NCBI RefSeq assembly: GCF_000014445.1
Contig: NC_008531.1
Location: 1,929,001-1,993,000 of the forward strand
DNA length: 64,000 nt
Source: Leuconostoc mesenteroides subsp. mesenteroides ATCC 8293
Lineage (GTDB): Bacteria > Bacillota > Bacilli > Lactobacillales > Lactobacillaceae
Reading direction: 5' to 3'
Below, one piece after another: positions 1 to 64,000 of this stretch. The translations under genes and the position numbers were made by a program. Below the pieces are notes generated by a model. That model saw nothing but the letters and a program-made list of their open reading frames with translations. It was not told the origin of the DNA and ran no database searches. The first letter of the stretch is position 1; the number at the start of each line of letters is the position of its first letter.

Positions 1-549
1 ATAATCAACATTAATATTTTGCTCTACAGCATCTTCAAATACCTCAACCGCCACCGTGCCTTGCCCAGCCATGGTACGCCGATCATCAAATGGTGCTACA
101 AAGAACATATTATGTTTTTCAGTGTATTCAAACGCTGCACTTTGTGCTTCGTCAAAGGTATCACCGACTAGGATTACCGTAACATATTGACCACCAAAAC
201 GTTTAACCGCTTCTACTTTTTGATTTGGTGTAATGACTGGCATAAAAATAGTTGCTTGTATCTTTAAATTATGACATGTATCGGCTACGCCTTGCGCGTG
301 GTTTCCAGCTGAAGCAGCAACAACCCCATTATTGAGTTTTTCTTTCTCTGCCTTAATGATATTGTAGTAGGCACCACGAATTTTGAACGAACGAACCCGT
401 TGCATATCTTCTCGTTTAAGATACACATTAGCTCTATATTTTTTTGATAGATAGTCATCATATGCCAATGGCGTATGCGTTACTACCTTTGACAAGACTC
501 GATGCGCCTCATCTATTTCTTCAGCCGTTAGCTTTCCCTCAGTCGTCAT
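1..549 (-). CDS. ilvA: Threonine dehydratase (threonine ammonia-lyase), N-terminal part, cut by window edge
   Basis: PLP enzyme that deaminates threonine to 2-oxobutyrate, the first committed step to isoleucine. The 183 codons visible begin at an ATG (547-549) and read MTTEGKLTAEEIDEAHRVL, followed by the PLP-lysine motif RSFKIRGAYY near residue 55 and the family motif AASAGNHAQGVA near residue 80. The C-terminal part, including any regulatory ACT-like domain, lies outside the window, so it cannot be said whether this is a biosynthetic or a short catabolic form. It is the fourth gene of the ilvB-N-C-A order, 71 bp after ilvC, which supports the biosynthetic role. Confidence 0.93.
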   Translation of the reverse strand, partial: MTTEGKLTAEEIDEAHRVLSKVVTHTPLAYDDYLSKKYRANVYLKREDMQRVRSFKIRGAYYNIIKAEKEKLNNGVVAASAGNHAQGVADTCHNLKIQATIFMPVITPNQKVEAVKRFGGQYVTVILVGDTFDEAQSAAFEYTEKHNMFFVAPFDDRRTMAGQGTVAVEVFEDAVEQNINVDY

Positions 550-620
550 GTATTCATCTCCAATTACTAATTCATTTTATGTACGAAAAGCACGCATTTC
601 GGTCAATGCTTCTCATTTTG

Positions 621-1664
621 TTACTTTGCTGCTGAGAATTGCTCAGTATCTGCTGCTGTCGAGTACTTATCTGCATCTGAAATCCATGGCATCATAGCAC
701 GAACCTTCTTACCTGTTTGCTCGTACAAACCGCTCTTATACTCTGTCCGCATCTTTTCCAAATCCTTCAAACCAGAATTGTATTCTGCCAACCACTTCTT
801 AGCATAAGTACCATCTTGGATATCCTTCAAAACATCACGCATTCCTTGCTTTGATTCTTCAGTGATGATACGTGGTCCGTTCAACATTTCACCATATTCA
901 CAAGTATTTGAGCAATCGTGTCTCATCTTCTCGAAACCACCTTCAAAGATCAAATCAACAATCATCTTCATTTCATGAGATGTTTCGAAATAAGCCAATT
1001 CAGGTGAGTAACCTGCTTCCACCAATGTGTTAAATCCTGCCTCAATCAATTGTGTTAAGCCACCACAAAGTACAGCTTGTTCACCAAACAAGTCTTCTGT
1101 TGTTTCTTCTTCAAAAGTCGTTTCCAAGATACCTGCGCGACCTGAACCAATACCTTTCGCATAGGCCTTGGCCACTTCAGCTGTATCACCCGTAGGATCT
1201 TGATGAACACCATACAAAGAAGGAATCCCACCCCCTTCAACGAATTGGCGACGTTCAATGTTTCCTGGACCCTTTGGCGCAATGATCATGACATTAATAT
1301 CAGCATTGGGCTTAATCAAACCATAAACAATGTTGAACCCATGAGAAAATCCAAGGTAAGAACCTGCCTTAAGGTTAGGCTCAACTTCTTTCTCCCAAAC
1401 TGCCGCTTGTAATTCGTCAGGGGTTTCCATCATAACAACATCCGCTTGTGCCGTTGCTTCAGCAGCTGAGTAAACTTCGAACCCATCTTTTTTAGCACTA
1501 TCAAAAGATTTTCCTGGGCGCAATCCCATGATGACATCAAATCCTGAGTCGCGTAGATTATTCGCTTGAGCATGCCCTTGTGCACCATAGCCAATAACTG
1601 CAATCTTTTTGTTTTCCAATGGTGTTGTATCAATATCTTTATCATAAAACATTTTTGTAGTCAT
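621..1664 (-). CDS. ilvC: Ketol-acid reductoisomerase (class I)
   Basis: Converts 2-acetolactate or 2-aceto-2-hydroxybutyrate to the dihydroxy acids with NADPH and Mg2+, the second step of valine and isoleucine synthesis. At 347 residues it fits the short class I enzymes. The Rossmann motif GYGAQGHAQA lies near residue 25, the metal-binding segment TTEDLFGEQAVLCGG near 190 and FETSHEMKMIVDLI near 228. The cofactor loop reads GLRPGKSFDSAKKDG. It follows ilvN by 36 bp with a GGAGG ribosome-binding site, and is part of one minus-strand operon. Confidence 0.97.
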   Translation of the reverse strand: MTTKMFYDKDIDTTPLENKKIAVIGYGAQGHAQANNLRDSGFDVIMGLRPGKSFDSAKKDGFEVYSAAEATAQADVVMMETPDELQAAVWEKEVEPNLKAGSYLGFSHGFNIVYGLIKPNADINVMIIAPKGPGNIERRQFVEGGGIPSLYGVHQDPTGDTAEVAKAYAKGIGSGRAGILETTFEEETTEDLFGEQAVLCGGLTQLIEAGFNTLVEAGYSPELAYFETSHEMKMIVDLIFEGGFEKMRHDCSNTCEYGEMLNGPRIITEESKQGMRDVLKDIQDGTYAKKWLAEYNSGLKDLEKMRTEYKSGLYEQTGKKVRAMMPWISDADKYSTAADTEQFSAAK

Positions 1665-1700
1665 AATAAAATCCTCCGTGATTTTAAATTCATTTTCTAA

Positions 1701-1946
1701 TTAATAATGGCAAAAACCATCATTTACCGTTAATACATCTAATTGCTTCAATAAGTTACGTCGTACTGTTGCTGTTTGTTTGTCATTTTGAGATTCAAAG
1801 ATAAATGAAATTGTCGAAATCTTTTGATCTTCATCTGGCGTCACCATTAGTGATTTAATGTTCAGATTTAACCGTGTCAACACACTCGCAAACCTTACTA
1901 ACAATCCAGGACGATTGTACACACGTGTTATAAATGTTTTATCCAT
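1701..1946 (-). CDS. ilvN: Acetolactate synthase small (regulatory) subunit, short form
   Basis: An 81-residue ACT-domain protein (start MDKTFITRVYNRPGLLVRFA) that would bind and regulate IlvB. The ACT fold is visible as the N-terminal strand, the GLLVRFASVLTRLNLNI helix segment and a second half ending in DVLTVNDG. Usual IlvH/IlvN subunits are about 160 residues with an additional C-terminal domain, which is absent here. Its start ATG overlaps the ilvB stop by one base (TAATG), typical of translational coupling. Valine sensitivity may differ from the full-length type; that is inference. Confidence 0.88.
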   Translation of the reverse strand: MDKTFITRVYNRPGLLVRFASVLTRLNLNIKSLMVTPDEDQKISTISFIFESQNDKQTATVRRNLLKQLDVLTVNDGFCHY

Positions 1947-3658
1947 TAAGCATCCTCCTCGGTAATCATGTCACGATAAGGCGCACCCGCATTAACCATT
2001 GGCAAAACCTTTACATCATCAGGAATAATTATTTCAATTAGTACTGACTTGTCCGATTGAAAAGCTAATTGCAAATCTTCAAGCATTCGCTCAGGCTTCT
2101 CAATTCGAACATAATTAATACCATACGCCTGTGCTAACTGATTAAATTGTGGTTGTGATTTGAAAACTGTACTAGATAATCGACCATTATAAAATAGTGT
2201 TTGCCATTGTCTCACCATTCCTAATGAATGGTTGTTCAACAATATGATCTTAATATTTAAGTCATTATCGTTTAAAATTGCTAGCTCTTCTGACGTCATT
2301 TGAAAACCGCCATCACCAACAAAAAGTACCACCTCTTTGTCCCGTCTTGCAAACTTCGCCCCAATCGCTGCCGGAATACCGTACCCCATTGTCCCCAAAC
2401 CACCGGAAGTCAACATCTGGTAATTATTCTGGAATGGATAATACTGTGCTACCCACATTTGATGTTGACCAACATCTGTGACCACAACCGCCTCACCTTT
2501 AGTAACTTTGCCAACCGCTTGAATCACTGCTTGTGGCATAATCGCTGTTTCTGACTTCTGATAGTGAAACATTGAATCTCTTTTCGCTTGACGAATACTT
2601 TCTTCCCATTTTGACGTATCTGTCATTTTGGCATTTTTAATTTCCGTCAAGATTGCATTTAACGCATCGTCAGCACTAGCATGTATAGCGTGAGCGGTTG
2701 GTAGCACTTTCCCTAATTCCGTTTCATCAATATCAATATGAGCGATGGTTGCATGTTTTGCAAAATCATCAACATTCGTAACAACACGATCATCAAATCT
2801 CGAACCAATATTTAAAACAAAGTCAGCCTGGTCAACAGCTTGATTGGCTGCTATGGATCCATGCATGCCCACCATTCCCAAAAATAGTGGGTTTTCTGAT
2901 TCAACTGCTCCGAGTCCCAATAATGTTGAAACAGTCGGTATGTGGTAGTGCTGTATAAGTATGCGTAGTAAATCTTGTGCATTTGATTTCAAAACCCCTG
3001 CCCCAGTAATAATAAGTGGCTGACGAGCTTTAGACAAAGCCGCTACTAATTGATGAATCTGAACAGCATCAACATCCGGTTTTTGCGTATCAATTTGACG
3101 TAGCCAGATATCAGCTTGACTTTCTTCAGTGTCCTTTGCCAACATCACGCTCTTTGGCAAATCAATTAACACTGGGCCCGGACGACCAGAAACAGCCACC
3201 TTAAATGCTTCTTCAACAATTAACGGCAATTCGCCAACTGTTCTAACTTGGTAACTCACCTTAGTTATTGAACTTGTAATTGACAAAATGTCTAACTCTT
3301 GAAAAGCATCTGAACCAATAGCTGCCGATCCTACTTGGCCGGATATCACAACAAGCGGTACAGAGTCACAAAACGCATCTGCTATACCAGTGACGGTATT
3401 TGTCGCTCCCGGACCAGACGTGACTAGAACAACACCTGGTTTCCCTGTAGCTTTAGCATAGCCTTCCGCAGCGTGAGCAGCTGCTTGTTCATGTCGAACA
3501 AGTATGTGCTTGATGTGCGATGATTCATATAGTGCGTCATATAGCGGTATAACAGCTCCACCAGGGTATCCAAAGAGACTATTAACACCTGCTTTCTCTA
3601 AAGAATCTAGTAGTATGTGTGCCCCATTTTTACCTTCGGTTAATACTACATTTTTCAT
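1946..3658 (-). CDS. ilvB: Acetolactate synthase large (catalytic) subunit
   Basis: ThDP enzyme condensing pyruvate with pyruvate or 2-oxobutyrate. The 570 residues show the N-terminal ThDP glutamate in LVRHEQAAAHAAEGYAK (about residue 55), a central FAD-type domain, and the C-terminal ThDP motif VGDGGFQMT followed about 25 residues later by LLNNHSLGMV. Partner IlvN overlaps immediately downstream, which favours the anabolic synthase over the catabolic AlsS. It is the first gene of the operon. A DNA region of about 310 bp containing a consensus promoter precedes it, and no leader peptide or T-box is visible there. Confidence 0.95.
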   Translation of the reverse strand: MKNVVLTEGKNGAHILLDSLEKAGVNSLFGYPGGAVIPLYDALYESSHIKHILVRHEQAAAHAAEGYAKATGKPGVVLVTSGPGATNTVTGIADAFCDSVPLVVISGQVGSAAIGSDAFQELDILSITSSITKVSYQVRTVGELPLIVEEAFKVAVSGRPGPVLIDLPKSVMLAKDTEESQADIWLRQIDTQKPDVDAVQIHQLVAALSKARQPLIITGAGVLKSNAQDLLRILIQHYHIPTVSTLLGLGAVESENPLFLGMVGMHGSIAANQAVDQADFVLNIGSRFDDRVVTNVDDFAKHATIAHIDIDETELGKVLPTAHAIHASADDALNAILTEIKNAKMTDTSKWEESIRQAKRDSMFHYQKSETAIMPQAVIQAVGKVTKGEAVVVTDVGQHQMWVAQYYPFQNNYQMLTSGGLGTMGYGIPAAIGAKFARRDKEVVLFVGDGGFQMTSEELAILNDNDLNIKIILLNNHSLGMVRQWQTLFYNGRLSSTVFKSQPQFNQLAQAYGINYVRIEKPERMLEDLQLAFQSDKSVLIEIIIPDDVKVLPMVNAGAPYRDMITEEDA

Positions 3659-3736
3659 AGCTTACTCCCTTCTTAAATTTATCAGCCACTTCGAAAATTA
3701 GTAAAATTAGATTTTGATTAACAAAGCAACAAGTGT

Positions 3737-3765
3737 ATTGTGACAAATCGAATTAGTGCTGTCAA
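3737..3765 (-). promoter_or_regulatory. Predicted promoter of the ilvBNCA operon
   Basis: On the minus strand TTGACA (3760-3765) is followed after exactly 17 nt by CACAAT (3737-3742), leaving a 5' UTR of about 70 nt before ilvB. No terminator hairpin, T-box or leader ORF was found between this promoter and ilvB. The rest of the 3659-3976 gap is AT-rich and carries the divergent promoter region of the ABC gene. Confidence 0.6.
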
Positions 3766-3976
3766 CGTTGAAAACGGAAAAACCATGAAAAGAGAATGAT
3801 ATTAAAACTAATCATCACTTGGTACAACAGTATTTCTGAAATGAATATATAACTTTGGAATATTTAAGCCTATATAAAAACGGAATATTTTTAGTAATCA
3901 CAGCAACTAACTAATTATAAAAATGATATTCTGAATCTATAATTTCATTTATTTTTAATACAAAGGAGAGCAGTAT

Positions 3977-4768
3977 ATGACAAATAATGCTGTATTATCG
4001 ATGAAAAAGGTTTCGTTTGAACGAGACAAAATAATATTAAAAAATATTAATTGGTCTTTGCATAGAGGCGAAAATTGGGTGCTGATGGGGCTAAATGGTG
4101 CTGGAAAAACCACACTACTATCATTGATTTATGGTAATCATTGGGCAACAACCGGAAGCATAGAAGTTCTCGGAGAAACTTTTGGGAAGACAAATGTTTT
4201 AGCGTTGAAAAAACGCATTGGTCTCATTTCTACTGCCGTACAATCTCAATTTCCAGAACATCATCTAGCCCAATATATTGTATTGAGTGGAAAATTTGGT
4301 ACCATTGGTATTCACAATGATTTTGAAAAAAATGACTTGAACGAAGCCATTGGACTATTAAAGAAACTAGGCGGGGATGAGTTAATTAATAAACCTTATC
4401 GCATTCTATCCCAAGGCCAACGACAGCTGGTGCTAATTGCCAGGGCTTTGTTAGGAAAACCTGAACTGCTTATACTTGACGAACCATGTAATGGTTTAGA
4501 TTTATTCTCCCGCGAATTATTGTTGGAACAAATTAATAAGCTCGCTCAATTGCCTAATCACCCAACCTTACTATTTGTCTCCCACTACACCGAGGAAATT
4601 TTACCGATCTTTAAAAACATTATGTTGCTTAAACAAGGTGAAATTTTTGCACAGGGAACGCGTGATAAGATATTAACAGAAAACGTACTTTCTAATTTTT
4701 ATCCCAAACCCATCAAAATATTGCCCATAACTAATAATCGTTTCGCAGTATATCCAGCCGAATTATGA
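3977..4768 (+). CDS. ABC transporter ATP-binding protein (YlmA/ModF-like)
   Basis: A single ABC ATPase domain of 263 residues: Walker A GLNGAGKTT near residue 38, signature ILSQGQRQL near 145, Walker B LLILDEPCNGLD near 165, and a switch histidine in LFVSHYTEE. No permease gene adjoins it, and the signature lacks the canonical LSGGQ. Such stand-alone ATPases are commonly annotated as YlmA- or molybdate-type, but the substrate cannot be read from sequence. It is divergent from ilvB; the start has an AAAGGAGAG ribosome-binding site. The leader-peptide unit follows on the same strand. Confidence 0.85.
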   Translation: MTNNAVLSMKKVSFERDKIILKNINWSLHRGENWVLMGLNGAGKTTLLSLIYGNHWATTGSIEVLGETFGKTNVLALKKRIGLISTAVQSQFPEHHLAQYIVLSGKFGTIGIHNDFEKNDLNEAIGLLKKLGGDELINKPYRILSQGQRQLVLIARALLGKPELLILDEPCNGLDLFSRELLLEQINKLAQLPNHPTLLFVSHYTEEILPIFKNIMLLKQGEIFAQGTRDKILTENVLSNFYPKPIKILPITNNRFAVYPAEL

Positions 4769-4783
4769 AATTTAAATGTGAAG

Positions 4784-4812
4784 TTGACATTATATTTCTT
4801 ATATGATTTAAT
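4784..4812 (+). promoter_or_regulatory. Predicted promoter of the orphan Ile/Val/Leu leader
   Basis: TTGACA (4784-4789), 17-nt spacer, TTTAAT (4807-4812), only 15 bp after the ABC gene stop. The start would fall about 25 nt before the leader ATG, so the leader is an independent transcript and not a read-through product. Confidence 0.65.
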
Positions 4813-4843
4813 TTAAGTTAAATAAAACGTCGGAGAAAATGCT

Positions 4844-4906
4844 ATGAATAAGATCATATCAGCAACTACAAAACTCATTCTCAGCGTCATCGTCATTATT
4901 ACCTAA
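4844..4906 (+). CDS. 20-residue Ile/Val/Leu/Thr-rich leader peptide
   Basis: ATG with a CGGAGA ribosome-binding site 7-8 nt upstream encodes MNKIISATTKLILSVIVIIT and a TAA stop. The run LILSVIVIIT has the composition of ilv-operon leader peptides. Its codons include CTC, GTC, ATC and ATA, which low-GC lactic acid bacteria usually use sparingly. It is followed by overlapping hairpins and a strong intrinsic terminator (see next entries), the layout of translation-dependent attenuation. What is missing is a target: no plus-strand gene lies downstream before the convergent phosphoketolase terminator. Coding is inferred from the start signal, composition and RNA structure. Confidence 0.72.
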   Translation: MNKIISATTKLILSVIVIIT

Positions 4907-4967
4907 TGACAATGAGCTGATGTTTGTGCTGCTTATTGTCGTCTAAGACTATGAGCGGCTGATATGG
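4881..4967 (+). promoter_or_regulatory. Alternating hairpins of the orphan ilv-type attenuator
   Basis: Hairpin 1:2 joins TCAGC (4881-4885) with GCTGA (4916-4920) and is extended by the TCAT/ATGA and GTCATT/AATGAC pairs, covering the Ile/Val codons. Alternative 2:3 pairs GACAATGAGC (4908-4917) with GCTTATTGTC (4931-4940). Hairpin 3:4 pairs 4928-4940 with 4947-4959, 12 of 13 positions. A further option pairs GCTGAT (4958-4963) with ATTAGC (4986-4991) in the 5' arm of the terminator. These mutually exclusive helices are read by eye and have not been folded. Confidence 0.6.
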
Positions 4968-4979
4968 TGATTTACAAAA

Positions 4980-5010
4980 CCCCCAATTAGCTAACTAATT
5001 GGGGGTTTTT
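4980..5010 (+). terminator. Intrinsic terminator of the orphan ilv leader
   Basis: A perfect 11-bp stem, CCCCCAATTAG with CTAATTGGGGG, 4-nt loop, followed by TTTTT. The 5011-5126 stretch beyond it has no convincing gene on the plus strand; an 11-codon ATG frame exists but has no coding support. Confidence 0.9.
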
Positions 5011-5126
5011 ATTATTCATATTACGCTTACAATTTTGCATTGCAAATCAAAAAATAAAAGGAACTTATTAAGTAAAACTATGTGGCACTTTTACATGGTT
5101 TCGTTTAGTATGTAGTCAATTTAGCC

Positions 5127-5162
5127 ATAAAAAAACCAACTATTAAAAATAATAGTTGGTTT
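5127..5162 (-). terminator. Terminator of the phosphoketolase gene
   Basis: A 12-bp stem, AAACCAACTATT with AATAGTTGGTTT, with a T-run on the minus strand, 19 bp after the phosphoketolase stop. Confidence 0.85.
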
Positions 5163-5180
5163 TGATAAAATAATTTTAAA

Positions 5181-7622
5181 TTACTTAAGTGGTGACCATG
5201 TCCAGTCAGTGAATTCTTCGATATCACGACCTTCGTTACGAGTAACTTGGAAATGCTTTGCCAAAGTATCATCCATCTTAGCGATGAATGTATCAGCAGC
5301 AGCTTGATCAATCTTACCATTTGCAGACAAGATTTCAGCAGCTTCCTTAGCTTGATGGAAGCGATCCAAGTGTGAATATACACGCATATCATATGTCGTT
5401 GTGATGTCACCATCTTCACGATATCCATGAACGTATACATCACCCGTGAACTTACGTTCGAAGAAGAATGATTCAATCAAGTTTTCATAAGCATGGAAAC
5501 CGAAGATAACTGGTGTATCAGCTTGGAAATACTTGTTGAATTCTTCGGCTGATAATTCACGTTCATCATTCATGTTAGGTTCTGACTTCTTTTGCAAACG
5601 TAGTAATTCAACAACGTTAACATAACGGAACTTAACATCTGGGAATGCTTGGTTAATCAACCACAAAGCAGCCAAAGTTTCAATTGTTGGTTCAGTACCA
5701 GCAGATGCGAATGTAATATCAACATCACTAGAAGGTGCAGTAGAAGCCCAATCAATGATCTTCAAACCTTCGTTAGCCAATACTTCAGCTTCTTCAACTG
5801 TAAACCATTGTTGACGTGGTTGCTTAGAAGCAATCAACAAGTTAACCTTATGACGTTCTGAGAAAGCACGTTCTTGAACAGCCAACAATGAGTTACCATC
5901 AGCTGGCAAATATTCACGAATAAAGTTAGACTTCTTTTCAGCCAAGTGAGTCAACATACCTGGATCTTGGTGAGTATATCCATTGTGATCTTGTTGGAAA
6001 GCAGTTGAAGTTGCAATCAAGTTCAATGATGGATAGTCATTACGCCATGCTTGTTCTGAAGCGTGACGCAACCACTTGAAGTGTTGCGTAACCATTGTAT
6101 CGACAACACGCAAGAATGACTCGTATGATGCGAAGATTCCAACACGACCAGTCAAAGTATATCCTTCAAGCCAACCTTCAGCTTGATGTTCAGACAATTG
6201 TGAATCAATAATGCGACCCGTAGGGCTCAACAATTGATCTTGTGGTTCCTTGATTTCTTCCATCCATTGACGTGGTGTAACATTGAACAATCCCCACAAA
6301 CGGTTTGACATTGTTTCATCAGGACCGAAGAAGCGGAAACGAGTTGGGTTCAATTGTGAAACAGCACCCAAGTAGTTTGACAATGTTGCCATGTCCATAT
6401 TGCGCTTGCTATCAGCGAATTCCTTACCACGTGTATCATCATTGATATCGTTAGCGAATTCTCTCCAGTTAGGCAACTTCAAGTCTGAACGATCAGCACC
6501 ACCATTTGTAATAGGGTTAGCTGACATACGCTTGTCACCCTTAGGAGCGATAGCTTTCAATTCATCCTTCAAAGAACCATCAGCATTGAATAATTCTTCA
6601 GGCTTGTATGAGTTCATCCAGTCTTCGAATTCAGGCAATGTTGCAAGATCGTGTTGTTCAAGAGGCAATGGCACTTGGTGCGCACGGAATGAGTTTTCAA
6701 TAGGATTGTTACTTGCATCGTGCGTTGGTCCACCCCAGCCCTTTGGCAAGCGAGCAATAATTACTGGCCATGCAGGGATTTCACCATCTTGATACTTACC
6801 ATTTTCACGTGCATCATTTTGAATAGCTTGAATATCTTCAATAGCTTGATCCAAAATGTTTGCTGCAAGTTGGTGATATGTTGCGTAGTCATGAATATCA
6901 TCGTTTTCGATGAAGCGAGGTGAATAACCCAAACCTTCAAAGAACTTTGTGATTTCTTCATCACTCATACGTGAGAAGATAGTTGGGTTTGAAATCTTGA
7001 ATCCGTTCAAATCCAAGACAGGCAAAACGGCACCATCATTCTTAGCATTCAAAAACTTAATTGAGTGCCATGAAGCCATTGAAGGACCTGTTTCAGCTTC
7101 ACCATCACCAACAACTGCGAAAGCAACTTGGTCAGGATTGTCCAAAACGGCACCAAAAGCGTGGCTCAATGAATAGCCCAATTCACCACCTTCGTGTAAT
7201 GAACCAGGTGTTTGAGCTGTCATGTGTGATCCAATACCGCCAGGGAATGAGAAACGCTTGAACAAGTGGCTCATACCTTCGATATCTTGAGTAATTTCAG
7301 GATAATCTTCAGTATATGCGCCGTCTAAGTAAGCGTTAGTAACCATAACTTGGCCACCGTGACCAGGACCACCAACGTAAAACATGTTCAAACCATACTT
7401 GTTGATCAAACGGTTAGCATGTGCATACAAGAATGTCTGACCTGAGATAGTACCCCAGTGTCCGATTGGCTTAACTTTTACATCTTCAGCCTTGATAGGT
7501 GTATTAGTAACTGAGAACAATGGGTTGCTCTTCAAAAAGATCATCCCAGCTGACAAATAGTTAGTTGCGCGCCACCACTTATCAACAAGTTCCAAGTACT
7601 CTTTTGAATCGAAATCTGCCAT
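5181..7622 (-). CDS. xpkA: Xylulose-5-phosphate/fructose-6-phosphate phosphoketolase
   Basis: ThDP enzyme of heterofermentation, splitting xylulose 5-phosphate with phosphate into acetyl phosphate and glyceraldehyde 3-phosphate. The 813 residues are full length for the family. Visible hallmarks: [18 protein letters not shown] and [13 protein letters not shown] near residues 55-90, [23 protein letters not shown] near 145, the ThDP motif [18 protein letters not shown] near 170, and [13 protein letters not shown] near 545. Codon use is highly biased, as expected for an abundant glycolytic enzyme. It works with G6P dehydrogenase (53839-55299) in the same 6-phosphogluconate/phosphoketolase pathway. 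It is monocistronic, with its own promoter and terminator. Confidence 0.97.
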
Positions 7623-7699
7623 GAGATTAAGTACTCCTTATTTTTTGCAAGAATCATAAACACCGTAAACCACGAACTTCTTCCGTTATTTACTCTTAC

Positions 7700-7728
7700 A
7701 GTATAACCGATTACAGATTTTTCTTCAA
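7700..7728 (-). promoter_or_regulatory. Predicted promoter of the phosphoketolase gene
   Basis: On the minus strand TTGAAG (7723-7728), 17 nt, TATACT (7700-7705), giving a 5' UTR of about 70 nt with a GGAG site before the ATG. Confidence 0.65.
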
Positions 7729-7808
7729 GGGAAAAGGTTCAATTGGGTCAGGTTTTTAAAAAATGTGGTTGGCTTTTTAATTATATTGGAACGTACCAAT
7801 GCTGTAAC

Positions 7809-8537
7809 TTATTCGGAGTCTAAACTCACGAAGGCATTATAGCGAAGATACTTATAATGTAAACGCATTGTCGAAAATTCTAGCGGTGTTCCATCATCCA
7901 TGAAGAAAATGCCTTCCATGATGCCGACTGGTTCGTTAGCAGTTAATTCTAGCAACTCTTGGTCCTCATCATTAGAAGGCTCAGCCATAATGGTCATAAA
8001 CGACTTAGTTACCGTGCGGTGCTTTGTTTTTTCGATATATTCATAAACGGATCCGGAAACTATCGTTCTGTTCAGCCCAGGCAAAACATTGATAGGTACA
8101 TAGCCTCGTTCAATCATAAATGGTACCCCTTCTAGTCGGCGTAACCGTTTAATTTCATAGACAAAATCTCCCTCGTTTAAAAAAAGGGCCTGTTGTTGTT
8201 CGGTTGTAGCCGGAATGACTTGAAAATCCAACAATTCAATGCTTGGCGCTTTTCCATCAACACGAAACGAATCAGAAACACCTAGGTTAGATCCTTCATG
8301 TTGGAAAATTGCATGGTTTTTTAGATAAAGCGGATTAACAAAGGTGCCACTGCCACGCTTTTTAAAGATAACACCTTGTTGCACCAGTACATTAAGTGCC
8401 CGTTTGATTGATGAGCGTGACACACCATATTGCTCAGCCAAAGAACGTTCGTCTGGTAATTTTAAGTTGGGAAATTCGCCCTGGTAAATTTTTTGTTTTA
8501 GATCCGCTTGTACGGTAACATAGATAGATTCTGACAT
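7809..8537 (-). CDS. GntR/HutC-family transcriptional regulator (UTRA domain)
   Basis: A 242-residue regulator when started at MSESIYVTVQADLKQKI, where GntR proteins normally begin; the longer in-frame start at 8561 would add eight residues overlapping the promoter. The winged helix covers residues about 3-68 (SLAEQYGVSRSSIKRALNVLVQQGVI), and the UTRA effector domain about 90-235. There is no Shine-Dalgarno sequence, and a TATACT box ends only about 10 nt before the ATG, so the mRNA is probably leaderless or nearly so. A GntR-type operator lies between this gene and the divergent ybaK-like gene, suggesting autoregulation. The ligand (often a sugar phosphate) is unknown. Confidence 0.88.
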   Translation of the reverse strand: MSESIYVTVQADLKQKIYQGEFPNLKLPDERSLAEQYGVSRSSIKRALNVLVQQGVIFKKRGSGTFVNPLYLKNHAIFQHEGSNLGVSDSFRVDGKAPSIELLDFQVIPATTEQQQALFLNEGDFVYEIKRLRRLEGVPFMIERGYVPINVLPGLNRTIVSGSVYEYIEKTKHRTVTKSFMTIMAEPSNDEDQELLELTANEPVGIMEGIFFMDDGTPLEFSTMRLHYKYLRYNAFVSLDSE

Positions 8538-8547
8538 AGTAATTATT

Positions 8548-8607
8548 AGTATACCACACATTGGTCAGACCAGTCATTGTATTGGTGGACCCAATTTGTG
8601 ATAAAAT
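8548..8607. promoter_or_regulatory. Divergent promoters with GntR-type operator
   Basis: The minus-strand -10 TATACT (8548-8553) serves the GntR gene and a plus-strand TGTGATAAAAT (extended -10, TAAAAT at 8602-8607) serves the deacylase gene. Between them is the odd-centre palindrome TGGTCAGACCA (8562-8572) with flanks ATTGGTC-A-GACCAGT. It resembles the TGGTCTAGACCA sites known for NagR/DasR-type HutC regulators. It sits in the spacer of the gntR promoter. Operator assignment is inference from sequence likeness. Confidence 0.6.
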
Positions 8608-8614
8608 ATTACTT

Positions 8615-9115
8615 ATGAGTAAAAAGAAAATGAAAAAAACGTTGCCCGAACAAGTCATGGACAAACACAAAGTGAAATATGAACCACTTGAACTAAATAT
8701 CTTGGATAAAACGCCAGTTCAGCGTGATGCAATCCTGGAAACGTTTCACGTGAAACATGATGACATTTATAAAACACTCGCCGCACATGGGGATAAAACT
8801 GGGCCCATTGTAGCAGTGTTACCTATCACAAAACATCTGTCACTAAAAAAGTTAGCAGCTGCATCAGGTAATAAAAAAGTGGCCATGTTACCTCTTAAAG
8901 AATTACAAAGGACGACTGGTTATATTCACGGCGCTAATAACCCTGTTGGAATCTGGCAGAACAAGCATTTCCCTATTTATTTTGATCTCAGCGCTGCTGA
9001 GCAACCTTTCATTCTTGTCAGTGGCGGCGAGTTAAGTCGTTCAGATAAAATCAATCCGCGTGATGTTGCATCATTAGTTGGTGCCGAATTTGTAGATTTA
9101 TTAGAGCATGACTGA
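8615..9115 (+). CDS. ybaK: YbaK/EbsC-family aminoacyl-tRNA deacylase (Cys-tRNA(Pro) type)
   Basis: A 166-residue YbaK-fold protein, predicted to hydrolyse mischarged tRNA (Cys-tRNAPro in characterised relatives). Family features are the DKTPVQRDAILETF start of the fold, the KTLAAHGDKTGPIVAVLP core strand, GYIHGANNPVGIW and the C-terminal LVSGGELSRSDKINPRDVASLVGAEFVDL. I place the start at MSKKKMKK. An upstream in-frame GTG would extend into the operator. The ATG falls about 8 nt after the -10 box with no ribosome-binding site, so translation is probably leaderless. The last bases overlap the next gene by 8 nt. Confidence 0.88.
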   Translation: MSKKKMKKTLPEQVMDKHKVKYEPLELNILDKTPVQRDAILETFHVKHDDIYKTLAAHGDKTGPIVAVLPITKHLSLKKLAAASGNKKVAMLPLKELQRTTGYIHGANNPVGIWQNKHFPIYFDLSAAEQPFILVSGGELSRSDKINPRDVASLVGAEFVDLLEHD

Positions 9116-9650
9116 ATTTTTACTTCAATTTGCGCAAAATATTGGTTACTTTTTGATTTTACCTATCATAATTGCTTGGTCAATTAGTTTTTTGTCTAGC
9201 TTATTATCGCAGTGGCTGACAATTCAAACATCTTATACGATAACTGCTATTCTAAGTTTTTTTGGTGTGGTAATACACGAATTGAGTCATCTAATTGTTG
9301 CCATTATTTTTCGCCATCATATTACTGAGTTTCGTTTGTGGCAAATTAGTGACGATGGTGTGCTAGGTTATGTCAACCGCGAATATAATCCCAGTAGTTT
9401 TTATCAAAAACTTGGCAATATCTTTATCAGCATCGCGCCAATAGTAGGTGTAACAGCTGCTATTTGCTCACTCATAAAATTTATATGGGTACCAGGTTTA
9501 TATATTAGAAACACATTCGTTATTTTAATTATCGGTAGCCTGTTACTTGGGTTTAACCTATCAGCTGCAGATTGGCAAAATTTCAGGCGTGGTATACCAT
9601 TATACTTGATTGTCATTTTGTTCATCTCAACACTACAATATCTATTTTAA
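9108..9650 (+). CDS. Integral membrane protein with HELSH motif (possible M50-like metalloprotease relative)
   Basis: A 180-residue protein with about five hydrophobic segments. Segment two carries VVIHELSHLIVAII near residue 65, an HExxH zinc motif inside a membrane helix as in site-2-type proteases and YugP/DUF3267-like membrane proteins. A second typical metal ligand (the NPxG or LDG motif) is not obvious. ATG overlaps the stop of the deacylase gene, so the two are translationally coupled. Function is unknown; the metalloprotease reading is a hypothesis from one motif. Confidence 0.6.
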   Translation: MTEFLLQFAQNIGYFLILPIIIAWSISFLSSLLSQWLTIQTSYTITAILSFFGVVIHELSHLIVAIIFRHHITEFRLWQISDDGVLGYVNREYNPSSFYQKLGNIFISIAPIVGVTAAICSLIKFIWVPGLYIRNTFVILIIGSLLLGFNLSAADWQNFRRGIPLYLIVILFISTLQYLF

Positions 9651-9653
9651 AAA

Positions 9654-9706
9654 GCACTAGTACTTGTTCTGCTGTTTAAGCGAGCATCTCATACTAGTGC
9701 TTTTTT
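9654..9706 (+). terminator. Terminator after the deacylase/membrane protein operon
   Basis: GCACTAGTA (9654-9662) pairs with TACTAGTGC (9692-9700) across a 29-nt loop and is followed by six T. Confidence 0.75.
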
Positions 9707-9788
9707 AATTTACTGTGTATTTTACTATCTAACGTAAACTAAGATAGTTTATAAATGGATCTTATATAGTTACTTGACTGTTATCTAC

Positions 9789-11252
9789 CTACCACCCTGG
9801 ACTAACATCAGGCGCTCCAGCGTTCATATCATTCCGATATAGCGGTGCCATAGCATTAAACTTGAATGTCGGTTTATTAAACATCAAGGTAGCTGTACCA
9901 CGAGCGCCGGCTCGGTTTTTTTCAAATATAATTTCAATCGGCACCGCTTCTTGTTCTTCACGCGGATCCCCGTCACCATCTTCAGAATCGCCACGTGAAT
10001 AATCATCTCGATACAAAAACGCGACAACATCAGCATCTTGTTCAATCGAACCCGAATCACGTAAGTCTGACAAAACTGGGCGCTTGTCAGTACGTTGCTC
10101 CACACCTCGACTCAATTGTGCCAGTGCGATAATTGGTGTATTTAATTCTTTTGCCATTTTTTTAATCGCTCGTGAAACTTCAGAAACAGCTTGTTGACGG
10201 CTTTCAGAGTTATTGGACTCAATTAGGCCCAAATAATCAATTACGACCATACCGATTGGATGAGGATTTTGAATACGCTCTTCTTGAGTCATATCACTTA
10301 ATAAATCACGTTCTAGTTGGTGTAGCTTGGCACTAATCTGGTTAATTTTAATACCAGCAGTATCATCCATGTAAATTTTCATTTGCGCCAATGATTGCAT
10401 AGCAAGTGTTAACGCCTGCCAATCTTCTTGCGTCATCTGCCCTGTGGTTAAATGATTAGAATCAATTGACCCCTCACCCGCAAGCAATCGACCAACAATA
10501 TCTGTCGCACTCATCTCCATTTCAAAAATAACGACAGGCACTTTTTCATTTTTGGCTACATTACGAGCGATATTCAACACGAAAGCTGTTTTGCCAACGG
10601 CTGGGCGAGCACCAAAAACAATCATCTGATCATTTCGAAAGCCATGTGTAATTTTGTCCATTTCAGGATATCCTGTTGATAAACCAACAACATCACTATC
10701 ATTTTTAACCGCTTCGTCTAGATTAGCTTGATATTCCTGCAGTACATCTTTAATTTTCCTAAAGTTTTCATCACCACGATTTTCAGCAATGGTATCAATA
10801 CTACGTGATAATTGCGCTAATAAATCTTCACTTGGTTCTGCAGCATCATAAGCCAACGACATTGTTCTCGTTAACGTATCAATCATTTTTCGTAAAACAG
10901 ATTTTTCTCGAACAATATTTGCATAATGCTTCAAATTGGCGGATGAAGCTGTTGACTCTGATATTTCTGCCAGATAAGCCATGCCACCAACATTTTCAAG
11001 TTGATGCATACTATTCAGTTTATCTTGCACTGTCAACATATCAATTGGACGGTTTTCATCCACTAATGCCTGCATGGCTTTAAAAATAGTTTGGTTCGCT
11101 AATTTATTGAAATCCTCAGGTACCAAGATTGCACTAGCTTCAACCATCGCATTTTCTGACTTAACAGCAAAAAAGATGGATCCGAGAACTGCGCGTTCAG
11201 CATCACCATCTTGCGGCACTTGCCGATATTCATTTGATACCGGATTATCCAT
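9789..11252 (-). CDS. dnaC: Replicative DNA helicase
   Basis: DnaB-type hexameric helicase (called DnaC in Bacillus) of 487 residues. The N-terminal domain (residues 1-110, DAERAVLGSIF) binds primase. The RecA-like domain shows Walker A GARPAVGKTAFVLN near 215, VVIFEMEMSA, Walker B MVVIDYLGLI near 330, and the DNA-binding loop region with LSRGVEQRTDKRPVLSDLRDSGSIEQDADVVAFLYRDDY. The order rpsF-ssb-rpsR-gdpP-rplI-dnaC is the conserved Firmicutes arrangement near the origin. It follows rplI by 1 bp. Confidence 0.97.
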   Translation of the reverse strand: MDNPVSNEYRQVPQDGDAERAVLGSIFFAVKSENAMVEASAILVPEDFNKLANQTIFKAMQALVDENRPIDMLTVQDKLNSMHQLENVGGMAYLAEISESTASSANLKHYANIVREKSVLRKMIDTLTRTMSLAYDAAEPSEDLLAQLSRSIDTIAENRGDENFRKIKDVLQEYQANLDEAVKNDSDVVGLSTGYPEMDKITHGFRNDQMIVFGARPAVGKTAFVLNIARNVAKNEKVPVVIFEMEMSATDIVGRLLAGEGSIDSNHLTTGQMTQEDWQALTLAMQSLAQMKIYMDDTAGIKINQISAKLHQLERDLLSDMTQEERIQNPHPIGMVVIDYLGLIESNNSESRQQAVSEVSRAIKKMAKELNTPIIALAQLSRGVEQRTDKRPVLSDLRDSGSIEQDADVVAFLYRDDYSRGDSEDGDGDPREEQEAVPIEIIFEKNRAGARGTATLMFNKPTFKFNAMAPLYRNDMNAGAPDVSPGW

Positions 11253-11253
11253 A

Positions 11254-11706
11254 TTAACCCTCGCTTACATGAACACGCAACTGCGCTGTCACTTCTCGGT
11301 GTAATTTAACTGGTACATCTGTATAACCAAGTGCGTGTATTGGTTGATTGAGTTCCATTTTTCGTTTATCAATTTTGATTTGATATTGTTTTTCTAAGGC
11401 AGCCGCAATTTGTTTTGTTGAAACAGCACCGAATAAACGTCCATCTGTTCCTGATTTGCCAGTTAGCTCAACAACTGTCTTCTCGTTAGCAAAAAAATCT
11501 GCTAATTTTCTCGCTTCAGCTAGTTCCTCGGCTGCCGCTTTTTCTTCAGCCTTTTGACGCCCCTTAACTGCGCCCAAGTTTTTGCCTGTAGCCGGCTCCG
11601 CTTTCTTATTTTTAATTAGAAAATTATTGGCATACCCATCAGGTACTTCCTTAATTTCTCCTTTTTTTCCGCGACCTTTAACGTCTTCTAAAAATACTAC
11701 TTTCAT
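11254..11706 (-). CDS. rplI: Ribosomal protein bL9
   Basis: A 150-residue protein with the N-terminal signature [21 protein letters not shown], the long charged connecting helix (residues about 45-75) and the C-terminal domain [21 protein letters not shown]. It lies between gdpP (16 bp upstream) and dnaC (1 bp downstream). Confidence 0.98.
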
Positions 11707-11722
11707 TTTTTAATCCCCTATG

Positions 11723-13750
11723 TTAATCTTCTGATTGTTCCGCAATTATATTTAATAATTGTTGTTTGGCTTCTTCGGTTGTTACATTAGCAATTTGGGT
11801 GGCTGCGTTAGATAAATGCCCGCCGCCGCCAAGGGCCTCCATTGTACGTTGAACATTACGTTCCCCAGTTGATCGAGCTGAAATACCAACCCGTCCATCC
11901 TGACGTTTAGTGATCACAAATGAGGCATACACACCGCTAATCTGCAAAAGTTCGTCCGCAGCTTGTGCAGTAAGCAAACCAGAATAGATATCCTTGTTAT
12001 CACCAACAGCAATAGCATTTCCTTCATGAATCTCTGCTAAATTAACCAAATGACTTCGCGATTTGAAATCCGAAAACTTCTCTTTCATAAATGACTGAAT
12101 CAAGTTGCTATCAGCTCCGTTAGCACGCAAATAGCTAGCAGCATCAAACGTACGTGATCCCGTACGCAAAGTGAAGTTTTTAGTATCAATCTGTATGCCA
12201 CCTAACATCGCCGTCGATTCTAGCTTTGTAATTGGTGCATGTGACTGATCTTGATATTGCAGCAACTCAACAACTAGTTCTGATGTCGATGATGCATATG
12301 GCTCTATATAAGACATCAATGGTTTTTCATCTAAACCTTGCTCGGCTAGACGATGATGATCAATCACAACTACACGGTTGGCTAACCTCTCGAGTAACTG
12401 TGGTGCACCAGAAATACTTGCTTTGGCATGATCAACTAATACCAATAAAGTATTATCACGTACTAGCTTCAATGCTCGCGCTTCATCTACGATAGAATCA
12501 TCAATATTTGATCCTGGTGCCACAAATTCTGCTGGCTTTTTGCGAAGTTCAGCTAACAGTAGCTGGATATCGCTGTACACATGTTTTTCGTCCAACACAA
12601 GAAAAGCTGGTTTATTTTTTGTCTGGGCCATACGCCAGACACCCAATCCAGAGCCAACTGCATCTAAATCCGGCATTGCATGTCCGACAATCATAATATT
12701 ATCAGCCTGCTCCATTAGTTCAGCAATAGTTTGTGATACCATGCGAGCCCGGACACGGGTACGCTTTTCCATCGGATTGCTTGCACCACCATAAAAACGT
12801 GCCGCTGCCTTTTCAGATTTCACAACCACCTGATCACCACCACGACCCAAGGCCAAATCTAAGTTCGTCTGGGCCATTTTAGCAAGCTTATTAATATCTG
12901 TGTCATCATATGCTATTCCGACCGACAATGTCACAGGTGAGTTCTGTTGTACCGTTGCTTCTCGAATGTCCTTTAGGACACTGAACTTATCTTCCTCAGC
13001 TTCTTGAAGGGCTGACTGATAACCAAACATGACATAATGCAGTGTATTCAAACGGCGGATATAAATATGATGTTCGAGTGCCCAATCAGACAATGCGCGT
13101 GTCACGTATGTCCGTAAAGTAGACGTTTCGGACTCGCTCATACCATCAGTGACTTCCTCGTAGTTGTCAACCGATATTAACCCACTGAACAGCTGATGAT
13201 CTTCATATTTTTTAGTAATCGCGGCATACTCACTGATATCCATCAAATAAATGACCCGTAAGTTTTGTTGAACAAATAACGAAAACTGCCTACCCTGCCA
13301 GGTGATTGTATTCGTCTCGGAAGCATCGGCATAATTATCAATCTCTAGAGCCAATTTATTATCTAGCTCCGACAATTCTAATCCAAGCACATCTCTTTTG
13401 TCTAGATATGCTTGCATATATGGATTAATCCAATCAATTTTTTTATCTTGATTAAGCAGAATAATGCCAATCGGCATTCGAATTAAAGCTTCTTGTTCAC
13501 TACGTGCAATTCGATACCCCAATCCAGACAAGTACTCTTGTGCATCTTCACTAACCTCTTTGAAAGCTTGTGCACTAAATACTAATCCAATAATAACTAT
13601 TGCCAACCAAATAAGTCCAAATGTTATATTAAAAAGCATAGCAAAAATAACACTCATTACACTTGATACAAGTAACAGAAATGCCACTGTACTTAGTTTA
13701 GTGTTTTGAAAGAATATTGGTAAATTTTTAAAACTAAAAAATCGTTTCAC
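11723..13750 (-). CDS. gdpP: Cyclic-di-AMP phosphodiesterase, membrane-bound
   Basis: Hydrolyses c-di-AMP to 5'-pApA. The 675 residues show two N-terminal transmembrane helices (about 20-60), a degenerate haem-type PAS region (about 85-145), a degenerate GGDEF domain (about 170-310), and the DHH-DHHA1 catalytic part. The catalytic motifs are VGHAMPDLDAVGSG near 350, LLVLVDHAK near 440, VVIDHHR near 465 and the DHHA1 motif GGGGHLSNAA near 645. Order and length match Bacillus GdpP/YybT. It is next to rplI and dnaC as in many Firmicutes. Confidence 0.95.
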   Translation of the reverse strand: MKRFFSFKNLPIFFQNTKLSTVAFLLLVSSVMSVIFAMLFNITFGLIWLAIVIIGLVFSAQAFKEVSEDAQEYLSGLGYRIARSEQEALIRMPIGIILLNQDKKIDWINPYMQAYLDKRDVLGLELSELDNKLALEIDNYADASETNTITWQGRQFSLFVQQNLRVIYLMDISEYAAITKKYEDHQLFSGLISVDNYEEVTDGMSESETSTLRTYVTRALSDWALEHHIYIRRLNTLHYVMFGYQSALQEAEEDKFSVLKDIREATVQQNSPVTLSVGIAYDDTDINKLAKMAQTNLDLALGRGGDQVVVKSEKAAARFYGGASNPMEKRTRVRARMVSQTIAELMEQADNIMIVGHAMPDLDAVGSGLGVWRMAQTKNKPAFLVLDEKHVYSDIQLLLAELRKKPAEFVAPGSNIDDSIVDEARALKLVRDNTLLVLVDHAKASISGAPQLLERLANRVVVIDHHRLAEQGLDEKPLMSYIEPYASSTSELVVELLQYQDQSHAPITKLESTAMLGGIQIDTKNFTLRTGSRTFDAASYLRANGADSNLIQSFMKEKFSDFKSRSHLVNLAEIHEGNAIAVGDNKDIYSGLLTAQAADELLQISGVYASFVITKRQDGRVGISARSTGERNVQRTMEALGGGGHLSNAATQIANVTTEEAKQQLLNIIAEQSED

Positions 13751-13883
13751 GTGCTACTTCCTTCTGATTATCATATCTTCTATTTTACCACAGGGTGTCA
13801 TGATTAATATGATAATACTTCAGACAAGCCATAACATGGTGCGTTAGATACAGCTATATCCCGAATTTATACAAAATATACAA

Positions 13884-13914
13884 AAAAGCCTGAGGCAAAC
13901 CGCCTCAGGCTTTT
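13884..13914 (-). terminator. Terminator of the rpsF-ssb-rpsR operon
   Basis: AAAAGCCTGAGGC pairs with GCCTCAGGCTTTT around a 5-nt loop, directly after the rpsR stop. The remaining 13915-13751 gap up to gdpP shows only AT-rich DNA in which no clear promoter was fixed. Confidence 0.9.
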
Positions 13915-13919
13915 AGAAA

Positions 13920-14204
13920 TTAATCTTCCGTAACGAATGGCAACAAAGCCATGATACGTGCACGCTTGATAGCAGTAGTTACCTTGCGTTGGTTTTTTGC
14001 AGAAGTACCAGTCACACGACGTGGTAAAATCTTACCACGTTCTGAGATGAAACGTTCTAATAATTCAGTGTTCTTATAGTCAATATATTCGATGTGGTTA
14101 GCAGCGATAAAATCAACCTTACGACGACGACGTGGACCGCCTTGTGGGCGACGTGAACGTTGTGGACGTTCTGAATTTTGTGGACGTGAGTTTTGTTCTG
14201 ACAT
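13920..14204 (-). CDS. rpsR: Ribosomal protein bS18
   Basis: 94 residues, longer than the usual 75-80 because of an N-terminal Ser/Arg/Pro-rich extension of about 20 residues ([20 protein letters not shown]). The conserved body follows: [60 protein letters not shown]. It follows ssb by 32 bp and shows the standard operon order. Confidence 0.97.
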
Positions 14205-14236
14205 AATAAAGCTCCTTTCGTAGTGTTTAATTTATT

Positions 14237-14803
14237 TTAGAATGGTAAATCATCATCTGATATATCAATTTCTGTATTGCCACTAGCCGCAAATGGGTTA
14301 GGGGCACTATTTGACGAAGCTGATGATTGCGTATTTGAGTTTGAACTCGCACTTGCAAAAGGATCAACACCGTTAAATGAGTTGTCATTACCGCCAAACG
14401 AATGATCGTTTGATCCGCTGAAGTTGTCAGCACCATTATTAGATGCCGATGATCCGTTCTGAGAACGACGCTTTTCACTTTCAGCGCGAGATTCAAGTAA
14501 TGAGAAATTATCAACAACAACTTCCGTCACGTAAACGCGTTGGCCAGCATTATTTTCATAATTTCTTGTTTGCAAACGACCTTCAACGGCCACAAGTGCA
14601 CCTTTTCCAGTGAAGTTTGCAAAGTTTTCAGCTGCTTTTCGCCAAATAACGGCGTTAATAAAGTCAGCTTCACGTTCACCACTTGCGTTGGTGAACTGAC
14701 GGTTAACCGCCAAGCTAAACGTACCGACTGCTACACCTGATTGTGTGTAACGTAATTCAACATCACGGGTCAATCGCCCAATTAATACTACTCGATTAAT
14801 CAT
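14237..14803 (-). CDS. ssb: Single-stranded DNA-binding protein
   Basis: OB-fold SSB of 188 residues: [23 protein letters not shown] start, [12 protein letters not shown] near 75, then a disordered Asn/Ser/Gly-rich tail from about 110 and the acidic partner-binding tip DISDDDLPF. It lies between rpsF and rpsR as in most Firmicutes. Confidence 0.97.
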
Positions 14804-14836
14804 AATTAACGCTCCTTTCCCAGTGAAAATTCAAAT

Positions 14837-15133
14837 TTATTCTGCGTCGCGCTTAACAATCATGTGACGTAAGATGTCTTGAGAAATCTTTGCCAAACGA
14901 TCAAATTCATTGATAGCCTTATCGTCTTCTGCAGTAAAATTGATAATGTGGTATGTACCTTCACGGTAACCAGCAATTTCGTATGCAAAACGACGAGTAG
15001 CCCAGTCGGCTGACTTTTGAATTGTTGCACCATTATCTGTCAAGATTGCATCAAAGCGCTCAACAAGAGTCTTCTTAGCATCCGCATCCAAATCAGGGCG
15101 AACAATATAAGTCATTTCGTATGATGTAGCCAT
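14837..15133 (-). CDS. rpsF: Ribosomal protein bS6
   Basis: 98 residues, [27 protein letters not shown], with the conserved [23 protein letters not shown] and [12 protein letters not shown]. It is the first gene of rpsF-ssb-rpsR, with an AAGGAGG ribosome-binding site. Confidence 0.98.
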
Positions 15134-15245
15134 TTTATTTCCTCCTTTTGGTCTCTGGCAGCCTTGGCTGCAAGGAGTGATCGCACAAATTGTGCATTCA
15201 CAACTACTAATTGTACTACAATATAGCCTTACTTTTCAAGTGTTT
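15134..15245 (-). promoter_or_regulatory. rpsF promoter and structured 5' leader
   Basis: Minus-strand TTGAAA and TACAAT boxes, 18 nt apart, precede a leader of about 75 nt containing two hairpins: GCACAATTTGTGC and GCAGC-CAAG-GCTGC. S6:S18 autoregulatory leaders are common at this position, but I did not find the characteristic CCG-bulge motif, so autoregulation is only a possibility. Confidence 0.45.
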
Positions 15246-15346
15246 ATCAGAATTATTTCCACTGGTAACTTATAATACGATTTTTTTGTCTGTCTTACTT
15301 ATATAGATATGCTGTCGAATTACATTAACTACCTATCTGCTTATGC

Positions 15347-15378
15347 AAAAAAAGCCCGCATTGTTAAGTTTGCGAACT
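15347..15378 (-). terminator. Terminator of the pepV/ECF operon
   Basis: On the minus strand GTTCGCA pairs with TGCGGGC (two G-U pairs) and is followed by seven T, 13 nt after the pepV stop. The 15246-15346 stretch shows no gene. Confidence 0.65.
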
Positions 15379-15390
15379 CATTTATCTTCG

Positions 15391-16836
15391 TTATCGAGTC
15401 ATTTCATACATTACTTGCGCGAAGATAGCTTGTGTCTTAGGGATGTTATCTACCAATACATATTCGTTTGGCTGATGACTCATGACTGGTACATCAGGAA
15501 ATTGCCCACCAAAAGCTACACCACGTTTCAATAAGCGTGCATACGAGCCGCCATTAGAAATTTTATATGTCTTTTGCGTATGCGTGTGCTGAGCATAAAT
15601 ATCCGCAAGTACTGTCACAATTGGATCACTTAGGTCTACCATGTGCGGATGTGTACCAAAAGCTTCCTGCTTAAATATTTTGGCGTTCAAGCTCCCCATA
15701 TGTCGCTGAACTTGTGTCAAAATAGCAGTTTCCGTTATGCCCATTGGATAACGGAAATTGATCCGAATCTCACTATCAGCATTAGCTTGGAATAAAATCT
15801 TACCCACATTTACTGTTAAGTCACCCATAATATCATCATGATAAATCAATCCGAGCTTTTCACCGAAAACGTTTTTATGATTTGTCAAACCAAGAAACTC
15901 TAAGAATCCATGCGCTTGATCATCGAAATTATAGTTTAATAAAAAATTAGCCAAATACGTTGCCGCATTCAAACCATCTTCTGGGTAAGCGCCATGAACA
16001 GATTTCCCATACAGTGTTAATATAATATGACCATCATCATATTGACCTATACCCGAAATCATTAGTGTATCTTTGAGATAACGCTCATACGCAGCTAAAA
16101 ACCCATTGATATCCACACCATCAGGCAGCTCAACATCAGCAGTTGCAGTCCCTGGTACAACATTATCTCGTTCCCCAGACTGAAATCGATGTAGTTTCCA
16201 CTCACCCAATGTTGTGCCTTTAAACTGAATTGATAAGGTTAGAACACCTTTTTCACCAGGAACAACCGGGAAGGCTCCGTCAGGTGAAAAACCAAACGTC
16301 GGTTCACCTACTTGATCCAAATAGGCCCGCATATCACGCCAATCAGATTCTTCATCACTACCAAAAATCAAACGTATTTTTTTTCGTGGTTGAAAACCAG
16401 CATCTTTTAATTGCTTCAAAGCGTAATAACTAGCTATTAAATCAGCTTTCATATCGTGTGAACCACGTCCATACAAGCGATTGCCTATAACTTTAGGGCT
16501 AAATGGCAACGTTATCGTCCATGCATCCCCACCAGGAACAACATCAACGTGTGACAAGACCCCAAAGGTTTCCGTTGCATCCTCTGGTCCATAGTCAATA
16601 ACAACAACCATATTATCCGCGACACGCTCAACTTTAAACCCGTCACGTCTGCCCATATCAACTAGAAATTGTAGTGCTGTTTCAATACCTGCTCCAAAAG
16701 GTTGTTGAACATTAGCTGTTGTTTTATCTAACACAGATGGTATTGATAAAAACTGTAACAAGTCAGTCAATAATTCTGATTTGTACAATTGCGACTTTTG
16801 TTGCCACTGTTCAGCTGTCATTTGAAAGGATTCCAC
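15391..16836 (-). CDS. pepV: Dipeptidase PepV (M20 metallopeptidase)
   Basis: Zinc dipeptidase of peptide utilisation, 481 residues. Motifs: FGVLSHVDVVPGGDAW near residue 92 (metal His), GRGSHDMKAD near 122 (metal Asp), IFGSDEESDWRDM near 155 (catalytic and metal Glu), FSPDGAFPVVPGEKG, and the C-terminal metal His in PVMSHQPNEYV. A GTG start (16836) with GGAGG six nt upstream is preferred over the internal ATG, which has no ribosome-binding site. It overlaps the ecfT stop by 19 bp. Its place behind an ECF transporter may be incidental co-transcription. Confidence 0.93.
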   Translation of the reverse strand: MESFQMTAEQWQQKSQLYKSELLTDLLQFLSIPSVLDKTTANVQQPFGAGIETALQFLVDMGRRDGFKVERVADNMVVVIDYGPEDATETFGVLSHVDVVPGGDAWTITLPFSPKVIGNRLYGRGSHDMKADLIASYYALKQLKDAGFQPRKKIRLIFGSDEESDWRDMRAYLDQVGEPTFGFSPDGAFPVVPGEKGVLTLSIQFKGTTLGEWKLHRFQSGERDNVVPGTATADVELPDGVDINGFLAAYERYLKDTLMISGIGQYDDGHIILTLYGKSVHGAYPEDGLNAATYLANFLLNYNFDDQAHGFLEFLGLTNHKNVFGEKLGLIYHDDIMGDLTVNVGKILFQANADSEIRINFRYPMGITETAILTQVQRHMGSLNAKIFKQEAFGTHPHMVDLSDPIVTVLADIYAQHTHTQKTYKISNGGSYARLLKRGVAFGGQFPDVPVMSHQPNEYVLVDNIPKTQAIFAQVMYEMTR

Positions 16837-17645
16837 ATCCGACCTCCATTAGTTATAAATAGCAAGACGCCAATCACGACAATCAATGTCGACCATAGAA
16901 TCATAGCCACATCACGCATGGAAAAACGTTGTTCTTGATACCATGACCGTTTATTATAGCGCCCAAATCGACGCAATTCCATAGCTTGACTAATCGTATC
17001 AATCCGACCTAAACTTGAAAATACTAATGGTAGAATAATTTGTACAGTCCCCTTCATCCGTTGGATTAAACTAGATTTTTTTGATATTTCGTAGCCACGT
17101 GCCTGTTGGGCCAAACTAATCGTTCGATAATCACTCTGTACATCAGGAATATAGCGCAAGGTAATTGCAACGGCATACGCTACTTTGTAGGGTACGCCAA
17201 TTTTATTTAACCCAGCAGCAAACTCACTAGGATTAGTGGTGAAAAGCAATACAATTGACAGCGGGAATGAGAATAAATACTTTAGTAGAAGATTAAATTC
17301 GTAAAACAACTGTTCTTGCGTAATTGTAAACCAACCGCTACCAAACATCACATGTTTCGTACCATATAATTGTTCACCATATTGAGGGGCCAAAACGGTA
17401 ATCATCACAAGGTTAATCAAACCAATGAATAATACCAACTTTAAAAGTAGCGCGTATTCCTGATATTTAATATGAGCCATTTTAATTAAAACAAATGACA
17501 ATATTGTTAAAGCAATTAAAAAACGCGTATCATAAGAAATCATGCCAATCGTTGTTAATGCTAAAAAGCCAACTAATTTGGCGGTACCCGTAGCATGATT
17601 AATCCAAGTATTTCTTGCTTTATATCCGAAAAGTGAGTTATCCAT
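16818..17645 (-). CDS. ecfT: ECF transporter transmembrane (T) component
   Basis: 275 residues with five to six hydrophobic helices. Near residues 185-210 it carries the coupling-helix signature AQQARGYEISKKSS and, later, AMELRRFGRYNKRSWY; these A-R-G and A-x-E-x-R-x-F/Y-G motifs contact the ATPases. It lies between the fused ATPase gene (1 bp gap) and pepV. Confidence 0.9.
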   Translation of the reverse strand: MDNSLFGYKARNTWINHATGTAKLVGFLALTTIGMISYDTRFLIALTILSFVLIKMAHIKYQEYALLLKLVLFIGLINLVMITVLAPQYGEQLYGTKHVMFGSGWFTITQEQLFYEFNLLLKYLFSFPLSIVLLFTTNPSEFAAGLNKIGVPYKVAYAVAITLRYIPDVQSDYRTISLAQQARGYEISKKSSLIQRMKGTVQIILPLVFSSLGRIDTISQAMELRRFGRYNKRSWYQEQRFSMRDVAMILWSTLIVVIGVLLFITNGGRMWNPFK

Positions 17646-17646
17646 C

Positions 17647-19323
17647 TTATTTCCTTATAGCTGCATTTAATTCTTCTGGATGCACAATGCTAAGACGCTG
17701 GGCTAAACGATAAATACTGGTAGTTCGCAAACTAGCAGCGTCAACTAATGCTTCATTTGCAAGTAACTCCGCTGGTGTTGTATCCGCCAATATTTGCCCA
17801 TCAACAACAACCAGAGCCCGTTGAACAAAGTTTGCTAATAAATGCATATCATGAGTAATGATTATAATAGTCGTATGGTTCGTAATGTTAATATTCTGTA
17901 AGAAACTGAGTAACTGAGACGTGTGCGTTGCATCTTGTCCAGCTGTTGGTTCATCTAATATTAGAATTTCTGGTTTCAAAACCAAAACAGCCGCAATTGT
18001 AAGCCGTTTCTTTTGCCCAAAGCTTAATGCAGAAATGGGCCAATTACGCATACCATCAAGATCGACAAGTTGTAACATTTCACGCACACGTTCCGTTACT
18101 TGTTCTTCATCAATGTTACGCAATCGCAGCCCACTGGCAACTTCATCAAATACTGTTGCTTTCGTAATCATATGATTAGGATTCTGCAAAACATAGCCTA
18201 TGTGGTCGGCCCGTTCTTTAATAGAATCGCTTAGCAGCGAACGTCCATCTAATTGAATATCTCCCCCACTGGGTGTCAAAAAGCCAGTTAATAGGTGGGA
18301 CAAAGTTGTTTTACCTGATCCATTTTTGCCCACAATACCAAGAATTTCACCTTCATGAATTGATGTCGACAAATTTTCAAACAATGGTTCTTGCTGGTCG
18401 TACGCAAAGGTCAAATTTTGGACCAACAACTGCTTGTCATCATGAGTGACTGTCTGCACTGGTTCTGCCAAAGTTTCAATTTGGTCCCTAAAGTTTGAAA
18501 CGTCCACTTTTTCAACATCTGCTACGTGAGGTATTTTATTCACTGGAACGCCTGCTCGGCGTAATAGTTGTATGTATAGTGGTTCGTCTAAGCCATTTGC
18601 AGACAACACGCCTGCTTGGATAATGGCAGTAGGCGTGTCATTAGCGACAATTCTACCATGTGCCATGACAATTACACGATCAACATGAGCACGTAACACA
18701 TCTTCTATCCGATGTTCAATCACAACCACTGTCATATTACGTTCTTGTTGAAGTTCATCAATCAGTGCCATTGCAGCCGCACCAGCAGCTGGATCAAGAC
18801 TAGCCAATGGTTCGTCAAATAACAATAGATCCCCTTCATCAACCAAAACACCTGCCATAGCAGTACGTTGTTTTTGGCCACCAGACAATGATTGCGGTGC
18901 CAACGTCAAACGTTTTCCTAACCCAAATCGATTGGCCCATTTAGCGACTTTTTCTCTGACAATTTTTATCGGCTGATTATCATTTTCAAGAGAAAAAGCT
19001 ATATCTTCGGCGACCGTCATGCCCACAAATTGCGCATCAGAATCCTGAAGAACAGTACCAGCTTGCAAAGATAGGTCAAACAACGACTGATTTAGGATCT
19101 TTTTACCATTAATTGTCAGTTCACCAGTAATATCCCCTTGATAGGCTTGCGGAATTAAACCATTCAGTAAACGCAGTAATGTTGTTTTACCCGAACCAGA
19201 TGCACCGGCTATTAAAACTTTTTCACCAGGATAAATTTGAAAACTCACATCATGTAACGTCGGTTCAGATTGCGCGTGATATTTAAATGTCACATGTTGA
19301 AAATCAATAAATGGTTCTACCAT
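17647..19323 (-). CDS. ecfA: ECF transporter ATPase, two fused ABC domains
   Basis: 558 residues holding two complete ABC domains. Domain 1: Walker A AGASGSGKTT near 38, signature LSGGQKQR near 142, Walker B LLLFDEPLASLDP near 162. Domain 2: GKNGSGKTT near 333, LSFGQKKR near 435, ILILDEPTAGQD near 455. The fusion corresponds to EcfA1+EcfA2 (YkoD type). Together with EcfT and the S component it forms a dedicated (group I) ECF importer. Confidence 0.93.
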   Translation of the reverse strand: MVEPFIDFQHVTFKYHAQSEPTLHDVSFQIYPGEKVLIAGASGSGKTTLLRLLNGLIPQAYQGDITGELTINGKKILNQSLFDLSLQAGTVLQDSDAQFVGMTVAEDIAFSLENDNQPIKIVREKVAKWANRFGLGKRLTLAPQSLSGGQKQRTAMAGVLVDEGDLLLFDEPLASLDPAAGAAAMALIDELQQERNMTVVVIEHRIEDVLRAHVDRVIVMAHGRIVANDTPTAIIQAGVLSANGLDEPLYIQLLRRAGVPVNKIPHVADVEKVDVSNFRDQIETLAEPVQTVTHDDKQLLVQNLTFAYDQQEPLFENLSTSIHEGEILGIVGKNGSGKTTLSHLLTGFLTPSGGDIQLDGRSLLSDSIKERADHIGYVLQNPNHMITKATVFDEVASGLRLRNIDEEQVTERVREMLQLVDLDGMRNWPISALSFGQKKRLTIAAVLVLKPEILILDEPTAGQDATHTSQLLSFLQNINITNHTTIIIITHDMHLLANFVQRALVVVDGQILADTTPAELLANEALVDAASLRTTSIYRLAQRLSIVHPEELNAAIRK

Positions 19324-19354
19324 GTTTTCCCCTATGTACGTAACCCGTGGCTAC

Positions 19355-19918
19355 TTATTCACTACGCAATGAGCTCTTCTTAGGACGTGACTTGACATAG
19401 GCCACTAGTAAAATAGAGCCAATAATAGCGACAGACAAAATGTTAACAATTGTTGCCGCTGCGCCCTGTAAGAATACCTTACTAGCTGGCTGTTTGTATA
19501 TTAATATATCGCCGATTGGCGCAACAATCAACCATGCAATAACGTTAGCAATTATTTGCCAAACATTAAACTGAACTAACTTTTTTGTTGAAAGATCCCC
19601 GCCCTCGAGGTCCAAGAATCTTTTACTCAAACCAAGTAATAGTCCAAACACACCATCAGCTAAGACCCATGACCACCAAGGGGCACCATAAGTCGCGTCA
19701 GTAATTGTGTGTCCAATAACACCAACTAAAAAGCCAACAACTGGACCAAATAAACCAGCAATCAATGCTAACCAGCCTTCAGCGACGTTAACATTAGTAT
19801 TTGGCACACCAGTTGGAATAGCAATGTACTTCATTAAAATGAAAAACACAGCAGCGCCGATACCAGTTGCAACGACTGAACGCACCGATAATCCTGTTTT
19901 TTTGTTATTTTCTTTCAT
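19355..19918 (-). CDS. ECF transporter substrate-binding (S) component, UPF0397 family
   Basis: 187 residues, about six hydrophobic segments, with family features [39 protein letters not shown] and the [21 protein letters not shown] stretch. The substrate is not established from sequence. The adjacent SAM hydrolase and an upstream T-box with an AUG specifier point to methionine, SAM or an adenosyl-derived compound; that is inference. It is the second gene of the T-box operon, 25 bp after the SAM hydrolase. Confidence 0.85.
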
Positions 19919-19943
19919 TTTTCTCTCCTTTTCTTTGAGACTA

Positions 19944-20804
19944 TCATATTTCTTTGGTTAATGAAACAGCCCATCCTTGGCCAGCACCCACATGGTACGT
20001 TTGTTCAAAACTACCAGTATGCAAACCAAACGCAACTGTATACACTGAATCAATATAAATTAACGGTTCGCCAGGATTGACATCGGTAAATGTGTGCACA
20101 TATGGTAGCACCTCATCAAATAACAAACTACCATCACATTTAATTTGAACACGCAGGGTATCACCATATTGCAAATTCATCTTTTCAAATTCGCGTAGGG
20201 GAATATTTGACCACAACGAACCAAAATTGACATCAGTGATATCAATATTACCCACTAATTGTGGTTGCCCATAAACCGTTTCTTGATAAACACCAGGTGT
20301 AATTGGTAAACGTACCAAATCGCTAACTGATAGTTCTTCTGTGTAGTCTTCAAATACTACTTGTCCACTAGCTAATTTAGCCCCATTATAAGCATAAATA
20401 TCACGCCCATGAAATGTTGATGATTTTTCTGAACCGGGAAGGCGTTGTGTTGTTTCATCAATCACACGTACACTTTTGATTAAATCATTAGATAATAGAT
20501 GCGATAAAGTGCCGTTATCTGGTGTCACAATATAGTGGCCAGCTGTCGTCTTGGCAATTACTGACAAACGTTTTGAGCCAACCCCAGGGTCGACAACAGA
20601 TACAAAAACTGTGCCCGGTTGCCAATAGTCAAAAGTTTGAAACAAGCGAAACGACCCTTCAAAGATATTAAATGGCGTGATACCATGTGTTAAATCACTA
20701 ACAACAATGTTATCGGCAACATTGTAGGCAACACCTCTCATGGAGCTTACCGCACCATCCTGTAATCCAAAATCTGTTTGTAACACTAAATGATTGTTTG
20801 TCAT
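19944..20804 (-). CDS. SAM hydroxide adenosyltransferase (DUF62/SAM hydrolase)
   Basis: 286 residues from [24 protein letters not shown]. Family motifs: [10 protein letters not shown] near the N-terminus, [17 protein letters not shown] DLTHGI near 42, [11 protein letters not shown] near 70, [11 protein letters not shown] near 95 and FHGRDIYA near 130. Known family members hydrolyse S-adenosylmethionine to methionine and adenosine; halogenases are close relatives. I chose this start because AGGAATTG precedes it, whereas the ATG at 20822 lacks a ribosome-binding site. It is the first gene behind the Met-type T-box. Confidence 0.88.
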
Positions 20805-20865
20805 TTTCAATTCCTCGGTCATCTTATTAATGGCTTTCTAGTAGGTTATAAAAATCGTAAGAAAT

Positions 20866-21145
20866 ACAAAAAATCCCTGTTAATCATACAGATTAACAGG
20901 GACGTAAAAAACGTGGTACCACCCAGATTTAGCATAATACATGCTCTCATACTGTAACGGCGCTAACCGACCGCGAAACTTAACAACTTAAATCTCACGA
21001 TATCATCCACGTTCATCTTCAATAAACTGCTTCATGTCAGCTTCCACTATCCTGACTCGCTTGAATTTCCGCTCGTTATCTACTCTTCGCTTCAACGATT
21101 TTAATATCCTAATAATACCTTAAGATAATTATGAATATTTGTCAA
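20866..21145 (-). promoter_or_regulatory. T-box riboswitch, apparent methionine (AUG) specifier
   Basis: Minus strand. The antiterminator T-box GGGTGGTACCACGT is at 20911-20924. The terminator pairs TCCCTGTTAATC (20874-20885) with GATTAACAGGGA (20891-20902) and is followed by a T-run. Stem I has an AGTA element, and on its 3' side GAA-G-ATG-AAC places an ATG codon (complement of 21014-21016) at the specifier position. The same GAA-N-codon-A spacing holds in the second T-box of this window. A TTGACA box lies at 21140-21145; its -10 is unclear. Controls the SAM hydrolase/ECF operon by antitermination on uncharged tRNA-Met. Confidence 0.85.
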
Positions 21146-21156
21146 TACGTTTATGA

Positions 21157-22965
21157 TTAAACTACAATAAAATCATTAATAACCTTTGCAAAATCATTAT
21201 GATAAATTTCAAACTTCTTTTCACCCACACCAGAGATCGCTAAGAACTCTGTATCAGTTTGCGGACGCGCCTGTGCCATACTCATTAACGTTTTGTCTGA
21301 GAATATTAAGAAAGGTGGCAAACCAGCTGCCCGAGCTAATTCTAAACGTTTTTCCTTTAACTTTGCAAACAGACGATTATCTTCGTCGGAAAGTTTCAAA
21401 TCATCAGTAGTCACTTTCTGACTGACAATACGTACCTTCTCAAGACGTTTTTTAATCTCAATTTCACCTTTTAATACTTCGGCACCTAACGATGTTACTT
21501 TTAACACGGGAAACTCTGCTCCCTCGAAACGTAAATATCCTTCAGCCGTTAAGTAGTCAATAAAGCGCGTCAGCTCTTTTAGCGTTCGCTCTTTCATCAA
21601 ACCAAACGTTGGTAAATCATGTAAAAACTCATACTTACGCACACTAGCATCATTTGATCCTTTTAAAACCTTAGCGACCATCGTTTTACCAAAGCGTTGA
21701 TTCATACGCATCACATTAGCCAGCACTTTTTGCGCATCTACCGTAACATCAACCCACTCGCGCGTATCCAAACAATTCGAGCAATGACCACAATCTTCTG
21801 TCACCGTTTCACCGAAGTATTGCAATAAATACCGTGCTAAGCAAGTTTGCGTATTAGCAAAAGCGTTCATTTCTCGAATTTTGTCATATTCATTTTGCTT
21901 GTGTTCTTCTGAACCTTCTGACTTTTGAACAAAGAATTCTTGCAGATGCATATCCTGTGGTGCATATAATAATATAGCTTCGGCGGGTAACCCATCACGA
22001 CCCGCACGGCCAATTTCCTGATAATATGCCTCAATGTTTCCCGGGACGGAGTAATGGATTACGTAGCGCACATTTGGTTTATTAATACCCATCCCAAAAG
22101 CGTTTGTAGCCACAATAACTGGATTTTCATCATATAGAAACGCTTCTTGCTGTCTTTGACGTTCCTTTTCAGATAATCCAGCATGGTAACGACCTGCATT
22201 AATGCCTATTTTATTCAAATAAGTGGTCAGTTCATCAACTTGCTTACGTGTTGCTGCATAAATAATACCAGTTTGTTCACGATTTTTTTGTAAATATTCA
22301 ACCACATACTTTCGTTTGTCCTGATTATGTACAATATTCAAAGCCAGATTATCTCGCGCAAAGCCGGTCAAGACCGTATCATCATCGTCTACTTGTAACA
22401 ATTGTTGTAGGTTTTCACGAACACGCTCTGTTGCGGTGGCCGTCAAACCAAGAACTGCTGGATGTCCAGAAATTTGTTCCAACAAAGGTAGAATATTCAG
22501 ATAACTCGGACGAAAGTCATGTCCCCATTGTGATAAAACGTGGGCTTCGTCAACAGCAATTAACTCAATATTGAGACTTTGAACAAAACTAAAAAAGCTA
22601 GGGACCTCTAGTCGTTCAGGCGCAACATACAACATTTTGTAAAGCCCATGTCTTAGGTCCGACATGCGTTGTGCTTGTTCTTGCCCATCAACTGTCGAAT
22701 TCAAGAACGTCGCAGGAATGCCCATGGTGTTCAACCCGTCAACTTGGTCTTTCATTAACGAAATTAATGGGGAAATGACTAAGGTAATGCCTTCAAACAT
22801 CATTGCTGGTAGCTGATAGGTAATTGATTTTCCACCACCAGTTGGCATAATAGCTAAAGCATGTTTATGTGCGAGTACTTTATTAATAACATCTAGCTGA
22901 CCAGCTCGAAAGTTATCGTACCCAAATTTTTCTTTTAAAATTGTTTGTGGATTCGCAGTTTGCAT
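21157..22965 (-). CDS. recQ: ATP-dependent DNA helicase RecQ
   Basis: 602 residues. Helicase motifs: FRAGQLDVINKVL, MPTGGGKSITYQ near 40, LISLMKDQVD, AVDEAHVLSQWGHDFRPSY near 140, GLTATAT near 172 and QEIGRAGRDG near 320. The RQC zinc-binding cysteines are CLARYLLQYF with CGHCSNC near 385-400, and an HRDC domain occupies about 520-595. Acts in recombination and stalled-fork repair. Its short distance to the T-box means the T-box promoter lies just beyond its stop. Confidence 0.95.
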   Translation of the reverse strand: MQTANPQTILKEKFGYDNFRAGQLDVINKVLAHKHALAIMPTGGGKSITYQLPAMMFEGITLVISPLISLMKDQVDGLNTMGIPATFLNSTVDGQEQAQRMSDLRHGLYKMLYVAPERLEVPSFFSFVQSLNIELIAVDEAHVLSQWGHDFRPSYLNILPLLEQISGHPAVLGLTATATERVRENLQQLLQVDDDDTVLTGFARDNLALNIVHNQDKRKYVVEYLQKNREQTGIIYAATRKQVDELTTYLNKIGINAGRYHAGLSEKERQRQQEAFLYDENPVIVATNAFGMGINKPNVRYVIHYSVPGNIEAYYQEIGRAGRDGLPAEAILLYAPQDMHLQEFFVQKSEGSEEHKQNEYDKIREMNAFANTQTCLARYLLQYFGETVTEDCGHCSNCLDTREWVDVTVDAQKVLANVMRMNQRFGKTMVAKVLKGSNDASVRKYEFLHDLPTFGLMKERTLKELTRFIDYLTAEGYLRFEGAEFPVLKVTSLGAEVLKGEIEIKKRLEKVRIVSQKVTTDDLKLSDEDNRLFAKLKEKRLELARAAGLPPFLIFSDKTLMSMAQARPQTDTEFLAISGVGEKKFEIYHNDFAKVINDFIVV

Positions 22966-23011
22966 ATTTTCTATTATAGCATGTGCCCTCTAACTAAAAA
23001 GCAGACGACGA

Positions 23012-23470
23012 TTAGTTGTCATCTGCTCCCATTGGATTTAATTGAAACTTTATTGGCGTTATACGTCTTAGCAACCAGTTCATAATTGCTAAAATGCCTG
23101 ACACAAGCGTTAACAACCAAAATTGCTTTACTTGAAAATTAGTAAACAACTGTAATAGAACAAAACCAATTGTAAACCAGCCAAAGTACGCAGCCATCGT
23201 ATTGCCACCAATTCGCAATACTTTATCTAACAAGTTTTCCGATTCATTCTGAAAAAACTTAACATGTAACCAATCGAAAAAAAGCATGATAAATACAAAA
23301 CTAACCAGATCCATAGAAACAAACTTCAATATCGTTATATAATCTCGCATGGGATTAAAACGTGTTGATCCTTGATATAACAACAAACCATATGTCATCA
23401 TAATATCCGAACCAAATATGAATAATAACCAACTAATTGGCTTAGTTCGTACCATATCCCGAATTAACAT
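23012..23470 (-). CDS. Four-helix membrane protein of unknown function
   Basis: 152 residues with four clear transmembrane segments (about 14-34, 50-68, 92-112, 118-136) and short charged ends. I recognise no domain. It lies 46 bp upstream of recQ on the same strand and may be co-transcribed with it, but nothing in the sequence ties it to DNA repair. Confidence 0.65.
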   Translation of the reverse strand: MLIRDMVRTKPISWLLFIFGSDIMMTYGLLLYQGSTRFNPMRDYITILKFVSMDLVSFVFIMLFFDWLHVKFFQNESENLLDKVLRIGGNTMAAYFGWFTIGFVLLQLFTNFQVKQFWLLTLVSGILAIMNWLLRRITPIKFQLNPMGADDN

Positions 23471-23874
23471 ATATCCCCCAAGAATTGATTCAACATCATG
23501 ATTATCTTAAATTATTATATCATTTATCGGGTTCTTTAAATGGTTCCGGAACAAAACAAAAGATTATTTTTGATTGCATAGGGTGTTTCTTTGACCCCTA
23601 GTAACAGATTATGAGACAACCGCAATTGTTTTAAACTACTCGAAAATAACATGACATACCTCTGAACTTATTTTTACTAGTATGAATGAAAGAATAGACG
23701 TTCATCAAGCACTTTAACTAGAAGTAGTATCGTGTTATTCGAGATATATTGATTTTGATGACTTTACGTAGATTATACAAAGAAGAAAATACCTAATATG
23801 ATTTACTTAGTATTTGCTTTTTATAATGCTGACTATAGTGAGTTACTAGTATTATTCACTTTTCCCCCTGTTAT
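23471..23874. other. AT-rich intergenic region, no gene seen
   Basis: About 400 bp without a supported ORF or strong hairpin. It marks the change from conserved chromosome (recQ side) to the accessory island that follows. Confidence 0.5.
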
Positions 23875-24426
23875 TTAATTAACACCAGATCCGACAAAGC
23901 CTCTAATCAGACCGTCTACAATGTCCATTACTGGCATAATAGCATACAAAAATAGAAGAAAGCCGATGGCAATGATGATCTTTTTATTTAAAATGCTAAT
24001 CAATGAATGCCAGTTAATTTTTGTCAGAATGTAGATAATTAGAATAAACATTGGAATAGATAAATAACCAGATAGGTTAGATTCAATTAAAATCATATTC
24101 GATGAATAGAACAGTTTTAAAAATAAATAACCGATAGTTCCAACTATAATTGCACTGATTAAGCTTATCGTAACAATACGATAAAATTTGCGTTCCTGTT
24201 GATTTTCTCTTAATTTTCCGACCATCGTTTCGTCTCCTAAAAACAAATCATCTAACGATATGTTTAAGTACTTAGATATTAAAATAATATTTTCAATATC
24301 TGGCAATGTTTTACCGGTCTCCCAATTAGATATGGTTTTATTGGATACTAATAACTTATTAGCCAACTCCATTTGTGTTAAAGACATTTTTTGTCTTTTT
24401 TCCTTTATCAAATTATGAAATATCAT
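23875..24426 (-). CDS. Xre-family regulator with C-terminal membrane domain
   Basis: 183 residues from MIFHNLIKEKRQ, chosen because GGAGG lies six nt upstream; a longer frame has no ribosome-binding site. The N-terminal helix-turn-helix (QMELANKLLVSNKTISNWETGKTLPD, residues about 14-40) is followed from residue 80 by three hydrophobic segments. This layout (cytoplasmic Xre head, short membrane anchor) is common in lactic acid bacteria. Target unknown. Confidence 0.8.
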   Translation of the reverse strand: MIFHNLIKEKRQKMSLTQMELANKLLVSNKTISNWETGKTLPDIENIILISKYLNISLDDLFLGDETMVGKLRENQQERKFYRIVTISLISAIIVGTIGYLFLKLFYSSNMILIESNLSGYLSIPMFILIIYILTKINWHSLISILNKKIIIAIGFLLFLYAIMPVMDIVDGLIRGFVGSGVN

Positions 24427-24553
24427 GACTTTCCTCCTGGTCCTTGTTATGACATTAAACATAATACCCTGTCGCTATTTTAGCAATAGAAAGTCCTTAC
24501 CAATCCTTATAATATTAGGTTTCATCATGTTATTGAGAATTAACAAAATTACT

Positions 24554-24897
24554 TTAATCTAAAATTATTTCACGACTTGCTTGATTCAAACCTAAATAAG
24601 TTAAAGTCATCGCTTCACTATAATGGTTTAATAATTGCATGACAAGTCCGATATTATAGTTAGACTGCATGTAGACACGATAAATACCAATTTTTTTGAT
24701 TGTAGGTAAACGTATTTTTCTTAATCGTGACATCTGCGTTAAACACATTAGCCTTCTTTTATCATAACATCACTCACCCGTAGCAAGGTTGCTTCCCCAA
24801 CTTGAAATACGGTGTAGTTACGACATCCAGCACGAAAACTATCAAATAAGGTATTTTTAATCATTTTCAAGACATTAGAATCTTTTATGGAGTACAT
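24554..24897 (-). pseudogene. Degenerate tyrosine recombinase (integrase) remnant
   Basis: Two frames overlapping as TAATG make one broken gene. The 5' frame (24748-24897, 49 codons) reads FRAGCRNYTVFQVGEATLLRVSDVM, a core motif of tyrosine recombinases with the first catalytic Arg region. The 3' frame (24554-24748) reads RVYMQSNYNIGLVMQLLNHYSEAMTLTYLGL, the C-terminal part with the H and active-site Tyr. A third frame between them encodes VFNADVTIKKNTFTYNQK. The middle of the enzyme, including the second catalytic Arg box, is deleted and at least two frameshifts are present. It is a sign of past integration at this locus. Confidence 0.72.
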
Positions 24898-24909
24898 TTT
24901 GTTGCATAT

Positions 24910-25782
24910 TTATTTAACCTCAATAATAGGGATATCCTTGCTTGGCTTACTCTTTTCAAGGAATGACCAATTACTATTACCATAATATTTAAATGTAAAT
25001 TCTTTAATCTGAAAACTATTTTGATCTTTCGACTTATCACTGATATCTCTCAGAAAGTTAAAATATAAATGCCTCTTATTTTCATTTTCCGATAGATCTA
25101 AGAACTCAATTTTTTGTTTAAACCCAGGAGTTGTTAGGGTATTGTGCGTCTTAAATACTTCAAATGATACTAATAATTCTTCTACAATTTGACGCATAGC
25201 AGAATATAGGGGATTACCGTTAGGATAATTCCCGTTTTGATCATAGAAACCGAGTAATTGTGACTTTTTAAAATCGTCAATAGGATCTTTTTTTTCATCT
25301 ACATGTGATCCACCATCTTTATTAGCTATGAATAATACAATATCTCTACGAGAAATATATTCTGATTGTTGTGCAAACACAATTTGTTGCCACCACAGTT
25401 CCACAGGACAAAAAACTTCTGAAAGAATCTTATCAGAGCTGTCTCGACGATTATTAAATACTTCCTTACTTCCTAACGGCATGTAAGAAGCACCTTCCGC
25501 CCCAATTGACATCATCAACAGATCCCAAGAAGGCAATAAATTATTGGGAGAAAAGCTACTGTTAGGTGAATGCCAAGCTTTAAATTTATTTATTAAATCT
25601 AGTTGATTTAGTAAAGAGTTTGAATTGTAGGTTTGATGTATTAGAACGCGAACCTGTGTAGCCATTGGTAGCGCCATATCAGTTACACCAGAGTCAAACA
25701 TTTTTGCATAGTGACGAAGTAAGTCTAGCTGAACGTCTAGTTTATTATTTTTTTCCTGTATTGATAGTTTTTGTTTAGACAT
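24910..25782 (-). CDS. Hypothetical protein with NKDGGSHVD motif
   Basis: 290 residues, soluble, no signal peptide or transmembrane segment. The most striking segment is SRRDIVLFIANKDGGSHVD near residue 155, a conserved-looking acid/His motif that I associate with uncharacterised proteins but not with a known activity. The N-terminal third is helical and charged. It lies beside the integrase remnant and has low GC, as expected for an acquired gene. A defence role is possible but there is no direct evidence. Confidence 0.55.
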   Translation of the reverse strand: MSKQKLSIQEKNNKLDVQLDLLRHYAKMFDSGVTDMALPMATQVRVLIHQTYNSNSLLNQLDLINKFKAWHSPNSSFSPNNLLPSWDLLMMSIGAEGASYMPLGSKEVFNNRRDSSDKILSEVFCPVELWWQQIVFAQQSEYISRRDIVLFIANKDGGSHVDEKKDPIDDFKKSQLLGFYDQNGNYPNGNPLYSAMRQIVEELLVSFEVFKTHNTLTTPGFKQKIEFLDLSENENKRHLYFNFLRDISDKSKDQNSFQIKEFTFKYYGNSNWSFLEKSKPSKDIPIIEVK

Positions 25783-25821
25783 ATAAGCCCTCCACTTCGA
25801 GGATTATTATATCATTTAACT

Positions 25822-25866
25822 AAAAAACAACCCCTATACTCAACAATCAGAGTATAGGGGTTGTTT
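25822..25866 (-). terminator. Terminator after the immunity-like gene
   Basis: A 15-bp stem, AACAACCCCTATACT with its complement ending GGGGTTGTT, 10-nt loop, T-run on the minus strand. Confidence 0.85.
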
Positions 25867-25921
25867 TAACGGGTTTTTCGAGGGGTTATTTTTTTGAATA
25901 GCCCCTAAATTTGGTATAAAC

Positions 25922-26209
25922 TTAGTGGTTACCAAAATTCATACCAAAGCCATAACCAAGACCTTGATATTTGTCAGCAAATTCTTGGCTTATTATCTGT
26001 AAATAAAACGGGGACAAAGGTTTAGAAAGACTATTTTTCATGGCTAATGGTGTTAAGTCTGTTTTTAAATCAGCAATTATTTTAGGTAGATATTGATTAT
26101 TTTCCAAACTTAATTTTGCTACTATCAGAGCTTCCCGTTCTGTTTGGTTAATGCTTTCGTCCAAAATTAGATCCGTAATTTGGTTTAACAAATCGATTTC
26201 ATCATTCAT
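25922..26209 (-). CDS. Class II bacteriocin immunity protein-like (EntA_Immun type)
   Basis: 95 residues, all-helical, without membrane segments. The pattern NQITDLILDESINQTEREALIVAKLSLEN near the start, ADLKTDLTPLAMKNSLSKPLSPFYLQIIS in the middle and a GLGYGFGMNF end matches my memory of the four-helix immunity proteins of pediocin-like bacteriocins. No bacteriocin precursor with a double-glycine leader was found within about 400 bp on either strand, so it looks like an orphan immunity gene that protects against bacteriocins of competitors. Confidence 0.7.
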   Translation of the reverse strand: MNDEIDLLNQITDLILDESINQTEREALIVAKLSLENNQYLPKIIADLKTDLTPLAMKNSLSKPLSPFYLQIISQEFADKYQGLGYGFGMNFGNH

Positions 26210-26287
26210 AGTTCAGTTCCCCCTAAAATGTTTACATACTATCTCTTTATTTTGGTAATGCTGATTATGTTAAGTCTTTAAAAATAA

Positions 26288-26330
26288 TTAAGTTGTATTT
26301 ATAAAAACACAACTTAATCATTTTTTTCGT
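26288..26330 (-). terminator. Terminator of the small Xre gene
   Basis: ATTAAGTTGT pairs with ACAACTTAAT (10 bp) at the 3' end of the Xre gene, followed on the minus strand by an AT-rich run with T stretches. Confidence 0.55.
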
Positions 26331-26514
26331 AAATAAATAATTTATCTACGGTAGAATTAAGTTCTTTCGCTAACTTAAAAGCCAAAATTAAAGTTGGGTC
26401 ATACTTATTATTCTCAATCGCATTAATTGTTTGTCTAGAAACTTCACAATTATTTGCCAATTCTTCTTGAGATAAATACTTTTTTTTTCGTAACTGATTA
26501 ATTAAATTTTCCAA
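26314..26514 (-). CDS. Small Xre-family regulator (66 residues)
   Basis: A compact helix-turn-helix protein: ENLINQLRKKKYLSQEELANNCEVSRQTINAIENNKYDPTLILAFKLAKELNSTVDKLF. This is the YozG-like type that begins at the helix-turn-helix. I place the start at a TTG (26512-26514) with GAGGCGG about six nt upstream; the longer frame would overlap the preceding gene. It follows the membrane protein gene by 10 bp, and the two form a regulator/membrane protein pair often seen in Firmicutes. Confidence 0.8.
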   Translation of the reverse strand: MENLINQLRKKKYLSQEELANNCEVSRQTINAIENNKYDPTLILAFKLAKELNSTVDKLFIYEKND

Positions 26515-26524
26515 AATAACCGCC

Positions 26525-26836
26525 TCAGTCACCCATTTTGTTACGATTATATCGCACTGCGAATAAAAACGTAACAACTGCAAATGTTAGTGAAAAAAAA
26601 TCATCAGAGTGATTTGTATAATTATCAAATTGAATATTTAAAATTGGACCTAATAGGAATGTCAAGCATTTTAACGTCAAAGAAATAATAACAACGATAA
26701 AAGAAAAACAACCACTTTTTAAAATAATCATATGTTTTCTTTCATCACCTTTTCTTAATAAAGATGCTACAATTCTTATGTCAAAAATAAATACTACAAT
26801 CCCTATTATCCATAATGCAAAATATCCTTTATTCAT
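26525..26836 (-). CDS. Small membrane protein paired with Xre regulator
   Basis: 103 residues with three predicted transmembrane helices (about 5-23, 40-63, 78-97). No recognised domain, but position directly upstream of a 66-residue Xre gene is the standard place for DUF2178-like companions. The pair is preceded by a long perfect palindrome at 26895-26926. Confidence 0.65.
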   Translation of the reverse strand: MNKGYFALWIIGIVVFIFDIRIVASLLRKGDERKHMIILKSGCFSFIVVIISLTLKCLTFLLGPILNIQFDNYTNHSDDFFSLTFAVVTFLFAVRYNRNKMGD

Positions 26837-26894
26837 AAATTTCTCCTCAGCTAATGTAAAAAAGATTTAACATATATAATATAGTATATTATAT

Positions 26895-26926
26895 TTAATA
26901 ATGTCAAATGTTTTTGACATTATTAA
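26895..26926. promoter_or_regulatory. Perfect 14-bp-arm palindrome, likely operator of the Xre pair
   Basis: TTAATAATGTCAAA, four-base centre, TTTGACATTATTAA. The minus-strand arm supplies a TTGACA -35 element with AT-rich -10 candidates (TATACT/TATATT) 13-18 nt further on. A repressor bound here would block the promoter, as in autoregulated Xre pairs. No T-run follows, so it is not a terminator. Confidence 0.55.
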
Positions 26927-27168
26927 AGTCGTTATCGGCCACTATATGTCACTTTTTTTGCCGATCACTTGCGGGCACGAGCCTACCCATATCCGAATTA
27001 TTTATCCCCCACAATACCGTTATTTATATTACTTTAAACGTGTTTTAGACTGTTGTGGTGCAAAATAAAAATCAAATGATGATGAGATTGAATTATGGAC
27101 CACTTCATATTCTTTATTATGTTTAATGCTCAGGCACTCTACTAGTTTAACGAGTATGAGTGCTTTTT
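26927..27168. other. Noncoding stretch with GC-richer patch
   Basis: No gene seen. A patch at about 26930-27010 (TCGGCC, GCGGGCACGAGCC) is richer in G+C than its surroundings and may be a remnant of a lost element. A hairpin with seven T on the plus strand (about 27132-27165, GCACTC with GAGTGC) looks like a plus-strand terminator without an upstream gene. Confidence 0.35.
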
Positions 27169-27513
27169 TTATTTAACTTCAATTTCTAACAACTCTTGTA
27201 AATCTTTTGTTGTTGCTGGGTTAGCTGTTTTATAGTCGAATCTTTTGCCTTTGAGAGGACTGTTGCCTTCATATTCTACTAAATCAAACCATACACGTCC
27301 TGCATCATCACCAGTTAAATGATACCCTGCTTCGTCACCTAAGCTATAATCATCTACAACCTTTTGTTGATACATAGCAACAACGTGAGTAATGTTTTTC
27401 TTGATTATTGTGTCAAGGTTAATACGCCAAGCACCTGAAACACGATCTTTTAGCCACCCTGTTTCATTCTTGATCTCACTCAACTTAATGATGAGTACTC
27501 TTTCTTTATTCAT
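27169..27513 (-). CDS. Hypothetical protein, possible EVE/ASCH-like small fold
   Basis: 114 residues, soluble. The arrangement GAWRINLDTIIKKNITHVVAMYQQKVVDDYSL followed by GRVWFDLVE and LKGKRF resembles small PUA-superfamily proteins with a G-x-WR start, an AVYxGxVxxxY strand and a GRxxF strand. This likeness is by eye and weak. No signal peptide; the neighbours are accessory genes. Ribosome-binding site GGAGACGG supports the start. Confidence 0.5.
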   Translation of the reverse strand: MNKERVLIIKLSEIKNETGWLKDRVSGAWRINLDTIIKKNITHVVAMYQQKVVDDYSLGDEAGYHLTGDDAGRVWFDLVEYEGNSPLKGKRFDYKTANPATTKDLQELLEIEVK

Positions 27514-27648
27514 ATCCGTCTCCTAAATTATTTTATTAGTAAATCAATGGTTTACTATTCCATATATTTATAATACATAATTGAATAATTTAATGCAACT
27601 TTATATGATAAAATAATTTAAATAAATGTTTTTTGGGGGAAGAAAGCT

Positions 27649-27810
27649 ATGAAGAAGTGGTATGAAGAGAAACAACATAAAGACATGTTATTTTATGGCG
27701 CTATGATGTTAATGGTTATCAGTCCATTTTTAGAGGGGTTCGGGATAATTACATCAATGTTAGCAGTATTTATTGCTTTTTATAGTACTGACGATGATGA
27801 CGAGTCTTAA
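27649..27810 (+). CDS. 53-residue membrane protein
   Basis: ATG after a GGGGGAAG ribosome-binding site encodes a basic N-terminus (MKKWYEEKQHKD), one or two hydrophobic segments (residues about 13-45) and an acidic tail DDDDES. It is transcribed towards the cassette that ends at 27952, and a TATGAT box is at 27604-27609. The DNA just after its stop is similar to DNA downstream of the second cassette (29746 onwards). Function unknown; an immunity-like or toxin-like peptide are both possible. Confidence 0.5.
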   Translation: MKKWYEEKQHKDMLFYGAMMLMVISPFLEGFGIITSMLAVFIAFYSTDDDDES

Positions 27811-27925
27811 TTGTCCATATAAGGCTGTTAGATACGTTTTATAGTGTTCATTCATAATTTATATTAAATTATATTTATAACGCCTTAGGATTGATCGTAT
27901 TAACAAAAATTTTACTGTAGACACA

Positions 27926-27952
27926 TAAAAAGCCCACAAATTAATGTGAGCT
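27926..27952 (-). terminator. Terminator of secreted-protein cassette B
   Basis: On the minus strand AGCTCACA pairs with TGTGGGCT and is followed by TTTTTATG; it begins at the stop codon of the small membrane gene. The same hairpin ends cassette A at 29849-29874. Confidence 0.75.
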
Positions 27953-28125
27953 TATTTTTTACCTTTTTTATCCAGCTTTTTTATAACATAAGAACTAGTG
28001 AATCCAATAGAAAAGTATAGAATAGTCCAAAGCCAAAGCAATTTAGGATAATTACTATACAGTATTCTCAGTGGAATCATTAAAATAGCAACTGGAATCA
28101 TTACCTGTAATAAAGTTTTTTTCAT
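27952..28125 (-). CDS. 57-residue membrane protein, candidate immunity partner (cassette B)
   Basis: Starts MKKTLLQVMIPVAILMIPLR and ends with a very basic tail (VIKKLDKKGKK). Two hydrophobic segments (about 4-22 and 28-47). The start lies 22 bp after the stop of the secreted-protein gene, with AAAGGATG about 10 nt upstream, and the gene ends in the cassette terminator. The other cassette has a membrane protein of the same size and position but with little sequence similarity. That pattern (similar effector, divergent small partner) is what one expects of immunity proteins. Role is inference. Confidence 0.6.
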   Translation of the reverse strand: MKKTLLQVMIPVAILMIPLRILYSNYPKLLWLWTILYFSIGFTSSYVIKKLDKKGKK

Positions 28126-28147
28126 ATATTACAATTACATCCTTTGC

Positions 28148-28981
28148 TTATTCACAATAAGTCAAATTTCCATGCTTGTAAATACCTATCCAACCATTTC
28201 CGTTGCCATCAAATAGAGAAGCTAATCTGGTACCGGGATTTGCTAGTGTTGCCAAATATCCAATACTAAATCCTGCAGTGTTAGCCACAGCGGAACTTGC
28301 AGCACTAGCTGTGATTCCTAAAGCACCAGCAATTACCTCAGGCAAAACAGCAACTATAGCCGCAGCAGTAAGCCCACAAACAGCTGTATCTACAGTATAT
28401 GCAAAGAATCTGGCGCCTATAGCTACGCCTGTATAATGCCAAAAACTACTAGCAACAGCCTCAGTGCCATTATTATTAGCTAAGTCAAATACATGTGTTT
28501 CTGTTGTATACTTCGCCGTTTCTGAATCAAACGTTGTCTTAATAACAGTTAATTGAACACCATTATTAATTACTGACACATCAGTTTTAGATTCAGAATC
28601 TGAGACTTTAATACCAGAAACTTTTTGAGTTTCAGTATTAATAGCAGTTTCAATTTCTGCTGAATCTACCTTTTTTGTACTAGTAGTTACATCATCAGAA
28701 TTAGAAATTTGATTAAATGAATTATCTGCTTTATTAGTGCTTTCAGTAGATGTCTTAACAATTCCAGAATCTTTTTGTGTTTGTTTGTGAGTATACTCAC
28801 CATTCTCAGACACAGCTCTTTTTTCCGCTTGTTTTAACGTTGTAGCTTTAGAACCGCTGTAATTCCCCTTAGCTAGTTCGTTAGCACTTACGTTATAAAA
28901 GCTTGAAATACTTGGAGCTGTTGCAGTTACAATAGTTCCAGCAGCAATTAAACCTGCTGTTAATTTTAATGCTTTATTCAT
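28148..28981 (-). CDS. Secreted protein with variable C-terminus, candidate antimicrobial (cassette B)
   Basis: 277 residues. Signal peptide MNKALKLTAGLIAAGTIVTA with likely cleavage after VSA near residue 33. Then a Lys/Glu-rich block (ELAKGNYSGSKATTLKQAEK, ENGEYTHKQTQKD), a Ser/Thr/Asp-rich spacer (about 75-165), and a hydrophobic Gly/Ala-rich region (about 175-255: YTGVAIGARFFAY, AAAIVAVLPEVIAGALGITA). The end is GNGNGWIGIYKHGNLTYCE. The paralogue at 30096-30953 shares the first 70 residues almost fully and diverges later. The layout resembles a secreted protein with a membrane-inserting C-terminal domain. I know no named family. Confidence 0.65.
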   Translation of the reverse strand: MNKALKLTAGLIAAGTIVTATAPSISSFYNVSANELAKGNYSGSKATTLKQAEKRAVSENGEYTHKQTQKDSGIVKTSTESTNKADNSFNQISNSDDVTTSTKKVDSAEIETAINTETQKVSGIKVSDSESKTDVSVINNGVQLTVIKTTFDSETAKYTTETHVFDLANNNGTEAVASSFWHYTGVAIGARFFAYTVDTAVCGLTAAAIVAVLPEVIAGALGITASAASSAVANTAGFSIGYLATLANPGTRLASLFDGNGNGWIGIYKHGNLTYCE

Positions 28982-29026
28982 GTATTTTCTCCCCCATGAA
29001 TAATATTTTTATAAGCATGGATACTA

Positions 29027-29055
29027 TTTAAACATGAATGATAAACGTATGTCAA
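29027..29055 (-). promoter_or_regulatory. Promoter of cassette B
   Basis: Minus strand TTGACA (29050-29055), 17 nt, TTTAAA (29027-29032), followed by ATCCATGCTTATAAAAA and a GGGGGAG ribosome-binding site. Nearly identical sequence lies upstream of cassette A, and a third copy at 31641-31669. Confidence 0.65.
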
Positions 29056-29136
29056 CACATTTTGTGAAATTGATTACTTTTAATATAAAAAGCCCCTACT
29101 TAATTGTAGAGGTTTTATAGTTACTAATATACGCAT

Positions 29137-29646
29137 TTATTTCTTAATTTCCATTGTCTTACCGCAGTTTAAACAGACAAATGTGTTTTTCTTTCCCTTC
29201 TTACCAGCAAATCCAACTGCACCACCCGCAATGAATCCTAATCCACCAGTCATAACACCTAATCCAACTGAACCAGCTACCGACTTACCAAATGAATATT
29301 TCTTTGAGTTGTCACCAGCTAATTGGAACTCATGACCACCGCACTTCTTGCATGTTAATTTATTTTGCTCTTGTAGTTTAGCCTCATGTTCTTGTTGCTT
29401 AATTTCACGTTCGGCTTGTTTTTCTTCTTTAATTTCTGCTACAGCTTGTTTTAGATCTGTATCAGCTGTTATACCTAAACGCTCACGCTTTAATGTATCA
29501 AGGGCATACTTACTGGCTTCAGGGTTTTTGAATCCCCATTTCCCAGATTCCCAAATCGACATTGCGTTATATTCGTCCCAATTAAAGTTTAGACGTTCTT
29601 CTGTTTCTAAGCTCCGATATTCAATTGCTGGTGTTTGTTGCGCCAT
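29137..29646 (-). CDS. Zinc-ribbon protein with coiled coil and glycine-rich segment
   Basis: 169 residues. An N-terminal aspartate/glutamate-rich part with WESGKWGFKNPEASKYAL is followed by a charged coiled coil (about 65-97, EIKEEKQAEREIKQQEHEAKL without exact heptads). Then come a first zinc half-site CKKCGGHEF, a Gly-rich hydrophobic segment (about 122-148, GSVGLGVMTGGLGFIAGGAVGF) and the second half-site CLNCGK. The two CxxC pairs flank the hydrophobic segment, an uncommon insertion within a zinc ribbon. It sits between the two cassettes, with its own terminator hairpin at about 29088-29116. Function unknown. Confidence 0.6.
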   Translation of the reverse strand: MAQQTPAIEYRSLETEERLNFNWDEYNAMSIWESGKWGFKNPEASKYALDTLKRERLGITADTDLKQAVAEIKEEKQAEREIKQQEHEAKLQEQNKLTCKKCGGHEFQLAGDNSKKYSFGKSVAGSVGLGVMTGGLGFIAGGAVGFAGKKGKKNTFVCLNCGKTMEIKK

Positions 29647-29848
29647 TGGTTTTCCTCTTTTTCTTCTAAGTGTACTCTACTATATTAATTTTTATAATAA
29701 TCAAACTAAATTAACACAAAAATACGATCTACATAGACAAATATCTTTAATTTTCCATATAAGGGCCATACAATTTTTTAAGGCATTATAGTAATTTTTA
29801 TAACGCCTGAAAATTGATTATATTGAAAAAAATTCCAATATAGACACA

Positions 29849-29874
29849 AAAAAGCCCACAAATTAATGTGAGCT
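29849..29874 (-). terminator. Terminator of secreted-protein cassette A
   Basis: AGCTCACA with TGTGGGCT and six T on the minus strand, the same hairpin as at 27926-27952, 17 bp after the small membrane gene. Confidence 0.75.
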
Positions 29875-29890
29875 CACCAGTAAATGGCAT

Positions 29891-30079
29891 TTATTTATCA
29901 TTTTTTCTGAAATATTTATCACTAATAAAATTAACTATAGGCGATAAAATTACAAAACCAACCACCATGTAAACAATATCCCAAAACCAAAACGGTGTGC
30001 CTAACATATCAGGGAACTTTTTTAAGATATATGACAATATAGATATCACAATAAAATTTTCGAATAAATGATTTTTCAA
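29891..30079 (-). CDS. 62-residue membrane protein, candidate immunity partner (cassette A)
   Basis: TTG start (30077-30079) with GGGG about 10 nt upstream; 16 bp after the secreted-protein stop. Two hydrophobic segments (about 8-20 and 28-50) and a basic tail DKYFRKNDK. It has the position, size and topology of the 27952-28125 protein but little sequence identity. The partner/immunity role is inferred from context only. Confidence 0.6.
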   Translation of the reverse strand: MKNHLFENFIVISILSYILKKFPDMLGTPFWFWDIVYMVVGFVILSPIVNFISDKYFRKNDK

Positions 30080-30095
30080 AATGATATACCCCTAT

Positions 30096-30953
30096 TTATT
30101 GAGTCATATAAACAGAATCACCCGTTCTATCCGTTTTTGAATATACTCCAACCCAACCATTTCCATTTTTATCTAAGTTATATGCTATATAAGTACCAGG
30201 ATTAAGTTTTTGGGATGCATAACCAAAACCACCTGCTAAAGAATATTGTTGAATCTTATTAACTGTGCTCACAGAAACACCTAAAGCACCAGCAACAACG
30301 CGTGGTAGAGCGATAAACGCAGCTCTACCAGTTAATCCAGAAATACCTAAGTCAATTGCTGTAGCTAGGACATCACGACCTACAGCAATTCCAGTGTATG
30401 AAAAATACCCATAAGCTACATTAGTTGCAGAACCATCATTATTGGCTATATTCAAATCAAACAATCTTTGTTCCGTAGTATACTTACCAGTGTTTTCATC
30501 GAATGTAGTCTTGTCTACTGTCAAATGTTGCCCATCATTCATAACAGTTACAGTTGTATTATCTTCTGAATTAGTAACCTTAACACCTGCTACCTTATTA
30601 TCTTCATCAGTAGTGGCAGTTGTTACTTGTACATCTCCTGCTGACTCAGATTCTACGGTTGTCTCTGATGAATCAGCAACTTGATTAAACTTTTCCTCAG
30701 CTACATCAGTATTTTCATTAGAAGTTTTCACTACTTTAGCATCTTTTTGCGTTTGTTTGTGAGTATACTCACCATTTTCAGACACTGCTCTTTTTTCAGC
30801 CTGTTTTAACGTTGTAGCTTTAGAACTGCTGTAATTCCCCTTAGCTAGTTCGTTAGCACTTACGTTATAAAAGCTTGAAATACTTGGAGTTGTTGCAGTT
30901 AAAATAGTTCCAGCAGCAATTAAACCTGCTGTTAACTTTAATGCTTTATTCAT
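30096..30953 (-). CDS. Secreted protein with variable C-terminus, candidate antimicrobial (cassette A)
   Basis: 285 residues, paralogous to 28148-28981. Signal peptide and the block to about residue 70 are almost identical; the middle is recognisably related (TTFDENTGKYTTEQRLFDL against TTFDSETAKYTTETHVFDL). The C-terminal hydrophobic part shares only a framework: YTGIAVG, ALPRVVAGALGVS, NPGT, and GNGWVGVY. The end differs (SKTDRTGDSVYMTQ). Greatest divergence in the C-terminus suggests diversifying specificity there. Start: ATG with GGGGGAG nine nt upstream. Confidence 0.65.
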   Translation of the reverse strand: MNKALKLTAGLIAAGTILTATTPSISSFYNVSANELAKGNYSSSKATTLKQAEKRAVSENGEYTHKQTQKDAKVVKTSNENTDVAEEKFNQVADSSETTVESESAGDVQVTTATTDEDNKVAGVKVTNSEDNTTVTVMNDGQHLTVDKTTFDENTGKYTTEQRLFDLNIANNDGSATNVAYGYFSYTGIAVGRDVLATAIDLGISGLTGRAAFIALPRVVAGALGVSVSTVNKIQQYSLAGGFGYASQKLNPGTYIAYNLDKNGNGWVGVYSKTDRTGDSVYMTQ

Positions 30954-30998
30954 GTATTTTCTCCCCCATGGATAATATTTTTATAAGCATGGATACTA

Positions 30999-31027
30999 TT
31001 TAAACATGAATGATAAACGTATGTCAA
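30999..31027 (-). promoter_or_regulatory. Promoter of cassette A
   Basis: Minus strand TTGACA (31022-31027), 17 nt, TTTAAA (30999-31004), with downstream repeats of the type ATNCATGNTTA at 17-21 bp spacing shared with cassette B. The repeats could be regulator boxes. Confidence 0.65.
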
Positions 31028-31096
31028 CAGTTTTTGTGAAATCAATTACTTTTTTATATATAAAAAGCACCCTTTGGGTCATAGAGATTTTTTGAA

Positions 31097-31465
31097 TTAA
31101 ATTCCAGGTAATTTATTTTCTAGTTGATATGTTTGTGTTAAATACTTGGCAATTGGGTATAAGTCATCAATGTACATAATTGCCAAACCATTTAATACCT
31201 TAATAATAATTACATCATTAACATTTTTAAATATTTCTGGCTCTATTTTCTGATAAAATGCTTTAAAATCAGCTATGGTATATTGACTAATGTCATTATT
31301 ATGTACTAACATATGTGTTCTTGTTAATACATTGGAAAAAGTTTCCTCAGTACCTCCAAGGTCTTGTATAACAAGTGCTATTGACACTGGTCTTATATAC
31401 GAATCCCCTAGAAATGTTGCCATTTCCATTAATATTTGTCCTTGTAATCTAACATCTTCAAACAT
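31097..31465 (-). CDS. Hypothetical protein behind the third cassette-type promoter
   Basis: 122 residues, soluble, mostly helical (MFEDVRLQGQILMEMATFL start). No recognised domain. It follows directly a 24-codon ATG frame (31466-31540) whose own ribosome-binding site is too close to be convincing. The transcript would start at the cassette-type promoter at 31641-31669, leaving a 5' region of about 170 nt where the secreted-protein gene is absent. It may be what remains of a third cassette or an unrelated gene that captured the promoter. Confidence 0.55.
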   Translation of the reverse strand: MFEDVRLQGQILMEMATFLGDSYIRPVSIALVIQDLGGTEETFSNVLTRTHMLVHNNDISQYTIADFKAFYQKIEPEIFKNVNDVIIIKVLNGLAIMYIDDLYPIAKYLTQTYQLENKLPGI

Positions 31466-31640
31466 TTATATACCCCCAATTAATAAGCTAATATTACACT
31501 TTAACCCACTTGCAATACCGCGATGCTTGTTATCTTCCATACTTCCTTGCAAACCTCTAAATTTTGAAATCTAAAGGCTGTATTCTGCACTATGTTCACA
31601 ATATTTTCACATAATTCATTTTTTTATAAACATGAATACT

Positions 31641-31669
31641 ATTAAACCTCAATGGTAAACGTTTGTCAA
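31641..31669 (-). promoter_or_regulatory. Third copy of the cassette promoter
   Basis: Minus strand TTGACA (31664-31669), 17 nt, TTTAAT (31641-31646), then AGTATTCATGTTTATAAAAA, recognisably the cassette A/B promoter with several substitutions. Confidence 0.6.
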
Positions 31670-31730
31670 TGATTTTTTAAATTAATCATTACTCCTTTGG
31701 AAGGTAAGCTATTTTACGAAACCTAAAATG

Positions 31731-31776
31731 AACCCGCTAACTTTACGAACATTTAATTTGTTCAAGTTAGCGGGTT
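31731..31776 (-). terminator. Terminator of the ula operon
   Basis: AACCCGCTAAC pairs with GTTAGCGGGTT (11 bp), with further pairing in the loop, about 35 bp after the last ula gene. The T-run is short on either strand. Confidence 0.65.
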
Positions 31777-31811
31777 CATTTTATTGATTTACGTAGACCT
31801 TTTTTATTATA

Positions 31812-32540
31812 TTAGGCGTGCGTAATGTGATTTTTTGACTGTGTTGATGACTGACCATAATAGGCATTATCACCGTGCTTCCTATAATAATGTTTGTCTA
31901 ACAAGTATTGCGGAACATGAATTTCTGATCTTGTTGACTGCAAAGCATGGTAACTAATTTCTGCTGATACTTCGAGCACTTTAGCATTGTATACGGATTT
32001 TTCTGGAGTCGCGCCCCATGTAAATGGGCCATGTTGACTGACCAAGGCAGCAGGCGTCGCGTCGGGATCAAGCCCACGATGCTCAAACTCTGATACAATA
32101 ACTTTCCCAGTATTTAGTTCGTAGGCCGTCTTAATTTCCTCTTCACTTAGGGCCGGTGCACAAGGAATATCCCCATAAAATGTATCAGCATGCGTTGTGC
32201 TGACAGCTGGGATGTCCATTTTTGCCGCAGCAAACGAAACGCCCCAAGGTGAATGAGTATGCGTGATACCACCTATATTTAAAAAGTGTTGGTAGAGATA
32301 GGCGTGTGTGGGCGTGTCACTAGATGGATTGAGATTACCTTCTACAACTTCTCCGTCCAAATTAACCACAACCATATCGGAAGGTTTTAATTGGTCATAC
32401 TCAATGCCAGAGGGTTTTATTACAAATAGCCCTTTTTCACGATCAATGCCTGAGACATTTCCCCATGTAAATGTTACTAATCCTAATTTAGGCAACGCCA
32501 CATTAGCCTTATAAACTTCATTTTTAAGCTTTTCTAACAT
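31812..32540 (-). CDS. ulaF: L-ribulose-5-phosphate 4-epimerase
   Basis: Class II aldolase-fold epimerase, 242 residues, converting L-ribulose 5-phosphate to D-xylulose 5-phosphate, which feeds the phosphoketolase. Motifs: LVTFTWGNVSGIDRE near 22, KPSGIEYDQL near 42, THAYLYQHF, GGITHTHSPWGVSFA near 90 (zinc His pair) and a late metal His region with HYRKHGDNAYYGQ. Last gene of the ula operon, 2 bp after ulaE. Confidence 0.95.
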   Translation of the reverse strand: MLEKLKNEVYKANVALPKLGLVTFTWGNVSGIDREKGLFVIKPSGIEYDQLKPSDMVVVNLDGEVVEGNLNPSSDTPTHAYLYQHFLNIGGITHTHSPWGVSFAAAKMDIPAVSTTHADTFYGDIPCAPALSEEEIKTAYELNTGKVIVSEFEHRGLDPDATPAALVSQHGPFTWGATPEKSVYNAKVLEVSAEISYHALQSTRSEIHVPQYLLDKHYYRKHGDNAYYGQSSTQSKNHITHA

Positions 32541-32542
32541 AA

Positions 32543-33418
32543 TTACACCTCGATTAAAATTCCAGATTCGGTTAGTAAATCAACTATAAAATCATGAGCG
32601 TTCTCAATTTTATTAATGCAATCGCTCTCCTTTTCAGACCACATTTCAATTGTAAATGTACCCTGATAATCTAGTCGTCTTAACGTCTTAAATAATCCTA
32701 AGAATCCAACATTTCCTGTTCCAAAAGGTACGTTTTTAAATTTTCCTGGTGTATTTGACGTAACAGCTAGCGTATCTTTAACATGTATAGCAATAATACT
32801 GTCTAATCCTTCTGTCAAATCCTCTCCTGGATTATTTTCAGGCCAAGCTGAAATATTACCTAAATCTGGATATGCCTGAAGCCAAGGTGAAACAACGGAT
32901 TTCTTAATCTTCTTCACCTTAGCAATCGAATTAATAAAAGTGTCATCCATTGTCTCAATGGAAATCATAACCTGGTTTTCAGCTGCAAAATCAACTACCC
33001 GCTGCAAGTTTTCAATGAAATTTTCACGTGTTAACACTGTCTTAGAACCATAATACTCATCATATCCAGCAATCTGTATGTTCCTGATTCCTAGGTCTTT
33101 AGCCAAGATAATTGCTTTCTTACACATGTTATATGCTTGAGTGTATATTTTTGGATTCTCAGATCCGAGAGGATATTTTCTAAGCGCGGACAGCATCATT
33201 GTATCAATTGGTATGCCTGTTTCATACACATCTCGAACTAACTGAAACCGTTGTTCCTTATTCCAATCTAAGCGTTTAATACGTTCATCTGTCTCATCAA
33301 TTGAGATTTCTACAAAAGAGAATCCATGTTTTTTTGCTAAATTGAGTTTATCTCGCCAAGACATCTGAAAAGGTAATGACTTCTCGTTAATTCCAAGTTT
33401 TGCCATCGTTACGCCCAA
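32543..33418 (-). CDS. ulaE: L-ribulose-5-phosphate 3-epimerase (L-xylulose-5-P epimerase)
   Basis: TIM-barrel epimerase of 291 residues converting L-xylulose 5-phosphate to L-ribulose 5-phosphate. Family features: FSFVEISIDETDERIKRLDW near 35, QIAGYDEYYG near 120, ISIETMDD near 155, DLGNISAW near 190, IAIHVKDT near 215, and GFLGLFKTLRRLDYQGTFTIEMWSE near 245. It overlaps ulaD by 10 bp and sits 2 bp before ulaF. An internal ATG at residue 5 (MAKLGINE) is an alternative start. Confidence 0.95.
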   Translation of the reverse strand: MGVTMAKLGINEKSLPFQMSWRDKLNLAKKHGFSFVEISIDETDERIKRLDWNKEQRFQLVRDVYETGIPIDTMMLSALRKYPLGSENPKIYTQAYNMCKKAIILAKDLGIRNIQIAGYDEYYGSKTVLTRENFIENLQRVVDFAAENQVMISIETMDDTFINSIAKVKKIKKSVVSPWLQAYPDLGNISAWPENNPGEDLTEGLDSIIAIHVKDTLAVTSNTPGKFKNVPFGTGNVGFLGLFKTLRRLDYQGTFTIEMWSEKESDCINKIENAHDFIVDLLTESGILIEV

Positions 33419-34047
33419 TACTTTTTAATCTCATTTTGAAAATCTTGGGCTGTCTTAGCAGGATCCTTTTGCCCTGTAATTGCACGACCAGCAATAAATG
33501 TGTATACGGGAACGCCTTTGAATAATTTAATCGTATCGATATTTAGTCCACCTGTAACAGATACTTTGAACCCCATATCCACAAAACGTTTTACAATGTC
33601 CAAATCTTTTTTACCCCAAACCTCTCCTGCTAATAATGCGTCTCGGCTTTGATGATAAATGACTTGTTCGATACCAATTTTTTGCCATTCTTTAGCCCGG
33701 TCCCAGTTCCATGCTGAATAGAGCTCAACTTGAATGCCATCCAACACAGATTTAGCTGATTTCATTGTTGCAATTGTAGCTGAATCAATTACTGTCATCA
33801 GGTCAGCCCCAGCATCCTTAGAATTTTGTGCGACTGTCGACCCCGCGTCAGCACATTTTGTATCAGAGGCAATAATCTTATCTGGAAACATCTCTCGCAG
33901 TACGCGAATGGCTTGCTGGCCTGCTTGTAATTCTAGAATTGTCCCAACTTCTACAATATCGACAATTGGTCCTGCTAGATGAGCAATTCTTGCTGCATCT
34001 GCCAATGTATTTTGATCTAAGGCTATTTGTAAATTAGGTTTTGTCAT
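33409..34047 (-). CDS. ulaD: 3-keto-L-gulonate-6-phosphate decarboxylase
   Basis: 212 residues from MTKPNLQIALDQNTL; the longer frame overlaps ulaB and GAGG is nine nt before this ATG. An orotidine-decarboxylase-suprafamily barrel: ASDTKCADAG near 65 (catalytic Asp-x-Lys-x-x-Asp), VELYSAWNWDRAKEW, VSVTGGLNIDTIKLF and TFIAGRAITG near 190 (phosphate binding). It removes CO2 to give L-xylulose 5-phosphate. Confidence 0.95.
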   Translation of the reverse strand: MTKPNLQIALDQNTLADAARIAHLAGPIVDIVEVGTILELQAGQQAIRVLREMFPDKIIASDTKCADAGSTVAQNSKDAGADLMTVIDSATIATMKSAKSVLDGIQVELYSAWNWDRAKEWQKIGIEQVIYHQSRDALLAGEVWGKKDLDIVKRFVDMGFKVSVTGGLNIDTIKLFKGVPVYTFIAGRAITGQKDPAKTAQDFQNEIKKYWA

Positions 34048-34057
34048 TATCATATCC

Positions 34058-34363
34058 TCACTTTTTATATTTTTCTTCAAAATCTGTTTCATCAATGATG
34101 CGTTGGGTGATTTCTTTATCGCTCATAACATTCTTCACACCAACGACCGTCACACCTTTTTTACTGGCATCTTCAAACATACTGACAAAGTTTAAAGGTG
34201 TGAAAACTGCGTCATACTGACTTGCTGTCGACTTTCCTTCAGCAATACTTGTATGATTAATCTTACTGATTGGAATACCTAGTTTTTTCATTGATTTTTC
34301 AACACTCTTCATCATCATCAAACTGGTACCCGATCCATTGGCACAAGATACTAAAATATTCAT
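34058..34363 (-). CDS. ulaB: PTS ascorbate-specific EIIB component
   Basis: 101 residues with the phosphocysteine P-loop ILVSCANGSGTSLMM (Cys near residue 7). It receives phosphate from EIIA (UlaC) and phosphorylates ascorbate imported by UlaA. It is 36 bp after ulaA and 10 bp before ulaD. Confidence 0.93.
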   Translation of the reverse strand: MNILVSCANGSGTSLMMMKSVEKSMKKLGIPISKINHTSIAEGKSTASQYDAVFTPLNFVSMFEDASKKGVTVVGVKNVMSDKEITQRIIDETDFEEKYKK

Positions 34364-34399
34364 AATAATTTCTCCATTTCTTTTTAATTACAAATTGTT

Positions 34400-35911
34400 T
34401 TATTCAATTCCCTTATTTTCTTTATATGCATCGTAATCCTCAACCATTAAGAAATAGTTTTTTGGATCTTTACGATATTCTAGTTGAGGAATCAAGAGTA
34501 AGATTGCCGCTACCAGCACTACTCCAAAGTAACCTAAGTATTTCAAAATAACTGTAAACACTGGCCAAACCGTATCCCAATCAAACATACCCAAGTAACC
34601 ACCAAACTTAGACATACCAATCCATGTTGAAATTAGCGCAGCGCCAACTACTTGAATAATGCCTGAGAAGAAGGGTAATATCATCGCCGCTTTTGCACCC
34701 GCACGATTATTGGCAATAACACCAAAGACCGCATTATCGAAGAAGAGGGGGATAAAACCAGCAATTATAATTGTTGGTGAATGAAAGATCATCAATGCAC
34801 CAATAGCTAAGAATTGACCCAATGCACCAAACAAGAAACCGATTGTTACTGCGTTTTGTTCTCCAAAAGCAAATGTTGCTGCCACATCAATTCCAGGCAC
34901 AGAATTTGGCAAGATTGTGTCACTGATACCTGTAAAGCTTTCAGTTAATTCGCCAACGAAGGTACGAACCCCTAGTTGTAAAATTGCCAAATTGACAGCA
35001 AATCCCAATGATGTAGTCAAAATGTAGAAGAAGAAACTAGTTCCTTGGGCTAATCCTGAAGTCCCCTTACTAGTAATAAACAATTGATGGAAATAGTTTT
35101 CTCCTAACACAACCATGATGATTCCAAAGAACAAGAACATCAGGATAGCCGTTGCTACCATGTTTTCATTGAATATTCTCAAAAACCCAGGAAGCGTTAT
35201 ATCTTCTAAACGTTTTGCTGATTTAGTCTTGCTTTTATCAGAAGACTTTTTCATTTTGTCGGAAATCCACGCAACCAAAGCAATTCCAAACATTTGCTGA
35301 TGCGCAATGGCAAATCCGCCACCATCTGTAAGTTGTTGTGTTGCTTTGATGGTCATATTCGATCCAACCGCCCAATATAAACCGAGTAACACGCCCATCA
35401 CCAGCAGCACTTCAATTCGTCCTAAGCTAGGAATGGCAAAGAGTAGAATCCAGAATGCTGTCGCAGCTTGTTGCACTTGAACATTTCCTGTTGTAAACAC
35501 TGCTCGTAATTTTGTATATTTTGAAAATCGAACGAGCAAAATGTTAAAAACAAATGCAATCAACAACAGAATCATCACATCACCAAACGAACGGCCAAAT
35601 GTTTTCTCTAATCCATCCGTAACAGCATTTTGACCAAAATACGGATCAATTACTGTCGCTGTAAGATGAAAACGATCTTTCAAACCTGTTAAAATCGGAC
35701 GAAAACTGGTTACTAATCCGTTTGACCCCACTATCAAAATCATATAACCAATCGTGGCTTTTAAAAACCCAGCCAAACTTTCATACCAAGGTTTCTTTTC
35801 CAACATATACCCAATCAATACAATGAAACCAATCATGTATGCTGGCTGAGTTAAAATATTATCAGCAAAGAATTCCCAAATTTTTAATATTCCTGCTAGT
35901 ATGCTATCCAT
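34400..35911 (-). CDS. ulaA: PTS ascorbate-specific EIIC permease
   Basis: 503 residues from MDSILAGI, chosen for the GGAG site six nt upstream; the longer frame lies within ulaC. About eleven hydrophobic segments of the UlaA/SgaT type, with typical stretches NILTQPAYMIGFIVLIGYML, VGSNGLVTSFRPILTGL, VPGIDVAATFAFGEQNAVTIGF and FFDNAVFGVIANNRAG. The imported vitamin C is phosphorylated by UlaB during transport. Confidence 0.95.
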   Translation of the reverse strand: MDSILAGILKIWEFFADNILTQPAYMIGFIVLIGYMLEKKPWYESLAGFLKATIGYMILIVGSNGLVTSFRPILTGLKDRFHLTATVIDPYFGQNAVTDGLEKTFGRSFGDVMILLLIAFVFNILLVRFSKYTKLRAVFTTGNVQVQQAATAFWILLFAIPSLGRIEVLLVMGVLLGLYWAVGSNMTIKATQQLTDGGGFAIAHQQMFGIALVAWISDKMKKSSDKSKTKSAKRLEDITLPGFLRIFNENMVATAILMFLFFGIIMVVLGENYFHQLFITSKGTSGLAQGTSFFFYILTTSLGFAVNLAILQLGVRTFVGELTESFTGISDTILPNSVPGIDVAATFAFGEQNAVTIGFLFGALGQFLAIGALMIFHSPTIIIAGFIPLFFDNAVFGVIANNRAGAKAAMILPFFSGIIQVVGAALISTWIGMSKFGGYLGMFDWDTVWPVFTVILKYLGYFGVVLVAAILLLIPQLEYRKDPKNYFLMVEDYDAYKENKGIE

Positions 35912-35924
35912 TTTATTCTCCTCA

Positions 35925-36401
35925 TTATTCTGCAGGGATACTCTCAAAATGATTCATAACTTGATTAAAATCATCTAGTGTTTCGATATTAGATAACGCT
36001 TCAATCATGCCATCGGTCATTAATAAAGCCATCAAATTTTGAATGTTTTCTAAGTGTTGTTCTTCGTTTTTAGCAGCCAGTGTGAAAAATAGTTTTCCTT
36101 GTTTTTCTGGATTTCCTTCTTCAAAAGACACCATCTCACTGAATTTAGCGAAGCCAATACCTGTACCTAAAACACCGGGTCCAGTAGCCAATGCATGTGG
36201 CATTACAACTCCTGGAACTATCACAATATACGCACCATTGACTTCGACGTTTTTGATGATTTCATTTATATAAGCGTCAGTGATAATTTCTTTTTCCTTT
36301 AAATTTTCACTGGCAATACGTAGTGCTTCACGCCAATCTTGCGGTGTCTCATCATAAATACGTACCAAATCATTATCATGAAAATATTTAAGCATCGTCA
36401 T
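35925..36401 (-). CDS. ulaC: PTS ascorbate-specific EIIA component
   Basis: 158 residues, EIIA of the fructose/mannitol superfamily. The phosphorylated His lies in VPGVVMPHALATGPGV near residue 68. ATG at 36401 has GGAG seven nt upstream. It lies between ulaG (12 bp) and ulaA (13 bp). Confidence 0.93.
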   Translation of the reverse strand: MTMLKYFHDNDLVRIYDETPQDWREALRIASENLKEKEIITDAYINEIIKNVEVNGAYIVIVPGVVMPHALATGPGVLGTGIGFAKFSEMVSFEEGNPEKQGKLFFTLAAKNEEQHLENIQNLMALLMTDGMIEALSNIETLDDFNQVMNHFESIPAE

Positions 36402-36413
36402 TTTATTGCTCCT

Positions 36414-37487
36414 TTAGAGGAATGATGGGAATGGCACATCATTGTCCGTTGAAAAGACATCTGAAAATCCTCGATCATAATGGTATTGGATTTCATCCTT
36501 ATCTTGTGGAAATGTATAGCTCCCGCCAACCTTCCATACAAATGGATGGAACTGATAATTAAGCGTGTCCTTCTTCATTTGCCAAAGTTTTACAATTTCT
36601 TGTGGATCAGCATCAAAGTTAGACCAAATATCATAGTGAACTGGAATAACCACCTTTGCCTTTAGATCTTCTGCTGAACGAAGTACATCAATTGACGTAA
36701 CCTTATCAGTAATTCCTCTTGGGTTTTCGCCATAATTAATAATTTCAACATCTATATCATTTTCATTACCATGCTTAGCAAACATATTAGACATATGGGA
36801 ATCAGCCGCATGATACAAATTGCCACCAGATGTTTTAAGTAAGTAGTTCACTGCAATTTCGTCCATATCCTGTGGTAAAGCACCTTTAATTTTCACATCT
36901 GGCTCTACCGTTAATAAAGCTGTGCGATCGAAGGCTTCTAAAGCTTTAATCGTTACCGATTTTACCGTGACCTCATCCCCTGGATGAACTACAACAGTAC
37001 GATCAGCTGGCACACCCCAACTTTCCCAGATATCAACGACTGCCTGAGGCCCAATAAATTTTGTTTCGGGGCTACTATTTTGTAGCACAGCTGCTGCTGT
37101 ATTAATATCTAAGTGATCTGAGTGGATATGTGTTACTAGGAGCGCATCTACGTTCTTTATAGCATATGGGTCAATAACAAATGGTTGCAAACGTAGATTG
37201 GGTTGCATTTTTTGAACACCACTCATTCGCATCATCTGGTGCCCTTTTTTCATTAAACCGGACCCATGCGATTGTTTTCCAGTACCGTTCCACAAATCTA
37301 CTAAAATGTTGGTATTTTCGTGTGTTTTAAGCCAAACACCATTATTGGCCAGCCACCACATTCGGAAATTATTTTCCGGTACTTGTGATGCTTCAATTTC
37401 TTCGTTTAACCAAGTTCCCCACTCTGGAAATGTATTCTCTATCCAGTTTTCACGTGTTGCTTCTTGAACATTCTTTGCTTTTACCAT
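36414..37487 (-). CDS. ulaG: L-ascorbate-6-phosphate lactonase
   Basis: Metallo-beta-lactamase-fold lactonase of 357 residues that opens ascorbate 6-phosphate to 3-keto-L-gulonate 6-phosphate. Metal site motif [15 protein letters not shown] near 115 (THxHxDH), [15 protein letters not shown] near 225, and [13 protein letters not shown] near 285. It is the first gene of the seven-gene operon, in contrast to the E. coli order where it has its own promoter. Confidence 0.95.
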
Positions 37488-37525
37488 AGTATTTAAACCC
37501 TTTCTATAAATAACTAAACTTTAAA

Positions 37526-37647
37526 TGTATGCGCTTACATTATTTGCTACAACTCTATTATTAAACATGATAAAATAAAAAAACAGTCCCATTCCGCCAC
37601 AAAAAGAGCGCTCTAATGAGACTGTTTACCTTCTCTTCCACATTGTA
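37526..37647 (-). promoter_or_regulatory. ula operon control region: promoter, intrinsic terminator in the leader, cre-like site
   Basis: A minus-strand TACAAT (37642-37647) marks a possible -10 without a good -35. Just downstream AAACAGTCTCATT pairs with AATGGGACTGTTT (12 of 13) and runs into TTTTTTTATTTT (about 37575-37627), an intrinsic terminator in the untranslated leader. A cre-like TGTATGCGCTTACA (37526-37539, one mismatch to TGWAANCGNTNWCA on either strand) lies between it and ulaG. This suggests attenuation or antitermination plus catabolite repression; the mechanism is not shown. Confidence 0.6.
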
Positions 37648-37707
37648 AAATAAACATAAACTAGGGATGATATTATTTGTTCACATATAGGAGAGGAACG
37701 ATTAAAA

Positions 37708-39219
37708 ATGCAAGTGTCAAACATGAATTATGCGAAATTTATTAATTATATAGCCACACAAGAACTATTACCAAACGTACAGACCATGGCAAATCGTTTG
37801 AACTTGTCTAGCCGTAAAATTTATTATCTACTTCAGGCAGCGAATTCCGATTTACGTTCATCAAACCAACCTTTTCTTGTTCCAAGCACAAAAATTTCAG
37901 ATTCTCAAATTTCTGTATTAAAAAATAAGCTATCACACGCGCCATCCGATGAATACCTTACTTCGTATGAACGGCAGCAGATCATGGATATTTGTATTGC
38001 CCTCCCCTTAAAAAAATGGACTCTATCTGCATTTCAATCTTTATTTGATGTATCCAGAAATACCGTATTACGCGATATCGCAGATTTAAAAAAGAGAAAA
38101 AAATTTCGTCCTGAATTTTCTAAGAAAAATGGTTTTGAGTTTAAGGAACCTCGCTATGATTTATTAGTCCATGCATATAACAGTCTGATGCTACTGCAAA
38201 GTCACAGAAACCCGCTTAACTACTTTATTCACTCACTAGATGGAGAACCCTCTCACTCCAAATTTTTACTAGTCAGTGAAAAATTGAAAAATATGTACAA
38301 AGATTCTTTGGAAAAAAGTATCTCTATTTCTAATGCATTGACACTCACTATTTTTTCTGTTGTTTCTTCAATGTATAGTAGCCATCATCCTATTACTGAA
38401 GAAATGCTGTTCAATGATTCTGATATTACATCATTTACAAATCGGCGAGAACATAATATCATTCAAGACTATGCTCTTGTAGCAGAAACTAATTTTTCGA
38501 TTCACATACCAACTTCTGTGAAACTATTTTTAACACTACAACTTCTTAGTGTTACCAAAGAGCAGGATGATCACTTTAGCTCACACTCGTTTCAAGACCT
38601 CTTGATTCTAAGTGAGCACATTGTTGATGCTTTTATGACTATTTCTCACATCACCAGTAAAAATACTGAAAGAAAAATACTGATCCGAGAAATACAGACT
38701 CAACTCAAACCGTTTTGGTACGCTGTTCGTTATCAGAATATTACTGTCTACGAATATTTATATCACGAACCACTTTTTGAAAAGTATGTTGTAGAATCCC
38801 TAAATCAATTAACTGATAGCGCTTTATATAACCATTTATTTCCTTACGGTTTGCTTCCAGATCAAATCAGTGTTCTAGCCATGATATTCTACAATTTCAG
38901 CCTATCTCAGCAAAAAGAGACCAAACTGAACATATTGATGGTTACATCCCTGCCAATATACAGCCAGAACTTATTTAAAACTGTCATTAAAAAAAACAGT
39001 ACTGTCCCATGCGCACTGACTATTCATGCGCTAAATAGTTTTGATAATTCATCAAACAATGTCAATCAATTTGATTTAATTATTACTGAATCTACCGAAA
39101 TCAGTACCAAACAACCAACATTTCTAATCGACAGTGAATTGAAAGAAAGTGAGTTCGATCGTCTTAAGACTGTTATATCACAAATCAATCCTATGGAGAA
39201 AATAACAAATGACAAATAA
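37708..39219 (+). CDS. ulaR: PRD/Mga-type transcriptional regulator of the ula operon
   Basis: 503 residues. Two N-terminal helix-turn-helix domains (about 18-45, QTMANRLNLSSRKIYYLL; about 112-135, LSAFQSLFDVSRNTVLRDIADL), then a PRD-like helical region (about 190-410) and a C-terminal EIIB-like domain (about 420-500) without an evident phosphocysteine. Divergent from ulaG, so probably the ula regulator; streptococcal ula operons use the same class. Whether it acts on DNA or RNA cannot be told. ATG with AGGAGAGGAACG upstream. Confidence 0.8.
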   Translation: MQVSNMNYAKFINYIATQELLPNVQTMANRLNLSSRKIYYLLQAANSDLRSSNQPFLVPSTKISDSQISVLKNKLSHAPSDEYLTSYERQQIMDICIALPLKKWTLSAFQSLFDVSRNTVLRDIADLKKRKKFRPEFSKKNGFEFKEPRYDLLVHAYNSLMLLQSHRNPLNYFIHSLDGEPSHSKFLLVSEKLKNMYKDSLEKSISISNALTLTIFSVVSSMYSSHHPITEEMLFNDSDITSFTNRREHNIIQDYALVAETNFSIHIPTSVKLFLTLQLLSVTKEQDDHFSSHSFQDLLILSEHIVDAFMTISHITSKNTERKILIREIQTQLKPFWYAVRYQNITVYEYLYHEPLFEKYVVESLNQLTDSALYNHLFPYGLLPDQISVLAMIFYNFSLSQQKETKLNILMVTSLPIYSQNLFKTVIKKNSTVPCALTIHALNSFDNSSNNVNQFDLIITESTEISTKQPTFLIDSELKESEFDRLKTVISQINPMEKITNDK

Positions 39220-40030
39220 AATAAAAATGATTGCCCTAGATATGGACAATACGCTGCTTATGCCAAATAAAACCTTATCCGAAAGGAACATAAAAGTTCT
39301 ACAAAGTCTACACACTATGGGAAAAAGCATAGTGCTGACCACTGGTCGCCCATTCCCCAACGTGCAGCCTTTCCTTTCACAACTGCAATTGAATCAAAAT
39401 AATGATTACGCCATTCTATTTAACGGAGCAATTATCAAAAACATATATACAAATCAAAATCTAATCAATCATGTCTTTACTCTTTCAGACGTTGATGAAG
39501 TGTTTAACTTAATACATAATATTCGTTTGCCAATTGACCTTGTTACGCAAGACAGCGTATATTCTATTAAAGATTTTGGAAAATCTGGGTATGTTGAATT
39601 AGTAGGGAAACTTATTCCTTATTCAGAAAAACTTTTATCTGAATTAACTCCAGATCTGATGTTTAATAAGTTTGTCGTCTGCGCCACGGACGCAGAGTTA
39701 AATTATTTAGAAAACGTTCTCCAACACACGCCCATACTAACTAAAAATATAAATTTTGTCAGATCAAGAAGAAATTTATTAGAGTTTGTTCCAAATAAGG
39801 TTAATAAGGGCGCTGCATTATCAAAACTACTCAAACAGTTGTCATTGACTCCAGATAATTTAATGGCCTTTGGTGATGAAGCAAATGATTACTCTATGTT
39901 GAGCTTAGCCAGAGTTTCAGTAGCTATGGATAATGCCATCCCATCGATTAAAAAAGTATCAACAAACATTACTAAGAGCAATGCAGAAGACGGCGTAGCT
40001 GAATTTTTGGAAAGTTATTTTTCATTGTAG
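39209..40030 (+). CDS. Cof-type HAD-family phosphatase
   Basis: 273 residues. HAD motifs: MIALDMDNTLL near 7 (nucleophile Asp), VLTTGRPF near 46, NKGAALSKLL near 200 (Lys) and MAFGDEANDYSML near 222. Members dephosphorylate sugar phosphates, FMN or PLP. Its ATG overlaps the regulator stop by 11 bp, so the two are co-translated; a role in sugar phosphate homeostasis during ascorbate use is possible. Confidence 0.88.
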   Translation: MTNKIKMIALDMDNTLLMPNKTLSERNIKVLQSLHTMGKSIVLTTGRPFPNVQPFLSQLQLNQNNDYAILFNGAIIKNIYTNQNLINHVFTLSDVDEVFNLIHNIRLPIDLVTQDSVYSIKDFGKSGYVELVGKLIPYSEKLLSELTPDLMFNKFVVCATDAELNYLENVLQHTPILTKNINFVRSRRNLLEFVPNKVNKGAALSKLLKQLSLTPDNLMAFGDEANDYSMLSLARVSVAMDNAIPSIKKVSTNITKSNAEDGVAEFLESYFSL

Positions 40031-40071
40031 TAGTTATAAAATTAATCAATTTTCTCTCTCAATCGAAATTC

Positions 40072-40100
40072 TTGACAAAACCATACGATTTTCCTAGGAT
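40072..40100 (+). promoter_or_regulatory. Predicted promoter of the DMT transporter gene
   Basis: TTGACA (40072-40077), 17 nt, TAGGAT (40095-40100). Confidence 0.5.
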
Positions 40101-40169
40101 AATATCTATGTTGATTAAATCATATGTATCTTATGATTCAGATATTTCTCAGAAAGTGGTGAAACCGTC

Positions 40170-41126
40170 ATGCCTTTATTTATTCTTGGATTAGTCATTG
40201 GTTTTGGCTTGCCTATACAAACCGCAGTTAATTCCAAACTTCGCAGTGTGCTTGGTTCTGCATTTAATTCTTCGTTAGTTTCATTTGGTGTTGGAACACT
40301 TTTTCTAATAGCTGTAACACTAGTAACTACTCATTCTCCCACGATTAGTGGTTCCTTTTTTTCAACTGAACCTTGGTGGATTTGGATTGGTGGTGCGCTA
40401 GGTGTCATCTATTTAACCGGTAATATTGTCTTATTCCCCAAATTAGGTAGTGTCCAAACTGTCATTATGCCAATTCTTGGTCAAATTGTCATGAGTATGC
40501 TCATTGATAATTTTGGTTGGTTTTACTCTAAGCAACATGATTTTACTTGGTTTAGAGGAGTGGGCGCCCTACTAGTTTTAGCCGGCGTCTTTCTTTCTGT
40601 TTCATTAACACAACTAGTATTAAAGCAAAAAAACAGTCCAAAAGAAGCAACTTCACAAAATAATGAGTCAAACTACATAAGATTACCTTGGCAATTTCTG
40701 GGATTTGTAACCGGTATGCTTAGCGCTCTCCAAACAGCTATTAACGGTCATTTAGGTAAAGTAATTAACTCCTCACTTAAGGCAGCTCTTATTTCATTCT
40801 TAGTCGGGTTCGTAACACTGCTTATTATTGTCTTAATAAATCACTATGCTCATAAAGCAAAACAAGCTATCCAACTTTCACAACAACCTTGGTGGATTTG
40901 GGTCGGCGGTATCATTGGGGCTCTATTTGTCTTAGGAAATGTTTATCTAGTGCCTTTACTAGGTACTGGATTGGTAGTTGTCATTGTCTTAGTTGGCCAA
41001 ATTGCTGGCAGTTTATTCGTAGACCAATTTGGGTGGTTTGGAGCTAAGAAAAATCCCATTTCAGTCATTCAACTTCTGGGTTTATTTTTCATGGTTGGTG
41101 GCGTTATGTTAATTAAATTCTTTTAA
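40170..41126 (+). CDS. DMT-family transporter, YdcZ/DUF606 type, internally duplicated
   Basis: 318 residues and about ten transmembrane helices formed by two homologous halves: GLPIQTAVNSKLR / SALQTAINGHLGK, WWIWIGGALGVIYLTGN / WWIWVGGIIGALFVLGN, and VIMPILGQIVMSMLIDNFGWF / VVIVLVGQIAGSLFVDQFGWF. Most DUF606 proteins are single-unit (about 145 residues); this one is a fusion. Substrate unknown. Ends in a strong terminator. Confidence 0.85.
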   Translation: MPLFILGLVIGFGLPIQTAVNSKLRSVLGSAFNSSLVSFGVGTLFLIAVTLVTTHSPTISGSFFSTEPWWIWIGGALGVIYLTGNIVLFPKLGSVQTVIMPILGQIVMSMLIDNFGWFYSKQHDFTWFRGVGALLVLAGVFLSVSLTQLVLKQKNSPKEATSQNNESNYIRLPWQFLGFVTGMLSALQTAINGHLGKVINSSLKAALISFLVGFVTLLIIVLINHYAHKAKQAIQLSQQPWWIWVGGIIGALFVLGNVYLVPLLGTGLVVVIVLVGQIAGSLFVDQFGWFGAKKNPISVIQLLGLFFMVGGVMLIKFF

Positions 41127-41170
41127 AAAGTAAATACAATTATTCACCAACTTAAAATAAAAAATATAAA

Positions 41171-41204
41171 AACGTAAAACACCTATAAGTGTTTTACGTT
41201 TTTT
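41171..41204 (+). terminator. Terminator of the DMT transporter gene
   Basis: AACGTAAAACAC pairs with GTGTTTTACGTT (12 bp) and is followed by TTTT. It may also serve the convergent ydbT gene. Confidence 0.88.
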
Positions 41205-41249
41205 ATTAAGTGTCGACAAAATACATTCTGACATTGTCTATTGCAAAGT

Positions 41250-42701
41250 TCAAAGTCCCGTATTCATCCACTGTTTAAAATGATTAACCGTACTTTGTGG
41301 TACATATCGCAAATGAATAATATGATGCCCATTGCCATCCCTTACAATGACATCAAGGTGTAGTGCTTTTTTTCTAAAAACTGTTATGAACCCGCTTTCT
41401 CGCACCCCTTGAATTTTATCACGACGAATATAATAACCTTCCTTGCTAAAACCATCGCTTCGCTGTATATACACTAATTCTTGATTAAAACCAAGCTTTT
41501 GCTCGGTAATCGTCAGTGTGTTCTTCAGAATTAGTATAGCTGTTATCACCATCATGATGATGAAGAATAGCAACATATATGATCTTTGCAACATACTTGG
41601 AAAATAAAACATGACAACCGAAATTACCAAAGTCATTATAAAAATGTTGCGCAAAACACTGAAACGGACCTGATACCAAGCCGCTTTATCAATATTACTC
41701 ACTTGCCAATGATCTACATCAAAATCAATAGACGTTAAGACCTTTTTTAAAGTGGTCATGATTTTATCTATTGACGCCACAGGAATCAGAACCGTTTGGG
41801 CATCTTTTTCATCCTGACTCGCCGAAAGCAACACATTAACACTCACTAATCTTACCAAACGCCTTAACATTGTTTGACGAAGTTGTATCGTTTGTATTCT
41901 ATTAAGTTTTAGTTGCATCGTTTTATGCGCTAAAAACCCACGTGAGATATCTAAATGATTGTTCTGATGTTCAATTTTAAAATTAAAATATCGATTAAAT
42001 ATTCTGAAAAAACCGATAAATATACCAACAATCACGGTTAAGACAAAAAGAATACAAAGTCCTGTCACAGATTGATGATTAAAGAAATCTTCAAAACTCG
42101 ATTTTAAATTCTTTGGTAACATCTCATCAACTTGAGACCAAATCGTGAATAATACGACAACGCCACCTAACCCACCCAAGGATGTCAACGCATAGACGAT
42201 CAATTCCTTTGTGGTCACCTGATATTGAAGCTTCGTTGTTTCAATTGTCTCAAATTCTTTCTGAATACTATTTTGAGCAACCCGACGTTTTTGTTCAATT
42301 AGGTTAGCTTGTTTTATAGTTAATGCATCAAAAATCACATCTGGTTTTCCTTGACCTGACGTATCAATTTGCATGCGCACAACATGAAAAGGTTGATAGT
42401 AAAAAGGTATCGTACGCGTTATCGTTTGAATTCGTTCAAATGGAATGTGCAGCTGATTTTTATTGAAAATACCTTTTTTTACAGTTAATTCGTGTTCATC
42501 AAACTCAAAGATAAAGAAAAACCACTGTACCCAAGCGCTTAGCAACAGAAGTAATAAGGTAACAATCACAATGATAGGAAAATATGTGAATCGGCTCTCA
42601 TTCATATTGAATAGCCCCAAAAGAGCCGGCCATATAATCAATTTTATATTAGTTAACAAATTTATAAAAACAGCAAATAGACTTTGGTGTTGTTTAATCA
42701 T
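41250..42701 (-). CDS. ydbT: Membrane protein YdbT with bacterial PH (bPH2) domains
   Basis: 483 residues with paired hydrophobic helices followed by bPH2 (DUF304) domains, three in all: about 65-140 (LTVKKGIFNKNQLHIPFERIQTI), about 245-320 (NHLDISRGFLAHKTMQLKLNRIQTIQLRQ) and about 400-480 (IRRDKIQGVRESG). YdbS/YdbT of Bacillus influence resistance to bacteriocins and envelope stress. ATG overlaps ydbS by 8 bp. Confidence 0.88.
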   Translation of the reverse strand: MIKQHQSLFAVFINLLTNIKLIIWPALLGLFNMNESRFTYFPIIVIVTLLLLLLSAWVQWFFFIFEFDEHELTVKKGIFNKNQLHIPFERIQTITRTIPFYYQPFHVVRMQIDTSGQGKPDVIFDALTIKQANLIEQKRRVAQNSIQKEFETIETTKLQYQVTTKELIVYALTSLGGLGGVVVLFTIWSQVDEMLPKNLKSSFEDFFNHQSVTGLCILFVLTVIVGIFIGFFRIFNRYFNFKIEHQNNHLDISRGFLAHKTMQLKLNRIQTIQLRQTMLRRLVRLVSVNVLLSASQDEKDAQTVLIPVASIDKIMTTLKKVLTSIDFDVDHWQVSNIDKAAWYQVRFSVLRNIFIMTLVISVVMFYFPSMLQRSYMLLFFIIMMVITAILILKNTLTITEQKLGFNQELVYIQRSDGFSKEGYYIRRDKIQGVRESGFITVFRKKALHLDVIVRDGNGHHIIHLRYVPQSTVNHFKQWMNTGL

Positions 42702-43185
42702 CGGAAGCTACCTCACGTGCATGTAAAGCAGCTATTACCAATTGACCTCGCATTTTTTTTGCGGTCAATTCCTCAATTTCTCTAATCTTAAAACCATGTG
42801 CAGCAGTTTTGATTGACAAGTCCATTAATTTGAACTGGCGTAAAATAGGTCCTTGTGTTGTATCAACATTTTGAATACGATTTAAGGGAATAGTTTCTAC
42901 TTTTCTAAATACAAATCCTCGATAAATATAAACCGCATGGTCATCTATGTAGTAACGCCTAAAATGGTAAAAATAATTAATCAACGCCATATGAATAAGC
43001 GGTATCGACACAACTATTAACATGAAGACTAAAGCAATATTTGTATAAATATCCCTTTTCGATTGTAAAAAAAGGATATAGACAGTGGCTAGTCCTATAA
43101 ATGTAAACAAAAACCAAATGACATCATGGATCAACCAAACGAATTTGGCTGTTTTGGGTAATTGCACCGCATCTTCTGGTATCAT
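42694..43185 (-). CDS. ydbS: Membrane protein YdbS with one bPH2 domain
   Basis: 163 residues: two transmembrane helices (about 12-32 and 45-68) followed by a bPH2 domain with YIDDHAVYIYRGFVFRKVETIPLNRIQNVDTTQGPILRQFKL. Overlaps its partner ydbT; both are expected to act together in the membrane. Confidence 0.88.
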   Translation of the reverse strand: MIPEDAVQLPKTAKFVWLIHDVIWFLFTFIGLATVYILFLQSKRDIYTNIALVFMLIVVSIPLIHMALINYFYHFRRYYIDDHAVYIYRGFVFRKVETIPLNRIQNVDTTQGPILRQFKLMDLSIKTAAHGFKIREIEELTAKKMRGQLVIAALHAREVASDD

Positions 43186-43658
43186 ATTCTTCCCTCGATC
43201 ACTCTAAAATTATAATATTTAGTTTATCAAAGCAATTTACCGAATGCAAAAAAGTGACATCAATTTGAGACTTCAAATCATTGAATTACATCGGTTTACG
43301 ATACTCGTTCATCAACATTTAAACCATCCTTGCATGATTATACGTTTTTCCTCTATATCTTGTATAACCTTGTTGGAACTCTGATGACATCAGTTCTCAC
43401 AAATCATGGCTCATTCAGAATGGTACTGTCCACCATTTAGTATAATCTGTGTCGTTAAAAATATGTTCTTCATAACATTACCATCCACAATATATACGTG
43501 ACAATGTTCCCATACACCTATTTCACATAAACATTAATACTGTTTCACGTTTACTTCATTAAAAAATACGCAAAAAACCGCTAGTAAAAATTTATTAGCG
43601 GTTTTGCTACTGTTCATCTTATTTTTCTGGTAACACTCACAATCACATACAAAACAGT
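43186..43658. other. Noncoding gap with the marR terminator
   Basis: About 470 bp without a convincing gene on either strand; possibly decayed coding DNA. It contains the hairpin AAAACCGCTA (43574-43583) with TAGCGGTTTT (43596-43605), followed by six T on the minus strand, which ends the marR transcript. Confidence 0.55.
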
Positions 43659-44087
43659 CTATTTATCAAGATATTGCTGTATCTTATACATATCATCTCT
43701 GATTTCTAGCACTTCATCCTTTGTTAAACCATTAAAAAGTTTCAATATTTGCGCGTCTGTTGAATCATTAACATGTTCTAACACTTTAATGCCGTCATCA
43801 GTGATACTTAGAGAGTTTTTCCTGCTATCATTTAAAGACCTTGTCTTTTCAATCAATTCATCTTTCTTTAATTTACGAAGAATTCTACTCATATAGCTTC
43901 TATCAATATTTAATTTAGCGACTAGATCATTAGCTATGTATTCACCGTTTTTTTCCCTTATCTCAAATAAGACTCGTGCCTCCGTGATAGAGTATTCTGT
44001 ATTTGAAATTTTGCTGTCCAACATACCTATAACAGTTGCATAGAAGCGGTTAAACCGTCTGATATCATCAATAATTTCTTTATCCAT
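43659..44087 (-). CDS. MarR-family transcriptional regulator
   Basis: 142 residues with the winged helix at about 45-110 (YIANDLVAKLNIDRSYMSRILRKLKKDELIEKTRSLNDSRKNSLSITDDGIKVL). Divergent from a GNAT acetyltransferase with about 110 bp between. That gap has GTCCAcAAATA and its inverted counterpart around TATGGAC, possible operator halves. Some MarR-GNAT gene pairs are fused in other bacteria, which supports a functional link here. Confidence 0.85.
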   Translation of the reverse strand: MDKEIIDDIRRFNRFYATVIGMLDSKISNTEYSITEARVLFEIREKNGEYIANDLVAKLNIDRSYMSRILRKLKKDELIEKTRSLNDSRKNSLSITDDGIKVLEHVNDSTDAQILKLFNGLTKDEVLEIRDDMYKIQQYLDK

Positions 44088-44206
44088 AATCCCTCATTTA
44101 GTTGACTAAGTCCACAAATAGTGATACTATATCCTCAAATATGGACATAAGCAACAATTTCGTTGTTTAATATCTATTATATATCATTGATAGGAGCATG
44201 CTTGTT

Positions 44207-44695
44207 ATGATTATTAGAACAATAAAAAAAGAGGATAATTTGATTGTGAAAAAAATTATCCAAGAATCTCTAGAATCTTTAAACTTTGCTATTGAAGGGA
44301 CTGCATACTTTGATCCCCAATTGGGCCGCCTCAATGAATACTATGATAATTTAGATAACGCAAAATATTGGGTAGTCGAATTAGATAATAAAATAGTTGG
44401 CGGTATCGGGATTGCACCATTTGACAATGAACAAGGAATTTGTGAGCTTCAAAAGTTATATCTAATTCCTGAAGCACAAGGATTAGGAATCTCCAGAAAA
44501 TTGATGGAAACCGCGTTATCCTTTGCCAGCACTCATTATAAGTCCTGTTATCTGGAAACAAATCATGATCTTAAAGTTGCTTGTATTTTATACGAAAAAT
44601 TTGGCTTTAAATTATTAAATTCTCCAATTTCTGGTTCTGGGCATTTTGCAATGAATGCTTGGTATTTGAAGGATCTAGAGGTAGTAAACCAATAG
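44207..44695 (+). CDS. GNAT-family N-acetyltransferase
   Basis: 162 residues from MIIRTIKKEDN, with AGGAG ten nt upstream; an earlier ATG is only one base from the ribosome-binding site. The acetyl-CoA site is LQKLYLIPEAQGLGISRKLMETAL near 88-110 (Q/R-x-x-G-x-G/S type), followed by CYLETNHDLKVACILYEKFGFKLL. Substrate unknown. Confidence 0.87.
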   Translation: MIIRTIKKEDNLIVKKIIQESLESLNFAIEGTAYFDPQLGRLNEYYDNLDNAKYWVVELDNKIVGGIGIAPFDNEQGICELQKLYLIPEAQGLGISRKLMETALSFASTHYKSCYLETNHDLKVACILYEKFGFKLLNSPISGSGHFAMNAWYLKDLEVVNQ

Positions 44696-44701
44696 CATTT
44701 T

Positions 44702-46057
44702 TCAATCTTTTATTTGTTTCAACCCAATACCAGTTAGCGCAGAAGCAATTGACATCACAGGCGACAACAATGCAAACAGCGTGAATGGTGCGAAAGCTAA
44801 TACCGATACACCTAGTGTTTGCGCTGCAAAGGCACCAGCGACACCCCACGGTACTAAGTAATTTGTTACTGTACCACTATCTTCAATTGTTCTTCCCAAC
44901 GCCAGCCCAGATAAGTTCACACGTGTAAAGCTATCTTTAAATAACTGCCCAGGTAAAATAGTCGCTAGATATTGTTCCCCAACCAAAAAGTTGGCGCCAA
45001 TACCTGTTAATAGCGTTGCTAAAACTACTGATCCTTGGGATTGCAAATGTCCTACAACAGGTGCCATTACAGCTTTCAATATACCCAAACCATCTAATAG
45101 ACCACCAAGCGCTAAGGCTAACATAATCATCATTACGGTATCCATCATTGAAGACATACCGCCACGATTCAGTAAAAGAATTAAGGTAGGATTGTTACTT
45201 GTCGTCTTGAAACCATGAACTAATAAGTCAGAAAAATCAGATACACTGTGTTGTGCTAAAAAAGCCACACTGGAAACCAAAATGTTAATCATTAAGGCCG
45301 CAATAGCTGGGATTTTAAACCAAGCGGTGACTACCAGCACAGAGAGTGGCACAATAGCCCACCACGTTGGTTGCAATAATGGTAATAATGAAGCAATTTT
45401 TTGTGTTGTTCCCGCACCCGAACGGTGGCCGAGACCAAGCATAATTGTCACAAGAAATGTTATCCCGAAAGCAGGTAATGTTGTCCACATTAAATTTTTG
45501 ATATGCGCAAATAAATCCGTCTCTGAAATGGCACTTGCTAGGTTAGTTGAATCAGACAAGGGAGAACTTTTGTCCCCAAAAATAGCGCCAGAAAGGATAG
45601 TTCCAGCGACTAACGCTGGATTTAAGCCCATTAACGTTCCTACACCCATTAACGCCACACCCACAGTTGATAACGTTGTAAACGCACTACCAATTAACGT
45701 TCCTACTACGGCGGAAGTTAACAAAGCAGTTGGTAAAAAGAACTGGGGATTTAGCATTTTAAATCCAACCCAAACCATCGTAGGGATTACACCGGTAGCA
45801 AGCCAAAGTGCTATCAGGGCGCCTATTAGTAAAAATAAAAACAACGGTGCTATACCTGAAGTGATTCCCTTAATCAAAGCTGCTTGACTTTCTTGCCAAC
45901 TCACACCTCGTAACCGAGCGACTAGGACAATCATACTAATCACTAGCAAAATCGGCACACTCGGCGATAGTCCAAAGACAATAACAGCAGTAGCTAAAAT
46001 AATAATTACAACAATCAACAATGTCGTCGATAACTTGGTAGTTAGTTTGTTTTCCAT
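44702..46057 (-). CDS. NhaC-family antiporter, T-box controlled (probable tyrosine transporter)
   Basis: 451 residues from MENKLTTK, preceded by GGGAGATAAAC; about twelve hydrophobic segments. NhaC-like stretches: LSGAIFGDKSSPLSDSTNLASAISETDLFAHIKNLMWTTLPAFG near 155-200, LNRGGMSSMMDTVMMIMLALALGG, GIGANFLVGEQYLATILPGQLF and RTIEDSGTVTNYLVPWGVAGAF. NhaC proteins are formally Na+/H+ antiporters, but T-box-controlled members in lactobacilli have been proposed as amino acid transporters (YheL for tyrosine). The specifier here reads UAC, so tyrosine is the best guess. Confidence 0.82.
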   Translation of the reverse strand: MENKLTTKLSTTLLIVVIIILATAVIVFGLSPSVPILLVISMIVLVARLRGVSWQESQAALIKGITSGIAPLFLFLLIGALIALWLATGVIPTMVWVGFKMLNPQFFLPTALLTSAVVGTLIGSAFTTLSTVGVALMGVGTLMGLNPALVAGTILSGAIFGDKSSPLSDSTNLASAISETDLFAHIKNLMWTTLPAFGITFLVTIMLGLGHRSGAGTTQKIASLLPLLQPTWWAIVPLSVLVVTAWFKIPAIAALMINILVSSVAFLAQHSVSDFSDLLVHGFKTTSNNPTLILLLNRGGMSSMMDTVMMIMLALALGGLLDGLGILKAVMAPVVGHLQSQGSVVLATLLTGIGANFLVGEQYLATILPGQLFKDSFTRVNLSGLALGRTIEDSGTVTNYLVPWGVAGAFAAQTLGVSVLAFAPFTLFALLSPVMSIASALTGIGLKQIKD

Positions 46058-46100
46058 GTTTATCTCCCGCGAATAAGAACTATATTTCTGCAATAAAAAA

Positions 46101-46365
46101 CGTCCCTGCTGTTATAAAACAGAAGGGACGAATCGACATTTACAGAAATCCGTGGTACCACCCAGCTTACGCGTCAAAAACGCATCACTTTAACATTTGA
46201 TAACATGGTGTTGCCACGCTTAAATATTAATAGCTGTATTTCAGATAACGACACCTGCGCAGTTTTCACCAACCACTGCTTCTCTTCACCCCGAATGTCA
46301 ATCTTACTTAGTATTTATGCTATTCACAGAAATTTCATTCTACTATGAAATTCTTTTTCTGTCAA
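46101..46365 (-). promoter_or_regulatory. T-box riboswitch, tyrosine (UAC) specifier, with consensus promoter
   Basis: Minus strand. Promoter TTGACA (46360-46365), 17 nt, TAGAAT (46337-46342). Stem I carries GAA-A-TAC-AGC, so TAC (complement of 46236-46238) is the specifier, in the same frame relative to GAA as in the Met T-box. T-box GGGTGGTACCACGG at 46150-46163. Terminator 46101-46130 with CGTCCC/GGGACG and CTGTT/AACAG stems and a T-run. Controls the NhaC-family gene. Confidence 0.88.
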
Positions 46366-46414
46366 CTTAATCTCATATGTTACAAAATTTTCTCAAATCC
46401 ATGTACAAAAATGC

Positions 46415-46666
46415 TTATTTATTAATAAGTTCAAGACCATATTCTGCTAACAATTTTTTGTCAGAAACACTATTTAATGAAACTCCTTTCGCTCTAAAGG
46501 AATCTAACAAAGTGGTTGTAATTTTTTTACTGTCCAATAGATCTTCGTGTTTTGTGTTGGTAAACTTGTACAAGGCATCAGTATCAACTATTCTGAAGAC
46601 ATGCTCTTTGCTTTCATAAATCACCGTTATATATTGTTGTAACCATTCACTTTTATTCTTAATCAT
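46415..46666 (-). CDS. Hypothetical 83-residue protein
   Basis: Small soluble protein (start MIKNKSEWLQQYITVIYESKEHVFRIVDTD). AGGTGGG lies about ten nt before the ATG. No domain recognised. Stands alone between the Tyr T-box and the flavin oxidoreductase gene. Confidence 0.5.
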   Translation of the reverse strand: MIKNKSEWLQQYITVIYESKEHVFRIVDTDALYKFTNTKHEDLLDSKKITTTLLDSFRAKGVSLNSVSDKKLLAEYGLELINK

Positions 46667-46813
46667 AATTGAAGCCCACCTTTCTTAACCACATTGTACA
46701 CCTAGCAAAGAAACTTTATCTAGAAAAGACATGTGTCTGCTTAAATGAGTTCAATATAATTAACCAAGTTTCTTATTGTGACTAATTTAACTTTATTAGT
46801 ACAGTCGAGTCTA

Positions 46814-48004
46814 TTAGCTTAGCTTCTTTTCTAACCCTTCCATTGGTGCTAATGCGTTTTGGTAGTCGCTTTGCGTTTCGATGTCATCAGTAAAATGCAT
46901 GACAGAATAAAAGGACTCTCTTAAATAAACTTGCATGACAGATGGAATAGCCAATTCTGCCATATCGGACGGACTAATCAAAGTACGAATACTTTCCAAA
47001 TCGTTTCTTTCAATCTTTTGAACCCATTGCGGCTCTCTAATGAATTCTCGACCAATAGCTACTAAATCTGCACCATCAGACATGACAGCATTAACATCAT
47101 CTGGTGTTTCCACTGATCCTATACCAATAAGCGGTACTATATTCTTCGTATGTTGAGAAAACTGAGAAATTAACGTTTCCTTGTTCGCCTTATTGTTTAG
47201 AGATGTCCGTTTATAACTGCCCATAGATAGATGGATATAGTCTACTTTGTGCTTAATCTGATCAACGAAGAAGAGAGAATCTTCTAATCGAATACCGGGC
47301 TCCTCAATTTCTTCTGGGGAGATTCGATAACCGACTATGAATGGTTTTTTTGAATATTTTTTTACCGTTTTATTAACAGTTTCAATCACAGCTAATGGGA
47401 ACTTTAGGCGCTTTCCTCTAGAACCACCCCACTCATCACTTCTTTGATTGGAATTTTCAGAATAAAATTGTTGCAACAAATAAGTGTTGGCGCCGTGTAG
47501 CTCGACGCCATCAAAACCTGCTTCAATCGCTCGCCTAGTTGCTTCGCCAAATTCAGTAATAATTTGGTGAACTTCTGAATCGTTTAATGCCCGTGGAGTC
47601 TCAGAATCAGCTGGATAACTAGCAGCAATCGCACTAGCACTAACAGGGCGTTCCCCACGAAGGATAGCACTATTGGCTTTTCGACCTGCATGAAATATTT
47701 GCAAAATTGCTTTGGTACCGTCTTTATGAATAACCTTAGCTAATTTAATTAATCCTGGTAGCATTGCGTCATGAGCAACTGATAATTCGCCTTCAAACCC
47801 TTTACCATTATCACTAACATTAGCAACACCAGTGATGATAATCCCCGGGCCGCCAGCACGAGCTGCATAATAATTAAGTTCATCGGTGGTTATCATGCCA
47901 TTATAAAAACTAGTCATTGTTGTCATAGGTGACATCACAATATGATTTTTAATTACTAAGCCGTTATCAAATTTAAAACGAGACAAAAACTTTCGTTTTT
48001 CCAT
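46814..48004 (-). CDS. NADH:flavin oxidoreductase, old yellow enzyme family
   Basis: 396 residues; FMN barrel with NHIVMSPMTTMTS near 18, AILQIFHAGRKA near 100, GVELHGANTYLLQQFYSENSNQRSDEWGGS near 170-200 (substrate His/Asn and the conserved SNQRxDxxGGS segment), and ADLVAIGREFIREPQW near 320. It reduces activated alkenes or acts as an enoate reductase; substrate unknown. Divergent from an HxlR regulator, which probably controls it. Confidence 0.92.
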   Translation of the reverse strand: MEKRKFLSRFKFDNGLVIKNHIVMSPMTTMTSFYNGMITTDELNYYAARAGGPGIIITGVANVSDNGKGFEGELSVAHDAMLPGLIKLAKVIHKDGTKAILQIFHAGRKANSAILRGERPVSASAIAASYPADSETPRALNDSEVHQIITEFGEATRRAIEAGFDGVELHGANTYLLQQFYSENSNQRSDEWGGSRGKRLKFPLAVIETVNKTVKKYSKKPFIVGYRISPEEIEEPGIRLEDSLFFVDQIKHKVDYIHLSMGSYKRTSLNNKANKETLISQFSQHTKNIVPLIGIGSVETPDDVNAVMSDGADLVAIGREFIREPQWVQKIERNDLESIRTLISPSDMAELAIPSVMQVYLRESFYSVMHFTDDIETQSDYQNALAPMEGLEKKLS

Positions 48005-48145
48005 TGTATTATCCTTTCGGTCAATTGTTTCTTATTCCTGTACATGTAGTATACTGTTTACAGATATTGAAACAAGTACGCACTAATATGTACCATAGGA
48101 ACTAAAAGGTACTCGTAGAATATATAAGGAGTCACGTAATTACTG

Positions 48146-48433
48146 ATGGAAAAAATATATCATATCGGTGTAGAAGCAACTTTAGACGTGATTGGTGGCA
48201 AATGGAAACCAATCATATTATGTCATCTAGGCAATGGCCCTATTCGTACTGGCGAGCTCCGCCGTCGAATACCTAATATCGCCCAAAAAACGTTGACACA
48301 ACAGCTACGCGAATTAGAAGAAGATGAAATTATTATACGCAAAGTCTATAATCAAGTGCCACCAAAAGTAGAATATTACCTATCTGAGGAAGGTAAGACT
48401 TTGCGAGAAGTATTAATAGCAATGGCTATTTGA
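48146..48433 (+). CDS. HxlR-family transcriptional regulator, short
   Basis: 95 residues: MEKIYHIGVEATLDVIGGKWKPIILCHLGNG, then RRIPNIAQKTLTQQLRELEEDEII and VPPKVEYYLSEEGKTL. HxlR proteins are usually 105-120 residues; here the frame ends in AMAI-TGA where homologues typically continue with Trp, so a TGG-to-TGA change may have cut off the last helix. Divergent from the old yellow enzyme gene; many respond to thiol-reactive or quinone stress. Confidence 0.85.
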   Translation: MEKIYHIGVEATLDVIGGKWKPIILCHLGNGPIRTGELRRRIPNIAQKTLTQQLRELEEDEIIIRKVYNQVPPKVEYYLSEEGKTLREVLIAMAI

Positions 48434-48607
48434 AATTCGATGATTAATATTAAACCTTTCTCGCTAATTATCTGGCATGTGATTAAAACTATTATCATCA
48501 AATTCATTTATATAGTCAATATTTTATGCTCCACTTATTTTACATTTACCAATACCATTGTCAGTGGCCATTTTGATTCAAAAAGTTAATATAACAAATT
48601 TAAAGCA

Positions 48608-49582
48608 TTATAAACCTGCTGAAATACGGTTCAACCGTTCAATGTCGCTGTTAGACAAATCGAAATTCAAAGCCTCTACGTTATCTTGCGCCTGTTGTAT
48701 TTTAGATGCTCCTGGGATCGCTAAAACTGTATCCCCTTGAGCATTAATTAACCAGTTTAAAGAAATCTGAGAAATTGTCATACCATAGTTTAGTGATAAC
48801 CTCTTTAGTTCTTGATAAAGTGGTTCAGTCCTTTGCAAGGTTTTGGTAGTCAGATTCGACTGTAGCTTTCTAAAACGACTCACCTTTGATAAAGATTCAG
48901 GTTGTTCATGAAATCGCCCTGTTAATAATCCTTGTTGCAAAGGCGAGTAAGCAATTATTGTTATCCCTAATTCTTTAGCAGCCTCTAGTGTGCCATTTTT
49001 CTCAGGACTACGGTGTAGTAAATTATATTTAACTTGATTGGAAGCAAGTGTCATCCCATACTCTTGCAGTAAATGATGGGCTTTGACCATTTGTTTAGCA
49101 GAAAAGTTGCTCACCCCAATCTGTTTCACTTTGTGTTGTTCTGCAAGCGACACCATGGCTTCAATCTGCTTTCTTAAAGATGACCGAGATGTCGGTTGAT
49201 GAATTTGATATAAATCAATGGTCAGTATTTGTAGGTATTCTAAACGGTCATCAATCGTTTTAGTAATTGATGACGCCGAACGAGCCAAAGGAAACCATTT
49301 ACTCGCGATGAAAGGATTGGTTGCTAAGGCTTCTTCTCTTTGCAAGCGCTGCGTTACTTCCCCAATAAATGTTTCAGAGGTTCCATTGCCATAAATTTCA
49401 GCTGTGTCTATCCAATTCATCCCATTCTGTAAGGAATGCTTGATAATTTCATAAACTGTCTCCGTCTCGGTATTTCCCCACATTGAGGTTCCGCTGCTAT
49501 TTTTTGTGCTATATTGCCAGGTACCTAGTCCCAGTGGAGATAAATACAGGTCAGTCTGTCCTAATTGTCTACTTTTATTCAT
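48608..49582 (-). CDS. Aldo/keto reductase
   Basis: 324 residues: LGLGTWQYS near 18, NWIDTAEIYGNGTSE near 58 (catalytic Asp and Tyr), LTIDLYQIHQP near 125 (catalytic His), QIGVSNFSAKQM and VLAIPGASKIQQAQDN near 285 (cofactor binding). Divergent from a MarR regulator with a short palindrome between, so likely induced with it. Confidence 0.9.
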   Translation of the reverse strand: MNKSRQLGQTDLYLSPLGLGTWQYSTKNSSGTSMWGNTETETVYEIIKHSLQNGMNWIDTAEIYGNGTSETFIGEVTQRLQREEALATNPFIASKWFPLARSASSITKTIDDRLEYLQILTIDLYQIHQPTSRSSLRKQIEAMVSLAEQHKVKQIGVSNFSAKQMVKAHHLLQEYGMTLASNQVKYNLLHRSPEKNGTLEAAKELGITIIAYSPLQQGLLTGRFHEQPESLSKVSRFRKLQSNLTTKTLQRTEPLYQELKRLSLNYGMTISQISLNWLINAQGDTVLAIPGASKIQQAQDNVEALNFDLSNSDIERLNRISAGL

Positions 49583-49610
49583 GGTTATTTTATTTCCTTT
49601 TTTATTTTCA

Positions 49611-49620
49611 ATCGTACGAT
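49611..49620. promoter_or_regulatory. Palindrome between aldo/keto reductase and MarR genes
   Basis: ATCGTACGAT, a perfect 10-bp palindrome in the 92-bp divergent gap, a plausible MarR operator. Confidence 0.4.
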
Positions 49621-49674
49621 GTTTGTGTAGTATGCTATTATAGATAAAAATACTTTTACTATAGGATGAAGAAA

Positions 49675-50145
49675 ATGAATGATGCTGATTTATTAAGATA
49701 TCTTATCAACGCTGTCCAAAAAGAAGGACAGAAAAAATATGCTGAGTTCTTAGCTCCTCTTGGTATAACACCTAATCAAAGTGAGGTGTTACAAGTTTTG
49801 TCAAAAAAAGAACCTCTATCATTAAAAGAATTAGGTAATCTACTAATTTGTGAAAGTAAGAGTCCTAGTCGATTAGTGCAACGATTGGTGCAAAATGGTT
49901 TCATCTATAAAAGTAAAGCCATTGATGATAATCGAAAATCAGTCCTACATTTGACCTCTAAGGGCCGTGAGTTAATACCTAGTATCAAGGAGAAAGAAAA
50001 CCTATTTAATGCATATAATCTCTCCTCTCTATCTGACACGATTGATATTAAAACCTTTATTTCTGTTTTGAGATACCAAATAACTGGTACAGAGAGTGAA
50101 CAAAAAATTGAAAAAAGAATGAAAATAGATTCATCATTAACTTGA
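49675..50145 (+). CDS. MarR-family transcriptional regulator
   Basis: 156 residues from MNDADLLRYLINAVQKEG; an ATG nine bases earlier lies on top of the AGGATGAAG ribosome-binding site. Winged helix about 45-105: LSLKELGNLLICESKSPSRLVQRLVQNGFIYKSKAIDDNRKSVLHLT. It is convergent with a second aldo/keto reductase and divergent from the first, so it could control one or both. Confidence 0.85.
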   Translation: MNDADLLRYLINAVQKEGQKKYAEFLAPLGITPNQSEVLQVLSKKEPLSLKELGNLLICESKSPSRLVQRLVQNGFIYKSKAIDDNRKSVLHLTSKGRELIPSIKEKENLFNAYNLSSLSDTIDIKTFISVLRYQITGTESEQKIEKRMKIDSSLT

Positions 50146-50155
50146 TGAATCTATT

Positions 50156-51133
50156 TTACTTTTCCAATTCGTCCATTAACATACTAGGATAACGACTGCC
50201 ATGTGTATTAGATTCATCAAATATTTTATCTAAAATATGAATTATTTTATCATCAAGATCAATATGACTTGATGCAATATTTTCGTTAATGTGCTGAATT
50301 GACTTACTTCCTGGGATAGCTATTAAGTTACTGTTTTTTTGCAATAACCATGCCAAGGCTAGTTGTGAAGATGTCATTCCTAACTTTTGTGATAAATTAC
50401 GAATTACTTTAAATACTTCCTGATTAGCAGTGAGATTGTCACCCTGAAACCTAGGCAAATATTGGCGTACGTCTTCTTTCGACGCATCCAAACTAAAGTC
50501 ATCTGCAAAAAATCCTCTGCCCAATGGACTGTATGCTACAAATCCAATTTCATTTGCTTGTAAATAAGGCATTATTTCTTTCTCAACACCACGACTCCAC
50601 AATGAATATTCGCTTTGAACCGCCGTTATAGGATGTGTTTGATGAGCTCTTTTAATCGTTGACAAAGAGGCTTCTGATATCCCAATGTATTTAACTTTAC
50701 CCTCTTCAACTAGTCGAGACATTTCACCAATGCTTTCTTCAATTGGTACATCTGGGTCTACTCGATGCAGGTAGTACAAATCAATATACTCTCTATCTAA
50801 ACGAATCAAAGACTTTTCAACTTCAGATCTAATATAATCAGGACGACCGTTGATTCTCTTTTGGTTCAATTGCATTTCTTGAATGCCCACTTTTGTGGCC
50901 ACTGTTACTTGCTTGTCCACGCCTTTAAGTGCTTTTCCTAATAATTTTTCATTATGTCCGTTACCATAAACATTTGCAGTATCAAACAATGAAACGCCAT
51001 TAACGACCGCCTGCCTAATTGACGCAATTGATTCCTTGTCATCAGCGCGACCGTACGTGCTACTCATACCCATGCACCCCAACCCGACTGATGAAACTTT
51101 TAACCCTTGCGACCCTAAATTTCTTTGTAGCAT
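50156..51133 (-). CDS. Aldo/keto reductase (YakC/IolS-like)
   Basis: 325 residues from MLQRNLGSQGLKVSSVGLGCMGMS, with GGAAAAG upstream; the longer frame has no ribosome-binding site. Catalytic motifs LFDTANVYGNGHNEKLLG near 50, IDLYYLHRVDPDVPIEES near 120, KYIGISEASLSTI and the late ELAIPGSKS-type segment LIAIPGSKSIQHINEN. A 14-bp palindrome lies in its promoter region. Confidence 0.9.
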   Translation of the reverse strand: MLQRNLGSQGLKVSSVGLGCMGMSSTYGRADDKESIASIRQAVVNGVSLFDTANVYGNGHNEKLLGKALKGVDKQVTVATKVGIQEMQLNQKRINGRPDYIRSEVEKSLIRLDREYIDLYYLHRVDPDVPIEESIGEMSRLVEEGKVKYIGISEASLSTIKRAHQTHPITAVQSEYSLWSRGVEKEIMPYLQANEIGFVAYSPLGRGFFADDFSLDASKEDVRQYLPRFQGDNLTANQEVFKVIRNLSQKLGMTSSQLALAWLLQKNSNLIAIPGSKSIQHINENIASSHIDLDDKIIHILDKIFDESNTHGSRYPSMLMDELEK

Positions 51134-51184
51134 TTTCTTTTCCTTTTTTTGTAATAATTTGATAAATACATGATACATCATCTA

Positions 51185-51198
51185 TTGTTTATAAACAA
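51185..51198. promoter_or_regulatory. Palindrome upstream of aldo/keto reductase
   Basis: TTGTTTATAAACAA, a perfect 14-bp palindrome 52 bp before the start codon, a likely repressor site. Confidence 0.45.
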
Positions 51199-51285
51199 CA
51201 TATAATTAATAAAATTTATAGTTTTATATAAATAAAATGACTAGTCATTTTTAACTATAAAAAATGTCGACTATATTCATAATAT

Positions 51286-51568
51286 ATAAAAAGAGTGCAA
51301 AGTACCTGCACTCATAAAAACAGTTTATTAGACACCTATCTACCAACCACAACAAAAAACAGCCTGCTCTCAGGTGACAAACATAAGACCCATACATCTT
51401 ATGCGTCACCATCGACCCTAATTACCAGCCACATGTACGTTTTCACACGTCCATCACTTTCCAACTAGAGTACTGAGCAAACTGTCCTGGATTAAAGAAA
51501 ATCCGCTTAAGCTATCATTCGTATAGCTTACACAACTTGAATTGTTTTAGGACTCTCTCCTAATCTAT
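51286..51568 (-). ncRNA. Structured noncoding RNA candidate, about 280 nt
   Basis: No ORF fits this stretch. The minus strand has a promoter (TTGCAA 51598-51603, 17 nt, TACAAT 51575-51580) and a terminator (GAGTGCA/TGCACTC, 51293-51313, then TTTTTATA). Between them are several hairpins: GGTGAC/GTCACC with CATAAGA/TCTTATG inside (51373-51410), and a 10-bp helix closing that region (51360-51369 with 51475-51484). Near the 5' end are TTAGGA/TCCTAA and AAGCTAT/ATAGCTT. It lacks the hallmarks I know for RNase P, tmRNA, SRP RNA or a T-box. A 6S RNA is not excluded. Family unknown. Confidence 0.6.
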
Positions 51569-51574
51569 ACTTAA

Positions 51575-51612
51575 ATTGTAACATGGTTCTTGTTTTTTTG
51601 CAAGCGCTTACA
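51575..51612 (-). promoter_or_regulatory. ncRNA promoter overlapped by a cre-like site
   Basis: TGTAAGCGCTTGCA on the minus strand (51599-51612) matches TGWAANCGNTNWCA at all but one position and covers the -35 box TTGCAA. A plus-strand TATAAT at 51635-51640 serves the next gene, so the site lies between divergent promoters. CcpA binding here would be expected to repress the RNA. Confidence 0.55.
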
Positions 51613-51676
51613 CCGAAAATATTTGTCTGTTCGGTATAATTAAAAAGAGCAACATTTTTATAAAGGAGAAAAAGTA

Positions 51677-52189
51677 ATGAAAAAAATAGATGCCTTTCTG
51701 ATCATCGCAAAGGAATTGAATAAGGTAGCAATTACTCCTGTCCTGATGGGTTCTGTTGGTCTAGAATATTTAACAAAAATAGATTGGCAGGCTAATGATA
51801 TAGACATTCATGTACCCGGAAATCCTAACGGTTGGGATGCACCAGACCGTCTAAGAATCTACCAATGGGACTTGATTCTAAACATCATGCTTGGTTTGGG
51901 TTTTCAACTAACGAATTTGCATGAACATGAATTCCAAAAAGGGGATTTATCAGTGACATTTGGTAGTATAGATTGTTTACCACAATTCGCAAATGTTGAT
52001 TTACAGGATTTAGTTGAAAATAACCTCGGCAGTATTAAATTTCTGACGCCCACTTTACAACAATTTATGAATATTTATACAGCATCTTCAATGGACAGTT
52101 ACCGCCAACAACAGGGCAACCAAAAAGATTTATCCAAAATTGTCTTTCTTAAGAAACAACTTTCACTGAAAAAGGAGAATAACAAATAG
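51677..52189 (+). CDS. Nucleotidyltransferase-like protein of unknown function
   Basis: 170 residues. The segment PVLMGSVGLEYLTKIDWQANDIDIHVPG (about 20-47) has the GS-x(n)-D-x-D pattern of minimal nucleotidyltransferases (strand, GS turn, then DID). The remainder is helical; the C-terminus is basic. Similar lactobacillal proteins are inconsistently named in databases, as far as I recall. GGAG ribosome-binding site. The 3' end overlaps a terminator stem. Confidence 0.55.
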   Translation: MKKIDAFLIIAKELNKVAITPVLMGSVGLEYLTKIDWQANDIDIHVPGNPNGWDAPDRLRIYQWDLILNIMLGLGFQLTNLHEHEFQKGDLSVTFGSIDCLPQFANVDLQDLVENNLGSIKFLTPTLQQFMNIYTASSMDSYRQQQGNQKDLSKIVFLKKQLSLKKENNK

Positions 52190-52206
52190 TTTATTTGTTA
52201 TTCTCC
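52174..52206. terminator. Bidirectional terminator between convergent genes
   Basis: A perfect 15-bp stem (52174-52188 with 52192-52206) with a 3-nt loop, followed on the plus strand by a T-rich run. It is made from the coding 3' ends of both convergent genes, whose stop codons are one base apart. Confidence 0.85.
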
Positions 52207-53423
52207 ACTGTTTTTTTAGTTCGTTTCGCCATTGTGATCGCTAACAAAGCTGTGATAATTAACATGATTATAAATACTGATAAAAAAAGAATTTTCATCC
52301 AACCTCGATCCATCATCATACCCGAATAAATGGGACCAATGACTCGACCTGAGCTGATCATCATTGAAACAAAACCTTGTGCCTGTCCAGCTACTTCTTT
52401 GGGGGTAATTTGCGCAACCCATGCTGGAACCTGCGGACTTTGTAACATTTCTCCAATCGTTAGTAATTCAAACACTAGCACAATTTGCCAAAACTCTTTT
52501 ACAAATATTAAAAAGAAAAAGCTAGAAGCAAAAATAATACTACCTAAAATAACTGAAACTTGATATGGTCGCTGATTTGCCCAATTAGAAACAAACTTCT
52601 GAAGCAAAATAATAGTTACGCCGTTAATCATCCATAAGTCTGCATAATTACGCGTTGGCATACCTAAACTTTTCATGTGCGGTGCCATCACGGTTTCCCA
52701 CAGCATGTAGGATAAATACGTAATGAACAGCAATGCCCCAATGGCAACTAAAACTGGCGTCAAGCGAAAACGTTGATTTGGTGCACCGACACTGCTTACT
52801 TTTTCTGTTCCTTCAGGCGTCGTAACGCCTGTTGCTTCAGTATTCGTGCGAACTACCGGAACATTAAATTTGGTTGCAATAATTAACATTAATGTAAAAT
52901 ATAATGCTGCCGAAATCATCATCAACAGGTTAAAACCGTAATCAAATAAATATCCTACTGCTAAGGTTCCCAAAACCACCCCAATATTCAACACAATGTA
53001 CATATTATTGAATACGATGCGCGTTTTTTCACCAGGAATTGTTGTGGCAAAAGAGTTAACTAACGTTTGTTCCGCGCCCATACCAAAATTAGCTAGCCAA
53101 ATAAAAAAGGCAAATACGGGCCACCCATTCCAAATAATTAGACTGGAAACAGCAATTAAGATGATAAAACTCGTAATTACCATCGCTTCATATGGCCGCC
53201 AATTATCAAATAGTTTGCCACCAACAAATGAGCCAACCATACTAATAAGTGATCCCACCATTAAAACTAGTCCCGCCATCGTAAAACTTTGGTGCAAAAC
53301 ACCGGTCATATAAAGTGTCGTGACTGGCCAAATCATTGAATTTCCAGTGTTGGATAATAAAGTACCAAAAAGTAGCCACTTTTCATCAAGTGGCCGCGGC
53401 TTATCAGTTAAGTCAATTTGCAT
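52191..53423 (-). CDS. MFS multidrug-type transporter
   Basis: 410 residues from MQIDLTDKPRPLDEKW with GGAGG four nt upstream; the longer frame would run into the promoter. Twelve hydrophobic helices, motif-A-like GSFVGGKLFDNWRPYEAM after helix 2, and a proline/glycine-rich segment VSMMISSGRVIGPIYSG late in the protein. Substrate unknown. Confidence 0.88.
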   Translation of the reverse strand: MQIDLTDKPRPLDEKWLLFGTLLSNTGNSMIWPVTTLYMTGVLHQSFTMAGLVLMVGSLISMVGSFVGGKLFDNWRPYEAMVITSFIILIAVSSLIIWNGWPVFAFFIWLANFGMGAEQTLVNSFATTIPGEKTRIVFNNMYIVLNIGVVLGTLAVGYLFDYGFNLLMMISAALYFTLMLIIATKFNVPVVRTNTEATGVTTPEGTEKVSSVGAPNQRFRLTPVLVAIGALLFITYLSYMLWETVMAPHMKSLGMPTRNYADLWMINGVTIILLQKFVSNWANQRPYQVSVILGSIIFASSFFFLIFVKEFWQIVLVFELLTIGEMLQSPQVPAWVAQITPKEVAGQAQGFVSMMISSGRVIGPIYSGMMMDRGWMKILFLSVFIIMLIITALLAITMAKRTKKTVENNK

Positions 53424-53498
53424 AAATCCTCCGAATAATAGAATAATTGTAACACGAAACCTATTCATATAACGGAAAATTAAGTGCTTAATTTATCA

Positions 53499-53639
53499 TC
53501 ATTTGCGCATATCCCGTTTGTTTTTTATTAATCGAAGGATGACATATATAATACCCATTAAAATTAGACCCTCGAACGCCACACCAATACCTAAAGTGAA
53601 AGTTAGAATTAAAAATAAAATAATAATCAAGTAAAACAT
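53499..53639 (-). CDS. 46-residue membrane protein
   Basis: Begins MFYLIIILFLILTFTLGIG, with two hydrophobic segments and a basic end KNKRDMRK. The ribosome-binding site (GGATGG) is weak. It stands alone between the MFS and zwf genes. Real expression is uncertain. The remaining 53640-53838 contains the zwf promoter region. Confidence 0.45.
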   Translation of the reverse strand: MFYLIIILFLILTFTLGIGVAFEGLILMGIIYVILRLIKNKRDMRK

Positions 53640-53838
53640 TTAGCACCATCCCGTTGTAAAATTATATTGTGAATATATAGTTTATTTAACATACTTAAAC
53701 CATATTTTTAGTATAAACTAGTCATTTAATCAATTTTTGACTTGTTCAACGCTTAATATGTTTGTGAATCCCGTACTTTTCCAGACCTTTTTGCGTTATA
53801 ATGGAGAGTGAATTTAATTATAATATAAGGGGAACATC

Positions 53839-55299
53839 ATGGTTTCAGAAATCAAAACGTTGGTAACTTTCTTTGGCGGAACTGGTGATTTAGCAAAGCG
53901 TAAGCTTTACCCATCAGTTTTCAACCTCTACAAAAAAGGATACTTACAAGAACACTTTGCCATTGTTGGGACAGCACGTCAACAATTAAGTGATGACGAG
54001 TTTAAGCAATTGGTTCGTGATTCAATTAAAGACTTTACTGAAGATCAAGCACAAGCTGAAGCGTTTATTGCGCATTTTTCTTACCGTGCGCACGATGTCA
54101 CAGATGCCGCTTCTTATGGTATCTTGAAGTCAGCGATCGAAGAAGCAGCAACCAAATTTGACATTGATGGCAATCGTATTTTCTATATGTCAGTTGCCCC
54201 TCGTTTCTTCGGTACAATCGCTAAATATTTGAAATCAGAAGGTTTGCTAGCTGAGACTGGCTACAATCGTTTGATGATTGAAAAGCCTTTTGGTACATCA
54301 TACGCCACCGCAGAAGAATTGCAAAGTGATTTGGAAAATGCATTTGATGATGACCAACTGTTCCGTATTGACCACTATCTTGGAAAAGAAATGGTACAAA
54401 ATATTGCAGCATTACGTTTTGGTAACCCAATCTTTGATGCCGCTTGGAATAAGGACTATATCAAAAACGTACAAGTAACTTTGGCTGAAGTTCTAGGTGT
54501 TGAAGAGCGTGCTGGTTACTACGATACCACTGGCGCCCTTTTGGATATGATTCAAAACCACACAATGCAAATTGTTGGTTGGTTAGCAATGGAAAAACCT
54601 GAATCATTCAATGATAAGGATATCCGTGCAGCTAAAAACGCCGCCTTCAATGCATTAAAGATTTATAACGAAGAAGAAGTGAATAAGTACTTCGTTCGTG
54701 CACAATATGGTGCTGGTGATACAGCTGATTACAAGCCATATTTGGAAGAAGCAGATGTCCCTGCTGACTCAAAGAACAACACATTCATTGCTGGTGAATT
54801 GCAGTTCGATTTGCCACGTTGGGAAGGTGTTCCTTTCTATGTTCGTTCAGGTAAGCGTTTGGCTGCCAAGCAAACACGTGTTGATATTGTATTTAAGGCT
54901 GGCACATTCAACTTTGGTTCAGAACAAGAAGCACAAGAATCAGTACTCTCAATCATCATTGATCCAAAGGGTGCTATTGAATTGAAGCTTAACGCTAAGT
55001 CAGTTGAAGATGCCTTCAACACCCGCACAATCAACTTGGATTGGGCAGTATCTGATGAAGACAAGAAGAACACACCAGAACCATACGAACGTATGATTCA
55101 CGATACAATGAATGGTGACGGATCAAACTTTGCTGATTGGAACGGTGTATCAATTGCTTGGAAGTTTGTTGACGCAATTACTGCCGTTTACGATGCAGAT
55201 AAAGCACCATTGGAGACATATAAGTCAGGTTCAATGGGTCCTGAAGCATCAGACAAGCTATTAGCTGAAAATGGCGATGCTTGGGTATTTAAAGGATAA
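53839..55299 (+). CDS. zwf: Glucose-6-phosphate 1-dehydrogenase, dual NAD/NADP type
   Basis: First enzyme of the 6-phosphogluconate/phosphoketolase pathway, 486 residues. Coenzyme fold TFFGGTGDLAKRKLYPS near 12; the Arg-Gln pair in VGTARQQ (about 47-48) is where L. mesenteroides accommodates both NADP and NAD. Substrate motif RIDHYLGKEMVQNI near 178 with the catalytic base His in MIQNHTMQ near 241. No cysteine is seen, another feature of the Leuconostoc enzyme. A TATAAT box lies at 53797-53802; ribosome-binding site GGGG. From memory it differs from the L. mesenteroides reference at scattered positions. Confidence 0.97.
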   Translation: MVSEIKTLVTFFGGTGDLAKRKLYPSVFNLYKKGYLQEHFAIVGTARQQLSDDEFKQLVRDSIKDFTEDQAQAEAFIAHFSYRAHDVTDAASYGILKSAIEEAATKFDIDGNRIFYMSVAPRFFGTIAKYLKSEGLLAETGYNRLMIEKPFGTSYATAEELQSDLENAFDDDQLFRIDHYLGKEMVQNIAALRFGNPIFDAAWNKDYIKNVQVTLAEVLGVEERAGYYDTTGALLDMIQNHTMQIVGWLAMEKPESFNDKDIRAAKNAAFNALKIYNEEEVNKYFVRAQYGAGDTADYKPYLEEADVPADSKNNTFIAGELQFDLPRWEGVPFYVRSGKRLAAKQTRVDIVFKAGTFNFGSEQEAQESVLSIIIDPKGAIELKLNAKSVEDAFNTRTINLDWAVSDEDKKNTPEPYERMIHDTMNGDGSNFADWNGVSIAWKFVDAITAVYDADKAPLETYKSGSMGPEASDKLLAENGDAWVFKG

Positions 55300-55308
55300 G
55301 CACATTTA

Positions 55309-55346
55309 AAAAGACCATCAAACAAATCTTTGTTTGACGGTCTTTT
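55309..55346. terminator. Terminator between zwf and the carboxypeptidase gene
   Basis: AAAAGACCaTCAAACA pairs with TGTTTGAcGGTCTTTT, then T; A-run on the other side makes it usable in both directions. Confidence 0.88.
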
Positions 55347-56245
55347 TATATTGTCTGATTTAAGATGCGTTTGGTTTCACGGAAAACGGCTGACAAATTG
55401 GTGTATTGATCAGCATGCAATACAACCGTGATATAATGCTTCCCTTTATATGTAAATAATCCCACATAAGAAACGCCTGATTTAACAGAGATACCAAGTT
55501 TAGCACCGGTGACCGTATATTTCGTATTTTTAAAATAATTTTTCATTAAAACATAATTACTATCTTGTGTAATGCCATCAAATTGATTTTGTGATTGATG
55601 AACAATTCTCTTTATTCGTGGTGTTTTTTCTAAAATATTATCAGTCATAAGCGCAACATCAACAGCAGACATCTTATTTTCTGCATTATCAGGCGCCTTA
55701 ACGCCATCATCCATTGCTTCATCATTACGGATTCCTGCTGCATTATACCATTGCGCTGATGCAAGTCCCCAAGACTGACTAGTCTTAGTCATTAATTTAA
55801 CAAACTTTGTTTGTGAACCACTAACCTGATCACCTAAGGCAATAGCCGCGTCATTAGCTGATAACTGTAAGGCAGCACGCAATAATTCATCTGCTGAATA
55901 GGATTGATTACTATCCAAATTCACACTTGCCAGATTAGATTCTTCTCCGATTTTCATCGTGTTTGACGACGGCTGCACTTGCGTGCCTAAAGGTAACTTT
56001 TTTAGTACCAAATAGCCCGTCATTAATTTACTAATTGACGCAATCGCTAAAGATTTATGAGCGTTTTTTTCGGACAAAATTTTATCTGTATCCGCATTCA
56101 TCACCACCGCTGCTTTCGCCGTTGTTGTGATTTTTTTAATTGATTTCTTTTTTTCACTTGCTTGGATTTGTTGTTGCCCATTCACAGGAAATGCTGTACT
56201 CAATGTCACAATACAAAATGCTGCCAGTAGTCCGCTTTTCTTCAT
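55346..56245 (-). CDS. dacA: D-alanyl-D-alanine carboxypeptidase (PBP5-like, DacA type)
   Basis: 299 residues from MKKSGLLAAFCIVTLSTAFPV, a signal peptide. Penicillin-binding motifs: SISKLM (SxxK) near 70, SAND (SxN) near 130, KSG near 255. It trims the pentapeptide side chain of peptidoglycan. Short for the family: no room for the C-terminal amphipathic membrane anchor of PBP5. No ribosome-binding site; the -10 box TACAAT ends seven bases before the ATG, so the mRNA appears leaderless. Confidence 0.85.
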   Translation of the reverse strand: MKKSGLLAAFCIVTLSTAFPVNGQQQIQASEKKKSIKKITTTAKAAVVMNADTDKILSEKNAHKSLAIASISKLMTGYLVLKKLPLGTQVQPSSNTMKIGEESNLASVNLDSNQSYSADELLRAALQLSANDAAIALGDQVSGSQTKFVKLMTKTSQSWGLASAQWYNAAGIRNDEAMDDGVKAPDNAENKMSAVDVALMTDNILEKTPRIKRIVHQSQNQFDGITQDSNYVLMKNYFKNTKYTVTGAKLGISVKSGVSYVGLFTYKGKHYITVVLHADQYTNLSAVFRETKRILNQTI

Positions 56246-56252
56246 GACTATA

Positions 56253-56326
56253 ATTGTACTCAAAAATAACCTATTGACAATAGCTTCGCTTACATTATAT
56301 AATTAACTGGTTAATTAACCAGTAAA
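56253..56326. promoter_or_regulatory. Back-to-back promoters with two AdcR/ZitR-type boxes
   Basis: The sequence TTGACAA at 56274-56280 supplies TTGACA for the plus strand (with TATAAT at 56298-56303) and TTGTCA for the minus strand (with TACAAT at 56253-56258, 16-nt spacer). Over and after the plus -10 lie TTAACTGGTTAA (56303-56314) and TTAACCAGTAAA (56315-56326), a perfect and a one-mismatch copy of the TTAACYRGTTAA box of zinc-responsive AdcR/ZitR. Confidence 0.8.
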
Positions 56327-56340
56327 CTAAAGAGGTGTTT

Positions 56341-56781
56341 ATGGAAAAAACAGATAAGATTATTCAAGAGCTTAACTCTTTTGTTCAAGAATACGCTACT
56401 AATTCTGAACTCGTAGCGGCAACTGCTAGACAAAAGATCAATTCAACACAAGCCCACTTACTGATGTTGCTTAAAATTCTGCAATCGCAGACTAACACAG
56501 AATTAGCTGCTGCAATGAATCTATCAAAGCCTGCTATCACCAAAGCTATTAAAAACCTGATGCGCTATCATTATGTCATAGCGGTGGTAGATGATTCTGA
56601 TAAACGGAGCACTCACTATTTACTGACTGAAGATGGCGAAAAATTGGCACAACTCCACGAGCAGGCCCACGCCACGATGCACGATGATATTCATACCATC
56701 ATGGCTGATTTCACACAGGAACAACAACAAACCATCACCCAGTTTTTAACAAAACTCAATAAAATAGGAAATAACTCATGA
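56341..56781 (+). CDS. adcR: Zinc-responsive MarR-family repressor (AdcR/ZitR)
   Basis: 146 residues from MEKTDKIIQELNSF, with GAGG five nt upstream. Winged helix about 50-105 (NTELAAAMNLSKPAITKAIKNLMRYHYV; DKRSTHYLLTEDG). The C-terminal helix is rich in His (HEQAHATMHDDIH), as expected for the zinc sites. Two operator boxes precede it, indicating autoregulation. The next gene starts 4 bp before this stop. Confidence 0.9.
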   Translation: MEKTDKIIQELNSFVQEYATNSELVAATARQKINSTQAHLLMLLKILQSQTNTELAAAMNLSKPAITKAIKNLMRYHYVIAVVDDSDKRSTHYLLTEDGEKLAQLHEQAHATMHDDIHTIMADFTQEQQQTITQFLTKLNKIGNNS

Positions 56782-57659
56782 AAAAAATAATTATAGCACT
56801 CTCTGCCATTGTCGTCATCGTCATTGGTGTTGCCTTATTCAGAGGTAACTCCTCGTCGTCATCCAATCAAAAAATAACTATTGTTGCTTCAACAGACTTC
56901 TACGCCGAAATCGCCAAAACAGTAGTTGGTGAACACGGTACAGCAACTGCTATTATCAAGGACGCGAATGTTTCTCCCGAAGATTATGAGCCAACAACCA
57001 CGGTTGCTAAAAAGGTTAGTGGTGCTGATATCGTTCTTGCTAATGGTCTAGGATATGACGCATGGCTAAATAAGCTTGCCAAAACTTCTAAAAATACAAA
57101 ACTTATTCGCGTCGGCGAAGATGTTTTAAATAAAAAAACAGGCGTCAACCCGCACTTGTGGAATGATCCTGAAACGATGAGTAAAACAGCAAATTACCTA
57201 GCAACTGAGCTTGGTAAGAAAGACCCTAAAAACCGCGATTATTACAAAAAGAACGCCAAAAAGTACGTCGCTAGCCTGAAACCTGTGAATGATTTAATCA
57301 CAAAAATATCCAAAAAGGCTGATGGCCAAACCGTTGCCCAAACTGAACCTGTTTTTGAGTATATGCTAGATGCCTTAGGATACAAAATAATGGATACAGA
57401 TTTCTCTGAAGCAATTGAGGAAGGTAATGATCCTTCACCCGCAACATTAGCTGCACTTAAATCAGCAATTACAAACCATAAAATTGCCTTCTTCGTTAAT
57501 AATACTCAGACATCAAGTTCAACTGTCTCTAACTTAATCGATTTAGCAAAGAAAAATGACATCCCCGTTGTTAATGTAACTGAAACCATTCCAAACGGTG
57601 AAAACTATGTTAGTTGGAAGCTAAAAGAACTGAAAGCAATCGAAAAAGTTACGCAATAA
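56778..57659 (+). CDS. adcA: Zinc/manganese ABC transporter substrate-binding protein
   Basis: 293 residues of the ZnuA/TroA cluster A-I. N-terminal hydrophobic segment without a lipobox cysteine, so it is either anchored by an uncleaved helix or secreted. The metal-site loops are recognisable: SPEDYEPTT near 72 (usually P-H-D/E-Y-E-P), VNPHLWNDPE near 123, QTEPVFEYML near 190. The first ligand position is Glu where His is usual. No permease or ATPase gene follows, so the partner genes must lie elsewhere. It overlaps adcR by 4 bp. Confidence 0.85.
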   Translation: MKKIIIALSAIVVIVIGVALFRGNSSSSSNQKITIVASTDFYAEIAKTVVGEHGTATAIIKDANVSPEDYEPTTTVAKKVSGADIVLANGLGYDAWLNKLAKTSKNTKLIRVGEDVLNKKTGVNPHLWNDPETMSKTANYLATELGKKDPKNRDYYKKNAKKYVASLKPVNDLITKISKKADGQTVAQTEPVFEYMLDALGYKIMDTDFSEAIEEGNDPSPATLAALKSAITNHKIAFFVNNTQTSSSTVSNLIDLAKKNDIPVVNVTETIPNGENYVSWKLKELKAIEKVTQ

Positions 57660-57680
57660 AAACCTCTCTGAAAAAAATTA

Positions 57681-57722
57681 AAAAGATCAGTTATCCAAAT
57701 CATAAAGATAGCTGATCTTTTT
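57681..57722 (+). terminator. Terminator of the adcR-adcA operon
   Basis: AAAAGATCAG pairs with CTGATCTTTT (57712-57721), with some loop pairing, followed by T. Confidence 0.8.
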
Positions 57723-57763
57723 AGCATTAATTTGCCTACCAATGAAATACTTTATATCTAACC

Positions 57764-58474
57764 CTATTTTGTCGCATAGTGTGCCGCCGCGGCACCCAAA
57801 TTAAAACGAGAAATTCTAACTTTTTTGAAGCCCGACTTTAGCAGCAATTGCCCAAGCGTCATATAGTCCATAAAATGTTCTGTTGTTTCATCAAGATATT
57901 TGTATTCCTGATATTTTCCTTTAGCAAAAACACGCCCAAATAATGGCATGACATGACCGAAATATAACTGCCAAAATGGTTTAACAAGAGGGCTATCGGG
58001 TTGCGATGTTTCTAAAATGACAAGCTGTCCGCCTGGCTTTAAAATACGATACATTTCTTTGATTCCTTGTTTTGGATCAGGTAAATTACGTAATCCAAAA
58101 CCAATGGTCACAATATCAAAGCTGTTATCAGGAAATTCTAAATCCATCACATCTCCTTGCTCAAGTGTGATTTTTTCCGAATAGTCACTTATATCAACCT
58201 TTGTTTGCCCGACCACAAGCATGGATTCACTGAAGTCTAAGCCAATGATCTCAGAATCAGAGTCACTGTTTTCTGCCAATGCAATTGCCCAATCAGCAGT
58301 GCCGGTAGCTAAATCAATGATTTGCGCTTTTCTTGGAAAGACCATTTTATCCATAACTTTTTGGCGCCATTTTTTGTGTGCCCCTAGACTGATAATGTTA
58401 TTCATCTTGTCATATTCTGGTGCAATTGTATTGAATAAAGATTTCACATCTGTATTTTTTGGAGATAATGTCAT
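57764..58474 (-). CDS. menG: Demethylmenaquinone methyltransferase
   Basis: UbiE/MenG type, 236 residues. VKSLFNTIAPEYDKMNNIISLGAHKKWR start, SAM motif I IDLATGTADWAIAL near 50, motif VTIGFGLRNLPDPKQGIKEMYRILKPGGQLVILE near 115-145, and YLDETTEHFMDYMTLGQLL. It methylates demethylmenaquinone. Its ATG overlaps the menE stop (ATGA). Confidence 0.93.
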   Translation of the reverse strand: MTLSPKNTDVKSLFNTIAPEYDKMNNIISLGAHKKWRQKVMDKMVFPRKAQIIDLATGTADWAIALAENSDSDSEIIGLDFSESMLVVGQTKVDISDYSEKITLEQGDVMDLEFPDNSFDIVTIGFGLRNLPDPKQGIKEMYRILKPGGQLVILETSQPDSPLVKPFWQLYFGHVMPLFGRVFAKGKYQEYKYLDETTEHFMDYMTLGQLLLKSGFKKVRISRFNLGAAAAHYATK

Positions 58475-59910
58475 ATCAATTCCTTTAATCTTTCAAGTTC
58501 AGCTAGGAAAGGTTTACGTTGTGTTTTTCCACTAGCAGTAGTGTGCCAGCTTTGAGCCAGATAAAATCGTTTTGGTATTTTATAATGCGCAATACGCTCT
58601 CGACCGAATTGAATTAAAGCATCTTTTTTCAATTCTTCACCCAAAACGATAGCTATTGGCACTGAACCCCACTTTTGATCCGACACCCCGACGACGACTA
58701 TTTTATTTAATCCTGGGTATTCTGCGTAAATATCTTCAACTTCATTGGGAAAAATATTCTCACCACCTGAATTTATCATATCACCTTCACGCCCTTGGAC
58801 AAACAAATATCCTTCAGCATCCAAATAACCATAATCTTCAGTATTAAACCAACCATCTATCATATGTTCAGCTAGTTTATCTGGTTGATTGAGATATCCT
58901 GTCGTTAGCGTTGGTGATTGAATCCAAATATTCCCTTGCTGGGACACTTTTCCAGCATGATCAGCAATTTTTAAACGAACTGGAAATAATGGTTTCCCCA
59001 CAGAACCCACTTTTTGAACCGCATCTTTTGCATCAAGCGCCACAATTTGCGAGGCAGTCTCTGTCATGCCATACGATTGAATGACAGGAATTTGGTGAAG
59101 CTGTGCCTGTTTCAATGTTACAAGGTCTGTTGGTCCACCGCCAAGAAGCATTGACCGAAAATGATTATTATAATGAGCACCTTTTGGTAGGTCAGCAACT
59201 AACTGTTTTAACATCACTGGAACGACTGATATAGCAGTAATCGATTGTTCAATCAACAGTTCATTAATCTGATGGGCATCAAATTTAGATTGTAAGACCA
59301 CGCGCATACCATAAATTAATCCACGCATAATGATCGAAAATCCACTAATGTGGAAGATAGGTACAACAGCTAACCAACTATCATCAGATGTTAATCCTAA
59401 ATTCAAAGCACTCCCCATCGCAGAATAGAAATGGTTTTGATATGTTTGCATAACACCCTTGGCTTTACTCGTTGTACCCGAAGTATACATGATACTTGTC
59501 ACAAAGTCTTCAGGAAAAGTTTCAATTGGTGTTATCTTTTGCTGTGTGGACAAATCACTGAACTTAATTTGCTTATCAATACTTAGCTCGCTCATGTAAT
59601 CATCATCTGTTAAAACAGTTGTCACACCCGCATCTGCAAGCTGATAATTAATTTCTGCTACTGATAAACGCCAGTTTATAAAAACGATGGTCTTGCCAAG
59701 TTGCTGCAAAGCCATAATCACCAAGTATCCCGTGAGCGTATTATTCATTATCAATGCCACGCGAGAATTATCTTGGGTAACTTTCGCAATTTTTTTGGCC
59801 ATATTGTGTGCTTGGTCAGCCACTTCTTGAAATGTTAATTGTTTATTTTTATACTGTACGGCGATCCGATTCGGCGTAAGCCGTGCACGTTTTGTAAGCC
59901 AGTTTTCCAT
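58471..59910 (-). CDS. menE: o-Succinylbenzoate--CoA ligase
   Basis: Adenylate-forming enzyme, 479 residues: MYTSGTTSKAKGVMQTYQNH near 152 (AMP/P-loop), IQSYGMTETASQ near 285, GWFNTEDYGYLDAEGYLFVQGREGDMI near 355-380, VSDQKWGSVPIA and the C-terminal catalytic Lys in SGKTQRKPF. The neighbouring menG gene supports menaquinone synthesis over generic acyl-CoA synthesis. Other men genes are not in the window. Confidence 0.9.
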   Translation of the reverse strand: MENWLTKRARLTPNRIAVQYKNKQLTFQEVADQAHNMAKKIAKVTQDNSRVALIMNNTLTGYLVIMALQQLGKTIVFINWRLSVAEINYQLADAGVTTVLTDDDYMSELSIDKQIKFSDLSTQQKITPIETFPEDFVTSIMYTSGTTSKAKGVMQTYQNHFYSAMGSALNLGLTSDDSWLAVVPIFHISGFSIIMRGLIYGMRVVLQSKFDAHQINELLIEQSITAISVVPVMLKQLVADLPKGAHYNNHFRSMLLGGGPTDLVTLKQAQLHQIPVIQSYGMTETASQIVALDAKDAVQKVGSVGKPLFPVRLKIADHAGKVSQQGNIWIQSPTLTTGYLNQPDKLAEHMIDGWFNTEDYGYLDAEGYLFVQGREGDMINSGGENIFPNEVEDIYAEYPGLNKIVVVGVSDQKWGSVPIAIVLGEELKKDALIQFGRERIAHYKIPKRFYLAQSWHTTASGKTQRKPFLAELERLKELI

Positions 59911-59985
59911 TTTTATATCATACCGCAGAATTTCTTTGAAAACAAAAATGTTGCTGTGTCACAAATATTGGTTTTATGGCTAAAA

Positions 59986-60501
59986 TTACTCAACCTGAGC
60001 TTCAATTCCTAATTCTGAGACTGCGTTGAGATAGTCATCGTCAGAGATTTCATCTGTCGTACGCAATAGATGGAAAGTCCCGCCCATATTTTTAGTCACG
60101 AGATGCGCATCGTTAACCCCATTGCGCTTATAAAAATCATATCGTTTCACACGTTGCATTTCATTATCTGCCTGTTGGCCTGTGATTTCTGATTCTAATA
60201 TTACCCCATTTGGGTACTGCTCTTTTAATGCAGCAATTGTTTTACTCCCAATCCCTCTTCCACGAATATTCGCATCAACGGCAAAATAGAGCACAAATAC
60301 TTTTTGTGCTGATATTTCAACCAATAACAAAATACCAACTGGTTGTTCATCAACAACTAAAGCCATCTTAACGGGTTCTTTTGTCTTAGCCAGCTGAGCT
60401 AACTGCATAAAATCAAGGCGTTCATATTCTGGAAATGATTGCATATAAATGTCTTGCCAATAAGCTTTATCCTCTTCGGTTACGTTAACAATTTTTATCA
60501 T
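59986..60501 (-). CDS. GNAT-family N-acetyltransferase
   Basis: 171 residues from MIKIVNVTEEDKAYWQDIYMQSFPEYER, with GGAG nine nt upstream; the longer frame lacks support. Acetyl-CoA segment LYFAVDANIRGRGIGSKTIAALKEQY near 75-100, followed by ILESEI and KRYDFYKRNGV. Function unknown. Confidence 0.85.
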   Translation of the reverse strand: MIKIVNVTEEDKAYWQDIYMQSFPEYERLDFMQLAQLAKTKEPVKMALVVDEQPVGILLLVEISAQKVFVLYFAVDANIRGRGIGSKTIAALKEQYPNGVILESEITGQQADNEMQRVKRYDFYKRNGVNDAHLVTKNMGGTFHLLRTTDEISDDDYLNAVSELGIEAQVE

Positions 60502-60658
60502 TAGAATGATCTCCATGTACATAGTAGCGATTGTTCTCATTTTATCATAATTCAAAGAAAGATAGGTCTACGCTATTTAAAATAAAAAACGCACCAAGCG
60601 TATCAACTTAAAGTAACACTTTTTTGATCTGCCTTAGTGTATTTTTTATGATGATGGT

Positions 60659-61684
60659 TCAAATTATTTGTTCTTTATCAGCTAATTTAAACACGTGCCA
60701 AATAGTAATCGCAACGACCCATGCGATAACAAACAATGCGACCAGTATGACGCCCATCTGGTTAAAATCTAGCGAAGCCGCCCATCGTGTCAATGCGTTG
60801 TTCCAATTAAACATAACGCTAAATGACTGAACAAAATCAATAAATCCAATAAATCCGGCTGCCATTATAGAAATCCCTGTAATTGTTAAATTGTAATACA
60901 CTTTACGATAAGGTGATGAAAATACCCAACGATACGTCGTACTCATAAAAAAACCATCAATGGTATCCATCAAACACATACCAGCAGTAAATAATAACGG
61001 AAAAGCTAATGTTGCATACCAGGGAACTCCCGCATTTGCAGCTGTGGCAGATGTTGCTAATACCGCAATCTGAGTAGCAGTATCAAAACCTAATCCGAAA
61101 AGAAATCCAACAATTGCTACTTGCCAGTTATGCTTAATCATTCCTAATAGTTTCAAAAATAAACGATAAATCTTAGATGAATTGATTTGGTCATCTGTAC
61201 CTGCTCTGGTATGATGATTACGCATAGCGACAAACTTCACCCAGATATCATGCAAGATAACACTATTCACGATGGCCAACATCATCAACATGGTAGCTGC
61301 AATAAGTGTTCCTAAGGCGCCTCCTATTTGCTCAAAAATAGGCATAGAATGTTTTGCCCATTCTACAAACAGAACGGTTACCAATGCCATCAACACCACA
61401 ACCATTGAATGTCCAAATGAAAAACTAAAACCAACGCCGCGTGTATTTTTACCATCATTAAGCATCTTGCGTGTCATGTTGTCAATTGCTGCAATATGAT
61501 CCACATCAAAAGCATGCCGCAATCCCATTGTGAAGGAAAGATAGGCTATCGCTATCATTTCAGGATATTGTGTAGCACTTGTCATTAACAACAGCATTCC
61601 CGATACCAAAAAAAGAATAATTATTGCCCCATAGCGTATCGCATCGGACTGAATAGTTGCTTGTTTTTTTATATTTAACATCAT
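60659..61684 (-). CDS. Nickel/cobalt permease, NiCoT (HoxN/HupN/NixA) family
   Basis: 341 residues, about eight transmembrane helices. Family signature HAFDVDHIAAIDNMTRK near 55-72 (His/Asp metal site), SFSFGHSMVVVLMA near 85, and GFLFGLGFDTATQIAVLA near 190. Imports Ni2+ and/or Co2+. No nickel enzyme is encoded nearby. Upstream at 61866-62109 is a Leu-rich leader-peptide attenuator whose terminator ends 180 nt before this gene, so it may be controlled by it. GGGAG ribosome-binding site. Confidence 0.88.
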   Translation of the reverse strand: MMLNIKKQATIQSDAIRYGAIIILFLVSGMLLLMTSATQYPEMIAIAYLSFTMGLRHAFDVDHIAAIDNMTRKMLNDGKNTRGVGFSFSFGHSMVVVLMALVTVLFVEWAKHSMPIFEQIGGALGTLIAATMLMMLAIVNSVILHDIWVKFVAMRNHHTRAGTDDQINSSKIYRLFLKLLGMIKHNWQVAIVGFLFGLGFDTATQIAVLATSATAANAGVPWYATLAFPLLFTAGMCLMDTIDGFFMSTTYRWVFSSPYRKVYYNLTITGISIMAAGFIGFIDFVQSFSVMFNWNNALTRWAASLDFNQMGVILVALFVIAWVVAITIWHVFKLADKEQII

Positions 61685-61865
61685 AAATTTTTCTCCCTTT
61701 TTGCTGTAGAAATAAGATTATCACAGCACCTGTTATTGCGTAAATATGCTGAACAAATTGTGTCCCTAATGAACTAAACATGTCCTTTCATACTACATTC
61801 GATTATTTTTTAGCACGATGCTCATTCGAATTCGCGCTACTACCTCTTTAAGTTGAAAAGGACAA

Positions 61866-61976
61866 AAAACACCCCAACCTTTAACAGTTGGGGTGTTTTT
61901 ACTCACTTGTCCCAACTATCTACTAATCAATGTCACATTGGTTTAGTAGATAGTCACTCAAAGAACCTACTAAACA
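61866..61976 (-). promoter_or_regulatory. Attenuator: alternating hairpins and terminator behind the Leu-rich leader
   Basis: Minus strand. Segment 1 ACCTACT (within the TAC-CTA-CTT codons) pairs with segment 2 AGTAGGT. Segment 2 GTTTAGTAG can instead pair with segment 3 CTACTAAAC (9 bp). Segment 3 CTATCTACTAA can pair with segment 4 TTAGTAGATAG (11 bp). Directly after segment 4, AGTTGGG (61911-61917) can pair with CCCAACT in the 5' arm of the terminator. The terminator is CACCCCAAC/GTTGGGGTG (61870-61895) with six T. This is a complete attenuation switch by inspection. Confidence 0.75.
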
Positions 61977-62033
61977 TCAACTGAGAAGTAGGTAGAGGAG
62001 AGAATAGTTCATTTTTTTAATTGTTTTGTTCAT
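61977..62033 (-). CDS. 18-residue Leu/Tyr-rich leader peptide
   Basis: ATG with GAGG seven nt upstream encodes MNKTIKKMNYSLLYLLLS and TGA. Five of the last seven residues before the final Ser are Leu, encoded by CTC, CTC, CTA, CTT, CTC, with none of the TTA/TTG codons that dominate in such genomes; Tyr codons are TAT and TAC. These codons overlap segment 1 of the attenuator. A consensus promoter lies 40 nt upstream. Confidence 0.75.
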   Translation of the reverse strand: MNKTIKKMNYSLLYLLLS

Positions 62034-62080
62034 AATTTTTCCTCTTTTTCATATAATTTATATTTTTTAATATGAAACTA

Positions 62081-62109
62081 ATTATATTATCTTACTCTAA
62101 TTAAGTCAA
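62081..62109 (-). promoter_or_regulatory. Promoter of the Leu-rich leader
   Basis: Minus strand TTGACT (62104-62109), 17 nt, TATAAT (62081-62086), one of the best promoter matches in the window. Confidence 0.75.
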
Positions 62110-62176
62110 ACGTTTTATTATCTTATTTTAATAATATAACTAATGATACTAAACAGCTACTGAGCAAATGTATTAA

Positions 62177-63154
62177 CTACTGCTTAATCGTCACATCGCC
62201 GCTATCTGTTGATATTACGTATGCTCCAGTTGTTCCTTTATGTGTGTAACTTGTCTGATCATCATCATGACTATTGAAAGCAGAAATATCCCCGTCAAGC
62301 GTTTTAGCAGTCACACTACTTTTCCCAATCATTGCCGATATATCGCCATCTTGTGCTGTAATGGTAAGCTGACCAGATAGTTGGTTATTCATTAAAGTGA
62401 CATCCCCATATGATGTGTTTATTTTACCCGTATTAATATGATTATGATGCATGCTCAAGTCACCATTTTCAAGTTGAATGTTCATTCCATCGCTAATTCG
62501 TGTATTTTGTATAGTTAAATCACCATTATCACTTTTAATTGTAGCTGTCGATGTAGTCACGTCATTTAAATCAGTATCTTCAATATCATCAAGCGTTAAG
62601 TCATGTTGAACTATTATGTTTTTTAATCTTGTATCTGCAACATGTTGAATTGCTATTTTATCCGCTTTGACATCAGACAGGCTAACATCACTGCTATTCT
62701 GTCCGTCAATTTGAATATCAGACAAACTTTGTGATTGCGGAACTGTAATTACAATTCCATCTTGATCTCCCTGATTCTCATATTTCCAAGAAAACAATTC
62801 GATTTTAATATGACCTGGAGATACACTACCAGCCTGTTTATCAGTAATTTTCAAATGATTTTGCTGATAGCTCAACTCGGGTAGTTTTTGATACGTCATT
62901 ACTTTAACGGTAGTTTTCTTAACATCCCCTGTGATAATACGTACAGGTAAAGATGTTGACACGTCAATATTTTTCACCTCGTTATAAGTATATGATTGTT
63001 GTACCATTTTTTCTTTTTGTGTTTTACGGTCAATAACTTTAGGGCCATTATTCCAAGAAATAGAACTGGACCCGCCACCAAAACCAAATCCAATTAAAGC
63101 TAGCACAGCACCAATAACTATCAAACTCAATCCAATTTTAACACTTCGTTTCAT
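62177..63154 (-). CDS. DUF4097-family beta-helix protein with N-terminal membrane anchor
   Basis: 325 residues. One N-terminal transmembrane helix (about 5-27, VKIGLSLIVIGAVLALIGFGFGGG), then a region of repeated short strands of the type DLTLDDIEDTDLNDV, GDLTIQNTRISDG, GDLSMHHNHI, GDVTLMNNQLSG, GDISAMIGKSS, GDVTIKQ: a right-handed beta-helix typical of DUF4097. It probably faces outside. In operon with HAAS and PadR genes. Confidence 0.87.
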   Translation of the reverse strand: MKRSVKIGLSLIVIGAVLALIGFGFGGGSSSISWNNGPKVIDRKTQKEKMVQQSYTYNEVKNIDVSTSLPVRIITGDVKKTTVKVMTYQKLPELSYQQNHLKITDKQAGSVSPGHIKIELFSWKYENQGDQDGIVITVPQSQSLSDIQIDGQNSSDVSLSDVKADKIAIQHVADTRLKNIIVQHDLTLDDIEDTDLNDVTTSTATIKSDNGDLTIQNTRISDGMNIQLENGDLSMHHNHINTGKINTSYGDVTLMNNQLSGQLTITAQDGDISAMIGKSSVTAKTLDGDISAFNSHDDDQTSYTHKGTTGAYVISTDSGDVTIKQ

Positions 63155-63155
63155 G

Positions 63156-63761
63156 TTATTTGTCCTCCCGATGCATGTACTTTTTATCAGTAAAGCGACG
63201 ATAAATTGCCTTGCTTAATTGTGCTGTTTTATCAATTAGCCACCTCAAGAGACCAATACCAGCTGGCATTACTGTCAACATTATGCCCAATATGAGCAAA
63301 CCACAACCAATATAATACAGCCCCGTCCAGATTGACTGCAGCAAAACACTCACTCCGATAATCGCTGATACCACACCTGACAAAGTCAACGCAATGACAA
63401 CCGCAATAAAAGACGCTAAAACTGCAAAACCAACAGCAGCAAGCGTGACCAAGACAATAAATACAGGTAATGCTAACGGTGACGCCAGTAATGCTAATGC
63501 AATCCACCAAATCAGCTTAATATTTGACCGTGGATTTTTACTAGTTGTATCATCTGTTGATTTTTCATCTGCCTTAATTGAATAGTCAGCTAAAATTTTT
63601 CGTGAGAGTTGTTTTGGCGTGCCTAACTCACTAATGCATTGCTCATATGTGACTAAATCAGCATCCATCACGTACTCTCGATAGAAATTCATCGCTTCCT
63701 CTTTATCTGAATGGTGCAACTGATGTAGTAGTTGCTCTAACTCAGCTAAATAATTCTCCAT
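63156..63761 (-). CDS. HAAS/DUF1700-domain membrane protein
   Basis: 201 residues. The N-terminal soluble helical domain (YLAELEQLLHQLHHSDKEEAMNFYREYVMDA, then LGTPKQLSRKILADY) is the HAAS signature. After it come four hydrophobic segments (about 88-110, 115-135, 140-160, 165-180). The family is encoded with PadR regulators and DUF4097 proteins; a role in envelope-stress sensing is suspected. It lies 1 bp from the DUF4097 gene and 4 bp from PadR. Confidence 0.87.
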   Translation of the reverse strand: MENYLAELEQLLHQLHHSDKEEAMNFYREYVMDADLVTYEQCISELGTPKQLSRKILADYSIKADEKSTDDTTSKNPRSNIKLIWWIALALLASPLALPVFIVLVTLAAVGFAVLASFIAVVIALTLSGVVSAIIGVSVLLQSIWTGLYYIGCGLLILGIMLTVMPAGIGLLRWLIDKTAQLSKAIYRRFTDKKYMHREDK

Positions 63762-63765
63762 CTGC

Positions 63766-64000
63766 TTATCTCTCCTTCAATAATGTGTCAACGTTTGCTT
63801 GGAACATTACCCAATCTTGGCGTATGCTAGCCAATCTGTCACGACCCTGTGTTGTAATCTGGTAATAACGTCGATTTCTGCCTTGATAAGGTTGATCATA
63901 CGTTGTAACAAATTGATTATTTTTTAATCTCCGTAGTACAGGGTATAACGTCGATTCCGAAACAGAAATCGTACCCTGCACTCTTTGCGTTAATGCATAA
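63766..64000 (-). CDS. PadR-family transcriptional regulator, cut by window edge
   Basis: The C-terminal 77 codons are visible: YALTQRVQGTISVSESTLYPVLRRLKNN, then YQGRNRRYYQITTQGRDRL. This is the winged-helix core of PadR; the frame is open to the right edge, so the start lies outside. An internal GTG at 63981 is not a plausible start. Likely regulator of the HAAS/DUF4097 operon it heads. Confidence 0.88.
   Translation of the reverse strand, partial: YALTQRVQGTISVSESTLYPVLRRLKNNQFVTTYDQPYQGRNRRYYQITTQGRDRLASIRQDWVMFQANVDTLLKER

Follow-up and report, generated by a model that had tools for sequence, protein, structure and literature searches.

Two neighbouring Leuconostoc mesenteroides cassettes as candidate Sec-secreted bacteriocin and membrane immunity pairs, with relatives on Enterococcus plasmids

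The window, a stretch of 64,000 nucleotides from Leuconostoc mesenteroides subsp. mesenteroides ATCC 8293, contains two neighbouring cassettes on the minus strand. In each, a gene for a secreted-type protein (A in unit 1, B in unit 2) is followed by a gene for a small membrane protein, which starts 16-22 nt 3' of it (Table 1). A preliminary description called these two tandem units. Both units are real, but an unrelated gene for a 169-residue zinc-ribbon-like protein (29137-29646) separates them.

Table 1. Features of the two cassettes, in window coordinates
Feature	Position	Strand	Basis
Unit 2 secreted-type protein, 285 aa (candidate bacteriocin B)	30096..30953	-	ORF and sequence comparison
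Unit 2 partner: candidate immunity protein b, small membrane protein of 62 aa (TTG start)	29891..30079	-	ORF; sister-genome comparison
Unit 1 secreted-type protein, 277 aa (candidate bacteriocin A)	28148..28981	-	ORF, comparison, structure model
Unit 1 partner: candidate immunity protein a, small membrane protein of 57 aa	27952..28125	-	ORF; Leuconostoc rapi partner 65% identical
Conserved upstream (promoter-like) copy, unit 2, TTGACATACGTTTATCATTCATGTTTAAATA	30997..31027	-	pattern match
Conserved upstream (promoter-like) copy, unit 1	29025..29055	-	pattern match
Terminator-like hairpin, unit 2	29852..29875	-	hairpin search and folding z
Terminator-like hairpin, unit 1	27930..27953	-	hairpin search and folding z
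Third copy of upstream element, ahead of 122-aa gene (31097-31465)	31639..31669	-	pattern match

Across 402 nt of upstream and N-terminal coding DNA, the two units share 89% identity (E 6e-154). A pattern for the upstream element, derived from the unit 1 and unit 2 sites themselves, had a mean of 0.00 matches in shuffled sequence. A scan for consensus promoters gave no excess (16 versus 19.6 in shuffles), and both sites were absent from its list; the word 'promoter' is thus an interpretation of DNA that is conserved ahead of the genes. The earlier claim of a shared terminator held: the hairpin AGCTCACATTAATTTGTGGGCTT is present in both units, within a region 84% identical across 82 nt, and the stretches that contain it fold with z scores of -4.0 and -4.5.

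Residues 1-71 of A and B are identical at 68 of 71 positions, as the preliminary description had said of the N-terminal 70 residues. Both proteins carry a hydrophobic signal-like segment within residues 4-28 and have no double-glycine leader, which agrees with their description as large proteins of predicted Sec type. The middle regions are 45% identical. The C-terminal domains, which begin near residue 181 in A and residue 184 in B, have indeed diverged, but they are still homologous (38% identity, 37 of 98 aligned positions) and share the ending D.NGNGW[IV]G[IV]Y. A structure model was examined for A, and the layout of B was read from its homology to A. In the model, residues 1-72 are disordered, residues 73-166 form a confidently modelled beta domain, and the C-terminal domain (about 181-277) is built from a single strand, helices that are hydrophobic and rich in Gly/Ala, and closing strands bearing the conserved motifs YT..A and D.N.NGW[IV].

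Searches of Pfam, NCBIfam and PDB sequences gave no family match for either protein, and fold comparison gave no convincing one. A family profile searched against PDB chains found nothing below E 0.9. Against the LMxysn_1693 family (NF046016; curated cut-off 70 bits), A and B had no match, and one relative (P0009) matched with its N-terminus alone at 29.7 bits. Because no family model, PDB sequence or convincing fold matches, the reading of function rests on genetics.

The small membrane proteins had been described as non-homologous. They are instead diverged homologues: 18 of 53 aligned residues are identical (34%), and the alignment scored above all 1000 shuffles (z 6.8). They had also been called two-helix proteins. 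By a simple hydropathy scan, one segment in each is clear (above 1.5) and the second is weaker (only above 1.2); the homologue in L. rapi has two segments above 1.5.

The gene arrangement is conserved among relatives. At all 12 of the intact chromosomal loci, the secreted-protein gene is directly followed by a small membrane-protein gene (10 loci from genome searches and the two in the window, a signal-like segment being part of the definition of 'intact'). This was a check that the preliminary description had named, and the outcome favours its proposal. The partners at these loci have 57-79 residues, or 117-124 in one subgroup, and the same order of genes was seen at the seven plasmid loci that we opened. 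One cassette (L043) sits amid phage-type genes.

A second named check, that C-terminus and partner vary together, gave a graded answer. Within the genus, the comparison covers three pairs, that of L. rapi and the two in the window. Between L. rapi and cassette 1, the C-terminal domains are 53% and the partners 65% identical, whereas between cassettes 1 and 2 these values are 38% and 34%. The middle region of cassette 1 shows the opposite trend (34% with L. rapi, 45% with cassette 2). Thus, the C-terminal domain and partner of cassette 1 are nearer to L. rapi, and its N-terminus and middle are nearer to cassette 2. Across 18 pairs, the partial rank correlation of partner with C-terminal domain, given the pre-domain region, was moderate at 0.41, compared with 0.16 for partner with pre-domain region given the C-terminal domain. 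In the enterococcal-type group, 11 pairs with two-helix partners gave a weak correlation of C-terminal domain with partner (rho 0.26, p 0.09). Additionally, much of the N-terminal and beta regions seen in the window proteins is missing from the enterococcal ones, which limits the idea of a 'constant delivery part' to close relatives. A 799-residue repeat protein of Listeria grandensis ends in this same C-terminal domain. The domain is therefore found on differing carriers (the window proteins, short enterococcal Sec-type proteins and the L. grandensis protein), each time with a partner gene adjacent.

The repeat protein, which has a weak fn3 match below the cut-off, and the well-modelled beta domain of the window proteins would both suit a surface or adhesion protein that is secreted and acts together with a small membrane protein as export helper, anchor or sensor, with no toxin involved. 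We consider this unlikely, since a helper should decay with its client. Where the secreted gene is broken, or cut to 22-35 codons near its end, the partner frame is still open at 16 of the 17 loci that could be scored, or at 14 of 15 when two loci found through a partner query are left out. The exception (L023) has no recognisable partner, and at two decayed loci the frame is altered: it has 63 codons at L040, next to a neighbour of 78, and extends to 119 at L084. This asymmetry is expected in part, given the roughly threefold greater length of the toxin gene and the fact that remnants adjoining a partner are the easiest to find.

The partner was also kept after two clean deletions in Leuconostoc, which again argues against a helper. 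In a sister genome (G054), the DNA corresponding to window positions 30173-30966 is absent, with flanks at 93.6% and 95.7% identity. The deletion spared the upstream element, roughly the last 26 codons of the toxin gene, and the partner gene, which lies about 0.1 kb downstream of the element. Compared with cassette 2, the partner differs at 0 of 189 nt, whereas the adjoining 136 nt have 14 differences (8 of 77 in the toxin remnant, 6 of 59 in the remainder). As the partner is free of synonymous change as well, recent recombination could explain its identity. A second genome (G136) has a similar toxin deletion relative to L. rapi, and there the partner has a dN of 0.032 and a dS of 0.453.

The retained partners also bear on the idea that the activity resides in the small protein, as in a lysis or holin-type cassette in which the large protein modulates it. 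Small holins resemble the cassette in size and layout, and the cassette amid phage-type genes fits this idea. A killer gene left alone, in G054 so close behind an upstream element, would be harmful, however, and matches to PHROG were only weak, none of them to a holin. We regard this explanation as very improbable.

Relatives are frequent on plasmids. With an enterococcal member as query, a search at E 0.1 found 151 records of Enterococcus plasmids, and in 131 of these the match spanned at least 80% of the query; in the records that we opened, family members are annotated 'hypothetical protein'. Two E. faecium plasmids, p53_1_6.3kb and pBP5067_P4, have a common backbone (83-93% identity) with a non-homologous slot, which is occupied by a toxin-partner pair of this family on the first plasmid and by a class II (YGNG-motif) bacteriocin with its immunity gene on the second. 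The latter cargo encodes a 74-residue peptide and a 95-residue immunity protein in which no obvious membrane segment was seen by eye. Among five opened plasmids with common mobilisation genes, one has neither kind of bacteriocin and carries a C47 peptidase gene instead. That the cassette swaps with a bacteriocin-immunity pair is a further point against a surface protein. Plasmid carriage, the two-gene layout and the orphan partners could also indicate an intracellular toxin-antitoxin (addiction) module, its toxin exported incidentally and the orphans serving as anti-addiction genes. We give this little credence, given that the partner is of membrane type and that members scored as intact have a signal-like N-terminus (although that segment is part of how 'intact' was defined).

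Based on these results, we think it likely, from sequence and genetics, that each cassette encodes a Sec-secreted bacteriocin together with its membrane immunity protein. The preliminary description had proposed an effector/immunity pair; the relatives support the constant N-terminus, variable C-terminus and dedicated partner, but the partners are not unrelated to one another. In our model, the large protein would be exported by Sec, and its N-terminal part would present or carry it. The C-terminal domain would then attack related bacteria at their envelope; insertion of its hydrophobic helices into the cytoplasmic membrane is the most likely route, so the mode of action is probably membrane damage. 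The small partner, sitting in the membrane of the producer, would block this insertion. We propose that the C-terminal domain tends to be passed on together with its immunity gene, as one module, and that duplication followed by divergence of the C-terminus could have produced two specificities and two immunities behind near-identical upstream DNA.

The family of these cassettes apparently has no name so far and also occurs on Enterococcus plasmids. On balance, we favour the broader reading that the Lactobacillales have an unnamed family of bacteriocins exported by Sec, in which a membrane-attacking C-terminal domain of about 95 residues, possibly of a new fold, is swapped with its own small intramembrane immunity gene among secreted and surface-repeat carriers, and sister species keep the immunity gene after deletion of the toxin. 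If so, populations would carry a record of past encounters. If this is true, an antibacterial family present on many public Enterococcus plasmid records and in food bacteria has been missed by the family libraries searched. With a defined toxin domain, the immunity gene that goes with it and relatives that have naturally lost the toxin, killing specificity, immunity by a very small membrane protein and toxin-immunity co-evolution would then be open to direct tests in food bacteria.

The statement that the layout fits no bacteriocin class was too strong, as modular bacteriocins exported by Sec are known. Bacteriocin 51 of E. faecium (plasmid pHY) is reportedly of Sec type with a small immunity protein of two transmembrane segments, like the window cassettes. 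It is said to be a relative of lactococcin 972, unlike the members scanned here: PF09683, which we take to be the lactococcin 972 family domain, had no match in A, B, P0004, P0005, P0007, P0009 or 17 further members. Excerpts of a review place Bacteriocin 51 on a 6.0-kb mobilizable plasmid and give its spectrum (PMC8532689). Class II double-glycine bacteriocins were rejected on the Sec-type N-termini and, as a criterion for an ABC exporter, on finding no ORF above 290 codons between 23.9 and 31.8 kb. The class IIa (pediocin-like) pair of pBP5067_P4 takes the same cargo slot on the same backbone as the enterococcal member, and its sequence is unrelated.

The layout does have parallels, since class IIIb is a recognised group of large bacteriocins that are secreted by Sec and non-lytic. 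Excerpts of two papers list dysgalacticin, streptococcin A-M57 and EF1097/enterocin O16 as 'large non-bacteriolytic' members (PMC10086258, PMC6606811). Compared by description, these proteins (with EF1097 also known as enterococcin V583 or EntV, and with corynicin JK) are like the cassette proteins in being large (>10 kDa), with a Sec-type signal and no double-glycine leader. According to the latter excerpt, EntV is a 170-residue prepropeptide whose C-terminal 68 residues are active, and its antifungal activity requires a disulfide (PMC6606811). An active C-terminal part in a longer secreted precursor, as these excerpts describe, is also the layout that we propose for the window proteins. An intramolecular disulfide of the EntV type is not a common feature, in that B has no cysteine and A has two (202 and 276); among the 17 relatives checked, a pair of cysteines was seen in P0005 and P0006 alone, and one of those in P0006 lies in the signal region. 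Unlike in polymorphic toxin systems, no known trafficking domain was found and the carriers are mostly short Sec-type proteins. As in those systems, however, a C-terminal domain occurs on differing carriers with a presumed immunity gene directly downstream.

The two cassettes are best explained as pairs of a Sec-secreted bacteriocin and a membrane immunity protein; export is predicted from the signal-like N-terminus of the secreted-type proteins, and we infer killing, immunity and membrane action. The cassettes belong to a genome of 2.08 Mb (contig C2) from the genus of Leuconostoc rapi (genome G540, locus L047). The preliminary description had given both units the same promoter and terminator; their upstream and N-terminal coding DNA aligns over 402 nt with 89% identity, and their terminator regions are 84% identical. 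When a longer version of the upstream-element pattern was searched with up to 3 mismatches, the genome yielded only the isolated third copy. The 122-aa gene behind this copy is without a family match. The 24-32 kb part of the window is AT-rich (29-34% GC versus 36-39% in the 4 kb on each side), although parts of the 38-54 kb region also have a GC content of 33-36%. Positions 24000-25900 look like plasmid DNA: 24000-24550 matches an HTH regulator stretch of Leuconostoc plasmids at 85-87%, 24763-25891 matches an L. plantarum plasmid stretch annotated as hypothetical protein and site-specific integrase at 83%, and several ORFs are short, as if decayed.

Features of the two cassettes and of the DNA around them
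Feature	Position	Strand	Basis or remark
Unit 2 secreted-type protein, 285 aa (B)	30096-30953	-	ORF
Unit 2 membrane protein, 62 aa	29891-30079	-	ORF
Unit 1 secreted-type protein, 277 aa (A)	28148-28981	-	ORF
Unit 1 membrane protein, 57 aa	27952-28125	-	ORF
169-aa zinc-ribbon-like protein, unrelated, between cassettes	29137-29646	-	phage family phrog_6837 (strong match, E 2e-42)
Upstream element of the cassettes, third copy, isolated	31639-31669	-	ahead of 122-aa gene 31097-31465

Proteins A and B are identical at 68 of 71 residues at the N-terminus (1-71), at 49 of 109 aligned residues in the middle (45%) and at 37 of 98 in the C-terminal domain (38%). Thus, the near-identical N-terminal part and the diverging C-termini described earlier are real, yet the C-termini are homologous. 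The same holds for the small membrane proteins (the partners). These had been called non-homologous, but they share 18 of 53 aligned residues, with a score above all 1000 shuffles (z 6.8), and are diverged homologues. A simple hydropathy scan gives both of them one clear membrane segment plus a weaker second.

AlphaFold2 modelled protein A from 20 aligned sequences (pLDDT 73, pTM 0.69): residues 1-72 are of low confidence, 73-166 form a beta domain with pLDDT mostly >90, and the C-terminal part consists of a strand, helices and closing strands. The core of the enterococcal relative P0020 (pLDDT 70, pTM 0.63) has the same order: strand 79-86, four helices, and strands 147-156 and 162-169. Comparison with solved and viral structures gave no convincing match. 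The enterococcal group has the common core W..W.YT.IA ... PG..VA..WD.N.NGW[IV]GFY...GY...G..VAT.Y.T, of which YT, D and NGW are kept in the Leuconostoc and Lactococcus members too. The D.N.NGW loop may resemble a calcium-binding loop.

The expected conservation of the small membrane gene beside the secreted gene was upheld in both window cassettes and at each of the 10 other intact chromosomal loci (L013, L014, L015, L016, L017, L019, L021, L034, L082 and L083), where it lies close behind the secreted gene. To count as intact, a secreted gene needed an open frame with both the C-terminal motif and a hydrophobic segment at the N-terminus; the partner was missing at 0 of 12 such loci. Partners are 57-79 aa long, except in one subgroup, where they have 117-124 aa and about four segments each. 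In L. grandensis, the family's domain forms the end of a 799-aa repeat protein, followed by a 78-aa gene.

The partner frame also tends to persist where the secreted gene has decayed. Of 17 loci at which a broken or reduced secreted gene could be scored, 16 have an open partner frame (L012, L018, L020, L022, L024, L025, L026, L027, L029, L036, L037, L040, L084, L081 of L. rapi, L078 and L079), although it is shorter at L040 and longer at L084. At L023, where the secreted gene is decayed, there is no recognisable partner. As L078 and L079 were found via a partner-based search, the count without them, 14 of 15, carries less bias. At L012, L018, L084 and in L. rapi, the body of the secreted gene is open but the frame lacks the signal-peptide part. 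With a toxin-to-partner length of about 3:1, breaks are more likely to hit the toxin, so the decay counts alone are only moderate evidence. At L012, a second partner-type gene of 66-80 aa (2441-2683), resembling the E. faecalis partner, stands alone downstream of the cassette and is possibly an orphan immunity gene.

Two deletions are more telling than these counts. In the sister genome G054, the locus occupies the same chromosomal site as in the window, but window positions 30173-30966 are absent (flanks 93.6% and 95.7%). About 26 last codons of the toxin are left, and the distance from the upstream element to the partner gene is down to about 0.1 kb. Within a 325-nt block, differences number 0/189 nt in the partner, 8/77 in the toxin remnant and 6/59 in the remainder. 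This pattern fits selection on the partner alone; as the partner is without even synonymous changes, it could instead reflect recent recombination. Genome G136 has the same kind of deletion relative to L. rapi, and between the partners of these two genomes there are 11 synonymous and 4 non-synonymous changes (dN 0.032, dS 0.453), part of which may be older than the deletion.

The C-terminus was also expected to vary together with the partner. Between L. rapi and cassette 1, the C-terminal domains are 53% and the partners 65% identical, compared with 38% and 34% between cassettes 1 and 2; the 62-aa partner is 37% identical to that of L. rapi. Conversely, the cassette-1 protein shares more of its middle region with cassette 2 (45%) than with L. 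rapi (34%), and it is almost identical to cassette 2 at the N-terminus. The comparison with L. rapi is the strongest single item for co-variation, and the wider correlations agree with it. Over 18 pairs, the rank correlation of partner similarity was 0.68 with the C-terminal domain and 0.61 with the part before it (partial correlations 0.41 and 0.16), and in 11 enterococcal-type two-helix pairs co-variation was weak (0.26, p 0.09).

On the E. faecium plasmid p53_1_6.3kb, a 177-aa and 67-aa pair of the family lies between rep-side genes and mobC. Plasmid pBP5067_P4 has the same gene order, with backbones aligning at 83% and 93%, but its large non-homologous segment encodes an annotated class II bacteriocin (YGNG motif) and an annotated bacteriocin immunity protein. 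These mobilisation genes occur in 397 records, of which five were opened: two carry the family's pair and one the class II pair, another has an LsbB-family leaderless bacteriocin, and the fifth has a C47 peptidase gene without any annotated bacteriocin.

The layout had been thought to fit no bacteriocin class. Large Sec-secreted bacteriocins do exist, however: a passage of PMC6606811 describes EntV as a prepropeptide of 170 aa whose C-terminal 68 aa are the active part, and a list in the review PMC10086258 places dysgalacticin, streptococcin A-M57, corynicin JK and enterococcin V583 in class IIIb. As far as can be judged, the window proteins would work like such class IIIb bacteriocins. Protein B has no cysteine, however, and no sequence link to that class was found among PDB, Pfam and NCBIfam entries. 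A literature search, mostly aimed at named bacteriocins, found no paper naming the family.

Protein searches with three queries or settings yielded overlapping sets of 4, 6 and 22 matches, the named ones from Lactococcus and Enterococcus and none with a precomputed Pfam domain. At E 0.01, 22 of 395 Lactobacillales genomes matched a profile of the family, with the own genome counted and some matches weak; the profile matched 8/15 genomes of one Enterococcus genus and 2/19 of the window's genus. Among 398 genomes drawn from the phylum, the own genome was the sole match. With a 170-aa enterococcal member as query (tblastn, E 0.1), 151 of 72,556 plasmid records matched, all from Enterococcus, and 131 of these cover at least 80% of the query. 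At L043 (genome G407), the cassette sits by eye among phage-type genes, so prophage carriage may occur.

A Streptococcaceae MAG (L049) contains an array of secreted-type proteins with differing C-termini (569-1512, 2753-3733, 3881-4416 and 7845-8767), each gene followed by a small membrane gene. The family's domain occurs there only at 3881-4213, without the signal part, and two other array proteins had no Pfam or NCBIfam match. This suggests that further families of the same layout exist. At L010 (376-1581) and L003 (8964-9434, E. hirae plasmid), a gene of the LMxysn_1693 family precedes one annotated as CPBP endopeptidase and a 54-aa gene, and a member of the window proteins' family lies on the same plasmid. 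The N-terminus of the relative P0009 matches NF046016 (E 5e-7), and LMxysn_1693 proteins could likewise be bacteriocin-like.
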